In this document: piece by piece, positions 1-64,000 of the stretch
Position numbering within the stretch: position 1 is the first letter of the stretch
How the letters are laid out: every line of letters begins with the position of its first letter
Source of the DNA: Tetrahymena thermophila SB210
Lineage: Eukaryota; Ciliophora; Oligohymenophorea; Hymenostomatida; Tetrahymenidae
NCBI RefSeq assembly: GCF_000189635.1
Contig: NW_002476405.1
Location: 248,001-312,000 of the forward strand
Length of the DNA stretch: 64,000 bases
Direction: 5' to 3'
The notes under the pieces: model-generated
The model's database searches: none
Seen by the model: the letters and a program-made list of their open reading frames with translations, nothing else
What the model was told of the DNA's origin: nothing
Translations under genes and position numbers: made by a program

Positions 1-1
1 G

Positions 2-295
2 CTCATTCAAGAAATCGAACTAATAGCTTCTGATTTCAAAGAAGGGATGATCACCTTCCCTCCTACTTACAAATTGGATCTCACTTATAACAGATTTTAC
101 ACAGGCAAAAAAAAAAGATAACCAGCCTGGACTGACAGAATTCTTTACAAATCGTATAAATAAAATACTATGTTTTAAATAAGCTACGACAGTAATACTA
201 ACATCATGGGGTCTGATCATAGACCTGTTTATGCATAATTTTTAGTACAGCATATCTTTTAAAGTAAGGACGATTAAACCATAAAATACTTTTGA
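2..295 (+). CDS. Inositol polyphosphate 5-phosphatase, C-terminal part (5' end outside window)
   Basis: The frame starting at base 2 is open to a TGA at 293-295, with TAA/TAG read as Gln. It contains the end of a 5-phosphatase catalytic (IPPc) domain: 'PPTYKLDLTYNRFYTGKKKR', then 'PAWTDRILYKS' and 'GSDHRPVYAQF'. The P-A-W-x-D-R-I-L and S-D-H-R-P-V motifs are the last two conserved blocks of the family; the His belongs to the active site. These enzymes remove the 5-phosphate from phosphoinositides or inositol phosphates on the cytosolic face of membranes. After the domain there is only a short basic tail of about 25 residues. The substrate cannot be told because the N-terminal part is missing. 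Confidence 0.9.
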
Positions 296-1228
296 ATAAA
301 AAACTAATAAAACACTCACCTATTCCACTTATTAAAAAATAAAATCATCAAAAAATCAACCAATCTATCAATCAATCAATAATCAATTAAAGTATTTAAT
401 TAATTATAACATTATTTATTTATTAACTCATTTTCCTATTAAATAAAGTATACAAAAATATATTTATTTTAAATTAAATTTTTAAATTAAAAATTAATTA
501 AATTTACATAATTATTTATTTGTTTATCCTGTGTGCATTCATTCATTTAAACAAATATTTAATTAATAGTTTTGAGTTTGATAATTATTTTTTATCCACC
601 TTGATTTCTTACAATATTAAATTAAGAATTCAATTTTACAAAATGTTTTTGGTTTAATTTAATTTTTTTATTTTTTGAACATTAAAATTAAGGTTATTTA
701 GTTAGATCTTTAGTAAAAACTGTATTATTTTCAAAAAATATTTTAGATTTTAATTTATTTTGAGATCAATAATTATATATCGGGATTAATTAAATTTAAA
801 AAATTGTATTTTTACCAAAATTATAATTTAACAGAATTATCATTTTTACTATTTGTTCATTCATTTTAGATAAAAATAAACAATTTCTACTTAGAATTTA
901 AGAAATTAAGTAAAATTTTCAAGTTAAGTTAATAAGTCTAATTGTTCGTTGATAGATGCTTAGCCAATTTTATAATAATTCTTCTTTAAGATGAATTAAC
1001 ACATTTAAAGCAAGCAAGCAACATTTTAATTTTTAACAAAGATAAATTCTTTTTAAGACAAAATAGAGAGACATATAGACAAAGAATGTTTGTGTTATTA
1101 AATTTATTAGACTTTATAATATTTAATTAATTAATTTGATTTTTAGAGAGAAGGTTTAGCTCTTTTTATAGCTTAAGTAGAAAAAGCAAAAGATATTTAT
1201 AAACAAAGGAAAGTTTAAATTTTGAAAA
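296..1228. other. Intergenic, A+T rich
   Basis: Intergenic stretch between two plus-strand genes. It should hold the 3' UTR of the phosphatase and the promoter/5' UTR of the J-protein gene. No conserved coding pattern, RNA gene or large repeat is visible on either strand. Confidence 0.6.
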
Positions 1229-4200
1229 ATGAAGACTTGCTATTATGAGCTTCTAGGTGTTGACAGGAAGGCAACAGATGAAGAAATTAAAAAGGTAAAT
1301 AAAAAAATTTAAGCAGCTCATTTATTTTAAAGGCTGAGTTAGCTAGAAAATTTGTTTATTAATGCAATGAGAAAACAAAATCTAAAAGGATTATTTTTAA
1401 TTAGGCATATAAAAAAATGGCTTTAAAGTATCACCCAGATAAGAATAGAGAAACAGATACAAAGGAAATCTTTTAAAGTAAATATTAAATGGTTATTTGC
1501 TTTTAGAAAATGATTATAATTGTAAATAAATAGATCTTATAGAAGCTTATGAAGTGTTGAGTGATCCAAATGAAAGAGCCTGGTATGATTCACACAGAGA
1601 ATAAATTTTGAAAGGTACAGGGGGAGATGACATGAGTAAAGAGGAAATGGAATAAGCAACATATGGTTTTAACATTTGGCCATATTTTAGTCATTCATGT
1701 TACAAAGGTTTTGATGAATCACAAGAAAATAATTTTTACTAAGTTTATACTGAAGTTTTTGATAAAATAAAAAATGAAGAATATACTGCTTATCGTTTCT
1801 AGTAGGATTTCAATGATGAAGAGGAAAAAGTAGAAGAATATGTTGCTCCTCCAGGTAATTAATTATCTTTTAAAATGTTTTATATAAAATTAAGGTTAAA
1901 AATTCAAGATATTACTTTAAAAGAGGAATCTTTTATGATTCAAAAAAAGCAAATAGGGATATTTTCCAAAAGCTTAAAATGGCTTTAAAAAATATTATTT
2001 TTTCAAGGAAAGAATAAAGCTTGAAACTAAAATTTAGAAACAATTCAATATAAAATTATGTAGAAAGAAAATGTTTGATTAATTAATAGTTTGATTATGA
2101 AATAAATCATTTAAATATTGCTTAGAATGAGTGATAAAAAGAATTAATTTATTTATTGATATGTGTGATAAAAAAAATTGATTTTAGAATTTATTTATGA
2201 TTTTTTGAAAAAATAGATTTTGGCAATACTAAATCACCTTTAGAGTAAGTTTCTGCATTTTATAAGCATTGGGCAGCTTTCACTACTTATAAATCTTTCA
2301 GTTGGTGCGATACTTATAACATAAATGAGGCTCCCAATAGATGGGTAAAGAGACAAATGGAAAAAGAAAATAAAAAAGAGAGATAGAATTAAAAAAAGCA
2401 ATATGCAAAAACAATCAAGGAGTTAGTTGAGTTTTGCAAGAGAAGAGATCCTAGATGGAAAGATATTTTGGATTAACAAAGAAAAGATGATGAAAAGAAG
2501 AAAGAAGAACTTAAGTTAAAGAAAGAAGAAGAAAAGAAGAGAAAGGAGGAATAAAAAATTAGAGCTAGAGAAGAGGAAGAAAGAAGATGGGCTGAGTTGG
2601 ATGCTGAAAGATAAAAGTAAGAGGGAGAAGATGACAATGTTTTACCTGAGGAAGAACAATACATTGAAGAGTTTTATTGTGAAATATGTAATAAGGGGTT
2701 CAAGAGTGAAGCTTAGCTTTTAAATCATAATAATTCTAATGGCCATAAAAAGAAAATGAAAGAATTGCTTGATGAAGTTGGTACTTAGCATGAAAGAGAC
2801 TAGTTCTAATAATAAATTGACTAAGCAAAGCAATCTTTAAATAAGAATGTTGAAGTTCCTTCAATATCAAAGAAGAAAAAGAACAAAAAGAAATAAAAAT
2901 CATAGCAAAATGTCAGCAATAAAAATTTAGATAACAATTCATCTGATGAAGAACAAGCAGAAGCAGCTGAAGAAGTATTGTCTGATGAGTTAGAAGCTAA
3001 GAAAGAAGATAAAAAAAAGAAAGATAAAGGTAAAGCTAATGAAGCTGATACCAATATTAAAGGTAAATAGAAGAAAGTAGAAGAATAAGTTGAAGATGAA
3101 ATTGATTTGAAGAATAAAAGTAAAAAGGCCGTTAAAGGCAAACAAAAAGCTGAATCAGATGATGAAGAAGAAATTGAGTTGAAACCAAAGGGTAAAAAAG
3201 CAGGCAAAGGCAAACAAAAAGCTGAATCTGAAGAAGATGAATAAGAAGTTCAACAAAAGAAGCAAGAAGAAGTTGAGGACAAAAAAAATAATAAAAAGAA
3301 AACTAAAGGAAATTAAAAGGAGGAAGAGCCTGCTAAAAAGTAAGCAGTTGCAACTTATGATGATGAAAGTGAAGAGGAAGAAATTTATTAATCTAATAAA
3401 TAACATGCAAAGAAGAAAGAAAAGTAAGCCAAAGAAGAAAAAGCTGCTAAATAAGAAGAAATTACTAAGGCTTCATCAAAAGCTAAGAAAGGTAAACATG
3501 CTGAAGAAAAAGAGGAAGATAAAAAATTACTTAAAGAAGCTGCTGCAAAATAAAAAACTTAAAATTAACCTGAATAAACAAAGGCTAAAAAAGGTAAAAA
3601 GCAAGAACAAAAAGGAAAGCAAGAAAGTGAAGATGATGATAAAAAAGAATAAGCTGAATTTGAAATGTCTCTATTTGTTTCAAAGAAGTAGTCAGATATT
3701 AAAAAAAATTAAGATGAAAATGAATTAGATTACTCATACGATTCAGATGGAAATAAGTGCAAGAAAGTTAGCTCTAAGAGTTAAAATAAATAAAACACTG
3801 AAACTAATTCCAATAGTGATGAAGATTAAGAAGAGAGTAGTGATGATGAAACTGATTTCAAAGGCAAAAATAGTTAGAAATTAAACTAAAAAAAACAAAA
3901 TGATGAAAAAGAAGAAGAAGATGATGGATGGTAAAGTGCTAAATTTACGACTAAAAAGTAAGAAAGTAAGCACAACCATGAGGCTATGATGAAGAAAAAG
4001 CAAGAAGAGAAGGAGTTAAAGATAAAATAGTAATAAGAAGAACTCAAAAAGAAGTCTCAGTAATAAACTAAATCAAAAAAACAATAAGAAAGCTCAAGTG
4101 AAGAGGAGGAGTCTGAAGAGGAATCAGATGACAGTGATGATGAATTAGCTAGATTTGCAATGAACATAAAGAAAAAAAATGATGATGATAGTGATGATGA

Positions 4201-4546
4201 AGGAAATAAAAGAAAGGGTAAAGGAAAAAGAAGTAAGAGATTGCAAGAAGAAAAGGACAACTTTGATAAAGTTTAAAAGCAAAAACAAATGGAAAAACTA
4301 GATGATAAAACTTACAACAAAGTAATTAAATCCTAGAAAAAAACTGAAAAGGAAGAGGAAGCAGAAGCTGCATAGCAAGCAGAACTCAACAAGGCCAAGT
4401 AAAAAAGAGAAAAGAAAAAAGAAAAAGAAGAAAAAGAAAAAGAGCTTGGTTAATTTAAATGCAATACTTGTACATAGCGTTTCTAATCTAAAACAAAGTT
4501 ATTTGCTCATATCAAAGAAACTGGACATGCTTCAGTAAAAGCATGA
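1229..4546 (+). CDS. DNAJC21: DNAJC21/JJJ1-type J protein with two zinc fingers
   Basis: Four exons (1229-1294, 1405-1477, 1534-1854, 2217-4546) join in frame to 929 residues. All introns are GT-AG. Residues 1-75 are a J domain with the HPD motif at 32-34 ('KYHPDKN'), followed by 'YEVLSDPNERAWYDSHRE', a signature of the JJJ1/DNAJC21 subfamily. A first C2H2 finger lies near 305-330 ('YCEICNKGF...H...H') and a second at the C-terminus ('FKCNTCTQRF...H...GH'). Between them is a ~570-residue Lys/Glu-rich, low-complexity, probably coiled or disordered region. In yeast and animals this co-chaperone stimulates Hsp70 during late cytoplasmic 60S ribosome maturation; that role is inferred here. The spacer is much longer than in the human protein. 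The start is the first ATG before the J domain. Confidence 0.9.
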
Positions 4547-7500
4547 AAAATAATTTTTTTATATTATTTATTCTCTACTTGTAAATAATTCTTTTCAAAA
4601 AATATTCAATTATTTATTCATTCATTTCTCTTTAAAATTTACTCAAATACTTTACTTGATTTTATCTTATTTGATTCACACAACACGTAGAGTTAGCTTT
4701 ATTTATTTATTTTATTACATTTCATAGTATCAAATTATATTTTAAACAAAATAAAATTGGAAAAATATTTATTGAAATAGAATAAGTAAAAATAAAATAA
4801 TTTTTAAAAGAATTTTTAGAAATATATTTTTTATCATATGAAATGCGAATTATTTTATCACATTTGATAATTTGATTTATTATTTCAAATGTTTTTTAAA
4901 ATAAATATTGTTTGGTAATAATATTTTTGGAATAAAAAATCTTAATTTGTTTATTTTATAAATTTTATCTTAATTTTTGTTTTTAATAAACATTTATTTC
5001 TAAAGTTTGGATTGATCCATCAAAAAATGATGAAAAAAATATCATAAAAATTAAAAAAGTAGGAAAAAGAAAAAATGATAAATATTTTAATTACTTACTT
5101 TAAATGTGCTTAATTAAAGTTTTGCAATCTAATATTTAAAATGAAATTTAAAAGCTTAAGTAAACGAAATGCAATTATTAATTAATTAATAGAGGTAAAT
5201 TTAAATAATTATTAGTCTAACAATTTTATCAAAGATAAATTCTAAATAAGCATTGGTCAGAGCTTACAATATTTTCAATGCTTTTGATTAAAATTTGAAA
5301 TATATCATAAATTACTTACTTTCTTTTTATATATTTATTATAATGTTTTATTTCAATACTTTAGAATCTAGTTAGCAAATAATCATACAAATGAATAAAG
5401 ATTACAAATACTGATAAATATGAATGAAATATATTCATTCATTATTAGTTTGAATTCAAAATTATTATTACTTTAATAAAATATTTTTTTATATTTAAAA
5501 TTAACAACCAAAGAATGAAATATATTTAAATAATATTTTTATCTTTCAGAATAATTTAAATGAATATTATTAGTTCTCTAAAAAAAATGTAAAATAATAA
5601 AGCATGATACTCATCTTGCACTTGTTTTATATTATAACCTACTTTCAAGTACGAATTTGTATATATTTAATTATATAAAAGCAAATTTTACTTAATATTT
5701 AAGAGAAGTTTACAAGCAAAAATCACGTAAATCAATAAAGGTTACAAATATATAAAAAATAAGATAAATATTTTGATTGGTTTAAATATAATACATATAT
5801 ATTTGTAAACAATTAGAAAAAACTTTAAACATAATTACTAACTCACTATAAATAAACTAAGTGGAGGATAATTACTTTACTATAAATTTATTTATTTCAT
5901 TTTTAGTCTGTAAATTTGTTTAAAAGAGAATAATGCAAATAAGTAATATTAATTCATATTACCAACTAAGTCTACAAAATTTAGAAGATTTTGATAATTT
6001 GTTCTTTTTAATTAAAAGCTACCTTTAAGATTATCAAAGTATTAAATGATCAATTTATTTATTTCTCAAAAATAATTACTATCACCTAATTTTTTATAGC
6101 TGAATGGATATAAATAAACTCTTAAATTTTCCTTCAATCTTATTTTTGAGTCATAAAAAAATTCTAGATATTTAAACTTTACTTTTTATAAATATTTACT
6201 TCATCATCAAATATCATACTTATATTTAATTAGCAAATTTATTAGCATCTAAATTAAAATAAATAAAATTTATTAATATTTTCAAAGAAGTTTTTATTTC
6301 ATAAAATGATTAATTTGAGCAATTTAATAAAGATATTTATTTATTAGCTTGTTATTTTTATTATAGCATTCATTAATCTCTTTTTGTTGTTGATTTACAT
6401 TTTTTACAAAAATCTACAGATTTTAAATTATTAATTTCGTTGATTTGTTTGTTTGTTTCTATCTTTCTTTTTTTAATTGAAAGAAAAAGTAAGGTTAAAT
6501 GAACAAAAGTAATATTTTTGATATTAAAAATATACTCGTATAACCAAACAAAGGAGCTTTTTTATAATTTAATTATAACAATTTAGGAAGAATTCTATCT
6601 GCGCTAAATAATCCAGCTATATTTATTTGATTAGAAGTTATAGTGTTTTAAAATAAATAAATGTAATATAATGAATTTAGGAAATTAATAATAGTAATTT
6701 AATTAAATTTATGATCATGCAAGTTTACATTACGTATTTACATAAATTTAAGAGTTATAAATTAACTTTTAATTACACTTTTTTATATAGAAATAATATT
6801 ATATTTATATTTGTCTTAGTTTAATAATTTATTCCTCTTTAATGGATAAAATAATAGGTTTAATCAATTTTGATTGACGACATAATATTTACATTTATTG
6901 ATTCATTCTATTATATATAAATAAACAGCTTTTGTTTTATATTTAGTGATTCATTCAAGATATAAAAAGAATTATTATCAACACAACAGATTTAATATTA
7001 ACTATTATATTATCAGCTCAATAGCGCAATTTGAAAAAATATTTCTAAAATTAATTTATCCTTACACTTATTTGTATGTAATGACTCTTCTTTTTATTTT
7101 TTTATTTTTTAGCTAAATTCCTTAAAATATATTAAAATAAATAAAAGAATATATAATAGTGTTAACTCTTTTAGTTTTAAAAAAAATGAAATATGGAATT
7201 TAATAAAGAGTTGATGGATAAAATTGAAATTATATTCTATAATTTTTCATTTAAAGCGCTAAGTAAAGCTAAAATATTTTAGGGATTGGAATGAGTAAAT
7301 AAATAAATAAAAAAGAGAGAAGGTTTAATTTAGCAAAGGTGTAGACAGAGAATTGCTACAAAGAATAGAAATTTAGCAAATTGAAAGTTGAAAAAGTGCA
7401 ATTTAAATGGTTTTGAATAGTTATTTGTTTATTTTTTAGTTTTAAGGCTTAATTTAAAAATACGAGCTAATTACTTTGTTTGGATGATTGCAAAATAAGA

Positions 7501-8399
7501 TTTAGATTTTTTTGTCGGAAAGGTTAATATTTATTATTTTTAATTAAGAAACAACCACATTTAAGAAACTAATTTTGACGAATGTCATGGGAATAAATTT
7601 TGCATTCAAAATTACAACTTTTTAATTTTTGATCTTTTTTAATGCTTGCACAAAAAAAAAGAAAAAGTTAGAAGATTAAATAAATTGCTTTCTAGTTTAA
7701 TAAGGAATAGAGAAAATATGTATAAAAATGCATGCATTTAATTATGCTTTTTTATATATCTATCCTTCATCAAAGAATAAGTTAAAAAATCAAATTAGTT
7801 AATTAAATTGATATCTAAGTAAGATTAATAATATATATCTATCTATCTATATATGTTTTGATAGGATTTATTGTAAGATCTAATTTAGAAGTATTAATAA
7901 CCATAATAAATTTGTCATGTATTTAATAAGGTAACTAGATAAAAAATACATGCAGAAATATTGATAACTATTTAGATAGTTTGATAGTTAGATAGATTGC
8001 AGCTAGCTTTATATTTTTTCATTGTTGCTATTGTTTTAATTAATTATTAATCGTCAAAAGAAATGACCTGCATATAAGTTTGATATAAATCATACATCAA
8101 GTAAAATAACAAAGAAATATATATATATATACAAATAAATACTTGCTTAATTCTTAATCAAGCAAACTTATAAATAAACAACAAACAAACAAATAGAGAA
8201 ACATACATTAAAAAAAGGCTTTTATAGCTAGTTTTTTAGAGCATTTTAATAAGCTTTTCGCTCAGTTTAAGCAAGAGATTTTTTTAAAGTTGAAAATCAG
8301 GATTTAGTTGCTAGGAGATTTTTATTTTACATATTTGGATAGAATTTAAAGTTAAATAATTGGGAAATTTCGTACCTTGGATCGATTTATTGATAAATT
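4547..8399. other. Long intergenic region, A+T rich
   Basis: About 3.85 kb with no reading frame of coding character on either strand under the ciliate code. It has homopolymer runs and short simple repeats, for example an (AT)n run near 8118-8131 and TCTA repeats near 7838-7852. The last ~200 bases are slightly richer in G+C and are probably the 5' UTR/promoter of the downstream gene. Confidence 0.55.
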
Positions 8400-11300
8400 A
8401 TGTATTCGATTGTGTTGGATAAAGGGACGTCTGAGCGAAAGCAGTTAGTAGATATAAGTGAAAGAAGTTTTGACTTTAATTCAGTAACAGAAGAACATCA
8501 TTTTTCCATTTAGAATTCAAATTAGGATAAATCTGCTTTGATAAAGTTTTTATGTCCTACTCATTTTTAATATCTTTTGAGAATTAATTGTCTTGAGTAA
8601 GAAAATTAGGACTCAAGTCGTAGGAATTCTTGCGAATAAATAGAGGAAGCTGAATAAAATAATTAGAATGAAGGAAGCTACGAATACTTTCCTACTTCTA
8701 ATTCAATTGAAATATTTGCCGGAAGAAGTGTCGATTTTATGCTCTGTTGGAATAATGAGGGGATAAAAGATTTAGAAATCAATTCAAATTTACAATAATT
8801 TTAGTCAAATATAAATAGAATATCTTAATAGGACTAAAGTTAACAATTTTTAGACTAAGCTGAAGGAAGCTTCAATTAGCTAGAAAATTTTGATGGAAAT
8901 GGAATTATTAAGTTGTAACACAATAATAAAGATAAAATAGTTATTATTGTTGCACCACTTGATTAAAATATTGTTGATGATTGTGGAAATCAAATTCAAA
9001 CACAGGAAAGTTTTGGAATATCTTAAAAGATAAACTAGAACGATAAAAAAGATTTTTAAGAGACCAATTAGAAAATGACTTCAGGCTCTACAACATCCTT
9101 GGAAAGCATGTATGATAAATACAAGTAGCGGTGTTTTAAGGTCATATCTGGAAGTAAACAAATGAGAATATGGGCTAAAATAGATAAAAAACAAATCCAC
9201 AAGTAAGAGCTGGTCATCAACAATTTCTTTTTGTCACACAATAATCCTACTTATTCTTGCTTGTATGTGTAAAAGATTATGGAATGCTCAATTAATACAA
9301 AAGGACATTAAGCATAGCATGGAATACAAGAAAACAAAGGAAGTAGTGAGTTAAATCAAAAAGGAAGTGACGAAATGATAGGTAAGGAAGATGATAATAA
9401 CAGATTAGATGCAGAATTTCGATTAGAACATAAAATTAACATTAGATTGGACAGAAATAGAGCAACTGCTAGAACAAATATAACCCCTTTAGGTTCTTGT
9501 GAAGGAATATAAAATTTAAGAGACTTCTTTTCTAAAGAAATAATAACATATAGAGATAGTAACTGTTAGTGCTGTGATGAGCCGATTTAAATTTGCTGCT
9601 AAAATAACTTGAAAATAACAAAAGAAGAAAAGGATATAATTTCTATGCATGTAAAAAATCAAATAGATTAACATTCGTCTATGGTATTCGAAAACAACAC
9701 AGTCTTGTATTAATTTAGTAAAATCTCAAAATCACTCAAAGAATTTTTCTCTGATGTCTGGGTTTTGCAGGAAGATTAAACTCAAGATTTGGGAGTCTTT
9801 AAAATTATCTATTTTATTGTTGGAAAGCAGTCTAGTAAGAATTATATAGCAATTCAAGAAAGACAGCAGAAATTAAAGTCGAACAAAACTATCAGAAACT
9901 GTTTGTAGTCCTAAAACCCATTTGCACAGCAACTGCACAGATATAGTACAGCTATAAGCTAAACTAGTCAGTGCTCTCCTTCGATCAAGGGAGTTTCAAC
10001 ATCATATTCTTCAATTCAATCAAACACACTGAACTATATAAAAACAGGTAACTTTTATTTTCATGAAAAATTAACAATAAAATACATACAATAGATAAAT
10101 GGAGTAAAAGAATAAATGCAATTAATTAATTTCTAAATTTGATTAAAAATCAATCCAAATCAAATCGGACTTTATAAAAATTTTGCTTGAAAAAAGCTTT
10201 AAACAAAGTTAAGACTCAATGCAGATTAAAAAATAAGATTATGATTTGCAAAATACTTTGGTTTTTAATAGAAATTAATTGTATTTGGAGGGGGGATTTT
10301 TAATATATTTTTATTACTAGCTTGTTTATTTAATTGAAATATTGGTCACAATAATATTTGATTAAGTAGAGATTGAATTTTCTCGTAAAACCAAAGCACT
10401 TGAATTACTTTTTATTTTTGTTTTTTGTTTAACCAATGAATTGATTGATTGATTGTTCAATTTTATCTATTGATCAACTCTAACAAAAATCTTTTCATGA
10501 AGCTCATTTTCAATTCTAAGTGGCATATTTAAGTGAAATGCAACAAACAAACAAATAAACAAATAAATAATCAACCTTACTTCTTGCATAAAAAATAATA
10601 ATTTCTTTTATCATCAGTATTCAACGTTGAATTAAAATTTCCTTCAATATTTATATTAATTTTTCTTTGATATTTATTTTTAAATTCCCTTCATTTATTT
10701 TTATTGAATTTCTTTTATTTTGTCTTATTTAAAAATTTTTTTGATGAATTTTCTGAGCGGAAAAAAGAAAGTAAATAACCATTCTAATCCTTATTTTAAA
10801 ATTATATTAAACTTTTATTATTTTAAATGAAAGCTATTTTATTTACTTTGAGCTGATTGCATTCTATTTATTTTATTTTCTCTTCAATTTTTGATTGAAG
10901 AATCCTTTAAATATTCTTTTTTGAGAATCTTCAAATATTAACTTTTGAAAAATTTTCAATTGTTGAGCAAAGTATGGAAAAATATTTTAATTTACCAACA
11001 GAAAAACAGCGAAAAAGCGAGATATTTGAATAATAAAACTGAATTTTAGGAAATTGGTAAATTTAAATAAACATATATTGCTTTTTGATGATAGTTTAAT
11101 AAAAGATATTTTTGTAAAGCCTATACTAGCTAGCATTTTGATTTCTCTTTGACTGTAAGCGGAGAAATCAATTTTAATAAAAAAATTTTTAAAAATTAAC
11201 AAATCTCTCTAAAAATAGCAAAAACTAATAAATTAATTTGTTTTTCTCTTTGTTACCCCTGTAAATTTAATTTCTGATCATTCAATATAAGCATTTCCAC

Positions 11301-13661
11301 AAACAAATTTGTCCCCAAAACTCATCTCAATTTACGAAAACCACAAATTGATGACAAAGCCAATTGCATTTCAACGAAACCAATTTATTCACTTCCTCCT
11401 CTTTTTAAAGTCTTTTTCAAAAATACAACTTTTGAAATTTTAAAACGCTTAAATTCAACTTTTTTATTTCACAAAAAATAAATTTTGAATTCAAATAATA
11501 AGAATACTAGTCTTAAAAATGTATTTAATTTGTCTATTTAACGCTTACTTTGAGAATTCGCTTAGACTAATTATTTTATTAATTAGCTTTATTTATCTAT
11601 TTATTTATTAATTAATTTACTTACGTATTATGTTTATAATCAATCGTAGGAAAAAGCTCAGATGATCAGAATCTCTTATCAAGCGACACTGAAAGTGTTG
11701 AGAGCTCTTAATCTCCAATTAGAAATTAAGCAAGTAATCGACAGTCTCTTTACTAAGACGAAAACTGCAATGCAAATAATCGCTTTTCTGGTGAAACTTA
11801 CTTTGGTACATCTTCTTCATCCCAAGTTAATTTCTCTGAGCTAAACACTCCCACTAATCAGAAAAAAAATTCTAATATAATCACACCTCGCTAAGTCTAA
11901 GACAAATAAAAAAATTTAAATCCTAATGATCCTTATCAGACTTGTACTATCAGAAATTCACCTATCATAAATGCAGAAGCAAACAAAATCAAAGAAACAA
12001 ACCAAATACAAACTATTTATGAAATAGGCGGTGAAGAAGAAAATTCCTACAGGGACTAAAACCAATTCATGAGGAAGTAAAACTACCTATTTGACTTCCC
12101 TTCTACCATAGGTGTTAACAACGATGGAGATGAAAAATATCGATAAACTGCCCCTGTCTATGATATGAATCAAAATGCTTCTATACATATTGCTATGCAT
12201 AAAAGTTGCATACCTGGCAAAGACAGCTCTGACTTAAACTATTTTGAAAATGAAGACTTTAGAAAGAGCAAACTGAAGTAACCGAGAAGCAAAAAAGAAG
12301 GCAGTATAACCACAGAATAAAAAAACGTTAAGCACATCATGCTATCTGACGATTCTCTTTATTTCATTACTACAACTGAGTGTGGTCTTGTTACTGTTTG
12401 GAATATCTCTACTCAAGAAAAAACCATCTTTGATGACCATAAAAAAAGCTGTGATCCCTCAATAAATTTTTTAAAATCAATGAATGATGGAGATCGATTC
12501 ATGACAGGAGGTAGTGATAAAACTATAAAAGTATATTCCCTCAAATCTATGAAACTTATCCATACTATTATAGTTGAAAGAAAAATTGTTTATTCTGCTG
12601 CTATACTTCCAGATCTCAATATGATTGTCGTTGGAGGACTAAACATCAGCAAACTAGGTAATTAATTATTCATTTTGATTTATTAGTTTTATTTAGTTTA
12701 ATGAAGAACTAATAAAAAAATCATTTTAAAGAATTTTGAATTAAAAACAAATAAATAATTCATAACAATTACATTTAAAATTATAATAAAAAAATATTTT
12801 TTTAATAATAAAATAGCTAGCATTGGAAAGTCAACAACTAAAAGAAGAAATATCAAATTTTATAACTTATAGAATTATAAATATATTAAAAAGTTTAAAA
12901 TACCCAGCTCAGAAAATGTGATAACTCACTTGGAATACTGCCAAACTAAGTAAAGTTCATGCTATTATCAAGAAGATGACAGGAAAGCCAAGAGTAATGT
13001 CACCATAAAATCTAACTACTAATATAGACAGTCAACGAGCGGAACAAAAACAGAAAGTTCTGATAATGAAGAATCAGATGAAAGGCAATCAGTTTAATCC
13101 ATGTATTACAAAACAACCTCTTAACACAAATTAAATAAGTTCAATAATAATGTCTTAGCTTGTGTTGTATAGGGATCATATGGAAGCAGATTAATATTTA
13201 TTCATTTTGGCAGAAAAGGTAAAATGGAAATAATCCTGAACTGTGAAATGCTAACAATCGGCATTTATAAAGTTCACAGGTTTTTTTATTCTCCGTCTAT
13301 GTAAAAACTTATTTGTATGCCAAAGCCAAACGAAAAGAAAGGTTAAACTATTAACTACTTCTATGAAATAGATATCTCATCAAGAACCAAAATAGAAAGC
13401 TTAAAACACACTCCTTCTTTTGAGAAGCCAATTATAGATTTAAATTTGTGCTCAGATCAAAACATTGTAATTGTTATCCCTACTGAAAACTATTTCTATC
13501 TTTACGATGTCAAAGATCAAGCCATTATCGACAGATCAAATACACTTGATTTTCCCCCAAAACAAGCATATGTAAGTCCCCTAAACTTTGCTGCAATCCA
13601 GCTGGAGTCTGGAAACGGAAAAATAAATTTATTTAAACTACCAAGCCAAGTAAATAGTTGA
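8400..13661 (+). CDS. Large WD40/beta-propeller-like protein
   Basis: Exons 8400-10047, 11650-12657 and 12817-13661 join in frame to 1166 residues; a TGA lies in frame just before the ATG. Residues 1 to ~770 are Gln/Asn/Ser-rich with no domain I recognise, except a small Cys cluster ('CQCCDEP') in exon 1. From ~780 on, units end in WD-like motifs: 'GLVTVWNIS', 'SDKTIKVYSL', 'NIKFYNLQNY', 'NYFYLYDV'. This suggests a divergent C-terminal beta-propeller, used for protein binding. The first intron, 1602 nt, is far longer than any other here. Both sides are phase 1 and fit ('ACA G|GA'), but two adjacent genes cannot be fully excluded. The specific function is unknown. Confidence 0.75.
10048..11649 (+). 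other. Unusually long intron (1.6 kb) of the WD40-like gene
   Basis: GTAACT at the 5' end and CGTAG at the 3' end keep the reading phase of the flanking exons. The inside is mostly A+T rich, with a G+C-richer part at about 11240-11420 that contains an open plus-strand frame of ~60 codons ending in TGA. That island could be an alternative exon, an internal promoter or an embedded element. Confidence 0.5.
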
Positions 13662-15064
13662 GAAATGACCATTTTAAATATAAAAAAATACTAAAAAATT
13701 TCATAAAATGATAAAAGCAATTGTAATATATTAATTACTCAAACATTTTCAATTATAATCCTTTCTTAAAATTTAACAAAAATAAACAAATAATTAAATA
13801 AATAAATAAATAAGTTCGTACGTATTAAAATAATAACCAAATATTTTAAGAATTCTCTAAAAATAAATAAAAACGAAATATATAAAATTAATAACCATAT
13901 TTAACTTCTTTTAATAAAAAAATTATGATCAAATAAACCATAATAAGTATTTTATATGACTTTAAATAAATAAAAACCAACATAAATCACCAATCATAAA
14001 TAAGTAAATAAATTATATTAACTACATTTCTTAAAAAATATAAAAAAAAATAAATAAATATATAAAAAGCGCTTTTAAATTAATAAATAAATAAATACTT
14101 TATATCAATTATAATTTAAAAGAATAAAGCATTTTCATAATATAATCTATTTAAAAAATAAAAATATAACATATAAATAAATTTTTATAACTAAATTAAT
14201 TATTATCAAACTAAAATTTATAAAAATGTTTTTATTACTCTTACTATTTAAATTGTATAATGATATTTACCAATAATTTTATTATTTCATTCAATAAATT
14301 CTACTTAAAGATCAAAAACATATATAACTTCTTTTTTTAGAAATATCAAAAATATTAAATCTTTTATATTCTTATATATTAATTTAGTTCTTCAAAAAAC
14401 ATAATTAATTAATTAAAAAAAAAAACTTTGTTTACTCAGGATTGTTAAGGAAACAATAAATTAAAAAATTTTTTGCCCACGAACTAATTATAGTAAAGAT
14501 TAGATACTCATATTTATATTCTAATCATTATTTTAAAGAATTTTAAGAGGGGCTAGAGAGGGTTTGAGAGTAGCATGGAAGGGTGTCCAATTTTTTTTAT
14601 TTAAAATTTTAGAATGGATAAATAAATTTTTTAAAAAATCTAAATATTATTTTACCCCACTGAAAATATAAAAAAATAGATACATTTATTTACATTTAAA
14701 AAATTGTAATTCAGCTTTAGTAAAATAAATTAAATTTTAAATAAAATTTCTAGAAATAAATTTAGGATAAAAACTATTATCAATTTTTATGATAAAAAAA
14801 TTTGTAAAAAATTAGAAAATATTTTGTTATATGAGAATAAAATTAAAGATAAAAAAGTCAAAGCAAGAAAAAAATTAGTTATATTTATTATTAGAGTTTA
14901 TGAATACGTAAAAGATACTTTAAGATTTATAGTATTTAATTAGTAAGAGGATTAATGAAAATTTTAGTAAGTAATTAAAAGTTCTATTTACATAATAGAA
15001 AGAAAACAAAAAGTATACAAATAAATGATTTATTTAATTTGAAATATAATATTTGATTCATAAA
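13662..15064. other. Convergent intergenic region with one G-rich island
   Basis: Shared 3' flank of a plus-strand and a minus-strand gene. It is almost pure A+T with many AATA repeats, except about 14546-14592, a G-rich stretch followed directly by a run of T residues. See the separate finding. No coding frame is seen. Confidence 0.5.
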
Positions 15065-17325
15065 TCACCTTAAAGCACTTGTATCTAATTAGTTATTATT
15101 GTTAAATTATAAATTTGATTTATCTTGCATAACAGTTGTGTCTTTATTTTTACTGCTAGCAGTTTCTAAAACATGATATTTTTATTTGATATCTAAAAGC
15201 TCTGATTCTGTTTTAGAGAATCTTTGCTTATATTTATTAAATAAATAAGCGAATACCATAATAAGTATGATAAAGATTAAGATAACTATTACTGCTATTA
15301 AACCTGCAACTGATACATTTTATCCATCAATCCAAATGTCATGGACAACAAGCTTGAAGTTAAAATCAGTTTGGCACATCTACCAAACATTGTAGAGAAT
15401 TGGTGAATGGTAAGTTGCTAAATTGCAATCAGTTGAGTTAAAAACTAATCTCATGTTGCTTTCTCCAATTTGACTCTTCTAATCTGCTCTACAGACAAGC
15501 TTGGGAGGAATTTCTTATAATTCAATTCCGTAAATGCTCTTTTTAATAAAAATTGAAAAAATTGAGAAATATGCTTTAATAATTAGATGGTCTATAAAAA
15601 AATTATCAAATTAATTCCAGCCACTAATTAAACTTTCATTTGAAATAAAAAACTAATATCGCAATTAAATATTAAAGTGGGTTGAATATTTTAATCTAAT
15701 TAAATTACATTGTCAGTGATAGCAATAAATGAAGTAGCTCCTTTATAAACTGATTATACTTATTTAACATCGTATTAATCAATTTCTTACAAGGCAATAC
15801 CGTTTAAAAAGTCGCTGTGCTTATCTGCTTAAGGCACCAATTCTTTATTAATACCTTGATATAAAATTTTGTGATATCCTCTTCCTTGGATGAATGTGAA
15901 AAGTTCACCCATTTGAACATCAGTCCAAGTATATTCTGTGCTTGTAAAATATCTATTTTATTTTAAAATTTTTTCATGTAAACTAATATTAAAAGTTAAA
16001 TATTTTTCTAGTCTACCTATTAATGAAATAGTCATTTGTCTCTATGTCATAGAAAATTTCAGTAACATAAGATCTTTCTACACTGTTTATTAATTAAAAA
16101 TGAAATGATTTATTGACAGAATAACAGATTTATTTATTATTTTACTCATCACCGATAACAACTAAAGTGTGGTCTCCTCTAACGGCAATTTTAGTTGAGT
16201 TTTTAAGATTGGAAATTGTATGAACAATACCACTTTTCTCAAAAGCATTTTCATAAACAAAATAGATAATCACACCATTATTAGGACAAACGATATAAAG
16301 TCTATGAGAATGATCTGTGGCTAAATCAACAGCATTCAAAAAGTAAGGTAAACTAAGAGAATTTTAATTCAAGTTTTTAATAAAGTAGTAGTTTACTGAT
16401 ATTTCATTTTGAACTTAATATACATCAATACCATCTTCATCAACTGAAACAAAAAGATATCCATTAGAAAATTAGGCTGCACTAATTTCTTTTCTGACTC
16501 TGTAATCGCTGTTTTTGAATAATTTTATCTTAAATGATTAGATGTCTTCAATTCTAACCATTTCGAAGGTCAACATTGTAGAAGGGAGCAAAATGTGGAC
16601 AAGTTTACCATTGTGAGAATTTGAAATGATCAGATTCTAGCTACCAGGAATGTATGGTGATAAGGTTTAAGGATCTATCTTGATCTAGTCCAAAAGGTAA
16701 ATATCGAGACCCTTATAAAATACATATTCAGATTTAATGTAGAAGACCTATAAGTTAAACTCTGCATTCAAAGTAACTAAAATATTATTAAATGAGTGCA
16801 TGGCTAAATATTCAATGTTTTTAGGGTTTATTGAAGCATCAAGTCTATCAAATTCAATATCAACTGAACGAGGAGTTATTTCACAAGGGTTAGGTCCTTT
16901 TCCTATTTATTTGTATTAAAAGTGTATAAATTAAATTTGATAATTTTTTTCTAGTTTAATGCAAAATCAAAAAAATGGAATATCTCTTTTAAAATCATTT
17001 AATAAATCATGTAAAAATAAGAAACGTGAAGATTTTAATAGGTTTGTTAATAAAATTTATTAGAGTTAAAATATTTACCTTCATAGTCTTGTATTTCCAT
17101 GCTAAAAGTAGTACGGTAACCTCCATAGTCGAATTCATATTCTTGAGTCTCATTGTAGTGGATATCTTTAGTAACATTTTTTAGTATTTGATGATATCTC
17201 TTCATCTAACCCCACTTATATGGAATCTTAGTATGATTAAAGGTCATATCTATGTCAAAGTTCTAAGAACTTGCTTGCAATATGAGCAAGGAACAAATAA
17301 AAATGAAAATTAAGGGCTTTTACAT
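15065..17325 (-). CDS. Secreted/type I membrane protein with large ectodomain
   Basis: Read on the minus strand as exons 17325-17079, 16902-16017, 15952-15709 and 15652-15065, giving 654 residues. It starts with a signal peptide ('MQKPLIFIFICSLLILQASS') and ends with one transmembrane segment ('VAGLIAVIVILIFIILIMVF') before a ~50-residue polar cytoplasmic tail. The ~550-residue ectodomain has repeated beta-strand-like units such as 'ANYLAMHSFNN'-type and 'GDHTLVVIGDE', which suggests a beta-propeller or all-beta fold. I do not recognise a family. The last intron (15653-15708, 56 nt, GTAATT...TTAG) is inferred because without it the frame breaks; the alternative is a one-base indel in a T run at 15646-15651. 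Role and ligand are unknown. Confidence 0.75.
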
Positions 17326-18942
17326 CAATTAAATGAAATTTATTCCTACTTATTTTTTTATAAAAGCTTTTGAAAAGATTTTTTTAATTATTAATTTTCA
17401 GAAAATCTTTGGTGAAAATCTTTTCTTTTTAATTGGAAGGTAATAGTGTTAATTTTATTAAACCTTCTTCCTATCATCAGTTTACAGTTATTATCTTTTT
17501 TTTTACCAAATTACTGCAACAAATAAAAAGCGAACAAACCCTTTTCATAAACAGACATCTCAAAATTTGTGGTAAAAGTATAACTTTTATAATACTTAAT
17601 ATTGATTATAAATATAGTTATATAAAAAAATGCTAAATATTAGTGAATAAAAATAGTTAAAATATGTATTAATGAAGAAAAATTGTAAATTTTACTTTTA
17701 TTTTAAAGTAAAAACCATTAGAAGCATATTCGTTCTCAATGAGATAAAATAAGCCATCAGATGTTTAATATCTTTCTAATCATTAAGATATTATGCATAT
17801 AAACAATTATTATAAATTTATATATCAACTAAGGTAATTTACTAAATTTCCATAATTAATTAATAAATAATATTCAATATTATTTTTTAAAGCTTTTTAA
17901 AACAATTTTTAAAAAAGTATTAGAAAGTATAACTACATCCACACATACATTTTATGGAATATATTTAGTAAAAATTCGAATTTCGAGGCAATTATGAAAA
18001 GTACAAAATAAAATAGTTAGTTGCGCACTTAATTTACTTTTATTTTAATTTTTTATCGAAATTAATATGAATCAAATCAAAAGATTTAAACCATCCGAAT
18101 TTTATTTTGAAGATAAAGTATTTTCGAATAAGTATTTTTATTAATTATTTAAAACATAAGTATCTATGATTAATCTATACAATAAAAATACAAAACTGCG
18201 GATGTTTGTCTATATCAAAGTATGAATAAAACAAAATAATAATTTAATTTTATTAATCACACAAAATTAAATTTTGATTATCAATTTTATAATTTTTTAA
18301 ACTTTACAATTTATTTTATTGTTATTTTTACTAAAAGATTATTTGTTAATATTTTCTTAGGATATGCTTTTTAATAATTAAATATTTCTATTAAATAAGA
18401 ATAAATACAGCATAAATGTAAACTTAATAATTATTCAAGTAATTAAATTTATAAAAATACATGTATGTACTTGAAAAAGATAAAAAACCGCTTTCGCAAA
18501 TATGCACTAATCTCTAAATTTTGACACTTGATTTCAGGTAAAAACAGTTTATACAAGAAAACAAACCACATTTGTAAAAAAGATGGAATATTATTTGCTT
18601 TGAATTTACAAATATATTGATAATATTTTGATTTTATTTATAATTAATTTACTAATAATGAAAAAATGAATTAATTTACAACTAAAATGACTATAAAGTT
18701 AGATTTAGTAATGAAATTAATTTAGTTTTTAAATTTATATAAAGAAAGATAGATATAGCTGTTAAGAATAGTAATTATTTTTAATTTTCTTCATGATAAT
18801 TTTGTAATGAAGGTAAAGCATTTAATAAAAATTTTAGTTATTTTTTGATTGATTGATTAATTTGTTAACAACTGCATTGAATCTATTACTTTCTAACAAA
18901 TATTCAATTATTATAAAATTGCGATTAATTAATTCTTATTTA
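17326..18942. other. Divergent intergenic region
   Basis: Lies between two divergently transcribed genes, so both promoters should be here. It is A+T rich, with no conserved coding frame, no RNA gene and no repeat long enough to report. Confidence 0.5.
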
Positions 18943-20453
18943 ATGTTCTAAAATTTTTAAGATACTAGTAAGTAGTAAATTGAGGACTTGGCCATTTTAA
19001 TACAAAAGCTTAAAAACGATTAGCTTAGCATCTCATAAAAGATTTAGGCTAGTGTTTAAAAGTTAGAGTAATAAAATTAAGAATTTTAGCCTCCTCATTT
19101 TTTACTTAAAAATTATAATCATAGTACAAATAATTAAGAAACCCAATCTTAGAATAAGGAGAATTAATTTTTTTTGTAAGAAAATGAGCACTGGAGTTTT
19201 AGCGAGAACTCTCAAAGCAAGTCTCCTACTAAGATAATTACTCTTAATAGCTCAATTACAAATTAAAATGTTAATGCAGATAATAAAAGTTAATAAATTA
19301 ATTTTATTTACTTATGATTAATTAGTTATTATTTAACAATAAAGGTTAAAGCAATAACATAGCACAAGGATTTACTTTATACGGGTAAGATTCAAGCTAT
19401 CAGCATCACTTTACTACTTAAGGATCTAATTTCTCTTTAAATCATGATGAAGACTATGAAAAAACATAAAATGGATTCATAAATACTACAAATGCGACCA
19501 CAACAGTCTCAAACTAAGATTCACCTAAGAATAATTATCAGCATATTTTTGGAGAAAACCACAATTCTTTATTGAAAAATAGTAAATAGGAGAATAAGGA
19601 TAACATTTTTATTATTTAGGACATTGAATGTTAAGTAGACAGTCAATAAGAGCTAATTTAATAGTAAAATAAAATGGATAGTGAGTCAAATAATTAAATG
19701 AATAAAGAAATTAATAATAAAGACTCCAAGAAATTGATAGAGGAAATTAAAAATCTTCAAAAGGAAAATCAAGAAATAAAAATATTTCTCAAATAATAAT
19801 CATAGCAAATAGCCACCTATCAAGAAATCATAAAGTATAAGGATGAATAGCTAAAAAAGCAATAAGAGCTTGAAGATTCGATGAAAAAAATTATGCAAGG
19901 ATTGCTTGAGTAACTTCGATAATCAAAATAATAGGTACAACTTTTGAGTCACCAAAAGCAAGAAAGCCAAAGCCTATTGTTTGGTCTTGAAGAGGAATAC
20001 TAAAAAGTTGTTTCTGAGTTAAATTAAAAAAAAAACTAAATAAAATATATTCTAAATGAAAATATTTAGTTAGAAAAAGATATTGCAGAGCTAAAGAGAG
20101 ATTATGAGCTGAAACTAGAAGAAAAATACAATTCCTAATACAACTAAAATTATTAAGCACAAATTGAATAATTGCTAAATATAGTTTAATAAACAAAGCC
20201 TTAATAGAAAGATAACTCTCAAAATATAATCTTAAACAGCATATAAAAGCAACTTACATAGTAATTAAGGTAAATAAATGAATCGGAATTGAAAATACAG
20301 CTACTAAGAAAATAAAATAAAAAATAAAAATAAAAACTTTTGCAACAAGCGATGAATAAAATGCAGTTAATTTTAATGTCTAAAAAGCTATTTTATTTTA
20401 AATAATTATGCAAACATTCATTCTAAAATAATATTTAAAAACTGTTACAGTGA
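18943..20453 (+). CDS. Gln-rich coiled-coil protein
   Basis: Two exons (18943-19288 and 19345-20453, 56-nt intron) join in frame to 484 residues beginning 'MFQNFQDTSKQQIEDL' and ending at TGA 20451-20453. Residues ~1-45 and ~240-470 have heptad-like Leu/Ile spacing typical of coiled coils, for example 'LIEEIKNLQKENQEIKIFL' and 'NIQLEKDIAELKRDYELKL'. The middle is Asn/Gln/Ser-rich and probably disordered. There is no catalytic domain, signal peptide or membrane segment. It could be a cytoskeletal, basal-body or scaffolding protein, but that is only an inference from the coiled coil. The ATG is the first in frame. Confidence 0.75.
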
Positions 20454-20907
20454 GTGAATATTTTAAAAAACAATCTGTAAATATCAATAAAATTTCAAGT
20501 AATTTTTTGATAGCTTTATAGTTTAACAGAAAAACCACATTTCTAAAAAAATGAAAAGCTACTTAAAATTAAAAGCTTCCTTATAAATAAATTAAATATA
20601 TATAACCTGTAAATAATAGTTTATATGAATCCTGTTTATTAATAATTAAATATTTTCTAAAAAATTATTTAAAAAATATAAAATTTTCTTATAAAAATTT
20701 AAAGAGGAAATTATAAAAAGAATACATTGATTGTTTCATATTTAATATATATTTATAATTGTTTATTTACAAATGAAATTATAATAGTTAATTTAAAGTA
20801 ATAAATAAAGTTTTTTTTGAAACAGTAGGCATCTGTTTCAAACAAACAAAGTAAGTATTTATTTTATTCATTGAAAAAAGTAAATGTTTTGGCTTTTTTA
20901 AAGCTTA
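20454..20907. other. Convergent intergenic region
   Basis: Short A+T-rich 3' flank shared by two convergent genes; nothing else visible. Confidence 0.5.
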
Positions 20908-22236
20908 TCAAATATTGTAAATGCATTTTGTTTGAATTTATTGCTTTAATGTTGATAAAAGAATATATTCAGGATCAACATAAAGGGTGTTATTCAAAGG
21001 ATTTTTTATTTTCTTTGGGTCTTCAATGACTGCAATTTACTTTTACTTATCTGAAGAAAAACTATGGTTAAGGTTATTTATGATTTTACCACCTCCACTT
21101 ATAATAATGGCTTAGAGTTCATCAATTAAGATATTTTTATATTAACCTTGAAGGAAGAAAGAGCAGTTTTCAAATAATTTGAATCCTTTACCCTTTTGTA
21201 TGTTATATTATACATTGTCCAGGTTAAGGTTATTGTATTTCTTTTGGTCTTCTAAGGGTACTTCAATTAGATACTCACAGAAATCTGTAATTAATTCATC
21301 ATCATCAATGCAATCTAAAATCCATCCCTTGCTGACAATCCAAGCCTTTTTGTTCAAACCAATTAAGAGTTTAGCTCTTCTTCTGAATTCTTCCATAACA
21401 ACTACATCAAAGTCTTCTTCCTAGTTCTCTACAAAAACAGCTCCCAACTTAATCATTTTATTTTTTTCAGCGTTGGTCAGATTGCAATTGGAGAGAATGA
21501 CTCTCACTTGTTTTTTCTGTTTATTGTTATTGTTTTATTTTGTATTTGTTTTTTATTCTTCTACTTCAATCTTTTTTTCAGCTTACATGATAGTAGTTGT
21601 TTCACATGAATTGGGACTTTTTATTTTCTTAGAAACTGAGTTTTTAGATGAATTAGAAGGAGCTTTTCTGCGCTTTATTTCATCCTTAACTATTTCTTCT
21701 TATTCTTCCTAGTTATCATAATCCTCATCAGCCAAATCATCAATTTCATCAGATTTTGATTGAGTTGATTCACTCAAAACTTAGCTATCGATATCCATAG
21801 CTTCTTTTTTCAGCTTCTTTTTATTTTTATCTTCATTGTTCTGTGCATTATTCTTTAAATTCCAAATTGACTATTTGCCCTGTTAGCTAGGTTAGATTGG
21901 GCTTTTTTTGGTGACAGCTTCCTCAAGATAGCAAGCATAAGTTCTTTCGATGTAAAAGGATTATTTTATTTCCAAATCATAACATTGATTGACATCCAAT
22001 TCTTTCAATTTTTTATTCTTTTGCATTATCTGCATACCAGAAGTTAAAGGTATTATAGTTATTCTACCAGATTTATTGATCAATAGCTCGAAATGCATGG
22101 GTTTTATGAGCTTTTATTCTATTTAAGTAGTACATTTAATATTTGTTCCTATGACATTCTTTCCAGACAACATTTAAAAGATTTATTTATCGCTGGCCTT
22201 GTTTCCTGTTACCAAAACTAAATCGAAACTTTTCAT
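20908..22236 (-). CDS. FHA-like + tandem BRCT domain protein (DNA-damage mediator type)
   Basis: One exon of 443 codons (442 residues), intact from ATG at 22236 to TGA at 20910-20908. Residues ~244-330 form a BRCT domain: 'VRVILSNCNL', 'KLGAVFVENQEEDFDVVVM', then 'AWIVSKGWILDCIDDDEL' with the conserved Trp. Residues ~345-442 form a second BRCT: 'GKGFKLFENCSFFLQGQY', 'LQAIIISGGGKIINNL', 'PEYILLSTLKQ'. The spacing resembles the phosphopeptide-binding tandem BRCT of MDC1, PTIP or Brc1. Residues ~25-105 ('KPMHFELLINKSGRITIIPL', 'YDLEIKQSFYIERTY') look like a divergent FHA domain. The middle is acidic and Lys-rich. A nuclear DNA-damage or replication-stress role is inferred from the domains. Confidence 0.85.
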
Positions 22237-23432
22237 CTTTGCTTAAAAGTTTTTTATTTTTTTACTAAGTCTTTGTTTTTCTTTTTGTTATTCTATTTAA
22301 TTGAGGATGTTAATTAATGTAATTTTTATCAAAATATAATAACCAAAGAGTTTTTCAATATTTTTATTATGCCTCATAATTCAATTTTCAATTAAGTGAG
22401 CGCAAAATAGTGCTTTTTTCATACAAAATTTATAAGGCTCTCTTCAATCAATTATTTTTTTAGATATTTCTTAACTAAAAATTTGGCGCACTGCCAAAAT
22501 TGATAGGTTCTCATCAGAAATAAATGCAAAATCAATTAAATTTTGAAATATTTAATCTATCTATTGCTTTTTTCTTAAAATCTATCTCATTTCTGATAAA
22601 TATAATTGATTACCAAGCAAATAGCTATTCTTATTCTGAAAACTATTTTAATAGCAAATTAAATTATGTATACTTATCTAGTTTCACCTCATTTTTCAAT
22701 CTATAAAATCAATAACTTAGAGAGCTTAAATACAAATAAAAAATTATTAATAAAATGGATATTATTTATTTTATAATAACTTATGCTAATTTTTAGAAAT
22801 CAAATATTCAATATTATTTTCTAGCAATCTAAATAAAAAGAAACGAAAAATTGATTGATAATATGATTATTAAAATTAAATAAATATTGTGATTTGTGTT
22901 AAAACGTGTTAGTACGATATAAATAAATAAATAAATAAATAAATATTATTTTTTTATTTTTTATTTTTATTAATTTCATTTATTTTTAATCAATAAGATA
23001 GATCACATTATAAAAATTTATAATTTTTAAATTAGCTTTATTAAATCTTTTAGAAATTATTTAATTTGTAGCATTTTTGTTTGATTAAGTAATAAGTTTA
23101 ATATTAGAAAAGTAAATATGAAATTATTAAATACACTTACCGTAGATTACCATATAAGTCGCAAAAAAAAATGTTTGTGGAATTTTGATTTTTTATTTGT
23201 GATTAAAATTTTTTGATTAAACTTCATGATAAATTTAGATACTTGTTTGCTTAAAATAAATATTAGTATATTTTAGTTAATTTAAAAAATATTTTTAAAA
23301 TTATTTTTTTGTAAAATTACTAAAGAAATATTAGATATTTAAAAAAAATTGTATTGGACATAGTATAAAATCTTAAATTAATTAGAATTACATAAAAAAA
23401 AATAAAAAATGATTATTAATGAATGAATAATC
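22237..23432. other. Intergenic, A+T rich
   Basis: Upstream region of the BRCT gene and 3' flank of the VIT/VWA gene. It holds an AAAT tandem microsatellite at about 22921-22944. No conserved coding frame is seen. Confidence 0.5.
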
Positions 23433-26400
23433 TCAACTAGAAATAAATGATAGAATATTTTGTTTAACTTAATTTAAGTCTTGGCCTTGATTTAATTAAG
23501 ACTTAACATAGCTTAGAGATTTTTTAGAAATTAGAACCCATTTAGATTTTTACTAAGCATAATTTTTTTCAAGGATTGTTAAGATTAAAAGAGTCATAAA
23601 TGCATCATTACAGGTAAATTAAGAACAAAGTTATTAAGTAACACTCTGATCTAATTTAGATAATTTCATCACTAAATTCTCATCAAATTTCCAAATACCT
23701 TAAGAATTTACTTAATTCAATAAATCTTCTAGTTTTGGCAAAGACACTTAACCATTTTCTGAAAGCTTTTGAATTGAAGCATGCTATTATTTTATTTCAT
23801 TAATTTATTTTCTGCATAATTAGTCAACTTAAACTAATTCTTTTTATTTTTAATCTTTAATAACATTTGAAGGACTTAAGGCTCTTTAACGAGAGGACAT
23901 AGAAAAATTATTATTTAAATTTTTATTATCTTAATGAGATTCTGGTTATATTTGCTCTTTTTCTTAAAAACTTAAACAGTCTCCATCAATAACACATTCT
24001 GGTTATATTTGCTCTTCTTAAAAACTTGAATTCTCTTCCTCAAATTCACATTCATCATCATCACTATCTTGACAATCAGCTTCAAATAATTATTATTTTT
24101 ATATTTATTATTAATCATAATCGTTTTTATGGTGCTAATGAGATTAAATTTTAGATTCATTTTATTGCTATTATTGCTGTTATACTGAGTTTTAATTATA
24201 ATATGGAACTGAAGATTTCTAAATCATATTTGATTTACCAAATGAAGGAGGAGGAATACTTGAAGAAATAGCACTATAATTAGGTTTATTAGGAGGATTA
24301 CTAAAAGTATTAGCATTACAGCTAGCTAGAGCAGGAGGAGGAGGAGGAGGAATATTAAAAGTATTAGCACTACAGCTAGCTAGAGCAGGAGGAGGAGGAG
24401 GAATACTACAGCCAAATGGAGGAAGATAAGAAGAGCTAGGTGCAGGAGGAGCGTTAAAATTCATTATAGGATCACAATAATTTTATTATTGGTATCCCAT
24501 TTAATTATAATTAGGTATTTATTATGGGAGAGCTTATTATTACTAAATGGCAAAGCTAATTGGATTAGAACAGTATTAAAAGTTAGGTTATTATAAACTC
24601 ATGCCAAATAAAGATCCTATAGGAGGAGGAGGTATACTACTTTCTTAATTATAAATCTATTATGTATTTTCATATTTTTTACTGTGGTTAAGATTTTGAT
24701 ACATTATTTTTTATTCGTCATTTAACGTTTCGATTACACATATCAAAGCAGTTTTTTTAGTTAGAAGCTAAAAGTCAATTGCCTGCTAAATTAACTAGCT
24801 ATTTGAGTTTTCATCGATTTTTTCATTCAAATGGAATTATTTACCTATCTTAAAAACAGTCTATTGAAGTTGTGGATTGCAAGTAAAGCTGTCTTACATT
24901 TCCAATTTTATTTCCTTCTACACCTTTTGTTTTTTATGCGAGTCATAGTATTCTATCTATATCTTTTTTTATTATTCTGTCAAATTTTGTAACTCAACAA
25001 GAGGTTTGAAAAAGAAATGGATGTTTATTATTTCATCCTTAAAGACACATGGAAAATCTGTACAAGAAGGGTAAGTTGAATCAAAAATGCTATTATCATA
25101 CGTTATCTTGAACTCATCCAAAGTTGGAGTTATACACAATGAAAGCATATTAATAATAACTTCAGATAAGTCACATTTTTGATCAACTAACTTTGAAATA
25201 CCTTTTCCAGCGATAGCACTCTCTTTTATCAAATATTAATCTGCTCCAGAACCAAAACCAATTGAGTGAACTCTGTTGTATTTGTTATTTTTCTTAATTA
25301 GCCTTACTACTTACTAAGGAGAGTCTACTTCACCATCAGTCAACAAAAATATTTGTTTATTGTAGCCTTAAATCTTATTTTAGACAAATACATTATTTAG
25401 TGGATTGTATATTTCAGTACCTCCTAAATCAGCTTAGTATTTACTGATAAGTAAAATAGCTTTTTCTAAACTTTCACTAGTGTATTTAGTTGAAGAAGGA
25501 AATAACTTGTCAAAAGAGGAACCAAAACTAATGACATTGAAGTAGCTATCGTTAGGAAGACTCTTTAAAAAGAGAGTTAAAGCTTCACATGCTCTACGAA
25601 TAGGTTACCCACTCATAGATCCACTTCTATCTAATAGAAATATGAATTCACTTCTTGAAGAGTTTAAGTGATCAATAAGCTCTTGATTTAATTTTTATTA
25701 GAATTCGTCACTAAAAATATCATCACCGTTATTTATTGCAGCTCTAATAGAATCATCAATTTCTTAAGTAATATCTTCATTAAAGTTAGGAATGAATGAG
25801 ACCATTGCTGAATGACTTGCAGGAAGGATAGCACTCTTAACAGAATCTTCGTTAAAAATCTTGCTTGAACCAAAGATAACTTGAGGATCGAACATGCCTT
25901 CGTATGAAAATATAAGCTGAAAGTCTGTATTCTATTGCAAAAGAGCCTAACTCAAGTTAAATCTTGCTGTATTATCATCAAGAATTATTTTTTCGACTGG
26001 ATAGCCTCTAGATTCAGCATATAGGATTTTACCTGTGCAGAATAAATCTAGAGTCAACACATTTTTACCTAATTTGGCTGAGATTTCATCTTCGCAGTAT
26101 ATTAAAGGAATTTGAGCAACAAGATACTTGTTTAGCAAAGAATTCAATTATTAAGAAAAAGTAATCTTTATTTCTACTTATTGACTAGGAGGTAAATTGC
26201 CTAGCTCAATTTAACAGTATTCCTAATCTTTTACAGAAGTGGTTTAGGCATATGAAACAAAGTTACCTTGGCTCTTATTTTCTGAATATTCCTTCTTTGC
26301 TTGATCTTTATCCTTTACAATACCTTTAATGGTTTTTTCGTTGTATTTAGCTTCAAATGATTCTAAACAAATTCCATCAAAAATTGGAAAATAGTAAATA

Positions 26401-26582
26401 GTTTCTGAGTACTCGCTGCTTGAATTGCTAACAAAATTCTAAGATAAATGAATGTTAAGAATATTATTTATGATTTGGCACTTATATTCAACACTTTTAA
26501 GAGTAGCAGGAACTTTAGAAGATTAAGATATATTAGATATCAACTAAAAATCTTAAGATTTGAGCTTAAGGAGTTTAAACAT
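23433..26582 (-). CDS. VIT + von Willebrand factor A domain protein with Pro-rich linker (copy A)
   Basis: One uninterrupted exon, 1050 codons (1049 residues). Residues ~10-140 match a VIT (vault/inter-alpha-trypsin) domain: 'GICLESFEAKYNEKTIKGIV', 'AKKEYSENKSQGNFVSY', 'IELGNLPPSQQVEIKI'. Residues ~313-490 are a VWA domain with a complete MIDAS metal site: D318-x-S-x-S ('LLDRSGSMSG') and T415-D-G-E ('LLTDGEVDS'). Residues ~645-790 are proline-rich, with polyproline runs and a tandem ~25-residue unit. After an acidic, Gln-rich stretch, the last ~100 residues carry the conserved C-terminal block of this family ('SQGIWKFDENLV', 'KSKWVLISKKSLSYV'). It lacks a signal peptide, so it is probably cytoplasmic, like PARP4/vault-type or Dictyostelium VWA proteins. 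Function unknown. A paralogue lies at 34993-37695. Confidence 0.9.
24219..24462 (-). repeat. Tandem repeat encoding polyproline units
   Basis: Within VWA copy A, a ~60-bp unit coding for an 'ALASC.ANTF' segment plus five or six prolines occurs twice in a row (about 24300-24410), inside a wider CCT-rich tract. It is likely to vary in length between strains. Confidence 0.8.
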
Positions 26583-27327
26583 AGTATTTTTTGATGATGT
26601 TTATTAATTAATAATAAAATACCTGATTTGATGGAAATTAAATATTTAATAAATATTATATAAAATTGGTATATAAACAATTTATAGAGAAGCAAAATCT
26701 TCTCTAAATCCAAATTAATAACAATACAATAATTTACAATATAACTATGCGTCTCTATCAATTCTAATCCTTATCCCATAAGATATAAAGTAGACAAATT
26801 AATTTTTGAAGGTGACATCAATTTTGATTATAAAAATTGAAACTTGAATAATAAATTAAATGAATTGAAAATTTAGCTACTGGATGTAACATATCAAAAA
26901 ATAGTCTTCATTTTTATCTAAAAAATCCTAGTTTTTATTATTAAATTTTGGGATAGAATTATTAAAAATATAATTTTCTAAATTAATATTGAGAATAATT
27001 ATATCATTAAATAAATATTTTATTGATTTCATATATTTTAATACCTCTTTAATTAGTTTTAAATATTAAACTTAAATCCCACACATTTTTTAGTAGCCCA
27101 ATAATTTAAGAATTTTAAAATAAAAATATTTTTTAATCAATTAAATATTTTTATATTTTAATTTATTATTCATTAACTGTGAATTTAAAAATAATTTTAT
27201 ATTTCAAAAAATTCTTAAAATTAATTGATTTTAATGTTGAAATAATGAAAAAAATTATTAATTTGAGAAATTTATTAGCTAGGAATTCATTAATTTTCAA
27301 TCATATTAAATTTAAAAAAAAACAAGA
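26583..27327. other. Divergent intergenic region
   Basis: Between the minus-strand VWA gene and the plus-strand LRR gene; should contain both promoters. A+T rich, nothing else recognised. Confidence 0.5.
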
Positions 27328-30300
27328 ATGATATAATAGAAAAAATATTTTAATAATATGAAAGATGTAATTAGTTTTTTTAAAAATATACAGTTAAATT
27401 TATTTTTTATTAATTAAAAGCTTTTGATTTCTGAGCTTCCATCTCTTACTGACATCAGTATTGATCTAAGGTATTTTAAAATATTTATTTGTATTAATAA
27501 AATTAATGTTAGTTTTATTTATTTAATTCAATTGGTTTGAATTTTTATTATTATTTGAAAATTTATTTCATTAAACATGCATTTTCATATATTATTTGTA
27601 AGCAAATTTTTAATTAAAAGGAAAAACAAAATTTATTTCTCTTAACGTTTGCATTCACCTCTTTCAAAATGTACTAATCTCACAAGTTTATCTCTCAATT
27701 TAGAGTAAAATTGACTTTATTAAATTTATATTTTGGTTCATTTGTTTACTAAATCATTTCAAAATACATAAAATAAAAAGTGATAATGATATTGTTGATA
27801 AAGAAGCCAAGAATTTAGGAATTATCTTAAATAATTGCAGTAATCTTACGAATTTAATTCTTAGCCTCAAGTAAAAAATTATTAATTTAAATATAAACTT
27901 TTAATTTGCTTCTTTATTTTATAAATAACTTATAGATATATGAATAAAATAAATGTTATATATATTATAATTGCAATTTTAATTTTAAATATTAAAAGGA
28001 GTAATCAAATAACAAAAAAAGGTTTATCGTGCTTAATTTAATCATTAGCAAAATGTAGTAATCTGACTAGCTTAAAACTTTACCTCTAGTAAAAAGAGAT
28101 ATTTTTAAGTTTTTTTAAAAGATATTTAATGTTCTTACAAAATTAAGTATGGAAAGATAGTATTAATTGTTTGCTTTATTTTCATTTAAAATTAACTTTT
28201 AAAATCAAAAATAACATTTAAAACCATACATTAAAAAATCTTTAAATAAAGCACTAAAAATTAAATATTAATTGTAACATTAATTCTAATACTTGTAAAG
28301 AAAGAATTAAATTAGCGGATTCTCTATAGAAGGTCTAAATTCTGATTTAGATTTTATGAATCTTTCAACGCTAACAATTAGCCTCTTGTAAATTTACTTA
28401 ATTATTTTAATTACTAATTTATTTTTTATTTATAATTTCCATTCATTTTCAATTTATTTTTACCTGATATAAAGTATTAATTAATTGATAAACAATAAAT
28501 TATTTCGTCAAAATTTTTATAATTCAAAATAAATGTATATAAAATTATTCTAAGACAAATTTATATTATTTACTTATTCATTCATTCATTCATTAATATC
28601 CCCTCCCTTCTATTAATATTAGGATCAACTCTTAAATTAATTAAAATTTTGGATAAAAATGAAAGAATAAAAAGAATATATTTTTTTTCTTCTTAATTTT
28701 TAATTATTTTAAACAAACTAACTAAAAAACAAATAAATATCTTTTCATAATAAAATCAAAAGTTAAAATCAAATTGGTGATAGCGAAATATCAAGTTTAG
28801 GTTCTTTTTTAGTAAAATGTGCCAAATTATAAAATTTAACACTAGATATTCATACAGATTAAAAGTATATTTGTTTATATTTTTATTTATAATTCTAATA
28901 CCTTGCTAATAAAAAGCAAACCAAATTAGTTATTTTATTTAATTTTATACACATTTCAACTGTTTGTTAAAAATTATATATAAATATATAAAAGTATTCC
29001 TTCTATTCAGTAAACTGGTGCTTAATTGTTAGGCTCTTGCATAGAAAATTGCACTAACCTCTAAAGTCTTTCAATCAATTTCAAGTATTATTTGAAATTT
29101 TAAATAGTGTTAAGAATTAAAATATAAAATTGAAATTAATTCATTAAAAGAAATAACTTAATAGGTCAAGAAGGTGGCTTATATTTTGGAAATAGTTTAG
29201 CAAAATGTACTAAACTCTAAAATTTATCACTAGATTTTACGTAAAAATGCATTTTATAAATTTCATATTTTTTTTTTTAATCTTTAAAAAAACAAATAAG
29301 TCTATTCAATTATTTTTTTTTACTTATTTATTTATTTCTTTGTTTATTTGGTTTTTACTTTATTATAATATTTTATTATTTCAAACTATATAATTAAAAC
29401 TAATTTTTATGAAAGATTTAATAAAATTGGTGCCAAGGGTGCATCAGGTCTCAGTTGTGCTTTATAGAAACTGTCAAATCTTGAATATTTAACTCTAATC
29501 CTCAAGTATAAGAATAAATTTAAATTTAATAAATAGAATAAATATAAAACTCAACAAGATTTAGAATTATTTATTTTATTATTCTATTTTTGATTTAAGT
29601 ACTTCAATAAATCATTTTATCCAATATTTTAAAGGAGTAATAGTATAAATAAATACAGTATCTAATCTTTATGCTCTGGTTTTTCAAACTGCTCAAAACT
29701 CTTGAGTTTGTCACTCAGTCTTGAGTAATAAACATTTTTTAATAATTTTAGATGAAATTTTTAAAGAAAAAAAGGAAATTTTATTTGATTTTCTGATGCT
29801 TGAAATTTTTGTTAGAATAAATGATATGAATCTATCTATCTATATATTTTTTTATAACTCTAGATTATTAATTTAATTAACAAAATTATATCAATTTTAT
29901 ATATAAGTTCAAATGACATATGTGATAAAGGTGTATTTACTTTAGGTCTTGCTTTAGAAAATTTAACTAAACTGTAATATCTAAGCTTAAACCTTAGGTA
30001 ATATAAAAATACTTATTAAATTTATAATTTCGAGTCTGTCTTATATTATTTTAAACAATTTTATTAAAAAGAACAAACTTAGTGATTATTTGATTTAGCT
30101 ACTTAAATTATTTTTTCAATTAAATTTTAATATAGATTTTATATTTTATCTCCAACTTATAATTAATTTATTTTTTTATAAACAACGAATATTTCCTCAA
30201 ATATGAACAGTTCTTGTGAGATTGAAGGTATAGGTTTTGTATACTTAGGTAATAGTATAAAAAAATGTGGTTCTAACCTACTTTAGTTGTCACTTAATTT

Positions 30301-30840
30301 TTCGTAATAAATAAATATCTATTTTCAATAATTATCATTTTCCAATAAACCCAATTTTATTTTAATTTATATTAATTTAATGAGTGCCTATTTTTTATGA
30401 CTGTAAATTTAAAAATATTTTTTAATTTATTTAAAGCAAATGTAAAATTGATGAATAAGCTTAACTAAGTTTAAATTCTGCCATAGCCAACTGTAATAAA
30501 CTCTTCTCTTTGACACTCATCATTTAGTAAATATATTTTTGAGATCTTTTTTCTTTAAATTAACTTCAATAATTTAAAAAATATATTAAGAATTTATTTC
30601 TAATCATAATTAAACTTAAATTAATTTTTATTTGATTTATAATAATTATTTTAAATTTTTAGCAATTTTAAAAGTTAAAATGTTCAGATATTAGATTTGG
30701 TCTCTGTAATGGAAAGCTGCATTTTTCTTAAAAACTTAACCTTGCAAATTAGTGTACCATTTCAGATTTTCAGGCTTGTGAAAAAAAAGGTATTAAAGCT
30801 AAAGAGATTAATAAATAGAAATCTGTATAATAAAGATTGA
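27328..30840 (+). CDS. LRR (RNI-like) gene P, 14 exons, one repeat per exon
   Basis: Exons: 27328-27470, 27621-27704, 27781-27870, 27999-28088, 28301-28387, 28763-28864, 28995-29084, 29151-29240, 29416-29505, 29635-29724, 29908-29997, 30211-30303, 30437-30526, 30675-30840. All join in frame to 464 residues. Every intron is phase 2 and most internal exons are exactly 90 nt. Each internal exon encodes one LRR of the form N-x-I-(x)4-G-(x)3-L-(x)2-L-(x)2-C-x-N-L-x-x-L-x-L-x-L, e.g. 'LAKCTKLQNLSLDF'. Exon 1 encodes a hydrophobic leader ('MIQQKKYFNNMKDVISFF') shared with the other LRR genes here. The last exon gives a basic tail ('VKKKVLKLKRLINRNL'). Protein-protein interaction is likely; the partner is unknown. 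The start matches the paralogue at 47459; a second ATG lies 10 codons later. Confidence 0.85.
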
Positions 30841-31374
30841 TAATTATCTTAAAATGACAAATTAAATTGAAATAAAAATATTTATAAAACTTAATTTTGT
30901 TATTAAATATTTAATTTTTAAACATTTTTATTATTAGTTAAATTTATATATTGTATTATATATAAGTAGGAAAATTCAATTTCATAACTAAGCTTTTCAT
31001 TAAGAATAAAGGGGAATTTATAAAATTAATTATAATTCTATTTATTTTAGGTTAATTAAGTATTCTATTTACAATATATTTAAAAAAAACATATTATATT
31101 GTATAATTCAAATATTAATACACAATTATATACTTATTTATTCCAACTAATACTAGGGATTTTGTATATAATTTTGATATTTATTAATATTTTTAATTAA
31201 TTAGTATATTAATATTTATTCAAATAGCTTATGCTAAAATAATAATGATATTAGAATCAGTTTTCTTCTTATCTCTCTTTGTGAATAATTTATAAATTTC
31301 TTTTAAGCAATAGTAAAGGTAAAGCTATTATAAAAAATAGTATTATTGAAAAATTTTTCACTATTTGTTTATTA
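30841..31374. other. Convergent intergenic region between two LRR genes
   Basis: A+T-rich 3' flank between plus-strand LRR gene P and minus-strand LRR gene Q. No LRR exon or other feature is visible. Confidence 0.5.
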
Positions 31375-34300
31375 TCATTAACTATTTTAAAAGACAACTA
31401 ATATTTTTGATTTAAGACACTTGCTCTTTATTTTTAATTCTTCTGATTCATTGATTTCGTTGAAACTTTTAATATAAATTCGTGTAAATTATAAGTCAAA
31501 ATTAACAGAATAAAATGTATTTAAATAGTATTTTAAATAAGTAAATAAATAAAAAAAAGCAAAGAAAAATAAATCAAATAAAAAATTAATTAATTCAAAT
31601 ATTTGTATTGTTTTAAATCCATTATTATTGTAAAAAATATTGAAATTCTAAATAAATAATCTGCTTTTACCTAAGATCAAGCATCAAATTTAAGAGATTA
31701 GTGCACTTTGCTAAAGAAGAACCTAAATTTGATGCACCTTCAACATCAATTTCATTTTTACTTTTAAATATTGAAGAAAAAAAATTATTAATTAGTTAGT
31801 TAGAAGGAAAAAATGAAGAATAAATGAAATCAATGAGTTAATATTAAAAGTAAAAGCTGAAAATGAAATGAGGAACGAGTTAAATAAAAAAATAGGGAGA
31901 AATAAAAATACAATCAGAATAAAGTAGAAAAAATGATCAAATAAAAAGCTAATAATTAATAAATTTAAAGAGTTTGAATATAGAAATAAATATCTCTCCT
32001 GGTAATACATTAATATTAAATCCAAACTTTATGAATTTCAATTTTAATATTGTCTTAAATCTATTAAAAATATCAAAATCCAAAACAAATAAATTGTTAT
32101 TACGAGAGATCAAGGTTTAAATTTTAGAGATTAGCACATTTTACTAAAGAGGAACCTAACCCCAAAACACCTTCATTACCAATATAATTTGCCCTATTTA
32201 AATATTGAAGAAATATTATATAATAAACAGAGTCTAAAATAGAGGGGTATTTTAGAAAATATTGGCTCAATAACTAAAAAACAAACTATCGGTTTGTGCA
32301 TAAAGAAAACAAAAATCAATTTTACACATTGATAATAAATTATTTAATAAGAATGAAAAATGAAGAAAATGTTTGTGATAAAAAATAAACTAATTAGTAA
32401 TCAAGCAATAGTTAAGAATATAAAAAACGAATAAGTTAAATAAAAAAATAAAAAAAAGAAAAATAAAAAAAATAAAAAACTAAGAAATAAATTAAAAAAG
32501 TTGTATTTTTTAAATTCAATTTTATTTTTAAAAATTTAAAAATCCAAAAATCCAAAACAAATAAACTACATAAGAACAAGTGTCAAATTTGAGAGTTTAG
32601 TGCAGTTTACTAAAGAAGAACCTAAGCTTGATAAACCTTCGTCACCAATTTAATTAAAGCTTTTTAAATAAGAAATTAATTTATAAATTATCAAAGAAAA
32701 AGTTGAAAATAATAAAATAATGAGCTAATTAAGAACAAAAATAAGAAAAGCACCGATAAATAAATTAAAATAAAAGATGGTTTAGTAAATAAACGAATAA
32801 AATGCAAAAATAATTGTATAGACAAACTGCTTTATTGTTTTATAATCATTTTTATATTAAAAAGTATGAAAATCCAAAACCAATAAATTATTTTTACCCA
32901 AGGCAAAGATTCAAATTTGAAAGGTTATTGAAATTTGCTAAAGCAGAACCTAAGCCTTATGCACCATCTTAACCAATTTGATTATATCTTTTTAATTATT
33001 GAATCAATAAAAAGGAAAAAATTAATTGATTCATAATCAAAGCAAAAGTTGAAAAAAAAATAATTGAGTAAAGTAAATAAAAAAACACTCTAAATCATAA
33101 AAAAAATAATTAAAATTAATAAAAAGCTAATTAGTAAATTATTAGAGTTATTTTTGTTTTAAATTCATTTTTATATTAAACAAAATAAATATCAAAAACA
33201 AATAAACTATTTTTACAAAAGATTAAGCTCAAAATTTGAGAGATTTAAGCATTTTGATAAAGCAGAACCTAAGCTTAATGCACCCTGATAACCAATAGAA
33301 TTTCTACTTTTTAAATATTGAAGAAAATAAATATAATTAATTTGATAGAATGAAAAAAATGATATACCAAAAAATTAATTAATAATTAATACAAAAGTTG
33401 AAAGCGAAAAAATAAATGAGTTAAATTAAAAATAAAAAAAAAATACAATCATAATAAAAATTAAAAATTAGCCAAATGAAAAGCTAATTAATAAATAATT
33501 AAAGAGTTTAATTGCTTATGTTCATTATAATAATAATAAATATTAAAATCTAAAATATATAAACTGCTTTTACTTAAGAGATAGATTCAAGTTTGAGAGA
33601 TTAGTGCACTATCCTAAACCAGAACCTAAGCCTAATGCTCCAATTTCACTAATATAATTTGCACTATTTAGATATTGAATAAAATAAATAATTAATTGGT
33701 AATTTAGAAGGATTAAATGAAGAAGAAATATGAAATAATAAGAAATTAATTAATATTCAAAACAAATGTTTAAAATGAAAAAAATGAAGCTAAATTTCGA
33801 AGAAAAAAAAGGCAAGCAATAAAAAATACAAAATTAAAATAAATAAATTCAAAGATTTTTATTGTTTTAAATTCACATTATTTTAAAAATATCAAAATTC
33901 AAAAAAACTAAACTGTTTTTACTAGAGATCAAGCTTCAAATTTAAGAGATTAGTGCACTTTGCAATAGTAGAACCTAAACATGTTGCAACTTCATCATCA
34001 ATTTATTTTGCACTTTTTAAATATTTAAAAAAAATATTAAATTAAAACTTTCGCTCGTGGGGATTTTTTTATAATTAACAATAAAATAAGTATTTATTTT
34101 TTATTAAAGCTGAAGTATAATGACACTCAAAAATTGGAAAAATAATGAAAACCCAGTGTTAATTAAGATCTATTTAGGGTAGGTATAAAATTTATAATTT
34201 AGCTAGAAGGAAAAAATAAAAATATGAAAAAATAAGAAACAAATTAATTAATTTATAATCAAAAAAATTGTTTAAAGTAAAAATATGTCAAGTATTTAAG

Positions 34301-34573
34301 AAAATGTTTGTATAAATAGAAAAGAATAAAATATAGATAAAAGTATCTATTAGTAATAAAATCACAAATAACTTGAAAATTAAATATTAAAAAAAGATAA
34401 AAATAATAATGTTAATAAATTAGATATACAATAGATCAATTTCGAGAACTAAATGAGATTATAGCTCAGATTTTATAAACTTTTTTTATTAAAAAATAAA
34501 GTTTAGTAATATGAGTAAAAAAATAAATAATTACTTCTTCAAGATTATTAAAATATTATTTCTATTATATCAT
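31375..34573 (-). pseudogene. LRR gene Q, 9 exons, frameshift in exon 1
   Basis: Minus-strand exons: 34573-34430, 34012-33923, 33663-33574, 33306-33217, 32987-32898, 32659-32570, 32193-32104, 31760-31671, 31465-31375. The seven middle exons are each exactly 90 nt and phase 2-2, one LRR apiece ('LGSSLAKCTNLLNLMLDL'). The last exon ends with the family's basic motif ('KSKCLKSKILVV') and TGA. Exon 1 begins like gene P ('MIQQKQYFNNLEEVI'), but its frame is off by one from the LRR frame. The shift falls at a run of seven A (minus strand), so it may be a real lesion or a sequencing error. Apart from this the gene would give ~278 residues. It is convergent with gene P, with VWA copy B just upstream. 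Confidence 0.75.
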
Positions 34574-34992
34574 TTATTTATTTCTTTTTCAAAAACTTGA
34601 TTAGAAATTTATGGATTTTTAATTAATTATGAATATATTAATAAATTAATTTACTTTTAAAAAGAGTTCATTTCGTTAAAAAGAACAAATAATTATTAGA
34701 TAGATCAAATAATTTATAAAATTTGATTTTAGGAAAAAAAATAACAAAATAGATAATAAATCAATTATTATTAAATCTTAATCATACTAATTAATGTATA
34801 TAATACAATATATAGTATTAGTTAGGTAGAAATGAGTATGTGAATATTTTTTAAAAATTAAAAATATTTAGTACATTATCAACATAAAAAAACAGAAATT
34901 TTTGTTAAAATAAAATTCATAAATAGTGAACATATTTATTCTATATATTTTTAATTAATATTATTGTGACTTTTTTAAAGTATTATTAAATT
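34574..34992. other. Intergenic between LRR gene Q and VWA copy B
   Basis: A+T-rich stretch of ~420 bases holding the 3' flank of VWA copy B and the promoter side of LRR gene Q. No other feature seen. Confidence 0.5.
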
Positions 34993-37695
34993 TCATTTAG
35001 AAATTAATTATTAGATATTTTGCTTCATTGAATTATAGTTTTGATTTTTATTTAGTTAAGACTTAACATAACTAATAGATTTTTTAGAGATGAGCACCCA
35101 TTTTGATTTCTATGAGCTATAATTTATCTCAAGGATGATAAGGATAAAGAGAGTCATAAAGGCATCCTTTGAGGCAAATTGAGAACAAAGCTACATGATA
35201 TTATTCTCATCTATTTAAGATAGATGCATTAATAAATGATGATCAAAATTCCATATTCCTTAAGAATTTACTAAATTCAATAAAACTTCTAACTTTGGCA
35301 AATAAGATTTGTTTTACATTAATCTTTTTTACTCAATTTAAACATTCTATTAATTTAGTATCTATGTTTTAATTGATGTATCTGATAGTTCAACTTTGGT
35401 TTATCCTTCTACATTTGAAATACCAGAAGATGGATACATGGTATTAAACCCTTTTGAGAGATATTAATTTAATTAGCAAGATTTCTAATCTTCTACAAAA
35501 GATTATTCTAATTCCTTATTAATGTTTTGAAGTCTATTATAGTTTTTATTTATACAACATTTATTATTATTAAGATATCTATTGATATCAATTTAATGTT
35601 GTTCTTCTACTTCTATTTCTTCTTCTTATTCTTCATCTTCATCTAATTCTAATTCGGATTCGGACTTTGATTCTTATTCTAGTTTTACAAATTCGCTATC
35701 AAAATAACAGTCAAACATTAAGTGAGGTTTAGGTGATGATAATTTTGAGTAATATTTCTCATCTTTCATATTTTAATGTATATGTTTGTGATTTATATTT
35801 TTGTATAAAATTCTCTATTCATCATTTATCTCTTCAATAAAGCATATCAAAGCTGTTTTTGAAGTTAGAAGTTAAAAATCAATTGCTTGCTAAATTAGTT
35901 AGCTACTCAATCTTTAATTTTAGATATTTTCATTTAAATATAATTACTTTCCTATCTTAAAAACTGATTCTTGAAGTTAGTGGTTGCTAGTAAAATTGTC
36001 TTGCATCTACAGTTCTATTTCTTTCAAAACATTTTGTTATTTATGAGAATCGTAATATTATATTTATATTTTTTTTTATTATTCTGTCAAGCTTTAAAAT
36101 TCTAAAAGAGGCTTGAAAAAGAAATGAATGTTTATTATTTCATCTTTAAAAACGCAAGGGAAATCTGTAGAAGAGGGGTACGTCGAGTCAAAAACAGTGT
36201 TATCATATGTTATTTTGAATTCATCAAAAGTAGGAGTTATACACAAAGACAGCATATTGATAATTACTTCAGACAAATCACAATTTTAATCTACTATTTT
36301 GGAAATACCTTTTCCAGCAATTGCACTCTCTTTTATTAAATACTGATCAGCTTTAAAGCCGAACCCAATTGAATGAACTCTGTTATATTTGTTATTTTTC
36401 TTAATTAATTCTATTACTTGCTCAGAAGAATCTACTTCACCATCAGTTAATAAGAAGATTTGTCTGTTATATCCTGAAATCCTTTTCATGATAAAAACAT
36501 TATGAAGAGGATTGTAAATTTCGGTTCCTCCCAAATCAGAATCATAATTATTTATTATTTAAACAGCTTTTTCTAAGCTCTCACTTGTGTATTTAGTTGA
36601 AAATGGGAACAATTTTTCAAATGAAGAACCAAAACTTATAACATTGAAGTAACTATCATTAGGGAGACTCTTTAGAAAGAGAATAATAGCTTCGCATGCC
36701 CTGCGAATAGGCTAACCCCTCATAGATCCACTTCTATCCAAAATAAATATGAACTCGCTTCTAGAAGAATTTAAATGATCTATTAGTTCTTGATTTAATT
36801 TTTGTTAATATTCATCACTAAAAATATCATCTCCATTGCTTATTGCAGCTCTAATAGTATCATCTATTTCCTAGGTAATCTCTTCATTAAAATTTGGAAT
36901 GAATGAAATCATAGCTGAGTGACATACGGGAAGAATAGCACTCTTTACAGAGTCTTCATTAAAAATCTTACTTTAGCCGAAAATGACTTGAGGATTGAAC
37001 ATTCCATCGAATGAATAAATGAGTTAATAGTAGTCTTTACCCTTTTGTAAAAGAGCTTGGCTGATATTAAATTTCGCTGATTAATCATCAAGCATTATTT
37101 TTTCTGCCTAATAGCCTTTAGATTCAGCATAAAGGATTTTTCCTGTACAAGATAAATCAAGTGTCAATAAATTCTTACCTAATTTAGCTGAAACTTCATC
37201 GTTGCAGTATATTATAGGGATATGAGCAATAAAATATTTGTTTATGAAAGAATTCAATTATTAAGAAAAGATAATGTTTACTTCTACTTATTGACTAGGA
37301 GGTAAATTGCCTAGCTGAATTTTACAATAGTCCTAATCTTTAAAAGAGTTTATTTCAGCATATGTAACAAAGTTGCCTTGACTCTTGTTTTCTTAGTATT
37401 CTTACTCTGCTTAATCTTTATCCTTTATAATACCTTTAATAGTTTTTTTATTGTAATTAGCTTCGAATGACTGCAAGCTGATTCCATCCTAAATGGGGAA
37501 ATAGTATATGGTTTCTCAGTATTCGCTGTCTGACTAGCTAACAAAGGTCTAAGATAAACTAATTCTGAGGATATTATTTATTATGTTACCTTAATATTGA
37601 ATGCTCTAAAGAGTTGCTGGAGTTTAAAAAGATTTTTTAGTTGTTGAAGAGACAAACTAAAAATCTAAAGATCTAAGCTGATAAGGTTTAAACAT
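34993..37695 (-). pseudogene. VIT + VWA domain protein (copy B) with one in-frame TGA
   Basis: Paralogue of the gene at 23433-26582. The frame is open over 901 codons except for a single TGA at codon 60 (37518-37516), where copy A has TCA (Ser) in the context 'SEYSETIYYFP'. The TGA sits inside the VIT domain, upstream of the VWA domain. The VWA metal site is otherwise conserved (D320-x-S-x-S, 'LTDGEVDS'), but the residue after the DxSxS-M motif is Arg instead of Ser. Copy B lacks the polyproline linker and has an acidic segment ('EEEIEVEEQH') instead; the C-terminal Trp block is conserved. With TGA as stop it is a pseudogene or makes a truncated protein. The intact remainder suggests a recent mutation, readthrough or a sequence error. 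Confidence 0.8.
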
Positions 37696-38055
37696 ATATT
37701 GATTTTTATAGAAGAATATCTGATGTATCTAATATTAATTTATTTTTTAAAAAGATTTATCAATAATTTTAATAGTTGATATTAATTTTAAGTATCTAAA
37801 TTCATAAAAATAAAAAAATAAGATTTATTAGAATGTGTATTTATATTTAAACAAAATGGTTATTTACTTAAAGTAAAATAATAGACAAAAAATTTGATTG
37901 AGGGTGACATAAATTAAATAGAATTTATCAAAAAGTGAAACAATTAGTTTTAGAAACTTAAAAAAATGCTTTTTATAATTTTTTTTAATGTCATACCATC
38001 CTTTAACTTCGTTTTATTAATCTACTAAAATATGTTATATTCATAATATTATAAT
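37696..38055. other. Intergenic between two minus-strand genes
   Basis: A+T-rich; upstream flank of VWA copy B and 3' flank of the SPRY-like gene. Nothing else recognised. Confidence 0.5.
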
Positions 38056-40515
38056 TCATCTCCAATATACTCTTCTAGATCTTCTTCCTCTATTTTATTC
38101 ATTATTATTAAACAAGAATAATTAAATATGATCATCTACAGTAAAAGCTTCAATCTCAACATTATAATCATCACCAGGTTTACTAAAACAAACTCCAAAA
38201 TGATAGTATTGTTCATTATTTATATTCCATTCATTCATTTAGTTAATATTTTCGTAATTAGGATAATCTGTAAATATGACAATCCCGTTCTCGATATTTA
38301 TTCTTATTTCTATTTGATCTATCTCATCTCTTACATCCTTTAGATTTTTTCCTTTTAAAATTTTGTTTAAACCATATCCTCTGCTATCAGTATAAAAGCA
38401 ACATTTTTCATTAGGAATAGTATTATAATCAATATTGGTTGTTTTCATAATACCAAATGCTATGCCATTACAGTCTAAAGATTAATTTACCTTGCATCTA
38501 AATATATAATTTTCACAAGGATCTAAACTGTCTGATGTTAAAATTTAACCCTTCAAGGAATATGGTTATTTAACTATATAAGTATTTTTTTCAGTCATTT
38601 CAAGTATCAAATCATCGCTAGATGCGATATTTTATTTTTCGAAATCTATTTATTATTTTATTAGATTGTCTTCTTCAAATTTAATGGTGTCTAAAATAGG
38701 GAAATCTAAAAATAATTTATTCAAAGTTTAGCTATTTAAAAGAAATTATTATAATATCAATCTAGAATTTAGTTATTGTGAAATTTAAAGGCACTCACTA
38801 TTAGAATAACCTCTTCCAAATCTCTCTGACAATTAACATATTTTTTTTATTAACTTTTGAATATTATCAATTTGCTTTTAATTCAATCCATCAAAATCAA
38901 AAATTTCATCTCTATCTCCCTAAAAAATATGTTAATTTAAGAATAAATCATTTAGTATGTGTTCATAATCTTTAGCAACTTCTTTGGCATTTTAAATAAA
39001 TTTATCACTACAAAAATTAGTTTTATTTTCAAACAAAGAAATTAGTGTATCAACACTTATTTAGTTAGATTATTATTATTCCTCTTACTTTTAATTTTAC
39101 AGTTTATTTGAAGATTCTAACTTATTAATTAGATTTTAAACTTCTGATAATTGCTATTAAGTTAATTCTTCTCCATTCAAAGACTTTTTATCAGGAAGCA
39201 AATAATTTGAGAAATCAATTTGGTTTATGAATGGAAGAACAATTTCAAATTAATTAGACACGCTTTGTAAGAAATCTTAATCACAATTATTGAATTTATT
39301 GTTAATTAAATTCATCAGAGTTTTCTTGCTCTCGTTGCTTATATCATTTTTAACATTTTACTATTTTAATAAAGAATAAATAAATAAATAAAAATTATTT
39401 TGAAGTGAGACAAGAAAATTTAAGCTAAGAATAAAAACTATTTTAATTTAATTCAAAATAAAATTATTTAATTTTTATTTAAAATATTTAAAAAAATAAT
39501 AATATACTTCTTTAATGAATTCTGATAATTTCTTAATTAAATCAACTTGATCATCTCCTAATTTATGAAGATCTACTTTGAATAAATCTTCATTAATATA
39601 ATCCTTTATGCTCTAACTATCTATACCAATCATTACCCTTTTTAATATATCTTTTAATTTGCAGGCTAATTCTTTAGAGCAATAATTTAGCTTGTTACTA
39701 AGTAGTTTAACTATTAACTAGGTTGTTGTCATATCATCTATTTTAGCCTCGTGCATATTATCAAAGAAATAATCTAATTCTTCTTCATTTGTCTTTATTT
39801 TAAGTTCTTCCAAGTTTTTGACAGCAAAAATATCAATTGAATCTATAAGTTACTATAATTTCTAGCTGATTTAGTTTGCTGTATCAAAGTTTATCATATC
39901 TCTTTATGTTTGGAACTTATTGATCGTATCCTATAGAGTTTCTTTATAGTCTTATTGGTTATTATAGACTTTCACAATGATTTCTTTAAAAAGCTCATTT
40001 TATTTGTGAAAATCATCTTTTTAAGTAGTTATTATTTTTTTTAAATTTTCTTTTTCAGAAAATTGGTTATATTTTAATACTACCTACTCACTTATAGTCC
40101 AAAGATATTTAGCTTTGCTGCACATTTCATCTTCCTTTTGATTGATCTTTTGTTCTACTGATTTCCTTAATTTTTAGAAGTAATCTTTTATATTTTCTAA
40201 AACATTTTCTACAGTAGAATCACTTTTAAATATTTTCTATAGATTTTAATATAATTGATCATCATCTTATACGGGCCAATTCTAAAAAACAATCTTTTCA
40301 TTATCTTCAATCAGTCTTATTAGATCAAGTGTATTTTATTTTGGATTATCTGAAAGACATGAAGCACATTACAAAAATTAAGTGGAGTTAGGGTTTATAC
40401 TAAGTGAGCTAATCCAGTTAAAAGGATGGACAGGACAATTTTCATATGGCTAAGTTAATAAAAGTTGCTTTCCCTGACTTAATTTCAAGTTTTCAATGTT
40501 ATTTAATTGATTCAT
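38056..40515 (-). CDS. Zinc-binding N-terminus, coiled coil and SPRY-like C-terminal domain protein
   Basis: Two exons (40515-39508 and 39360-38056; 147-nt intron, phase 0) give 770 residues. The N-terminus has a likely zinc-binding C-x2-H...C-x2-C cluster ('NCPVHPFNWISS' then 'QCASCL'), resembling a degenerate B-box. A ~500-residue Gln/Lys/Glu-rich coiled-coil region follows. The last ~170 residues look like a beta-sandwich of SPRY/concanavalin type ('ENYIFRCKV', 'CNGIAFGIM', 'KCCFYTDSRGYGLNKILKGK', 'QYYHFGVCFSKPGD'). The order is TRIM-like, but no RING finger is present. Such proteins are numerous in Tetrahymena and mostly uncharacterised; the function is not known. It runs the same way as the VWA paralogue downstream of it. 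Confidence 0.8.
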
Positions 40516-40581
40516 TTTTACTTTATCTTAAGTTATTATGTTCCTTTTCTTTAATTTTATAATGTTGATTATTTTTGGAGA

Positions 40582-40833
40582 TCAAATTAAATCAACTTTT
40601 TGTTTACTTTTATTTAATTATTATTATACATTTTGGATATATTTTTAGTATTTCATAATAGAAATTACTGTAAATAACAAAATAATTGAGAGGAAAATAA
40701 AATACTTTTTTATTTGAGAATGAAATAAGAAAAGCTTTTAATATGTTAAATAAAATTGATTGGTTTTGGTTTTTTAAGCTTTTTTTTTTTTTGTATTCTT
40801 AGCTTTATTTTCCTCATCTTTATTAACATACAT
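40582..40833 (-). CDS. Possible small single-pass membrane protein
   Basis: An 83-residue frame from ATG 40833 to TGA 40582. It starts 'MYVNKDEENKAKNTKKKK' and contains a transmembrane segment ('KKYFIFLSIILLFTVISIMK') followed by a charged tail. The frame is open for another ~16 codons upstream ('YVNKNEKKNEISY', a near-repeat of the start) to a possible splice acceptor at 40883-40885, so a 5' exon may exist. The TGA lies only 66 bases before, and in the same frame as, the ATG of the SPRY-like gene. It could therefore be a separate tiny gene or an alternative 5' part of it. No homologue is recognised. Confidence 0.4.
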
Positions 40834-42190
40834 ATATGATATCTCATTTTTCTTTTCATTTTTGTTGACATACCTTAAAAAACTAAAAATTGAATAAAAA
40901 AAATATTGGTGATGTAAAATTTGTATTTTTATTTGCTGAAGAATTTACTAAAACTTTAATTGCTATCTAACACATTTATAATCATAAAAATTTACTTATT
41001 AAAATAAATAAATAAATAACTAATTGCATTATTATTTCTATTTATGATTTAATAATAGGATATCTAATGTACTTTACAATATTTTTATTACTTAATAATA
41101 TATTTAATAATTAAAATTAAAATAAAAAAGGCTCTTTAGGAATTTTGCCTTTTGCTAATTTTTATATTTTTTTACAAAATATATTTTATTTGTTACAAAA
41201 TTTCCTTTTTAAAGCTCACACTAATTTAGATTAATACATACAATAACACAATACATAAATAAAAGGTAACCTATTATTTAAAAATCCTATTTTATTAAAA
41301 ATAAAAAATATATAAAAAAAGATATTAGATTTTTCAAAATTTTAACTATATTTTTTTTTACACAAATAATTGACTAAATTCGTTTTGATAAAATATTAAT
41401 TAGATTCAAACATAAAATTAAAAAGGAATTTTAACGTAACTAATCATTTTGAATAATAATTGTTTTAAGCTAAATAAATAGTCATTTAATAAATAAAAAT
41501 AAATATTCTAATGGTCTTTATTTGATTTAATTTAAAAAAATTTGATTTGTAATAAAATTATTTTATTATTTTAATAAAATTTGAAAAGAACTAAAAGATT
41601 AACTATCTATTAATATATTTCAACTTTTTATCCTTTTTATTAAAATTAAATAAAATTTAAATTGCAAATAAATGTCTAAATAAATATTTTAAATTAAATT
41701 ATTCTAAACTATTTCTGTTTTAGCTTTAAATCTAAATATTTTGCATCTGAATATCATAAATGCCTTGCTTTATTTTAAGATATTTTGAAAGATTTTATTT
41801 GTTTTAAATAAGAAATTATAAATTTAATTTTCAATTAAATGTATAAAAATGGAAATTTACTCAATATAAAAATAATGTAGATATAAAAATGATAGATAGT
41901 TTCTAATAAATTATTAATAAATATATCATTTAATTTTCATTTTATTTATCAAAATTTGAAAAATTTTGAAGATACACAATTAATTTACTAATTAAATAAG
42001 TAAATGAAAGTGTCTTAGATAGATGAAACCAATCAATTAATAATTTTACTCATCGCTTTAATAGAAACAAAGGATTATAAATTTCTAGTTTTTTTTGCAT
42101 GATTGCATATAATTTAGATGTTTAATTGATAATCTTAATTATTAGTAATAAATAATTTACAAACAAATTAAGTACTTTGTTAAAATTAGA
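40834..42190. other. Divergent intergenic region
   Basis: Very A+T rich, between minus-strand genes and the FHA-RRM gene. No conserved coding frame except the possible 5' extension of the small membrane protein near 40834-40885. Confidence 0.5.
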
Positions 42191-44718
42191 ATGAGTGACG
42201 ATATAAATAATAAATTGGTTAACTATTTAATTCATAAACCAAAAGATTAAGTTATAGATAAGTTTGAAGAATATTTTAGCTTTCTCAATAATGACGAGCC
42301 TTCATGGATTTTATACGAAGGTATTTTATATCCTTCAGTAAGTGTAGCATTTTAAGGGGCAAGAGCTTAGGATTTTGAGATAAAGTAGAAAATAGCAGAT
42401 GTAGATTCTCCTGATGATCTCATATTACTAGCTTCTGAAATCGAAGATCCTCCTGATTGGGAGAATAGAAGATTAAAAGTCATGGAAATTCTAATTAGAG
42501 ATAAATTTCGTCGTTCTCTTGAATTGAGAGAGAGATTAAGACTAACTGAAGAAAAGTAATATTTTTTATTTACTATTTATCTGTCGATTAGTTAATAAAT
42601 CATATAGACCATATATTTTAGTTTGTTTTGAGGATTTTAAAAAATAAAAATGTTAAAAAATAGGCTAATTTAAATAGACCACGAATTTGGAAAATAAAAC
42701 AGAAAGATTTGTTTCATTTTATTGATAATTTGTTTGTTTTTTATTTATAAAGGTAGCTAGTTTGCAGATTTTTCGAAGAATCACCTAGTAATTTGTTTTG
42801 GGGTATAGTTGGAAGCAAAGGATAAAATTAGATAGGAAGAATTTTAGAAAAGGTTAGAGGAGATATTCATTAAAATGTTGATTTGAAAAAGTGGATGTAA
42901 ACTAAATTTCCTTTGCAATAGGACAAGATTTTGTTACCAGTAATCACTTTGAATGTTTCAAAAGATGGAGAATAGATTGAAACTATAACATTAAAAGAAA
43001 GAAGTTATTATTATATGGGCTAATATAAAACAAATAGCGTTATCCTGGCTCATCCAAGTATTTCTCGTTTACACGCTTGTTTGATCTGTGAGGAAGGTAA
43101 TAAAGTTAGACTTGTTGATATGGAATCTAAATCAGGTTCTTTTGTTAATGGGGAGATATTAGAGAAGCTTTTTGATAAAGAATTGCAGACAGGAGATATT
43201 TTGACTTTTGCTTTATCTACTCGCTCTTATGAGATTAATATTGATTATACTGCAGCTAAGTAAGAGTTGCAAAAAAGAAGCATTCAATTACAACAGTAAG
43301 TTAAGCAACTTTAGAAATTGAACTAACCTTCGATTACTCCTGAAGAACTTCGTAGAATTATGGGATTTGATATTGATAATACTTTATTTATCAGTGGATT
43401 ACCTGATAATGCTACTGTTTTAGGTATTAGAGAAATGTTTGAGAGAATAAGTGAACCTAAAAACAAGGATGAAAATGAAAAGAAAAAATTTTAAGGAATT
43501 AAAATCAAAGTTTAAGAAGTAAAAATTCCTGTTGACAAGTGGTCAGGAAGACCAAAAGGCTTTGCTTATGTTACATTTTAGACCAGGGAAGATTTTAATA
43601 ATGCACAATTGTACTCCTTTGGTTTGAAGTATGGGGAAGTAAAGCTTAAAGTTAAGGTGGCAGATAAGGATAAATCTGCTTAATTAATGAATATTTGCAA
43701 GATTAAAGATGGAAATAATAACGATGAAGACTCTAAAAAAAGATACGATGATAAAAGAGGCAGTGAAAGAAGTAGAAGAGAAAGAAGTTCTGATAGACAT
43801 AGGGATAGAAGCTCTGAGAGATATAGAGATAGAGACTCAAAATATAAAAGAAGATACAGCAAATCTAGATCAAGATCAAACGATAGAAAACTTAGAGATA
43901 AGAATAGAGTTAGTAAGTTTGATAATAATAACCAAGACAAAGAACAAAAAAGAGAAAGAGAAGAGGTTAAAAATGAATAGAATTAGGATTTGGAAAAAAA
44001 GCAAAATAGTGAAGACGCTTAGAAAAAAGAAGAAAAAGAGCCATCAAGCAAAGTTAAGGAAAACAAAGATAAAAGAAAAAGAAGCGACAGTAGAGATAAT
44101 AACAAAAAGTAAGACAAAAGAAGAGATAGATCTGAGTCAAAGAGCAAAAATTAAAAATCATCTTCTCGTCATGAAAAACACAAGAGAAGAAGTTAATCTC
44201 CTAAATAAAAGAGAGGTAGCTCTTAAACAAAAAATGAATCAAAAAAATCTACTAAACATTCTAGAAGCAGATCAAGAGAAAGAGAAAGAGATAGGGAAAG
44301 AGATAGAGATAGAAAAGATAACAGAAAGAGTAATAAAGATAGCAGAAAATCAACTTCAAGAGATAAAAAATAACATAGAAAGAGCTCATCTAAAGATAGA
44401 AAAAAACAAGATGAATAAAATAATAAGTCAAACAAAGCCTCAGAGTTACCAAAGAAAAGTGATAAATAAGCTGATAAAGATTCAAAGGCTAAAACTGATA
44501 AACAATTAGCAGAAAAACAAAGCGAAAACTAAGTCAGTAAAAGAGAAGAGAAAGAAACAAACCAAAAAGCTAAATAAACTAAAGAAAAAAAGAGAAAAGA
44601 AAGTGTATCTTCAAATTCATCTTCATCTTAATCTTCAAGATCTTCATCTTCTTCAAATTCATCTAATTCAAGATCATCTTCTTTTTCTTCTTCTTCATCT
44701 TCTCAAAGCAGTAGTTGA
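42191..44718 (+). CDS. FHA + RRM + RS-rich protein, probable RNA-processing factor
   Basis: Exons 42191-42555 and 42753-44718 join in frame (phase 2) to 776 residues. Residues ~190-290 are an FHA domain, a phosphothreonine-binding module ('HPSISRLHACLI', 'ESKSGSFVNGEIL'). Residues ~330-425 are an RNA-recognition motif: RNP2 'NTLFISGL' and RNP1-like 'RPKGFAYVTF'. From ~435 to the end it is a long Arg/Ser/Lys/Asp/Glu-rich tail with many RS, RD and RE dipeptides, ending in a poly-Ser tract. RS tails with RRMs are typical of splicing factors, and FHA domains occur in the splicing-linked SNIP1/Pml1 proteins. A nuclear splicing or mRNA-processing role is inferred. The exact three-domain order is not one I can assign to a named family. 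Confidence 0.9.
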
Positions 44719-45432
44719 GCTTTATTCCCTATTAAAATTAAGTTTATTTTTAAAATTATCACATTTCAAATCTAATAAATATATAATAAAACAAGCAAGT
44801 ACCTTTAATTTCTTGTCAAATTTAACTTTAATGTGCAAAAATAAAATAATAAAAATAATTTTTTTATTGAGAAGTATTTATTAATTATTAAATTGTGTTT
44901 AATTCTTCAATATTCAAATACTTTAGTTAATAAACTATTTTTTATTTATAAAATGCAATTTATATTATATAATTATTTAAAAATTAGAGTACCTAACAAA
45001 TTATGATAGAAAAAATAAAAATTATCAAATATTTTTCCTCAAAATTAATTTATTTTATCATTTTTTTTAGTGATAAAATAAATAAATAAATAAATAAATA
45101 AATAAATAGTAATATCAAAAACTCGTAAAGCTTTACATTTTTGTAAATAATAAATTGATGTTATGAGTATTCTTGAAAACTTATTTTACATGAAAAATAG
45201 AAATATCTAATAATTTAAATAATAAGTTTCAAGAAAAAATTAGAACATAAAATTTTGGTTTTATTAACCTTGCTATTTTCTAAAAATTTTAAATTTAATA
45301 ATTTTTGTATAATATAATTTTTAAAATAAAAATATCGAAAAAAATTTGTTAAAAACATAAAAAAATGCATTATTTATTAATTTTAAATATTAATAATTTT
45401 TAAAAATCCATAAAATAATTTGTCTAAATAAT
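44719..45432. other. Convergent intergenic region with AAAT microsatellite
   Basis: A+T-rich 3' flank; an (AAAT)n tract of about eight units lies at 45075-45108. The right part (from about 45308) belongs to the direct repeat shared with 51.55 kb. Confidence 0.55.
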
Positions 45433-47640
45433 TCATATTGCAATTAATTTCTTAATTAATCTTTTTGCTTTTAAAATTTAGTTCATAATTTTCCATATTT
45501 TCCTTGCTGATTCGCTGGAAAGTGTATTATTCCTATTATTAATTTATATAATTTATTTCAAATGAATGAGATACACAATTTAAAATAAATAAAAACAATT
45601 TTTTAAAAATTAAAATAAAAGAACTAATTTAAAAGAATTAAAAACAGAAATTCACTAAATAATCAAATAATAGCATATATTTAATGTTATTTTTTTTTAG
45701 CTAACCTTATAAAAGAGAAAAATTTAAAAAAACAAAAATATTTATACCATAGATCAAGTTCCAAAAATCTCAGTTATTTACACTATCTTATTGCAGAACT
45801 CAAGCTTATTGCTCCTTCATCATCGATAAAATTAACTCTTTTAAAATTGTATTGATAAAAATATATTTAAAAGAAAAAAGTATAAATTAAATTATAAAAG
45901 TTAAAATTCTAAAAATAATTATTTAAAATTAGAAAAATATTAAAGTAAACAGTTATTTTATCTCGAAAATATTTTATTTATTTTTAAAAGCACACACTTT
46001 AAAATAAAAGTAAAATATTTTACGAAATATTGAGTGTTAAATCTATAAGTTTACTGAAGTTTGGTAAAGTAGAGCTTATACCCATTGCACCATTTGATCT
46101 AATAAATGTGTTCCTTTTAATATTTTTAAGATAAAATTAATAAAATCCCAAAGTTAAATAAAATATTAAAGTCTTATTAAAACAATTAAATTATTATATT
46201 TAACCCAAGAATAAGTTTCAAACTTGATATATTAGGGATGTTTAATAGACCTGAGCATAGTCCTAATAAGCCATTATCTTGAATTTAATTATTGCTTTTC
46301 ATTTAGTTTTATTTAAATTTAAATATACATTTAATTTCTAAAAGATTCATGAATGTTTAATATTTTACTTGAGTTTAATTGTTAGATTCTTAAGATTAGT
46401 ACATTTTGCTAAATTTTAACCTAGGCTAATGGCTCCATCTTCATAAATTTAAGTGGAACTTATTCCCATATTAAAATATTAATGATTTAGATTTATTAAT
46501 AAAAGAGAGAAAATTGAATTAAAAGATAAAATAATTTTTAAATTAAAAAAATTATAAAAATTTTAATTAAAAAAAAGAAATATTATAAAATTAATTTTTT
46601 AGAAATTATTGATCAATAAATTTTTTACTAAAATTTGAGTGCCAAAGTTTCGAGATTAGCGAATTTATATAAATGAGAACTCAAGTCTTTTAAACCATCA
46701 TCATAAATAGGATTTGAGCTTTAAAAAAAATTTTAGTAAATTTCTAAATTTCACAGTTTAAATGAAATGATACTTTAAAAATAGACTAAAATTTGCTTTT
46801 AAATAGCTTTGCCAATTTTATAAATAAAAAATTCAATTAAAGCAAAAAGCAATGTACCTAAAATCTAGTGCCATTTTCTAGATTTTAGCACAGTTTGTTA
46901 AATCAGAGACTAATTTTGAAGCACTTTCTGATTTCATTTAAACCAAACTTTTAATATTTTAAAAATAAATTAACAAAAAAATATGTAAAAAGAAGTATAA
47001 ATATTCTAAATAACTTGTCATTAAAATATTCGTTTAACATGAAATATATTTAACATAATAAAACTAAAAAAAGGAATATTAATAACAAAGTTACTTTAGA
47101 AAAGCAAATAATTTATTATTATTTATTTATTAACTATAAGTTAAAGTTAAACAAAAAAATTATTTTACTAGTGTTCAAGTGTCAAATTTTAGAGATTAGA
47201 GCACTATGCTAAAGCAGAACCTAAGCTTGATAGACCCTCTTCATCTATTTAATTGCGGCTATTTAGTATAATTATTGGTTAAAATTAGCAAAAGCATTAT
47301 AGTGAATTTATACCTAATAGAAATATTAATACTAATATGAGAGGATAAATTAGAGTTGAGAAACTTTTTATTATATAAATAATAACTCTGTACTCCTTAC
47401 TTGACAAAATAATTAATTACATTTTCTAAAGATTTGAATTATTCTGTTAATTAAATCATTTTTTTCAGAAAAACTCAATTTTTATTTTTAAATAAACTCA
47501 AGTTGAAAGAAAATTAAGCTAAAATCATAATTAATAATCATTTGATTGGTTAACTATTTTAAAAAATTAATATGCTGAAATAACTTTTAGATTAAGCCAC
47601 ATAAAAATAGAAAGAAATTCAAAATAAAAAATTAAATTTA
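45308..47640. repeat. Direct repeat unit U, copy 1 (~2.3 kb)
   Basis: Near-identical to 51551-53850 in the same orientation, offset about 6241 bases over long stretches. It carries LRR gene R1. Shorter and more diverged versions occur at about 54050-55700 and 57850-58920. Confidence 0.85.
45433..47459 (-). CDS. LRR gene R1, 9 exons, apparently intact
   Basis: Minus-strand exons: 47459-47314, 47258-47169, 46947-46858, 46718-46629, 46458-46369, 46294-46205, 46113-46024, 45837-45748, 45532-45433. They join in frame to 291 residues. All introns are phase 2 and the seven internal exons are exactly 90 nt, each one LRR ('LGSALAQCSNLQNLTLEH', 'LGQNLAKCTNLKNLTIKL'). Exon 1 encodes 'MIQLTEQFKSLENVINYF', homologous to the leader of gene P, with an in-frame TGA two codons before the ATG. 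The last exon ends with the basic family motif ('LKAKRLIKKLIAI') and TGA. Probably a protein-interaction molecule; ligand unknown. It lies just downstream of, and parallel to, the first Cys-rich gene. Confidence 0.8.
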
Positions 47641-48313
47641 TTAAATATAAAATAATGATATAATAGAAAAGCAAAAGTATAGCCAAACGCCTAATTAAAA
47701 TTTAGTGGCTTGGGTATAAATGAGTTTAATTTGATGACATACTATTTTTCATTTAATGCATCAAAATATATCAGAAAATTAAATTATATATATATACATA
47801 ATCTTTAATTAAATTATGTATATTTCTAAATGTTAATAAAATAATCGCTAATAAATGGCTATGACTATTTTTTAAAATTGCAAATTGTTATATTTAAAAT
47901 ATTATATTAAACTTAAAATCTCATTGCGTGTAATGAAATGGAGTATTAAATTTTGTTAAAATACTAAATTAACTTTTTAAAGAAATAAGCTAAATAATTT
48001 ATTTTTATTCGAAAAAAAATGGCCTATTTTAAAGCCAGTGAATTTATCTAGTATTGAACTTAATAAGTTTAACTGCAAAATTTAAAAACTAAATATTAAA
48101 TATTTTTATTTATTGAATATGAAACTAATTTATTATTTAAATTAATTTTATTATTGATTTAAGTAATATTTTAAAAAATAGAAAGAAAATGCATACAAAT
48201 AAGAATAAAATAAGATACATTCATTGTTAACTTAAAAAATAAGGTAATATTTTTATTATTATTTTTTTAAATTAATAAAATTTTATGCATTAAAATATCT
48301 TATGATAAATATT

Positions 48314-48664
48314 TCAAAATATCATAGACATTAAAGAAAATGCAAATACAAAAGCAAATTATAAGAATGTTGAGGAGTTAAGGCAATTTATAACTACTTA
48401 AAGATTGTTTTAAATTGCTGCGTTTTTAGAACTGCATTTTGGTAAACAATTTTTGATCTATTGGGGAGAAAATTCTTGAGAATCTGTACATTTTTAAACG
48501 CAGGTTTACACTCTTTATGCTTCATTTAGACAATCTAAATTATCCTATTTGCATGGTACTTATAAATCATATTAATTTCTTTCCAAACAATTAAGAAAAT
48601 TAACTGCTTCCGAGGCTGCACAAAAAGCAATTAGAGCAAGGAAAGTAAATGTGAGGAATTTCAT
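48314..48664 (-). CDS. Small secreted 8-Cys protein with GPI-anchor-like tail, copy 1
   Basis: Intact 117-codon frame (116 residues). It has a signal peptide ('MKFLTFTFLALIAFCA'), a mature domain of ~75 residues with eight cysteines, including two C-x3-C pairs ('CVQKC' and 'CLPKC') 13 residues apart, and a C-terminal hydrophobic stretch ('FLQFAFVFAFSLMSMIF') directly before TGA. The small Asn-Ser-Ser-Thr patch before that stretch would suit a GPI-attachment site. The layout therefore fits a GPI-anchored surface protein; this is inferred. Two paralogues lie at 56556-56915 and 59492-59854. I do not recognise the family. The C-x3-C...C-x3-C pattern also occurs in helical-hairpin peptides, but that is only a resemblance. 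Confidence 0.8.
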
Positions 48665-48757
48665 TTTTTGTTTATATTTGTATTAATCTTGGTTTTTTAT
48701 AAATATTTTGTTATATTTTTATTTATTTATTATACTCTTAGTTATTGTTTAAGCCTT

Positions 48758-48771
48758 TACTTTATAAAGTA
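48758..48771. promoter_or_regulatory. Conserved 14-nt palindrome upstream of Cys-rich gene
   Basis: A perfect palindrome TACTTTATAAAGTA lies ~95 bases upstream of the ATG of copy 1 and again at 59947-59960 upstream of copy 3; copy 2 has a diverged version. It includes a TATA-like core, so a promoter role is possible, but conservation may simply reflect recent duplication. Confidence 0.35.
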
Positions 48772-49509
48772 GGTATTTCATAAAGTTATACTATATAAGA
48801 AAAAAGCGATAGATATATGATTAAAATTGATTGATTAATTAAAAATAGTTATTATTATTATCAAAGTCTATATAAACTAATAAACTAGAACTAATGATAG
48901 ACTAAAAATAGAAAAATAGTTTGCTCTTAATTCATTTAATTATTAATATTACTAAATTTATTCATCAAAAATAATATAATAATGTTTAGCTCACCTATTT
49001 TTACATCTTTTTTTATAAATAATTCGTTTTTATAAAAAAGATAGTTTTGAAGCATATATTTATTATATTTTATCATTTTTAGATTAAATTATTAAAATTT
49101 TTAAAGATAAAGTTAATATTAATTTATGAGAATCAGTAAATTATAAATTTAACCTTTCTGTTAATAGAATAATGCCTCATATAATCTTATTTAATTATTT
49201 GTTACATTCATACATACATACATCTTTCAAAAAAATGACTTTTTCAAAGCAATAGAAAATTAATTTATTATATTAATTAAAAAATTTTTGGAAATTAAAA
49301 TATATTGATAATCATATATAAAAAAATGTAATCTTCATTAAATATATCTATGATATTAGTCAGTCTATTTATATCTTTACAAACAGTATTTACTGACTAC
49401 AATATTTGAATTTTATAAATTAATTAAAAAATCAAAGCGCTTTTAATTTCTGATAATTAATATTTAAAATTTTTTACCTCTCATAATTCTAGATTAAATC
49501 TTTTCAAAA

Positions 49510-50735
49510 AAAATTAAATAGCTTAAACTGTAATAAAAATAATATTTAAATTATTTTAAATTTTCCATTTCTTTCATTTACAAATAAAAACTCTACTTCA
49601 AAATTTTTTTAAAATATTTCAACTTATTTTAATTTTACAATATTTTATTTACATCTATCTATATTAATTCTAGAATAATTATTTTGTGAGAATTAAATGC
49701 ATATTTAGAAGAATAATAAATATTTATTTTATAAATTAAAATAAAATTTAAAAGAAATTAAAAAAATTTAAATTATAAGTTAAGAAAATTAAATATGAAA
49801 ATGTATGTGAGATTTTATAGTGTATTTTTAACGTGTGATAAATTCAATTAAAAAATTGATTAATTAAACTATTTAAAAAAACAATATATATTTTTTATTC
49901 TAAATTAATTGATTGATTAAAAACTAAATTAATTAATTAATTAAATATTTAAGTTGTAATATTTGTTTTGTTTTTTTATTTGATACACCTAATTATTTTT
50001 TTTTTTAAATCTATTCACGTTTAGATTTTATCATTATTATTTTATTTTTCATGTGCTTATAACTTTTAATTTTACAAAAATGATTTACTTTATTCTAAAC
50101 ATTTATTTTATTACCTTTGATTTTTTGTTTTTTTTTATTTTAAGCGATATTTGATTTTTTTGTTATTGTTTTGTGTTGCGATGTTTGTTATTTTTGAATA
50201 AATAATTTTTTTTATTTATTTTTTTTTGTATTGAAATGTTTGTTATTCTTGAATAAATAAATAAATAAATTATTTCTTAGAAATTGAATTGAAATATATT
50301 TTTCAAAAGATATTTATCAAAAGATATTTATCAAAAGATATTTACCAAAAGATATTTTTCAAAAGATATTTCTGTTTTTGTAATTCTTGTTGTTGTTGTT
50401 TTAGTTGAAATGTTTGTTATTTTGAAAAAGATATTCATTAAAAGATATTTTTGTAAAGATATTAATTAAAAGATATTTTTGTAAAGATATTAATTAAAAG
50501 ATATTTTTGTTATGATATTTTTAAAAGGATATTTTTGTTATGATATTTTTAAAAGGATATTTTTGTTATGATATTTTTAAAAAGATATTTATTTTATGTT
50601 TTATTTATTAAAGATATTTATTTTATGTTTTATTTATTAAAGATAGCAAAATATTAAATGTCAAAAAAATAAGCAAATAAATAAAAATATCAAAAGAAAA
50701 TAATTCACAATCCAAAACAAATAAACTGTTTTTAC
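49510..50735. other. Non-coding spacer with simple repeats
   Basis: A+T-rich spacer between duplicated unit W1 and the LRR fragment. A 17-mer TTGAAATGTTTGTTATT-like word recurs near 50180, 50233 and 50405 among minisatellite blocks. Confidence 0.5.
50300..50645. repeat. GATATTT-based minisatellite cluster
   Basis: Block 1 (about 50303-50372): five units of a 14-15-mer containing CAAAAGATATTT. Block 2 (about 50424-50645): pairs and triples of several related units that all contain GATATTT, e.g. two copies of a ~26-mer, three of a ~27-mer and two of a ~29-mer. There are no conserved spacers, so this is not a CRISPR array. Confidence 0.85.
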
Positions 50736-51176
50736 TGAAGATCAAGTGTCAAATTTGAGAGATTAATGCAAGTTGCTAAACCAGAACCTAAGCGTGATGC
50801 ACCTATCACACCAATTTCATTGTTACTTTTTAAATATTGAAGAAAAAATATATCATTAAATAGTTAATTAGAAGGAAAAAATGAAGAAAAAATATGAAAT
50901 AATAAGATTAATTAATTAATAATAAAAGCAAAATTTAAAAATAAAATGATAAGTTAAATTAGCAAAGAAAGAAAGAACAAAAAAAAAGCAAGCACAATAA
51001 AAAGAAAAAGAAAAAGATCTTTATTGTTTTTAATTAGTTTTTATAATTAAAAATATCACAATCCAAAACAAATAAACTGTTTTTACTCAAGCAAAAGTGT
51101 CAAATTTGAGAGATTAATGCAATTTGCTAAAGCAGATCCTAAGCCTTATGCACCAATCGCACCAATTTAATTGCGA
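50736..51176 (-). pseudogene. Orphan pair of LRR exons (fragment X)
   Basis: Two 90-nt LRR exons at 51176-51087 and 50825-50736, each phase 2 with GTAAAA donors and AAAAAG acceptors ('LGSALANCINLSNLTLLL', 'LGSGLATCINLSNLTLDL'). Their flanks share the 'CAAAACAAATAAACTG' word with gene Q, so they derive from a Q-type gene. No first exon or terminal basic exon is found nearby, so this is a fragment. Confidence 0.7.
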
Positions 51177-51550
51177 CTTTTTAAATATTTAAGAAAAAAT
51201 ATATCATTACATAGTTAATTAGAAGGAAAAAATAAAGAAAAAATATGAATTAATAAGATTAATCAATAATAAAAGCAAAAGTTGAAAATAAAATGATGAG
51301 CTAAATTAACAAAGCAAGAACAATTAAAAGAAAAAGAAAAAAGAGCTTATTGTTTAAAATTAGTAAAATAAATTTAATATAAATCACTTAAAAGTTTACT
51401 TGCAATACAAAAATCAAATAGAAGTACAAAATGGCTTGTAATATAATTTTATATGATGATAATCAATTAATTAATTAATTTAGTAACAACAATTATAAGA
51501 GCTTCGATCAAAAGAATTTTTAGGCTTTTTCAAACAAGATTTCTTACTCT

Positions 51551-53850
51551 TTAGAATATAATTTTTAAAATAAAAATATAGAAAAAAATAAGTTAAAAAC
51601 ATAAAAAAATGCATTATTTATTAATTTTAAATATTTATAATTTTAAAAAATCCATAAAATAATTTGTCTAAATAATTCATATTGCAATTAATTTCTTAAT
51701 TAATCTTTTTGCTTTTAAAATTTAGTTCATAATTTTCCATATTTTCCTTGTTGATTCGCTGGAAAGTGTATTATTCCTATTATTAATTTATATAATTTAT
51801 TTCAAATGAATGAGATACACAATTTAAAATAAATAAAAACAATTTTTTAAAAATTAAAATAAAAGAACTAATTTAAAAGAAATAAAAACAGAAATTCACT
51901 AAATAATCAAATAATAGCATATATTTAATGTTATTTTTTTTAGTTAACCTTTTAGAAGAGAAAAATTTAAAAACAAACAAATATATACCCTAGATCAAGT
52001 TCCAAAAATCTCAGTTATTTACACTATCTTATTGCAGAACTCAAGCTTATTGCTCCTTCATCATCAATATAATTAACTATTTTAAAATTGTATTGATAAA
52101 AATATATTTAAAAGAAAAAATTATAAAGTAAATTATAAATATTAAAATTCTAAAAATAATTATTTAAAATTAGAAAAATATTAAAGTAAACAGTTATTTT
52201 ATCTCAAAAATATTTTATTTATCTTTAAAAGCAAACACTTTAAAATAAAAGTTAAATATTTTACGAAATATTGAGTGTTAAATCTATAAGTTTACTGAAG
52301 TTTGGTAAAGTAGAGCTTATACCCATTGCACCATTTGATCTAATAAAGGTGTTCCTTTTAATATTTTTAAGATAAAATTAATAAAATCCCAAAGTTAAAT
52401 AAAATATTAAAGTCTTATTAAAACAATTAAATTATTATATTTAACCCAAGAATAAGTTTCGAACTTGATATATTAGGGATGTTTAATAGACCTGAGCATA
52501 GTCCTAATAAGCCATTATCTTGAATTTAATTATTGCTTTTCATTTAGTTTTATTTAAATTTCAATATACATTTAATTTCTAAAAGATTCATGAATGTTTA
52601 ATATTTTACTTGAGTTTAATTGTTAGATTCTTAAGATTAGTACATTTTGCTAAATTTTAACCTAGGCTAATGGCTCCATATTCATAAATTTAAGTGGAAC
52701 TTATTCCCATATTAAAATATTAATGATTTAGATTTATTAATAAAAGAGAGAAAATTGAATTAAAAGATAAAATAATTTTTAAATTAAAAAAATTAGAAAA
52801 ATTTTAATTAAAAAAAAGAAATATTATAAAATTAATTTTTTAGAAATTATTGATCAATAAATTTTTTACTAAAATTTGAGTGCCAAAGTTTCGAGATTAG
52901 AGAATTTATATAAATGAGAACTCAAGTCTTTTAAACCATCATCATAAATAGGATTTGAGCTTTAAAAAAAATTTTAGTAAATTTCTAAATTTCACAGTTT
53001 AAATGAAATGAAACTTTAAAAATAGACTAAAATTTGCTTTTAAATAGCTTTGCCAATTTTATAAATAAAAAATTCAATTAAAGCAAAAAGCAATGTACCT
53101 AAAATCTAGTGCCATTTATTTTCTAGATTTTAGCACAGTTTGTTAAATCAGAGACTAATTTTGAAGCACTTTCTGAATTCATTTAAACCAAACTTTTAAT
53201 ATTTTTAAAATAAATTTACAAAAAAACATGTAAAAAGAAGAATAAATATTTTAAAATAAATAACTTGTCATTAAAATATTCGTTTAACATGAAATATATT
53301 TAACATAATAAAACTAAAAAAAGAAATATTAACAAAAAAATTACATTAGAAAAGCAAATAATTTATTATTATTTATTTATTAACTAAAAGTTAAATTTAA
53401 ACAAAAAAATTATTTTACTAGTGTTCAAGTGTCAAATTTTAGAGATTAGAGCACTATGCTAAAGCAGAACCTAAGCTTGATAAACCCTTTTCATCTATTT
53501 AATTGCGGCTATTTAGTATAATTATTGGTTAAAATTAGCAAAAGCATAATAGTGAATAAAACTTTTTATTAAAAAATAAATAACTCTATACTCCTTACTT
53601 GATAAAATAATTAATTACATTTTCTAAAGTTTTGAATTATTTTGTTTATTAAATCATTTTTTTTAGAAAAACTCAAATTTTATTTGTAAATAAACACAAG
53701 TTGAAAGAAAATTATGCTAAATGTAATTATATAATCATTTGATTGGTTCGCTATTTTAAAAAATTAATATGCTGAAATAACTTTTAAATTAAGCCACATA
53801 TAAATAGAAAGAAATTCAAAATAAAAAATTAAATTTATTAAATATAAAAT
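51551..53850. repeat. Direct repeat unit U, copy 2
   Basis: Near-identical to 45308-47640. Small indels and a ~57-bp deletion near exon 1 distinguish it. Confidence 0.85.
51677..53657 (-). pseudogene. LRR gene copy R2, decayed
   Basis: Exon-by-exon copy of R1 (53508-53419, 53192-53099, 52959-52870, 52699-52610, 52535-52446, 52354-52265, 52078-51989, 51776-51677). Three lesions are visible. A deletion of roughly 57 bp removes the 3' part and splice donor of exon 1. A 4-base insertion makes the 53192-53099 exon 94 nt. A change next to 52078 replaces the AG acceptor of the last LRR exon, so the nearest AG shifts the frame. The start ATG (53657) survives. A translated product is unlikely to be full length. 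Confidence 0.75.
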
Positions 53851-54112
53851 AATGATTTAATAAAAGTAAAAGTATGACCAAATGCCCAATTAAAATATAG
53901 TGGTTTGGGTATTAATGAGTTTAAAATTAAATAAAAATATATCTGAAATTATTAGTTCTAAGCCTTTTTTTTTAATTCACTTTTATTTATGATATATTTT
54001 GGTTTAACATTTTTGAGTATTAGCAAAAATATTTAAAAAAATATGCTAAAGACAATAATAAAAAAATGCATTATTTACTATTCTCAAATATTTTTTATTT
54101 TTAAAAATCCAT

Positions 54113-55490
54113 TAAATAATTTGTTTAAATAATTAATATAGAAATTAATCTCTTTGTTTTTAAAATTTAGTTCATAATTTTCCTTTCTGATTCGCTGGTG
54201 AGTGAATTATTCCTATTTTTAATTTATATGTTTTAATTTAAATGAATGAGATACTCAATTTAAAATAAATAAAAAATATTTTAAAAAATGAATATAAAAG
54301 AGCTAATTTAAAAAGAATTAAAAACAGAAATTTATTAAATAATGGCATGATAGGATATAATTTAATGTTATTTTTTTTAGTTAACCTTATAAAAGAGATT
54401 ATTTCAATAAACAAAAAAATATATATCTATATACCATAGATAAAGCTCCAAAAATCTGAGTTAGTTACACTATCTTATAGCAGAACTGAAGCCTATTGCT
54501 CCTTCAGCACCAATAGAATTAACTCTTTTAAAATTTTTTGATAAAAAAACATTTAAAAGAGAAAGCATTTATTTTATCAAACAGTAAAAAAAAATTATTT
54601 ATTTATTTAAAATTTAATTTTTTAAAGAAATTATTAATTATAAATAATATTTTTACGAAAATTCAAGTGCCAAAGTTTCAAGATTAGTGAATTTGTGTAA
54701 ATGAGAACTCAAGTCTTTTAAATTATCATCATAAATTTGGTTTGAGCTTTAGATATAATTTTAGTAAATTTAATAGTTTAAATAAAATTAAACTTTAAAA
54801 TAGATTAAAATTTATATTATATATATAATAGCTTTACCAATTTTGCAAATATTTTATTAAAACTAAAACATCTACCTGAAATATAGTATCATGTTCTAGA
54901 TCTTAGCACTGTTTGTTAAATCAGAAACTAATTTTGAAGCACTTTCTGAACTCATTTAAACCAAACTTTTAATATTTTAAAAATAAATTAACATAAAATT
55001 ATCATTAAAAGAAGAAAAATATTAAAAATATTAAAAATAAATTACTAATGATTAAAATATTTATTTAATATGAAATATATTTAACATAACAATACTAAAA
55101 GAAAATTTTTTAAAAAAACTACATCTGAAAAGCAAATAACTTATTATTCTTTATTAACTAAAATTCAAAGTTAAAAATTATTTTACTAGTGTTCAAGTGC
55201 CAAGTTTTAAAGATTAGAGCACTTTGCTATAGCAGAACCTAAGTTTGATAAACCCTCCTCATCTATTTAATTGTGATTATTTAGTATAGTTATTTGTTAA
55301 AATTAGTAAAAACATAATATTGAGTGCTTTATCTATTTATTTTTATCTAATAGAAATATCAAGACTAATATGAGAGCATAAAGAAGAGTTGAGAAACTTT
55401 TTAATATAAAAATAATAACTCTATACTTTTTACATGATAAAATAATTAATTACATTTTCTAGAGATTTAAATTATTCTGTTTATAAAATA
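54113..55490 (-). pseudogene. LRR gene copy R3, decayed and shortened
   Basis: LRR exons at 55276-55187, 54965-54876, 54746-54657 and 54524-54435, plus a terminal exon from 54212 with the basic motif ('LKTKRLISIL'). All surviving exons are 90 nt and phase 2. Three LRR exons present in R1 are missing. The ATG position of exon 1 reads TTT, the exon-1 donor GGTATA has become GATAAA, and the acceptor of the 55276 exon reads TAA instead of TAG. The terminal-exon TGA is also lost, so the frame runs on into unit U2. Confidence 0.7.
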
Positions 55491-55539
55491 AATTTTTTCA
55501 ACAAAACTCAATTATTATTTTTAAACAAAATGAAGTTGA

Positions 55540-55945
55540 AAGAAAATTAAGAGTAAATAGTAATAAAATAATCATTTAATTAGTTCGCAATTATAAAAAT
55601 TAATATGCTGAAATAACTTTTAAATTAAGACACATAAAAATAGAAAGAAATTTAGAATAAGAAATTAAATTTTGTTTATATAAAATAATGAGAATAATTG
55701 AAGAGCAAAAATAATACTTTTTTATTATTTGATAACTGCTATAAAATAGAAATAGTTAATTCAATGCATTCTTTTGTATTAAGAATTGAAAGTTACTTGA
55801 TACTTAAATTTTATGCAACTATATTCATATCCTGCTGTATTTTTTCAAGCTCATCTTGCTACTAAAGCTCACTTTTTTTTTAAATTATTTTATTTTGTAA
55901 ATTTACAGATACACAGTGTTTAATATTCTATTCATATTAGTTAGG
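55540..55945 (-). other. Conserved open frame upstream of R3
   Basis: A minus-strand frame of ~125 codons containing 'ELQQQDELEKIQQDMNIV' and 'LSIKQLSILNTKE' is conserved at about 58760-59110. The two copies differ by indels of 3 and 12 bases, which keep the frame. There is no clear ATG. It may be an unrecognised exon or the remnant of one. Confidence 0.3.
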
Positions 55946-55994
55946 CTTTTTCGGAAATTAACCAATCGATTTTAATTATATTTTGATGAAATAC

Positions 55995-57700
55995 TTACTT
56001 ACTATTTTTGATTTAATACATCAAAATATATCAGAAAATAAATTATATATAATAATCTTTAATTAAATTATGTATATTTCTAAATGTTAATAAAATCATC
56101 GCTAATAAATTGTGATGACTATTTTTTAAAATTGCAAAGTGTTATATTTAAAATATTATATTAAACTTAAAATATCTTTGTGTTTAATGAAATGGAGTAT
56201 TAAATTTTGTGAAAATACTAAATTAACTTTTAAAGAAAAAAGATAAATAATTTATTTTTATTCAAAAAAAAAAAAGCCTATTTTAAAGCTAGTGAATTTA
56301 TCTAGTATTGAACTTAATAAGTTTAACTGCAAAATTTAAAAACTAAATATTAAATATTTTTATTTATTGATTATGAAATTAATTAATTATTTAAATTAGT
56401 TTTATTATTGATTGAGTAATATTTTAAAAAATAGAAAGAAAATGCATACAAATAGGAATAAAATGAGATACATTAATTGTTAACTAAAAAAATAAGGTAA
56501 TTATTATTTTAAATAAATAACATTTTATGCATTAAAATATCTTATGATAAATATTTCAAAATATCATAGACATTAAAGAAAATGCAAATACAAAAGCAAA
56601 TTATAAGAATGTTGAGCTAAGGCAATTTATAATTACTTAAAGATTGTTTTAAATTGCTGCGTTTTTAGAACTGCATTTTGGTAAACAATTTTTGATCTAT
56701 TTGGCAGAAAATACTTGAGAATTTGAACATTCTTAAGCACATTTTTTCACTCTTTATTATTCATTTAGACAATCTTAATCTTGCTTTTAGCATGGTACTT
56801 ATTATTCTTATTTTTTTCTATCCAAACAATTAAGAAAATCAACTTCTTCCTAGTTTTGAGCTTAGACTGCACAAAAAGCAATAAGAGCAAGGAAAGTAAA
56901 AGTGAGGAATTTCATTTTTTGTTTATATTTGTTTTAATCTTGGTATTTATAAATATTTTGTTATATTTTTATTTATTTATTATACTTTTAGTTATCATTT
57001 AAGCCTTTCCTTTATAAAGTATGTATTTCATAAGTTTATACTATATAAGAAAAAGCTATAGATATATAATTAAAATTGATTCATTAATTAAAATTAGTTA
57101 TTATTATTATTAAGTGTTTTTAAACTAGAACTAATGATAGACTAAAAATAGAAAAATAGTTTGCTCTTAATTCATTTAATATTACTATTAATAAATTTAT
57201 ACATCAAAAATAATATATTAATGTTTAGCTAACCTATTTTTACTTATTTTTTTATAAATAATTCTTTTTTATCAAAATGATAGTTTTGAAGCATATATTT
57301 ATTTTAATTTTATCATTTTTAGATTAAATTATTAAAATTTTTAAAGATAAAGTCAAATATAAATTTATGAAAATCATTAAATTATAAATTTAACCTTTCT
57401 GTAAATAGAATAATGCCTCATATAATCTTATTTCATTATTTGTTTCATTCATACATACATCTTTTCAAAAAAATGACTTTTTCAAAGCAATATTAGTTCA
57501 AATTAAAATTACTTTTAAACATATAAAAAAAAAATTTAATCTTCATTAAATATATCTATAGTAATAGTAAGTCTATTTATATCTTTACAGACAGTATTTA
57601 CTGACTACTATAATTTGAATTTTTTAAATAATTTAAAAATCAAAGTACTTTTAATTTCTGATAATTACTATTTTAAATTTTTTAGCTCTCAAAATACTTC
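55995..57700. repeat. Duplicated unit W, copy 2
   Basis: Second copy of the unit carrying a Cys-rich gene; see 47740-49510. Confidence 0.8.
56556..56915 (-). CDS. Small secreted 8-Cys protein with GPI-anchor-like tail, copy 2
   Basis: Intact 120-codon frame (119 residues). Signal peptide 'MKFLTFTFLALIAFCAVQA', then an eight-Cys domain with C-x3-C pairs ('CAQEC', 'CLPKC') 13 residues apart, then the same hydrophobic C-terminus as copy 1. It differs from copy 1 mostly in the mature domain, e.g. 'DFLNCLDRKKQEQQVPCQ', and by a three-residue insertion after the signal peptide, while signal and tail are nearly identical. All eight cysteines are kept. It runs in the same direction as the LRR copies on both sides. 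Confidence 0.8.
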
Positions 57701-57904
57701 TTGATTAAAAATATAAAAAATCTAATTTTATATTTTTATTCATAATATCTTAAATATATATATTAAGTTATATTTTTATTAAAAAATTTAATATTGCTAA
57801 AAATTTTTGAGCGATTAATGTCATAATTTATTTATTTAAAATTCAATTTTTTAATTTTATGTTAATTTTTTATGGAAATTATTGATTATCTATAATATTT
57901 TTAC

Positions 57905-58750
57905 GAAAATTCGAGTGCCAAAGTTTCGAGATTAGTGAATTTGTATAAATTAGAACTCAAGTCTTTTAAACCATCATCATAAATTGAATTGGATTTGAGC
58001 TTTAAATATAATTTTAGTAAATTTAATAGTTTAAATAAAATTAAACTTTAAAATAGATTAAAATTTATATTATTTATAATATCTTTACCAATTTTGTAAA
58101 TATTTTATTAAAACAGACTAAAACATTTACCTGAAATCTAGTATCATGTTCTAGATCTTAGCACAGTTTGTTAAATCAGAAACTAATTTTGAAACACTTT
58201 CTGAACTCATTTAAACCTAACTTTTAATATTTTAAAAATAAATTAACATAAAAATATCATTAACAGAAGAAAAATATTAAAAAATAAATTACTAATGATT
58301 AAAATATTTATTTAATATGAAATATATTTAACATAATAAAACTAAAATAAAATATTTTTAAAAAAAACTACATCAGAAAAGCAAATAACTTATTATTCTT
58401 TATTAACTAAAATTCAAAGTTAAAAATTATTTTACTAGTGTCCAAGTGCAAAATTTTAAAGATAAGAGCACTTTGCTATAGCAGAACCTAAGTTTGATAA
58501 ACCCTCCTCATCTATTTAATTGTGATTATTTAGTATAGTTATTGGTTAAAATTAGTAAAAACATAATATTGAGTGCGTTATCTATTTATTTTTATCTAAT
58601 AGAAATATCAAGACTAATATAAGACGTAAAGATGAGCTGAGAAACTTTTTAATATAAAAATAATAACTCTATACTTTTTACATGATTAAATAATTAATTA
58701 CATTTTCTAGAGATTTAAATTATTCTGTTTATAAAATAAATTTTTTCAAC
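57905..58750 (-). pseudogene. LRR gene copy R4, fragment
   Basis: LRR exons at 58525-58436, 58220-58131 and 57999-57905 plus an exon-1 remnant up to ~58750. The 57999-57905 exon has five extra bases and is out of frame. The exon-1 donor and the acceptor of the 58525 exon carry the same changes as R3, so R3 and R4 share a decayed ancestor. No terminal exon is present. Confidence 0.7.
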
Positions 58751-59194
58751 AAAACTCAATTATTATTTTTAAACAAAATTAAGTTGAAAGAAAATTAAGA
58801 GTAAATAGTAATAAAATAATCATTTGATTGGTTCGTTAATTTGCTGAAATAACTTTTAAATTAAGCTACATAAAAATAGAAAGAAATTTAGAATAAGAAA
58901 TTTAATTTTATTTATGTAAAATAATGAGAATAATTGAAGAGCAAAAATAATACTTTTTTATTATTTAATAGCTATAAAATAGAAATAGTTAATTTAATGG
59001 GTTCTTTTGTATTAAGAATTGAAAGTTACTTGATACTTAAATTTTATACAATTATATTCATATCCTACTATATTTTTTCAAGCTCATCTTGCTACTACAG
59101 CTCACTATTTTTTTAAAAATTATTTTATTTTGTAATTTTTTTTAACTTATTTGATATTCGGTATAGTAAAAAATTTTAAATTATCATTTATTCG

Positions 59195-60680
59195 GTATCT
59201 ATTTTAAAGATAGTGAATTTATCAAGTATTGAACTTAATTAGTTTAACTGCAAAATTTAAAAACTAAATATTAAATATTTTTATTTATTGAATATGAAAT
59301 TAATTAATTATTTAAATTAGTTTTATTATTGATTGAGTAATATTTTAAAAAATAGAAAGAAAATGCATACAAATAGGAATAAAATGAGATACATTCATTG
59401 TTAACTTAAAAAATAAGGTAATATTTTTATTATTATATATTATTTTAAATTAATAACATTTTATGCATTAAAATATCTTATGATAAATATTTCAAAATAT
59501 CATAGACATTAAAGAAAATGCAAATACAAAAGCAAATTATAAGAATGTTGAGCTAAGGCAATTTATAACTACTTAAAGATTGTTTTAAATTTCTGCGTTT
59601 GTAGAACTGCATTTTTGTAAACAATTTTTGGTCTATTGGGCAGAAAATACTTGAGAATTTGAACATCCTAAAGTGCAGGTTTTCATTCTTTATTATTCAT
59701 TTAGACAATCTAAACTATTATCCTGTTTACATGGTACTTATAAATATTATTATTTTCTATCCAAACAATTAAGAAAATCAATTTCTTCCTAGTTTTGAGC
59801 TTAGACTGCACAAAAAGCAATAAGAGCAAGGAAAGTAAATGAGAGGAATTTCATTTTTTGTTTATATTTGTTTTTATCTTGGTTTTTATAAATATTTTGT
59901 TATATTTTTATTTATTTATTATACTCTTATTTATCCTTTAAGCCTTTACTTTATAAAGTAGGTATTTCATATGTTTATACTATATAAGAAAAAAGTTATA
60001 GATATATAATTAAAATAGATTCATTAATTAAAAATAGTTATTATTGTTATTAAGTCTATATAAACTAGAACTAATGATAGACTTAAAAATAGAAAAATTG
60101 TTTGCTCTAAATTCATTTAATTTTTACTATTACTAAATTTATTCATCAAAAATAATATATTAATGTTTAGCTAACCTATTTTTACATCTTTTTTATAAAT
60201 AATTCGTTTTTATAAAAAAAATAGTTTTGAAGCATAAATTTATTTTTATTTTATCATTTTTAGATTAAATTATTAAAAATTTTTAAAGATAAAGTCAAAT
60301 ATAAATTTATGATAATCAATAAATTATAAATTTAACATTTCTGTTTATAGAATAATGGTTCACATAATCTTATTTAATTAATTTTTTATTTATTTCATTC
60401 ACATATACATACATCTTTTCAAAAAAATGACTTTTTCAAAGCAATAGAAATTAATTTATTATATAAGTTCAAAAACTTTTGGAAAAATTAAAATATACTT
60501 ATAATCATATAAAAAAAAATTTAATCTTCATTAAATATTAGTCAGTCTATTTGTATCTTTACAGATAGTATGACTAATATTATTTGAATTTTTTAAATTT
60601 TAAAAAATCAAAGTACTTTTAATTTCTGATAATTACTATTTTAACTCTTTTAGCTCTCAAAATACTTCTAGATTAAAAAT
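59195..60680. repeat. Duplicated unit W, copy 3
   Basis: Third copy of the unit carrying a Cys-rich gene; see 47740-49510. Confidence 0.8.
59492..59854 (-). CDS. Small secreted 8-Cys protein with GPI-anchor-like tail, copy 3
   Basis: Intact 121-codon frame (120 residues). Signal peptide 'MKFLSFTFLALIAFCAVQA', eight cysteines at aligned positions, C-x3-C pairs 'CTLGC' and 'CLQKC' 13 residues apart, and the shared hydrophobic C-terminus. Closest to copy 2 after the signal peptide ('QNQEE' shared), but with its own changes, e.g. 'RMKTC' and 'SSTNAEIQ'. The frame is free of TGA despite substitutions and 3-base indels relative to the other copies, which argues that it is under selection or very young. 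Confidence 0.8.
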
Positions 60681-61556
60681 ATCAAAAATCTAATTTTATA
60701 TTTTTAATTCATAAAATCTTAAATAGATATATTATTTTTAGTTATATATTTATTAAAATATTTAATAATTTTTTCAAAATTTAATATTGCTAAATTTTTT
60801 GAGCGATTAATGTCTTTTTTCAAGTTTAGTATGTAAAAAATTTTTTCTGAGAGTGAAAAAATAATTTTTAACAAACTCCGCTGATTACTTACATATATCC
60901 AATCAGCGGAGTTTTAAAACCAGGAACTACTATATAATGAAAAAAATAACATAAAATATAAAAATAATTTAACAATTTAAATATTTCATTCAAATATAAA
61001 AATTAATTTAAATTTATTATTAATTTAAGAAGATGTATTTAAAAATATGTTAAATCTTTATATTTAATCTAAGATTAAAAAATAATTAATTTTTAAGATG
61101 AAATAGATTGCTATTGTTGCTTGCATAAATATGATTTTTTAAAATAGAAGTCTTTATTAGGTGAAATAAAAAAATTTAAAGAAAAAAAGAGTTAAATATT
61201 TTGATTTAAAAAAAGCTTATTTATTTTTAATTCATACAAAATCATAAAATATACTTCCCATAGATTTAATTCAACTCAATAAAATATATTAAAAATCCTT
61301 TATGTATTTTCATTTTTATTTGTTCTCTTAATTAAAAAGTAATCTTTTTCAAAAATTTAATCAATAATAAACTAAAAAACTATTAATAATTAATTAATTC
61401 AATTTTAATAACTTTTATTAATAATAAAAATTAAAAAAAATGATTTATTAGAAAAAAAGCTTTCAAAAACTAAATGATGTAAATAAATTATTTTTTATTA
61501 ATTAATAATTTATTAATAAGTTTTATTATAAAAAAAAGTTACTAATTTCTTCTAAA
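60680..61556. other. Divergent intergenic region with hairpin
   Basis: A+T-rich spacer between the duplicated block and LRR gene S. It contains the strong inverted repeat at 60873-60914. No coding frame. Confidence 0.5.
60873..60914. repeat. Perfect 14-bp inverted repeat (hairpin)
   Basis: Arms AAACTCCGCTGATT (60873-60886) and AATCAGCGGAGTTT (60901-60914) around a 14-base loop. The arms are far richer in G+C than the surroundings. Possible roles: terminal repeats or remnant of a small element, a transcript hairpin, or a protein-binding site. Confidence 0.8.
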
Positions 61557-64000
61557 TTGCTTATAAATAATATTTTTAATCTTTTTTTCAAAAAGAAGCA
61601 AAAGATATTTAAAAATATTAAGGATGTAATTTTATTGTTTTTATTTTTATTATTGCTCTTTATTTATTCATTATCAAAATTAAAAAAGTTTGAGAAATCT
61701 TCTCTATTAAGTCATACAAATCTTATTATTGATCTAGAGTAAAATCACATATTTTTATATCTTTCTAATAAATGAACTATTTATTTTGCTTATAACCTTA
61801 CTTTTGCTACATTTATTTTTGATTAATATTAATATCATAAGAAATAAAAATATATTTAGTATTAAATTTAATTATAATTTTTTGAAAATTTTAATTTGTT
61901 TTTTTACTTACTTATTATTTTTTTATATAAAATTTTTTATTAATTTGTAAGATATTTTTATTTATTTGAAAAGTTATAAAAATAAGATTAAAATAGATTA
62001 AAAAAATTTATTATAGTTATGTACAGCTATGGAAAAATGCTTAAATGTGATTAATTTGTCACTCGATCTTGGGTAAAAATCATTATTTGATTAACTTTAA
62101 CAATTAAATGGTTGAATAAAAATTATAAAACATATTTATTTTTATGATTTTTTATATCATTTATTCAAAGAGTTTTTTTAGTTATATTATTATTTAAATT
62201 TTTTTAATTCATTATCTATTTTTTATTTGTTCTTCTTTTTAGCTTAAATTTATTTACAGACTTAAAAAAATAGGTTCATAGGGAGTAAAATCTTTAAGTT
62301 ATTCTTTGGAAAAACTGATAAATCTTTAAACTTTAAAACTTAATATTAGGTAAAAATGTCTGACTTAATCTTATATATTTTACATAATATTTAGTAAAAT
62401 TAGAAAAAATATCAAAGATTTATTTCCTATTTAACTTCTATTACCTTTTAGTAATGTTAAAATAGTAAAACTTCCCTATAGTTAATTTTTTTATTAAATC
62501 TTCAAATTAGAGTTTTTAAACATTTCTTCATCTAATTTTCATATTTGCTTATTCATTAATTATTTAATTATTAAAGCTATAATTAAGTTGAATCAGAAGG
62601 AATATCCTATTTAGGCTCTGTTTTATAAACCTTTAAAAATCTTTAAAATTTAATGCTGAAACTCACGTAAAAATTATTTATCTTCTCTTAATATTAATTT
62701 AGATTTACCTAATTCATTAAATAATTATCTTCTTTAGCCAATTAAAAAAAAAATTCAATTTTTAAATAAACTCATAGAATAATTAAATATTTTTGGTATT
62801 CTTATTGATTTTAAATATTCTTATGCACAACTTTAACAAACATTCTTCTTTTTTTATAATAATGACATAAATTATTATGTTAAAAGAAATAACGAAATCG
62901 GCGATAAAGGGCTTTCTGATTTAAGTTCTTCTTTATCAAAATGCACAAATTTATTATCTTTGGAACTTTATCTTGAGTAAATATTCTTTATTTACATATA
63001 TGATTATTTTGAAATTTATTAAGGAAGAAAATTTTATTTTCTAATTGCTTATTAGAATTTATTCTATAATCTTTATAATTAGTTTTTCAATTCCCCTTAA
63101 GTTTTTTATTTAATTTTTGCCTGTATTAATTATTTCAAAATTTTAAAAGCTTAAATTTAGAACTATCTGATGAAGGAGTATCAGATTTAGGTTTGTGTTT
63201 AGCGAAATGTATAAATCTTTAAGTTTTAGTTCTCAGCCTTAAGTAAAAATAAAAATTATATATTTTCTTTTAGTTATTTTAGTTAATTACAAATTTATTT
63301 TAATTTTATTTAGCTATTTAATTTATTAATCTTATAATTTAAATTAAAATTCTTTAAATTTTTATTTTTTCAATTTTCCATTTTCTTTTTCAAAAATTTT
63401 TAATTTATAAAAAAATATTTAAAGTTAATGCTCTATTCGTGCAAAGGCTTGTTCTGTTTTAGCTTCTGGTTTTGCATAGTGTACAAAACTACAAAACTTG
63501 GAACTTTTTCTAGGGTAAATTATGAATAAATTAACTATTAATAATATCAACATTAAGATTATTAAAAAACTCTAGTTACATCATTTAATACAATTTAATG
63601 CTAAAATCTTTAATTTAAGTTTCAATTTAATATGTTTTTTAAATATCTATCCAATTATTAAAATTAAATAATATTTTTTTGATTTTAAAAGAAGAGCTAT
63701 CTGTTATTAAGATGTATCATATTTAACTTCTTCTTTAGCTAGATGTCATAAACTCTCAAAATTAACACTCAAGCTTTAGTAAAAATAATTTATTTTATTT
63801 TAATTATTTTTCTTACTTTTTTTCATTTATTTATTGTTATTTAGTTTAAGATTGAAAATAGTTTTAAATTTATTTTTAATGTTTATAGAGGCAATGCGCT
63901 TAGAGATTAGGATTCATTAAGCATAGGCTCTTGTTTGGCGAACCTTATCAATCTTAAATTCTTGAAACTTATTCTTTTGTATTTATTATTGTCTTTATTT
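61557..64000 (+). CDS. LRR gene S, 5' part, runs off the window
   Basis: Exons: exon 1 ending at 61738, then 61974-62072, 62260-62349, 62577-62666, 62887-62976, 63150-63242, 63425-63514, 63692-63778, 63889-63978; an intron begins at 63979. All internal exons are 87-99 nt and phase 2-2 with one LRR each ('LSSSLSKCTNLLSLELYL', 'LGLCLAKCINLQVLVLSL'). Exon 1 contains 'KIFKNIKDVILLF', homologous to the leader of gene P ('KDVISFF'), and ends '...LIIDLE' before GTAAAA. No in-frame ATG is visible where the paralogues have one, so the true start is uncertain: an upstream exon, a lost start or a sequence error. The given start marks only the open frame. The 3' end lies outside the window. Confidence 0.7.

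Follow-up and report, generated by a model that had tools for sequence, protein, structure and literature searches.

An eight-cysteine protein family of about 100 members in Tetrahymena thermophila, probably small surface proteins of the GPI type

Three small minus-strand genes in a 64,000-nucleotide stretch of the Tetrahymena thermophila SB210 genome (hereafter the window) were compared with one another, with their flanks and with related loci throughout the genome. They belong to a tandem array within a family of roughly 100 genes. From the cysteine pattern, the composition of both ends and the census described below, we consider it fairly probable that these genes encode small GPI-type surface proteins that are built on a conserved cysteine scaffold and act in the manner of the Ser immobilization antigens. 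The genes, the duplicated blocks that contain them and the neighboring leucine-rich-repeat (LRR) segment are as follows.

48314..48664, minus strand: copy A, an eight-cysteine (8-Cys) protein of 116 aa with a signal-like start, a mature domain and a hydrophobic tail
56556..56915, minus strand: copy B, an 8-Cys protein of 119 aa
59492..59854, minus strand: copy C, an 8-Cys protein of 120 aa with one additional residue ahead of the third cysteine
C140:313225-313584: copy D, the fourth copy, at about window position 65225, 1.2 kb past the window end
48024..49498: duplicated block of copy A with its flanks
56278..57709: duplicated block of copy B with its flanks
59199..60677: duplicated block of copy C with its flanks
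C140:312934-314437: duplicated block of copy D, past the window end
45308..47729, minus strand: LRR segment, 94% identical to 51552-53924

The four blocks were about 87-89% identical across 1.5-1.8 kb. The frames of copies A, B, and C comprised 117, 120, and 121 codons including the stop, and they were open solely when TAA and TAG were read as glutamine (10, 14, and 11 such in-frame codons, respectively), each being closed by TGA. All three copies carried eight mature cysteines in register, as a single block per protein, together with one extra cysteine in the signal stretch; both C-x3-C pairs had a spacing of exactly three, and the C-terminal 20 residues were identical. In these respects the sequence-only reading that preceded this work, which had described three minus-strand frames of 117-121 codons with eight aligned cysteines, C-x3-C spacing at two places and a hydrophobic C-terminus closed by TGA, was borne out in full. 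Against copy B, identity was 77% for copy A and 82% for copy C. The cysteines of copy B lie at residues 30, 42, 49, 59, 63, 77, 81, and 98 and its tail spans residues 100-119; its signal is inferred to cover approximately residues 1-20. Relative to the other copies, copy A had a 12-base gap that deletes four residues close to where cleavage is expected. An ATG at 48781, 5' of copy A, was rejected as the start, the conserved start being at 48664.

The census showed that the same reading had put the scale far too low in speaking of a three-copy family. Seven single-protein queries were searched against the 101-Mb assembly (445 contigs) with E up to 0.01 (up to 0.001 for one query), and the merged matches gave 98 gene-like places spread over 23 contigs; of these places, 90 measured at least 270 bases. 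An eighth query added five places on five further contigs; the one of these that was read has all eight cysteines. The family therefore totals at least 103 gene-like places on 28 contigs, some of them mere fragments, and all of these counts are lower bounds. With some hundred occurrences in the genome, the 8-Cys layout is not a product of chance. We read 67 distinct proteins with a start and four without one. In 62 of these 71 sequences, containing 66 domains, the cysteines followed the signature C-x(7-13)-C-x(5-10)-C-x9-C-x(3-5)-C-x(10-16)-C-x(3,4)-C-x(14-23)-C. The spacing between C3 and C4 was 9 in every one of the 66 domains, though 8-11 was allowed, and that between C7 and C8 was 16 in 55 domains; C4 and C5 were separated by three residues in 57 domains, and C6 and C7 by three residues in 32 and by four in the remaining 34. 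Nine sequences fell outside the signature: C5 and C6 were missing from three and C1 from one, the gaps were wider in one, and the remaining four were partial, broken or without C1 and C8. The family tree was weakly supported.

Most members (65/67) had a single domain, and the other two were multi-domain proteins with three (305 aa) and five (491 aa) domains. The latter (C246:79728-81200, L044) is Met/Ser-rich and holds its five 8-Cys domains within one open frame. At C205:132655-133293 (L067) there is a multi-domain member broken by TGA, a near kin of the intact three-domain neighbor. Long linkers were seen at two places: in the C127 array, where charged linkers precede the tail, and at C206:302300-308800 (L074-L077), where four near-identical members in alternating orientation carry Pro/Lys/Glu-rich linkers and an 8-Cys domain that is almost invariant among the four. 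Another member (C177:151948-152331, L052) stops roughly 860 bases short of a contig terminus, GGGGTTGGGGTGG, of telomere-like sequence (GGGGTT). A telomerase fragment encoded in the assembly agreed with the solved T. thermophila telomerase chain 2r4g_A at 101 of 102 aligned residues, and the DNA is very probably macronuclear.

The ends of the proteins were scored in 63 members; of the 67 read, those of the C206 array (four) were left out, as the sequence read stops before their tail. At the N-terminus, residue 2 was Lys or Arg in 61 of the 63 members, and residues 4-18 were hydrophobic in the same number. At the C-terminus, the final 15 residues were hydrophobic in 60 members and free of charge in 55; two of the three non-hydrophobic ends had early TGA stops and the third was cut at the edge of the sequence read. 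By composition, this is the layout of a putative endoplasmic reticulum (ER) signal followed by a putative GPI signal. The tail might instead be an ordinary transmembrane anchor, or the domain might be released as a free secreted peptide of a signaling, antimicrobial or pheromone-like kind, and the Euplotes pheromones, which are small, helical, disulfide-rich and secreted ciliate proteins, offer a parallel for the second case; to our knowledge, they have no C-terminal anchor tail. Charge did occur within the final 15 residues of eight of the 63 members, including two with an early TGA, one cut at the sequence edge and one frame-broken copy. However, most tails stop inside the hydrophobic stretch without any cytosolic residues, and a similar hydrophobic tail is also present in the three- and five-domain proteins and in the long-linker C127 members. 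Hydrophobic tails of this kind suit a GPI signal, and we regard a membrane-spanning anchor or a free peptide as unlikely. As for the GPI machinery, Gaa1 was not found by a profile search of the genome in which the controls gave no match either. A single C13-peptidase exon was compared, and its match to legumain was better than that to GPI transamidase.

Comparison with known families began with Pfam, where a scan of 23 members gave no significant family match; to this extent the earlier impression that no named family has this layout held. The arrangement C-x3-C ... C-x3-C with 10-16 residues between the pairs and the C-x9-C spacing that is invariant in the 8-Cys domains are shared with two groups of the mitochondrial intermembrane space, the twin CX3C and CX9C proteins (small Tim, CHCH), for which a helical hairpin is expected. 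Among the 23 members, however, zf-Tim10_DDP (small Tim) was absent from the Pfam matches at E up to 0.1, the CX9C profile reached one member at a non-significant E of 0.034, and the matches to UPF0203 and DUF842 were weak and insignificant; the matches to CHCHD chains in PDB were likewise weak and insignificant (CHCHD1, E = 0.44). Unlike the small Tim and CHCH proteins, the 8-Cys members start with a signal-like stretch and end in a hydrophobic tail. Literature searches yielded no account of the 8-Cys domain.

Close parallels are the cysteine-rich, GPI-anchored coats of ciliates. The surface antigens of Paramecium and Ichthyophthirius belong to this class and are much larger than the 8-Cys proteins. 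In T. thermophila itself the Ser antigens (SerH, SerL, SerJ) share with the 8-Cys family cysteine richness, a tail of the GPI type (putative in the 8-Cys family), tandem arrays and high divergence, as a 2014 survey describes them (PMC4136848). According to the survey, 216 Ser candidates were obtained, 55% of which were unclassified, with a cysteine rule of six Cys within 120 aa and a first gap of at least 6; Ser proteins consist of repetitive blocks of 6, 8 or 10 Cys with C-Xlong-C-Xshort-C patterns, and SerH has eight per block (PMC4136848). The survey accepted a GPI attachment signal when it was highly probable by FragAnchor; the 8-Cys tails were judged by composition. All 67 members tested followed the survey's cysteine rule, so part of the family probably sits among its unclassified candidates, and this qualifies the impression that no named family has the layout. 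The members might simply be unclassified, one-block versions of the Ser immobilization antigens, already within the 216. The species, the general layout and the tandem arrays are the same; besides the shared cysteine rule, one C-Xlong-C-Xshort-C unit was present in 64 of the 67 members; more than half of the survey's candidates lack a class; and the two multi-domain members have eight Cys per block, as SerH is described there. On the other hand, the predominance of single domains, with gaps of 7-13/5-10/9/3-5/10-16/3-4/14-23, differs from the repetitive blocks of the known Ser proteins as the survey presents them, and four long/short units in a row occurred in just one of the 67 members, this criterion being our own interpretation of the block pattern. 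We hold such membership to be possible, though somewhat doubtful.

The pattern of cysteine loss among the members bears on the disulfides. C5 and C6 were jointly absent from one C180 member and two C123 members, and C1 and C8 were jointly absent from domains 2-3 of the C205 proteins, of which domain 1 retains both. Such joint loss suggests C5-C6 and C1-C8 bonds; with these, the twin C-x3-C spacing would give C4-C7, which leaves C2-C3. The co-loss argument involves few independent events, and one C116 member that is without C1 yet has C8 counts against a strict C1-C8 pair. AlphaFold2 (AF2) prediction for the mature part, made with the three window sequences, gave an all-helical domain, with a best model of pLDDT 76.6 and pTM 0.60; the other four models had pLDDT of 58-66, the full-length model was poor (pLDDT 52.7), and comparison of the mature model with 24 solved chains gave no fold match. 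Based on these features, the following course can be proposed. The chain would enter the ER and lose its signal by a cut at approximately residue 20, after which the domain would fold as a disulfide-braced helical hairpin. In this hairpin, C4-C7 and C5-C6 bonds would link two C-x3-C helices, while C1-C8 would close the ends and C2-C3 would form a small loop. The tail would be exchanged for a GPI anchor just after C8, and the 8-Cys domain would be displayed on the cell or ciliary surface, where the fixed scaffold could permit variation of the exposed residues. Arrays of such genes might supply alternative coats or recognition surfaces, as has been suggested for the larger Ser immobilization antigens. 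The interpretation offered by the sequence-only reading, surface antigens or secreted effectors, is partly supported: the signal-like start, the anchor-like tail and the cysteine-rich, fast-changing middle are consistent with it, and the scale attached to it was wrong.

The blocks sit among tandemly duplicated LRR segments. The LRR part at 46581-47679 was about 81% identical to 54604-55713 and to 57862-58949. A simple pattern picked up seven LRR exons of exactly 90 bp from 45.7 to 53.6 kb, all of them on one strand; such exons lay in the 45308-47729 segment and in its copy at 51.5-53.9 kb. With this pattern no 90-bp exon was detected beside copies B and C, whose neighbor segments are alike by DNA only. 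The copy at 51.5-53.9 kb has no adjoining 8-Cys gene. Arrays of 90-bp exons have been reported from thousands of young Tetrahymena LRR genes (PMC6564038).

Divergence among the four C140 copies was uneven. The signal differed by 4.5%, the mature part by 11.2% and the tail by 3.3%, and the 5' and 3' flanks by 8.4% and 4.4%; variable positions among the gap-free columns numbered 5/50, 51/238, 4/60, 110/754, and 24/278, respectively. By column count, the mature part was more variable than the flanks (p = 0.0015), than the 5' flank alone (p = 0.015) and than the signal plus tail (p = 0.002), while the signal plus tail did not differ significantly from the flanks (p = 0.17). By this count, and by the omega of signal and tail taken singly (below), constraint on the ends is not clear-cut. 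Gene conversion could also reduce end divergence in C140, because divergence in the 3' flank is low too.

Two codon models were applied. In the first, the mutation rates were derived from the flanks of the four copies. The non-synonymous rate relative to the flank rate was 1.49-fold in the mature part (p = 0.012), 0.27 in the signal (p = 0.017) and 0.36 in the tail (p = 0.032). The mature omega was 2.34 (p = 0.053 versus 1), and the values for the signal (0.25, p = 0.18) and the tail (0.59, p = 0.67) did not differ from 1. The second model made no use of the flanks and was run on four arrays; the p-values of both models are uncorrected. For C140 it gave an omega of 2.30 in the mature part (p = 0.025 versus 1) and of 0.70 in signal plus tail, a difference with p = 0.0004, and simple counting gave pN/pS of 2.32, 0.45, and 1.30 for the mature part, signal, and tail. 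The ordering was similar in C116 (mature 1.38, ends 0.30, p = 0.0001), where three copies were taken in and one divergent copy of four was left out, and in the seven copies of C195 (0.66 and 0.30, p = 0.02). In contrast, the three copies of C173 showed the opposite order (0.07 and 0.43, p = 0.017), and on these estimates this array is strictly conserved under strong purifying selection. Diversification of the C140 mature part is, in our view, supported but not settled, the statistics being modest, and by these omega values it is no family-wide rule. The sequence-only reading had named dN/dS near 1 together with frame-breaking alleles in other strains as one result that would count against it; what was found instead was a fast mature part beside slower ends, with no frame-breaking changes seen among the four copies, although the omega of the whole protein was 1.52 in the first model (not different from 1, p = 0.26) and 1.69 in the second.

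The same data bear on the idea that the genes are only passengers of duplicating LRR segments in neutral decay, their pattern being produced by drift and gene conversion. Their position among those segments agrees with this, as do the nonsignificant column count for signal plus tail and the members that are truncated or disrupted (in C195 near 30.9 kb, the second C123 copy, and C173:633353), which also resemble those of a birth-and-death family. However, as the earlier reading had remarked, the length changes between copies keep the frame: the four copies had three distinct coding indels (12, 3, and 3 bases), all multiples of three, whereas only 7 of the 36 distinct flank gaps had such lengths (Fisher p = 0.013). 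Moreover, all eight cysteines were invariant, versus 40 of 77 mature positions (p = 0.004). Together with the low non-synonymous rate in signal and tail and the purifying selection on C173, these results make neutral passage very improbable.

If the members are GPI-type surface proteins, they may even constitute a second coat system of Tetrahymena, separate from the Ser antigens. We advance this tentatively, as a conjecture less likely true than false: about 100 mini-antigens on one non-Pfam domain, a twin C-x3-C helical hairpin with four nested disulfides that occurs alone or repeated three to five times in a protein, under regimes ranging from strict conservation (C173) to diversification (C140). 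Such a system would mix fixed structural members with fast-changing recognition or decoy members. The family bears on why a free-living ciliate maintains extensive sets of surface proteins that can change; the Ser survey calls the purpose of its antigens unclear and expects isolate comparison to reveal any positive selection (PMC4136848). The C140 array is compact and single-exon and has alignable flanks, which makes it possible to tell selection acting on the mature part apart from the constraint that signal and anchor impose. Small single-domain proteins should also be simpler to express, fold and knock out than the multi-block Ser proteins. Elsewhere in the window, an open minus-strand frame (34993-37515) had PDB matches to PARP4 (E 2.5e-21) and to heavy chains of the inter-alpha-trypsin inhibitor.
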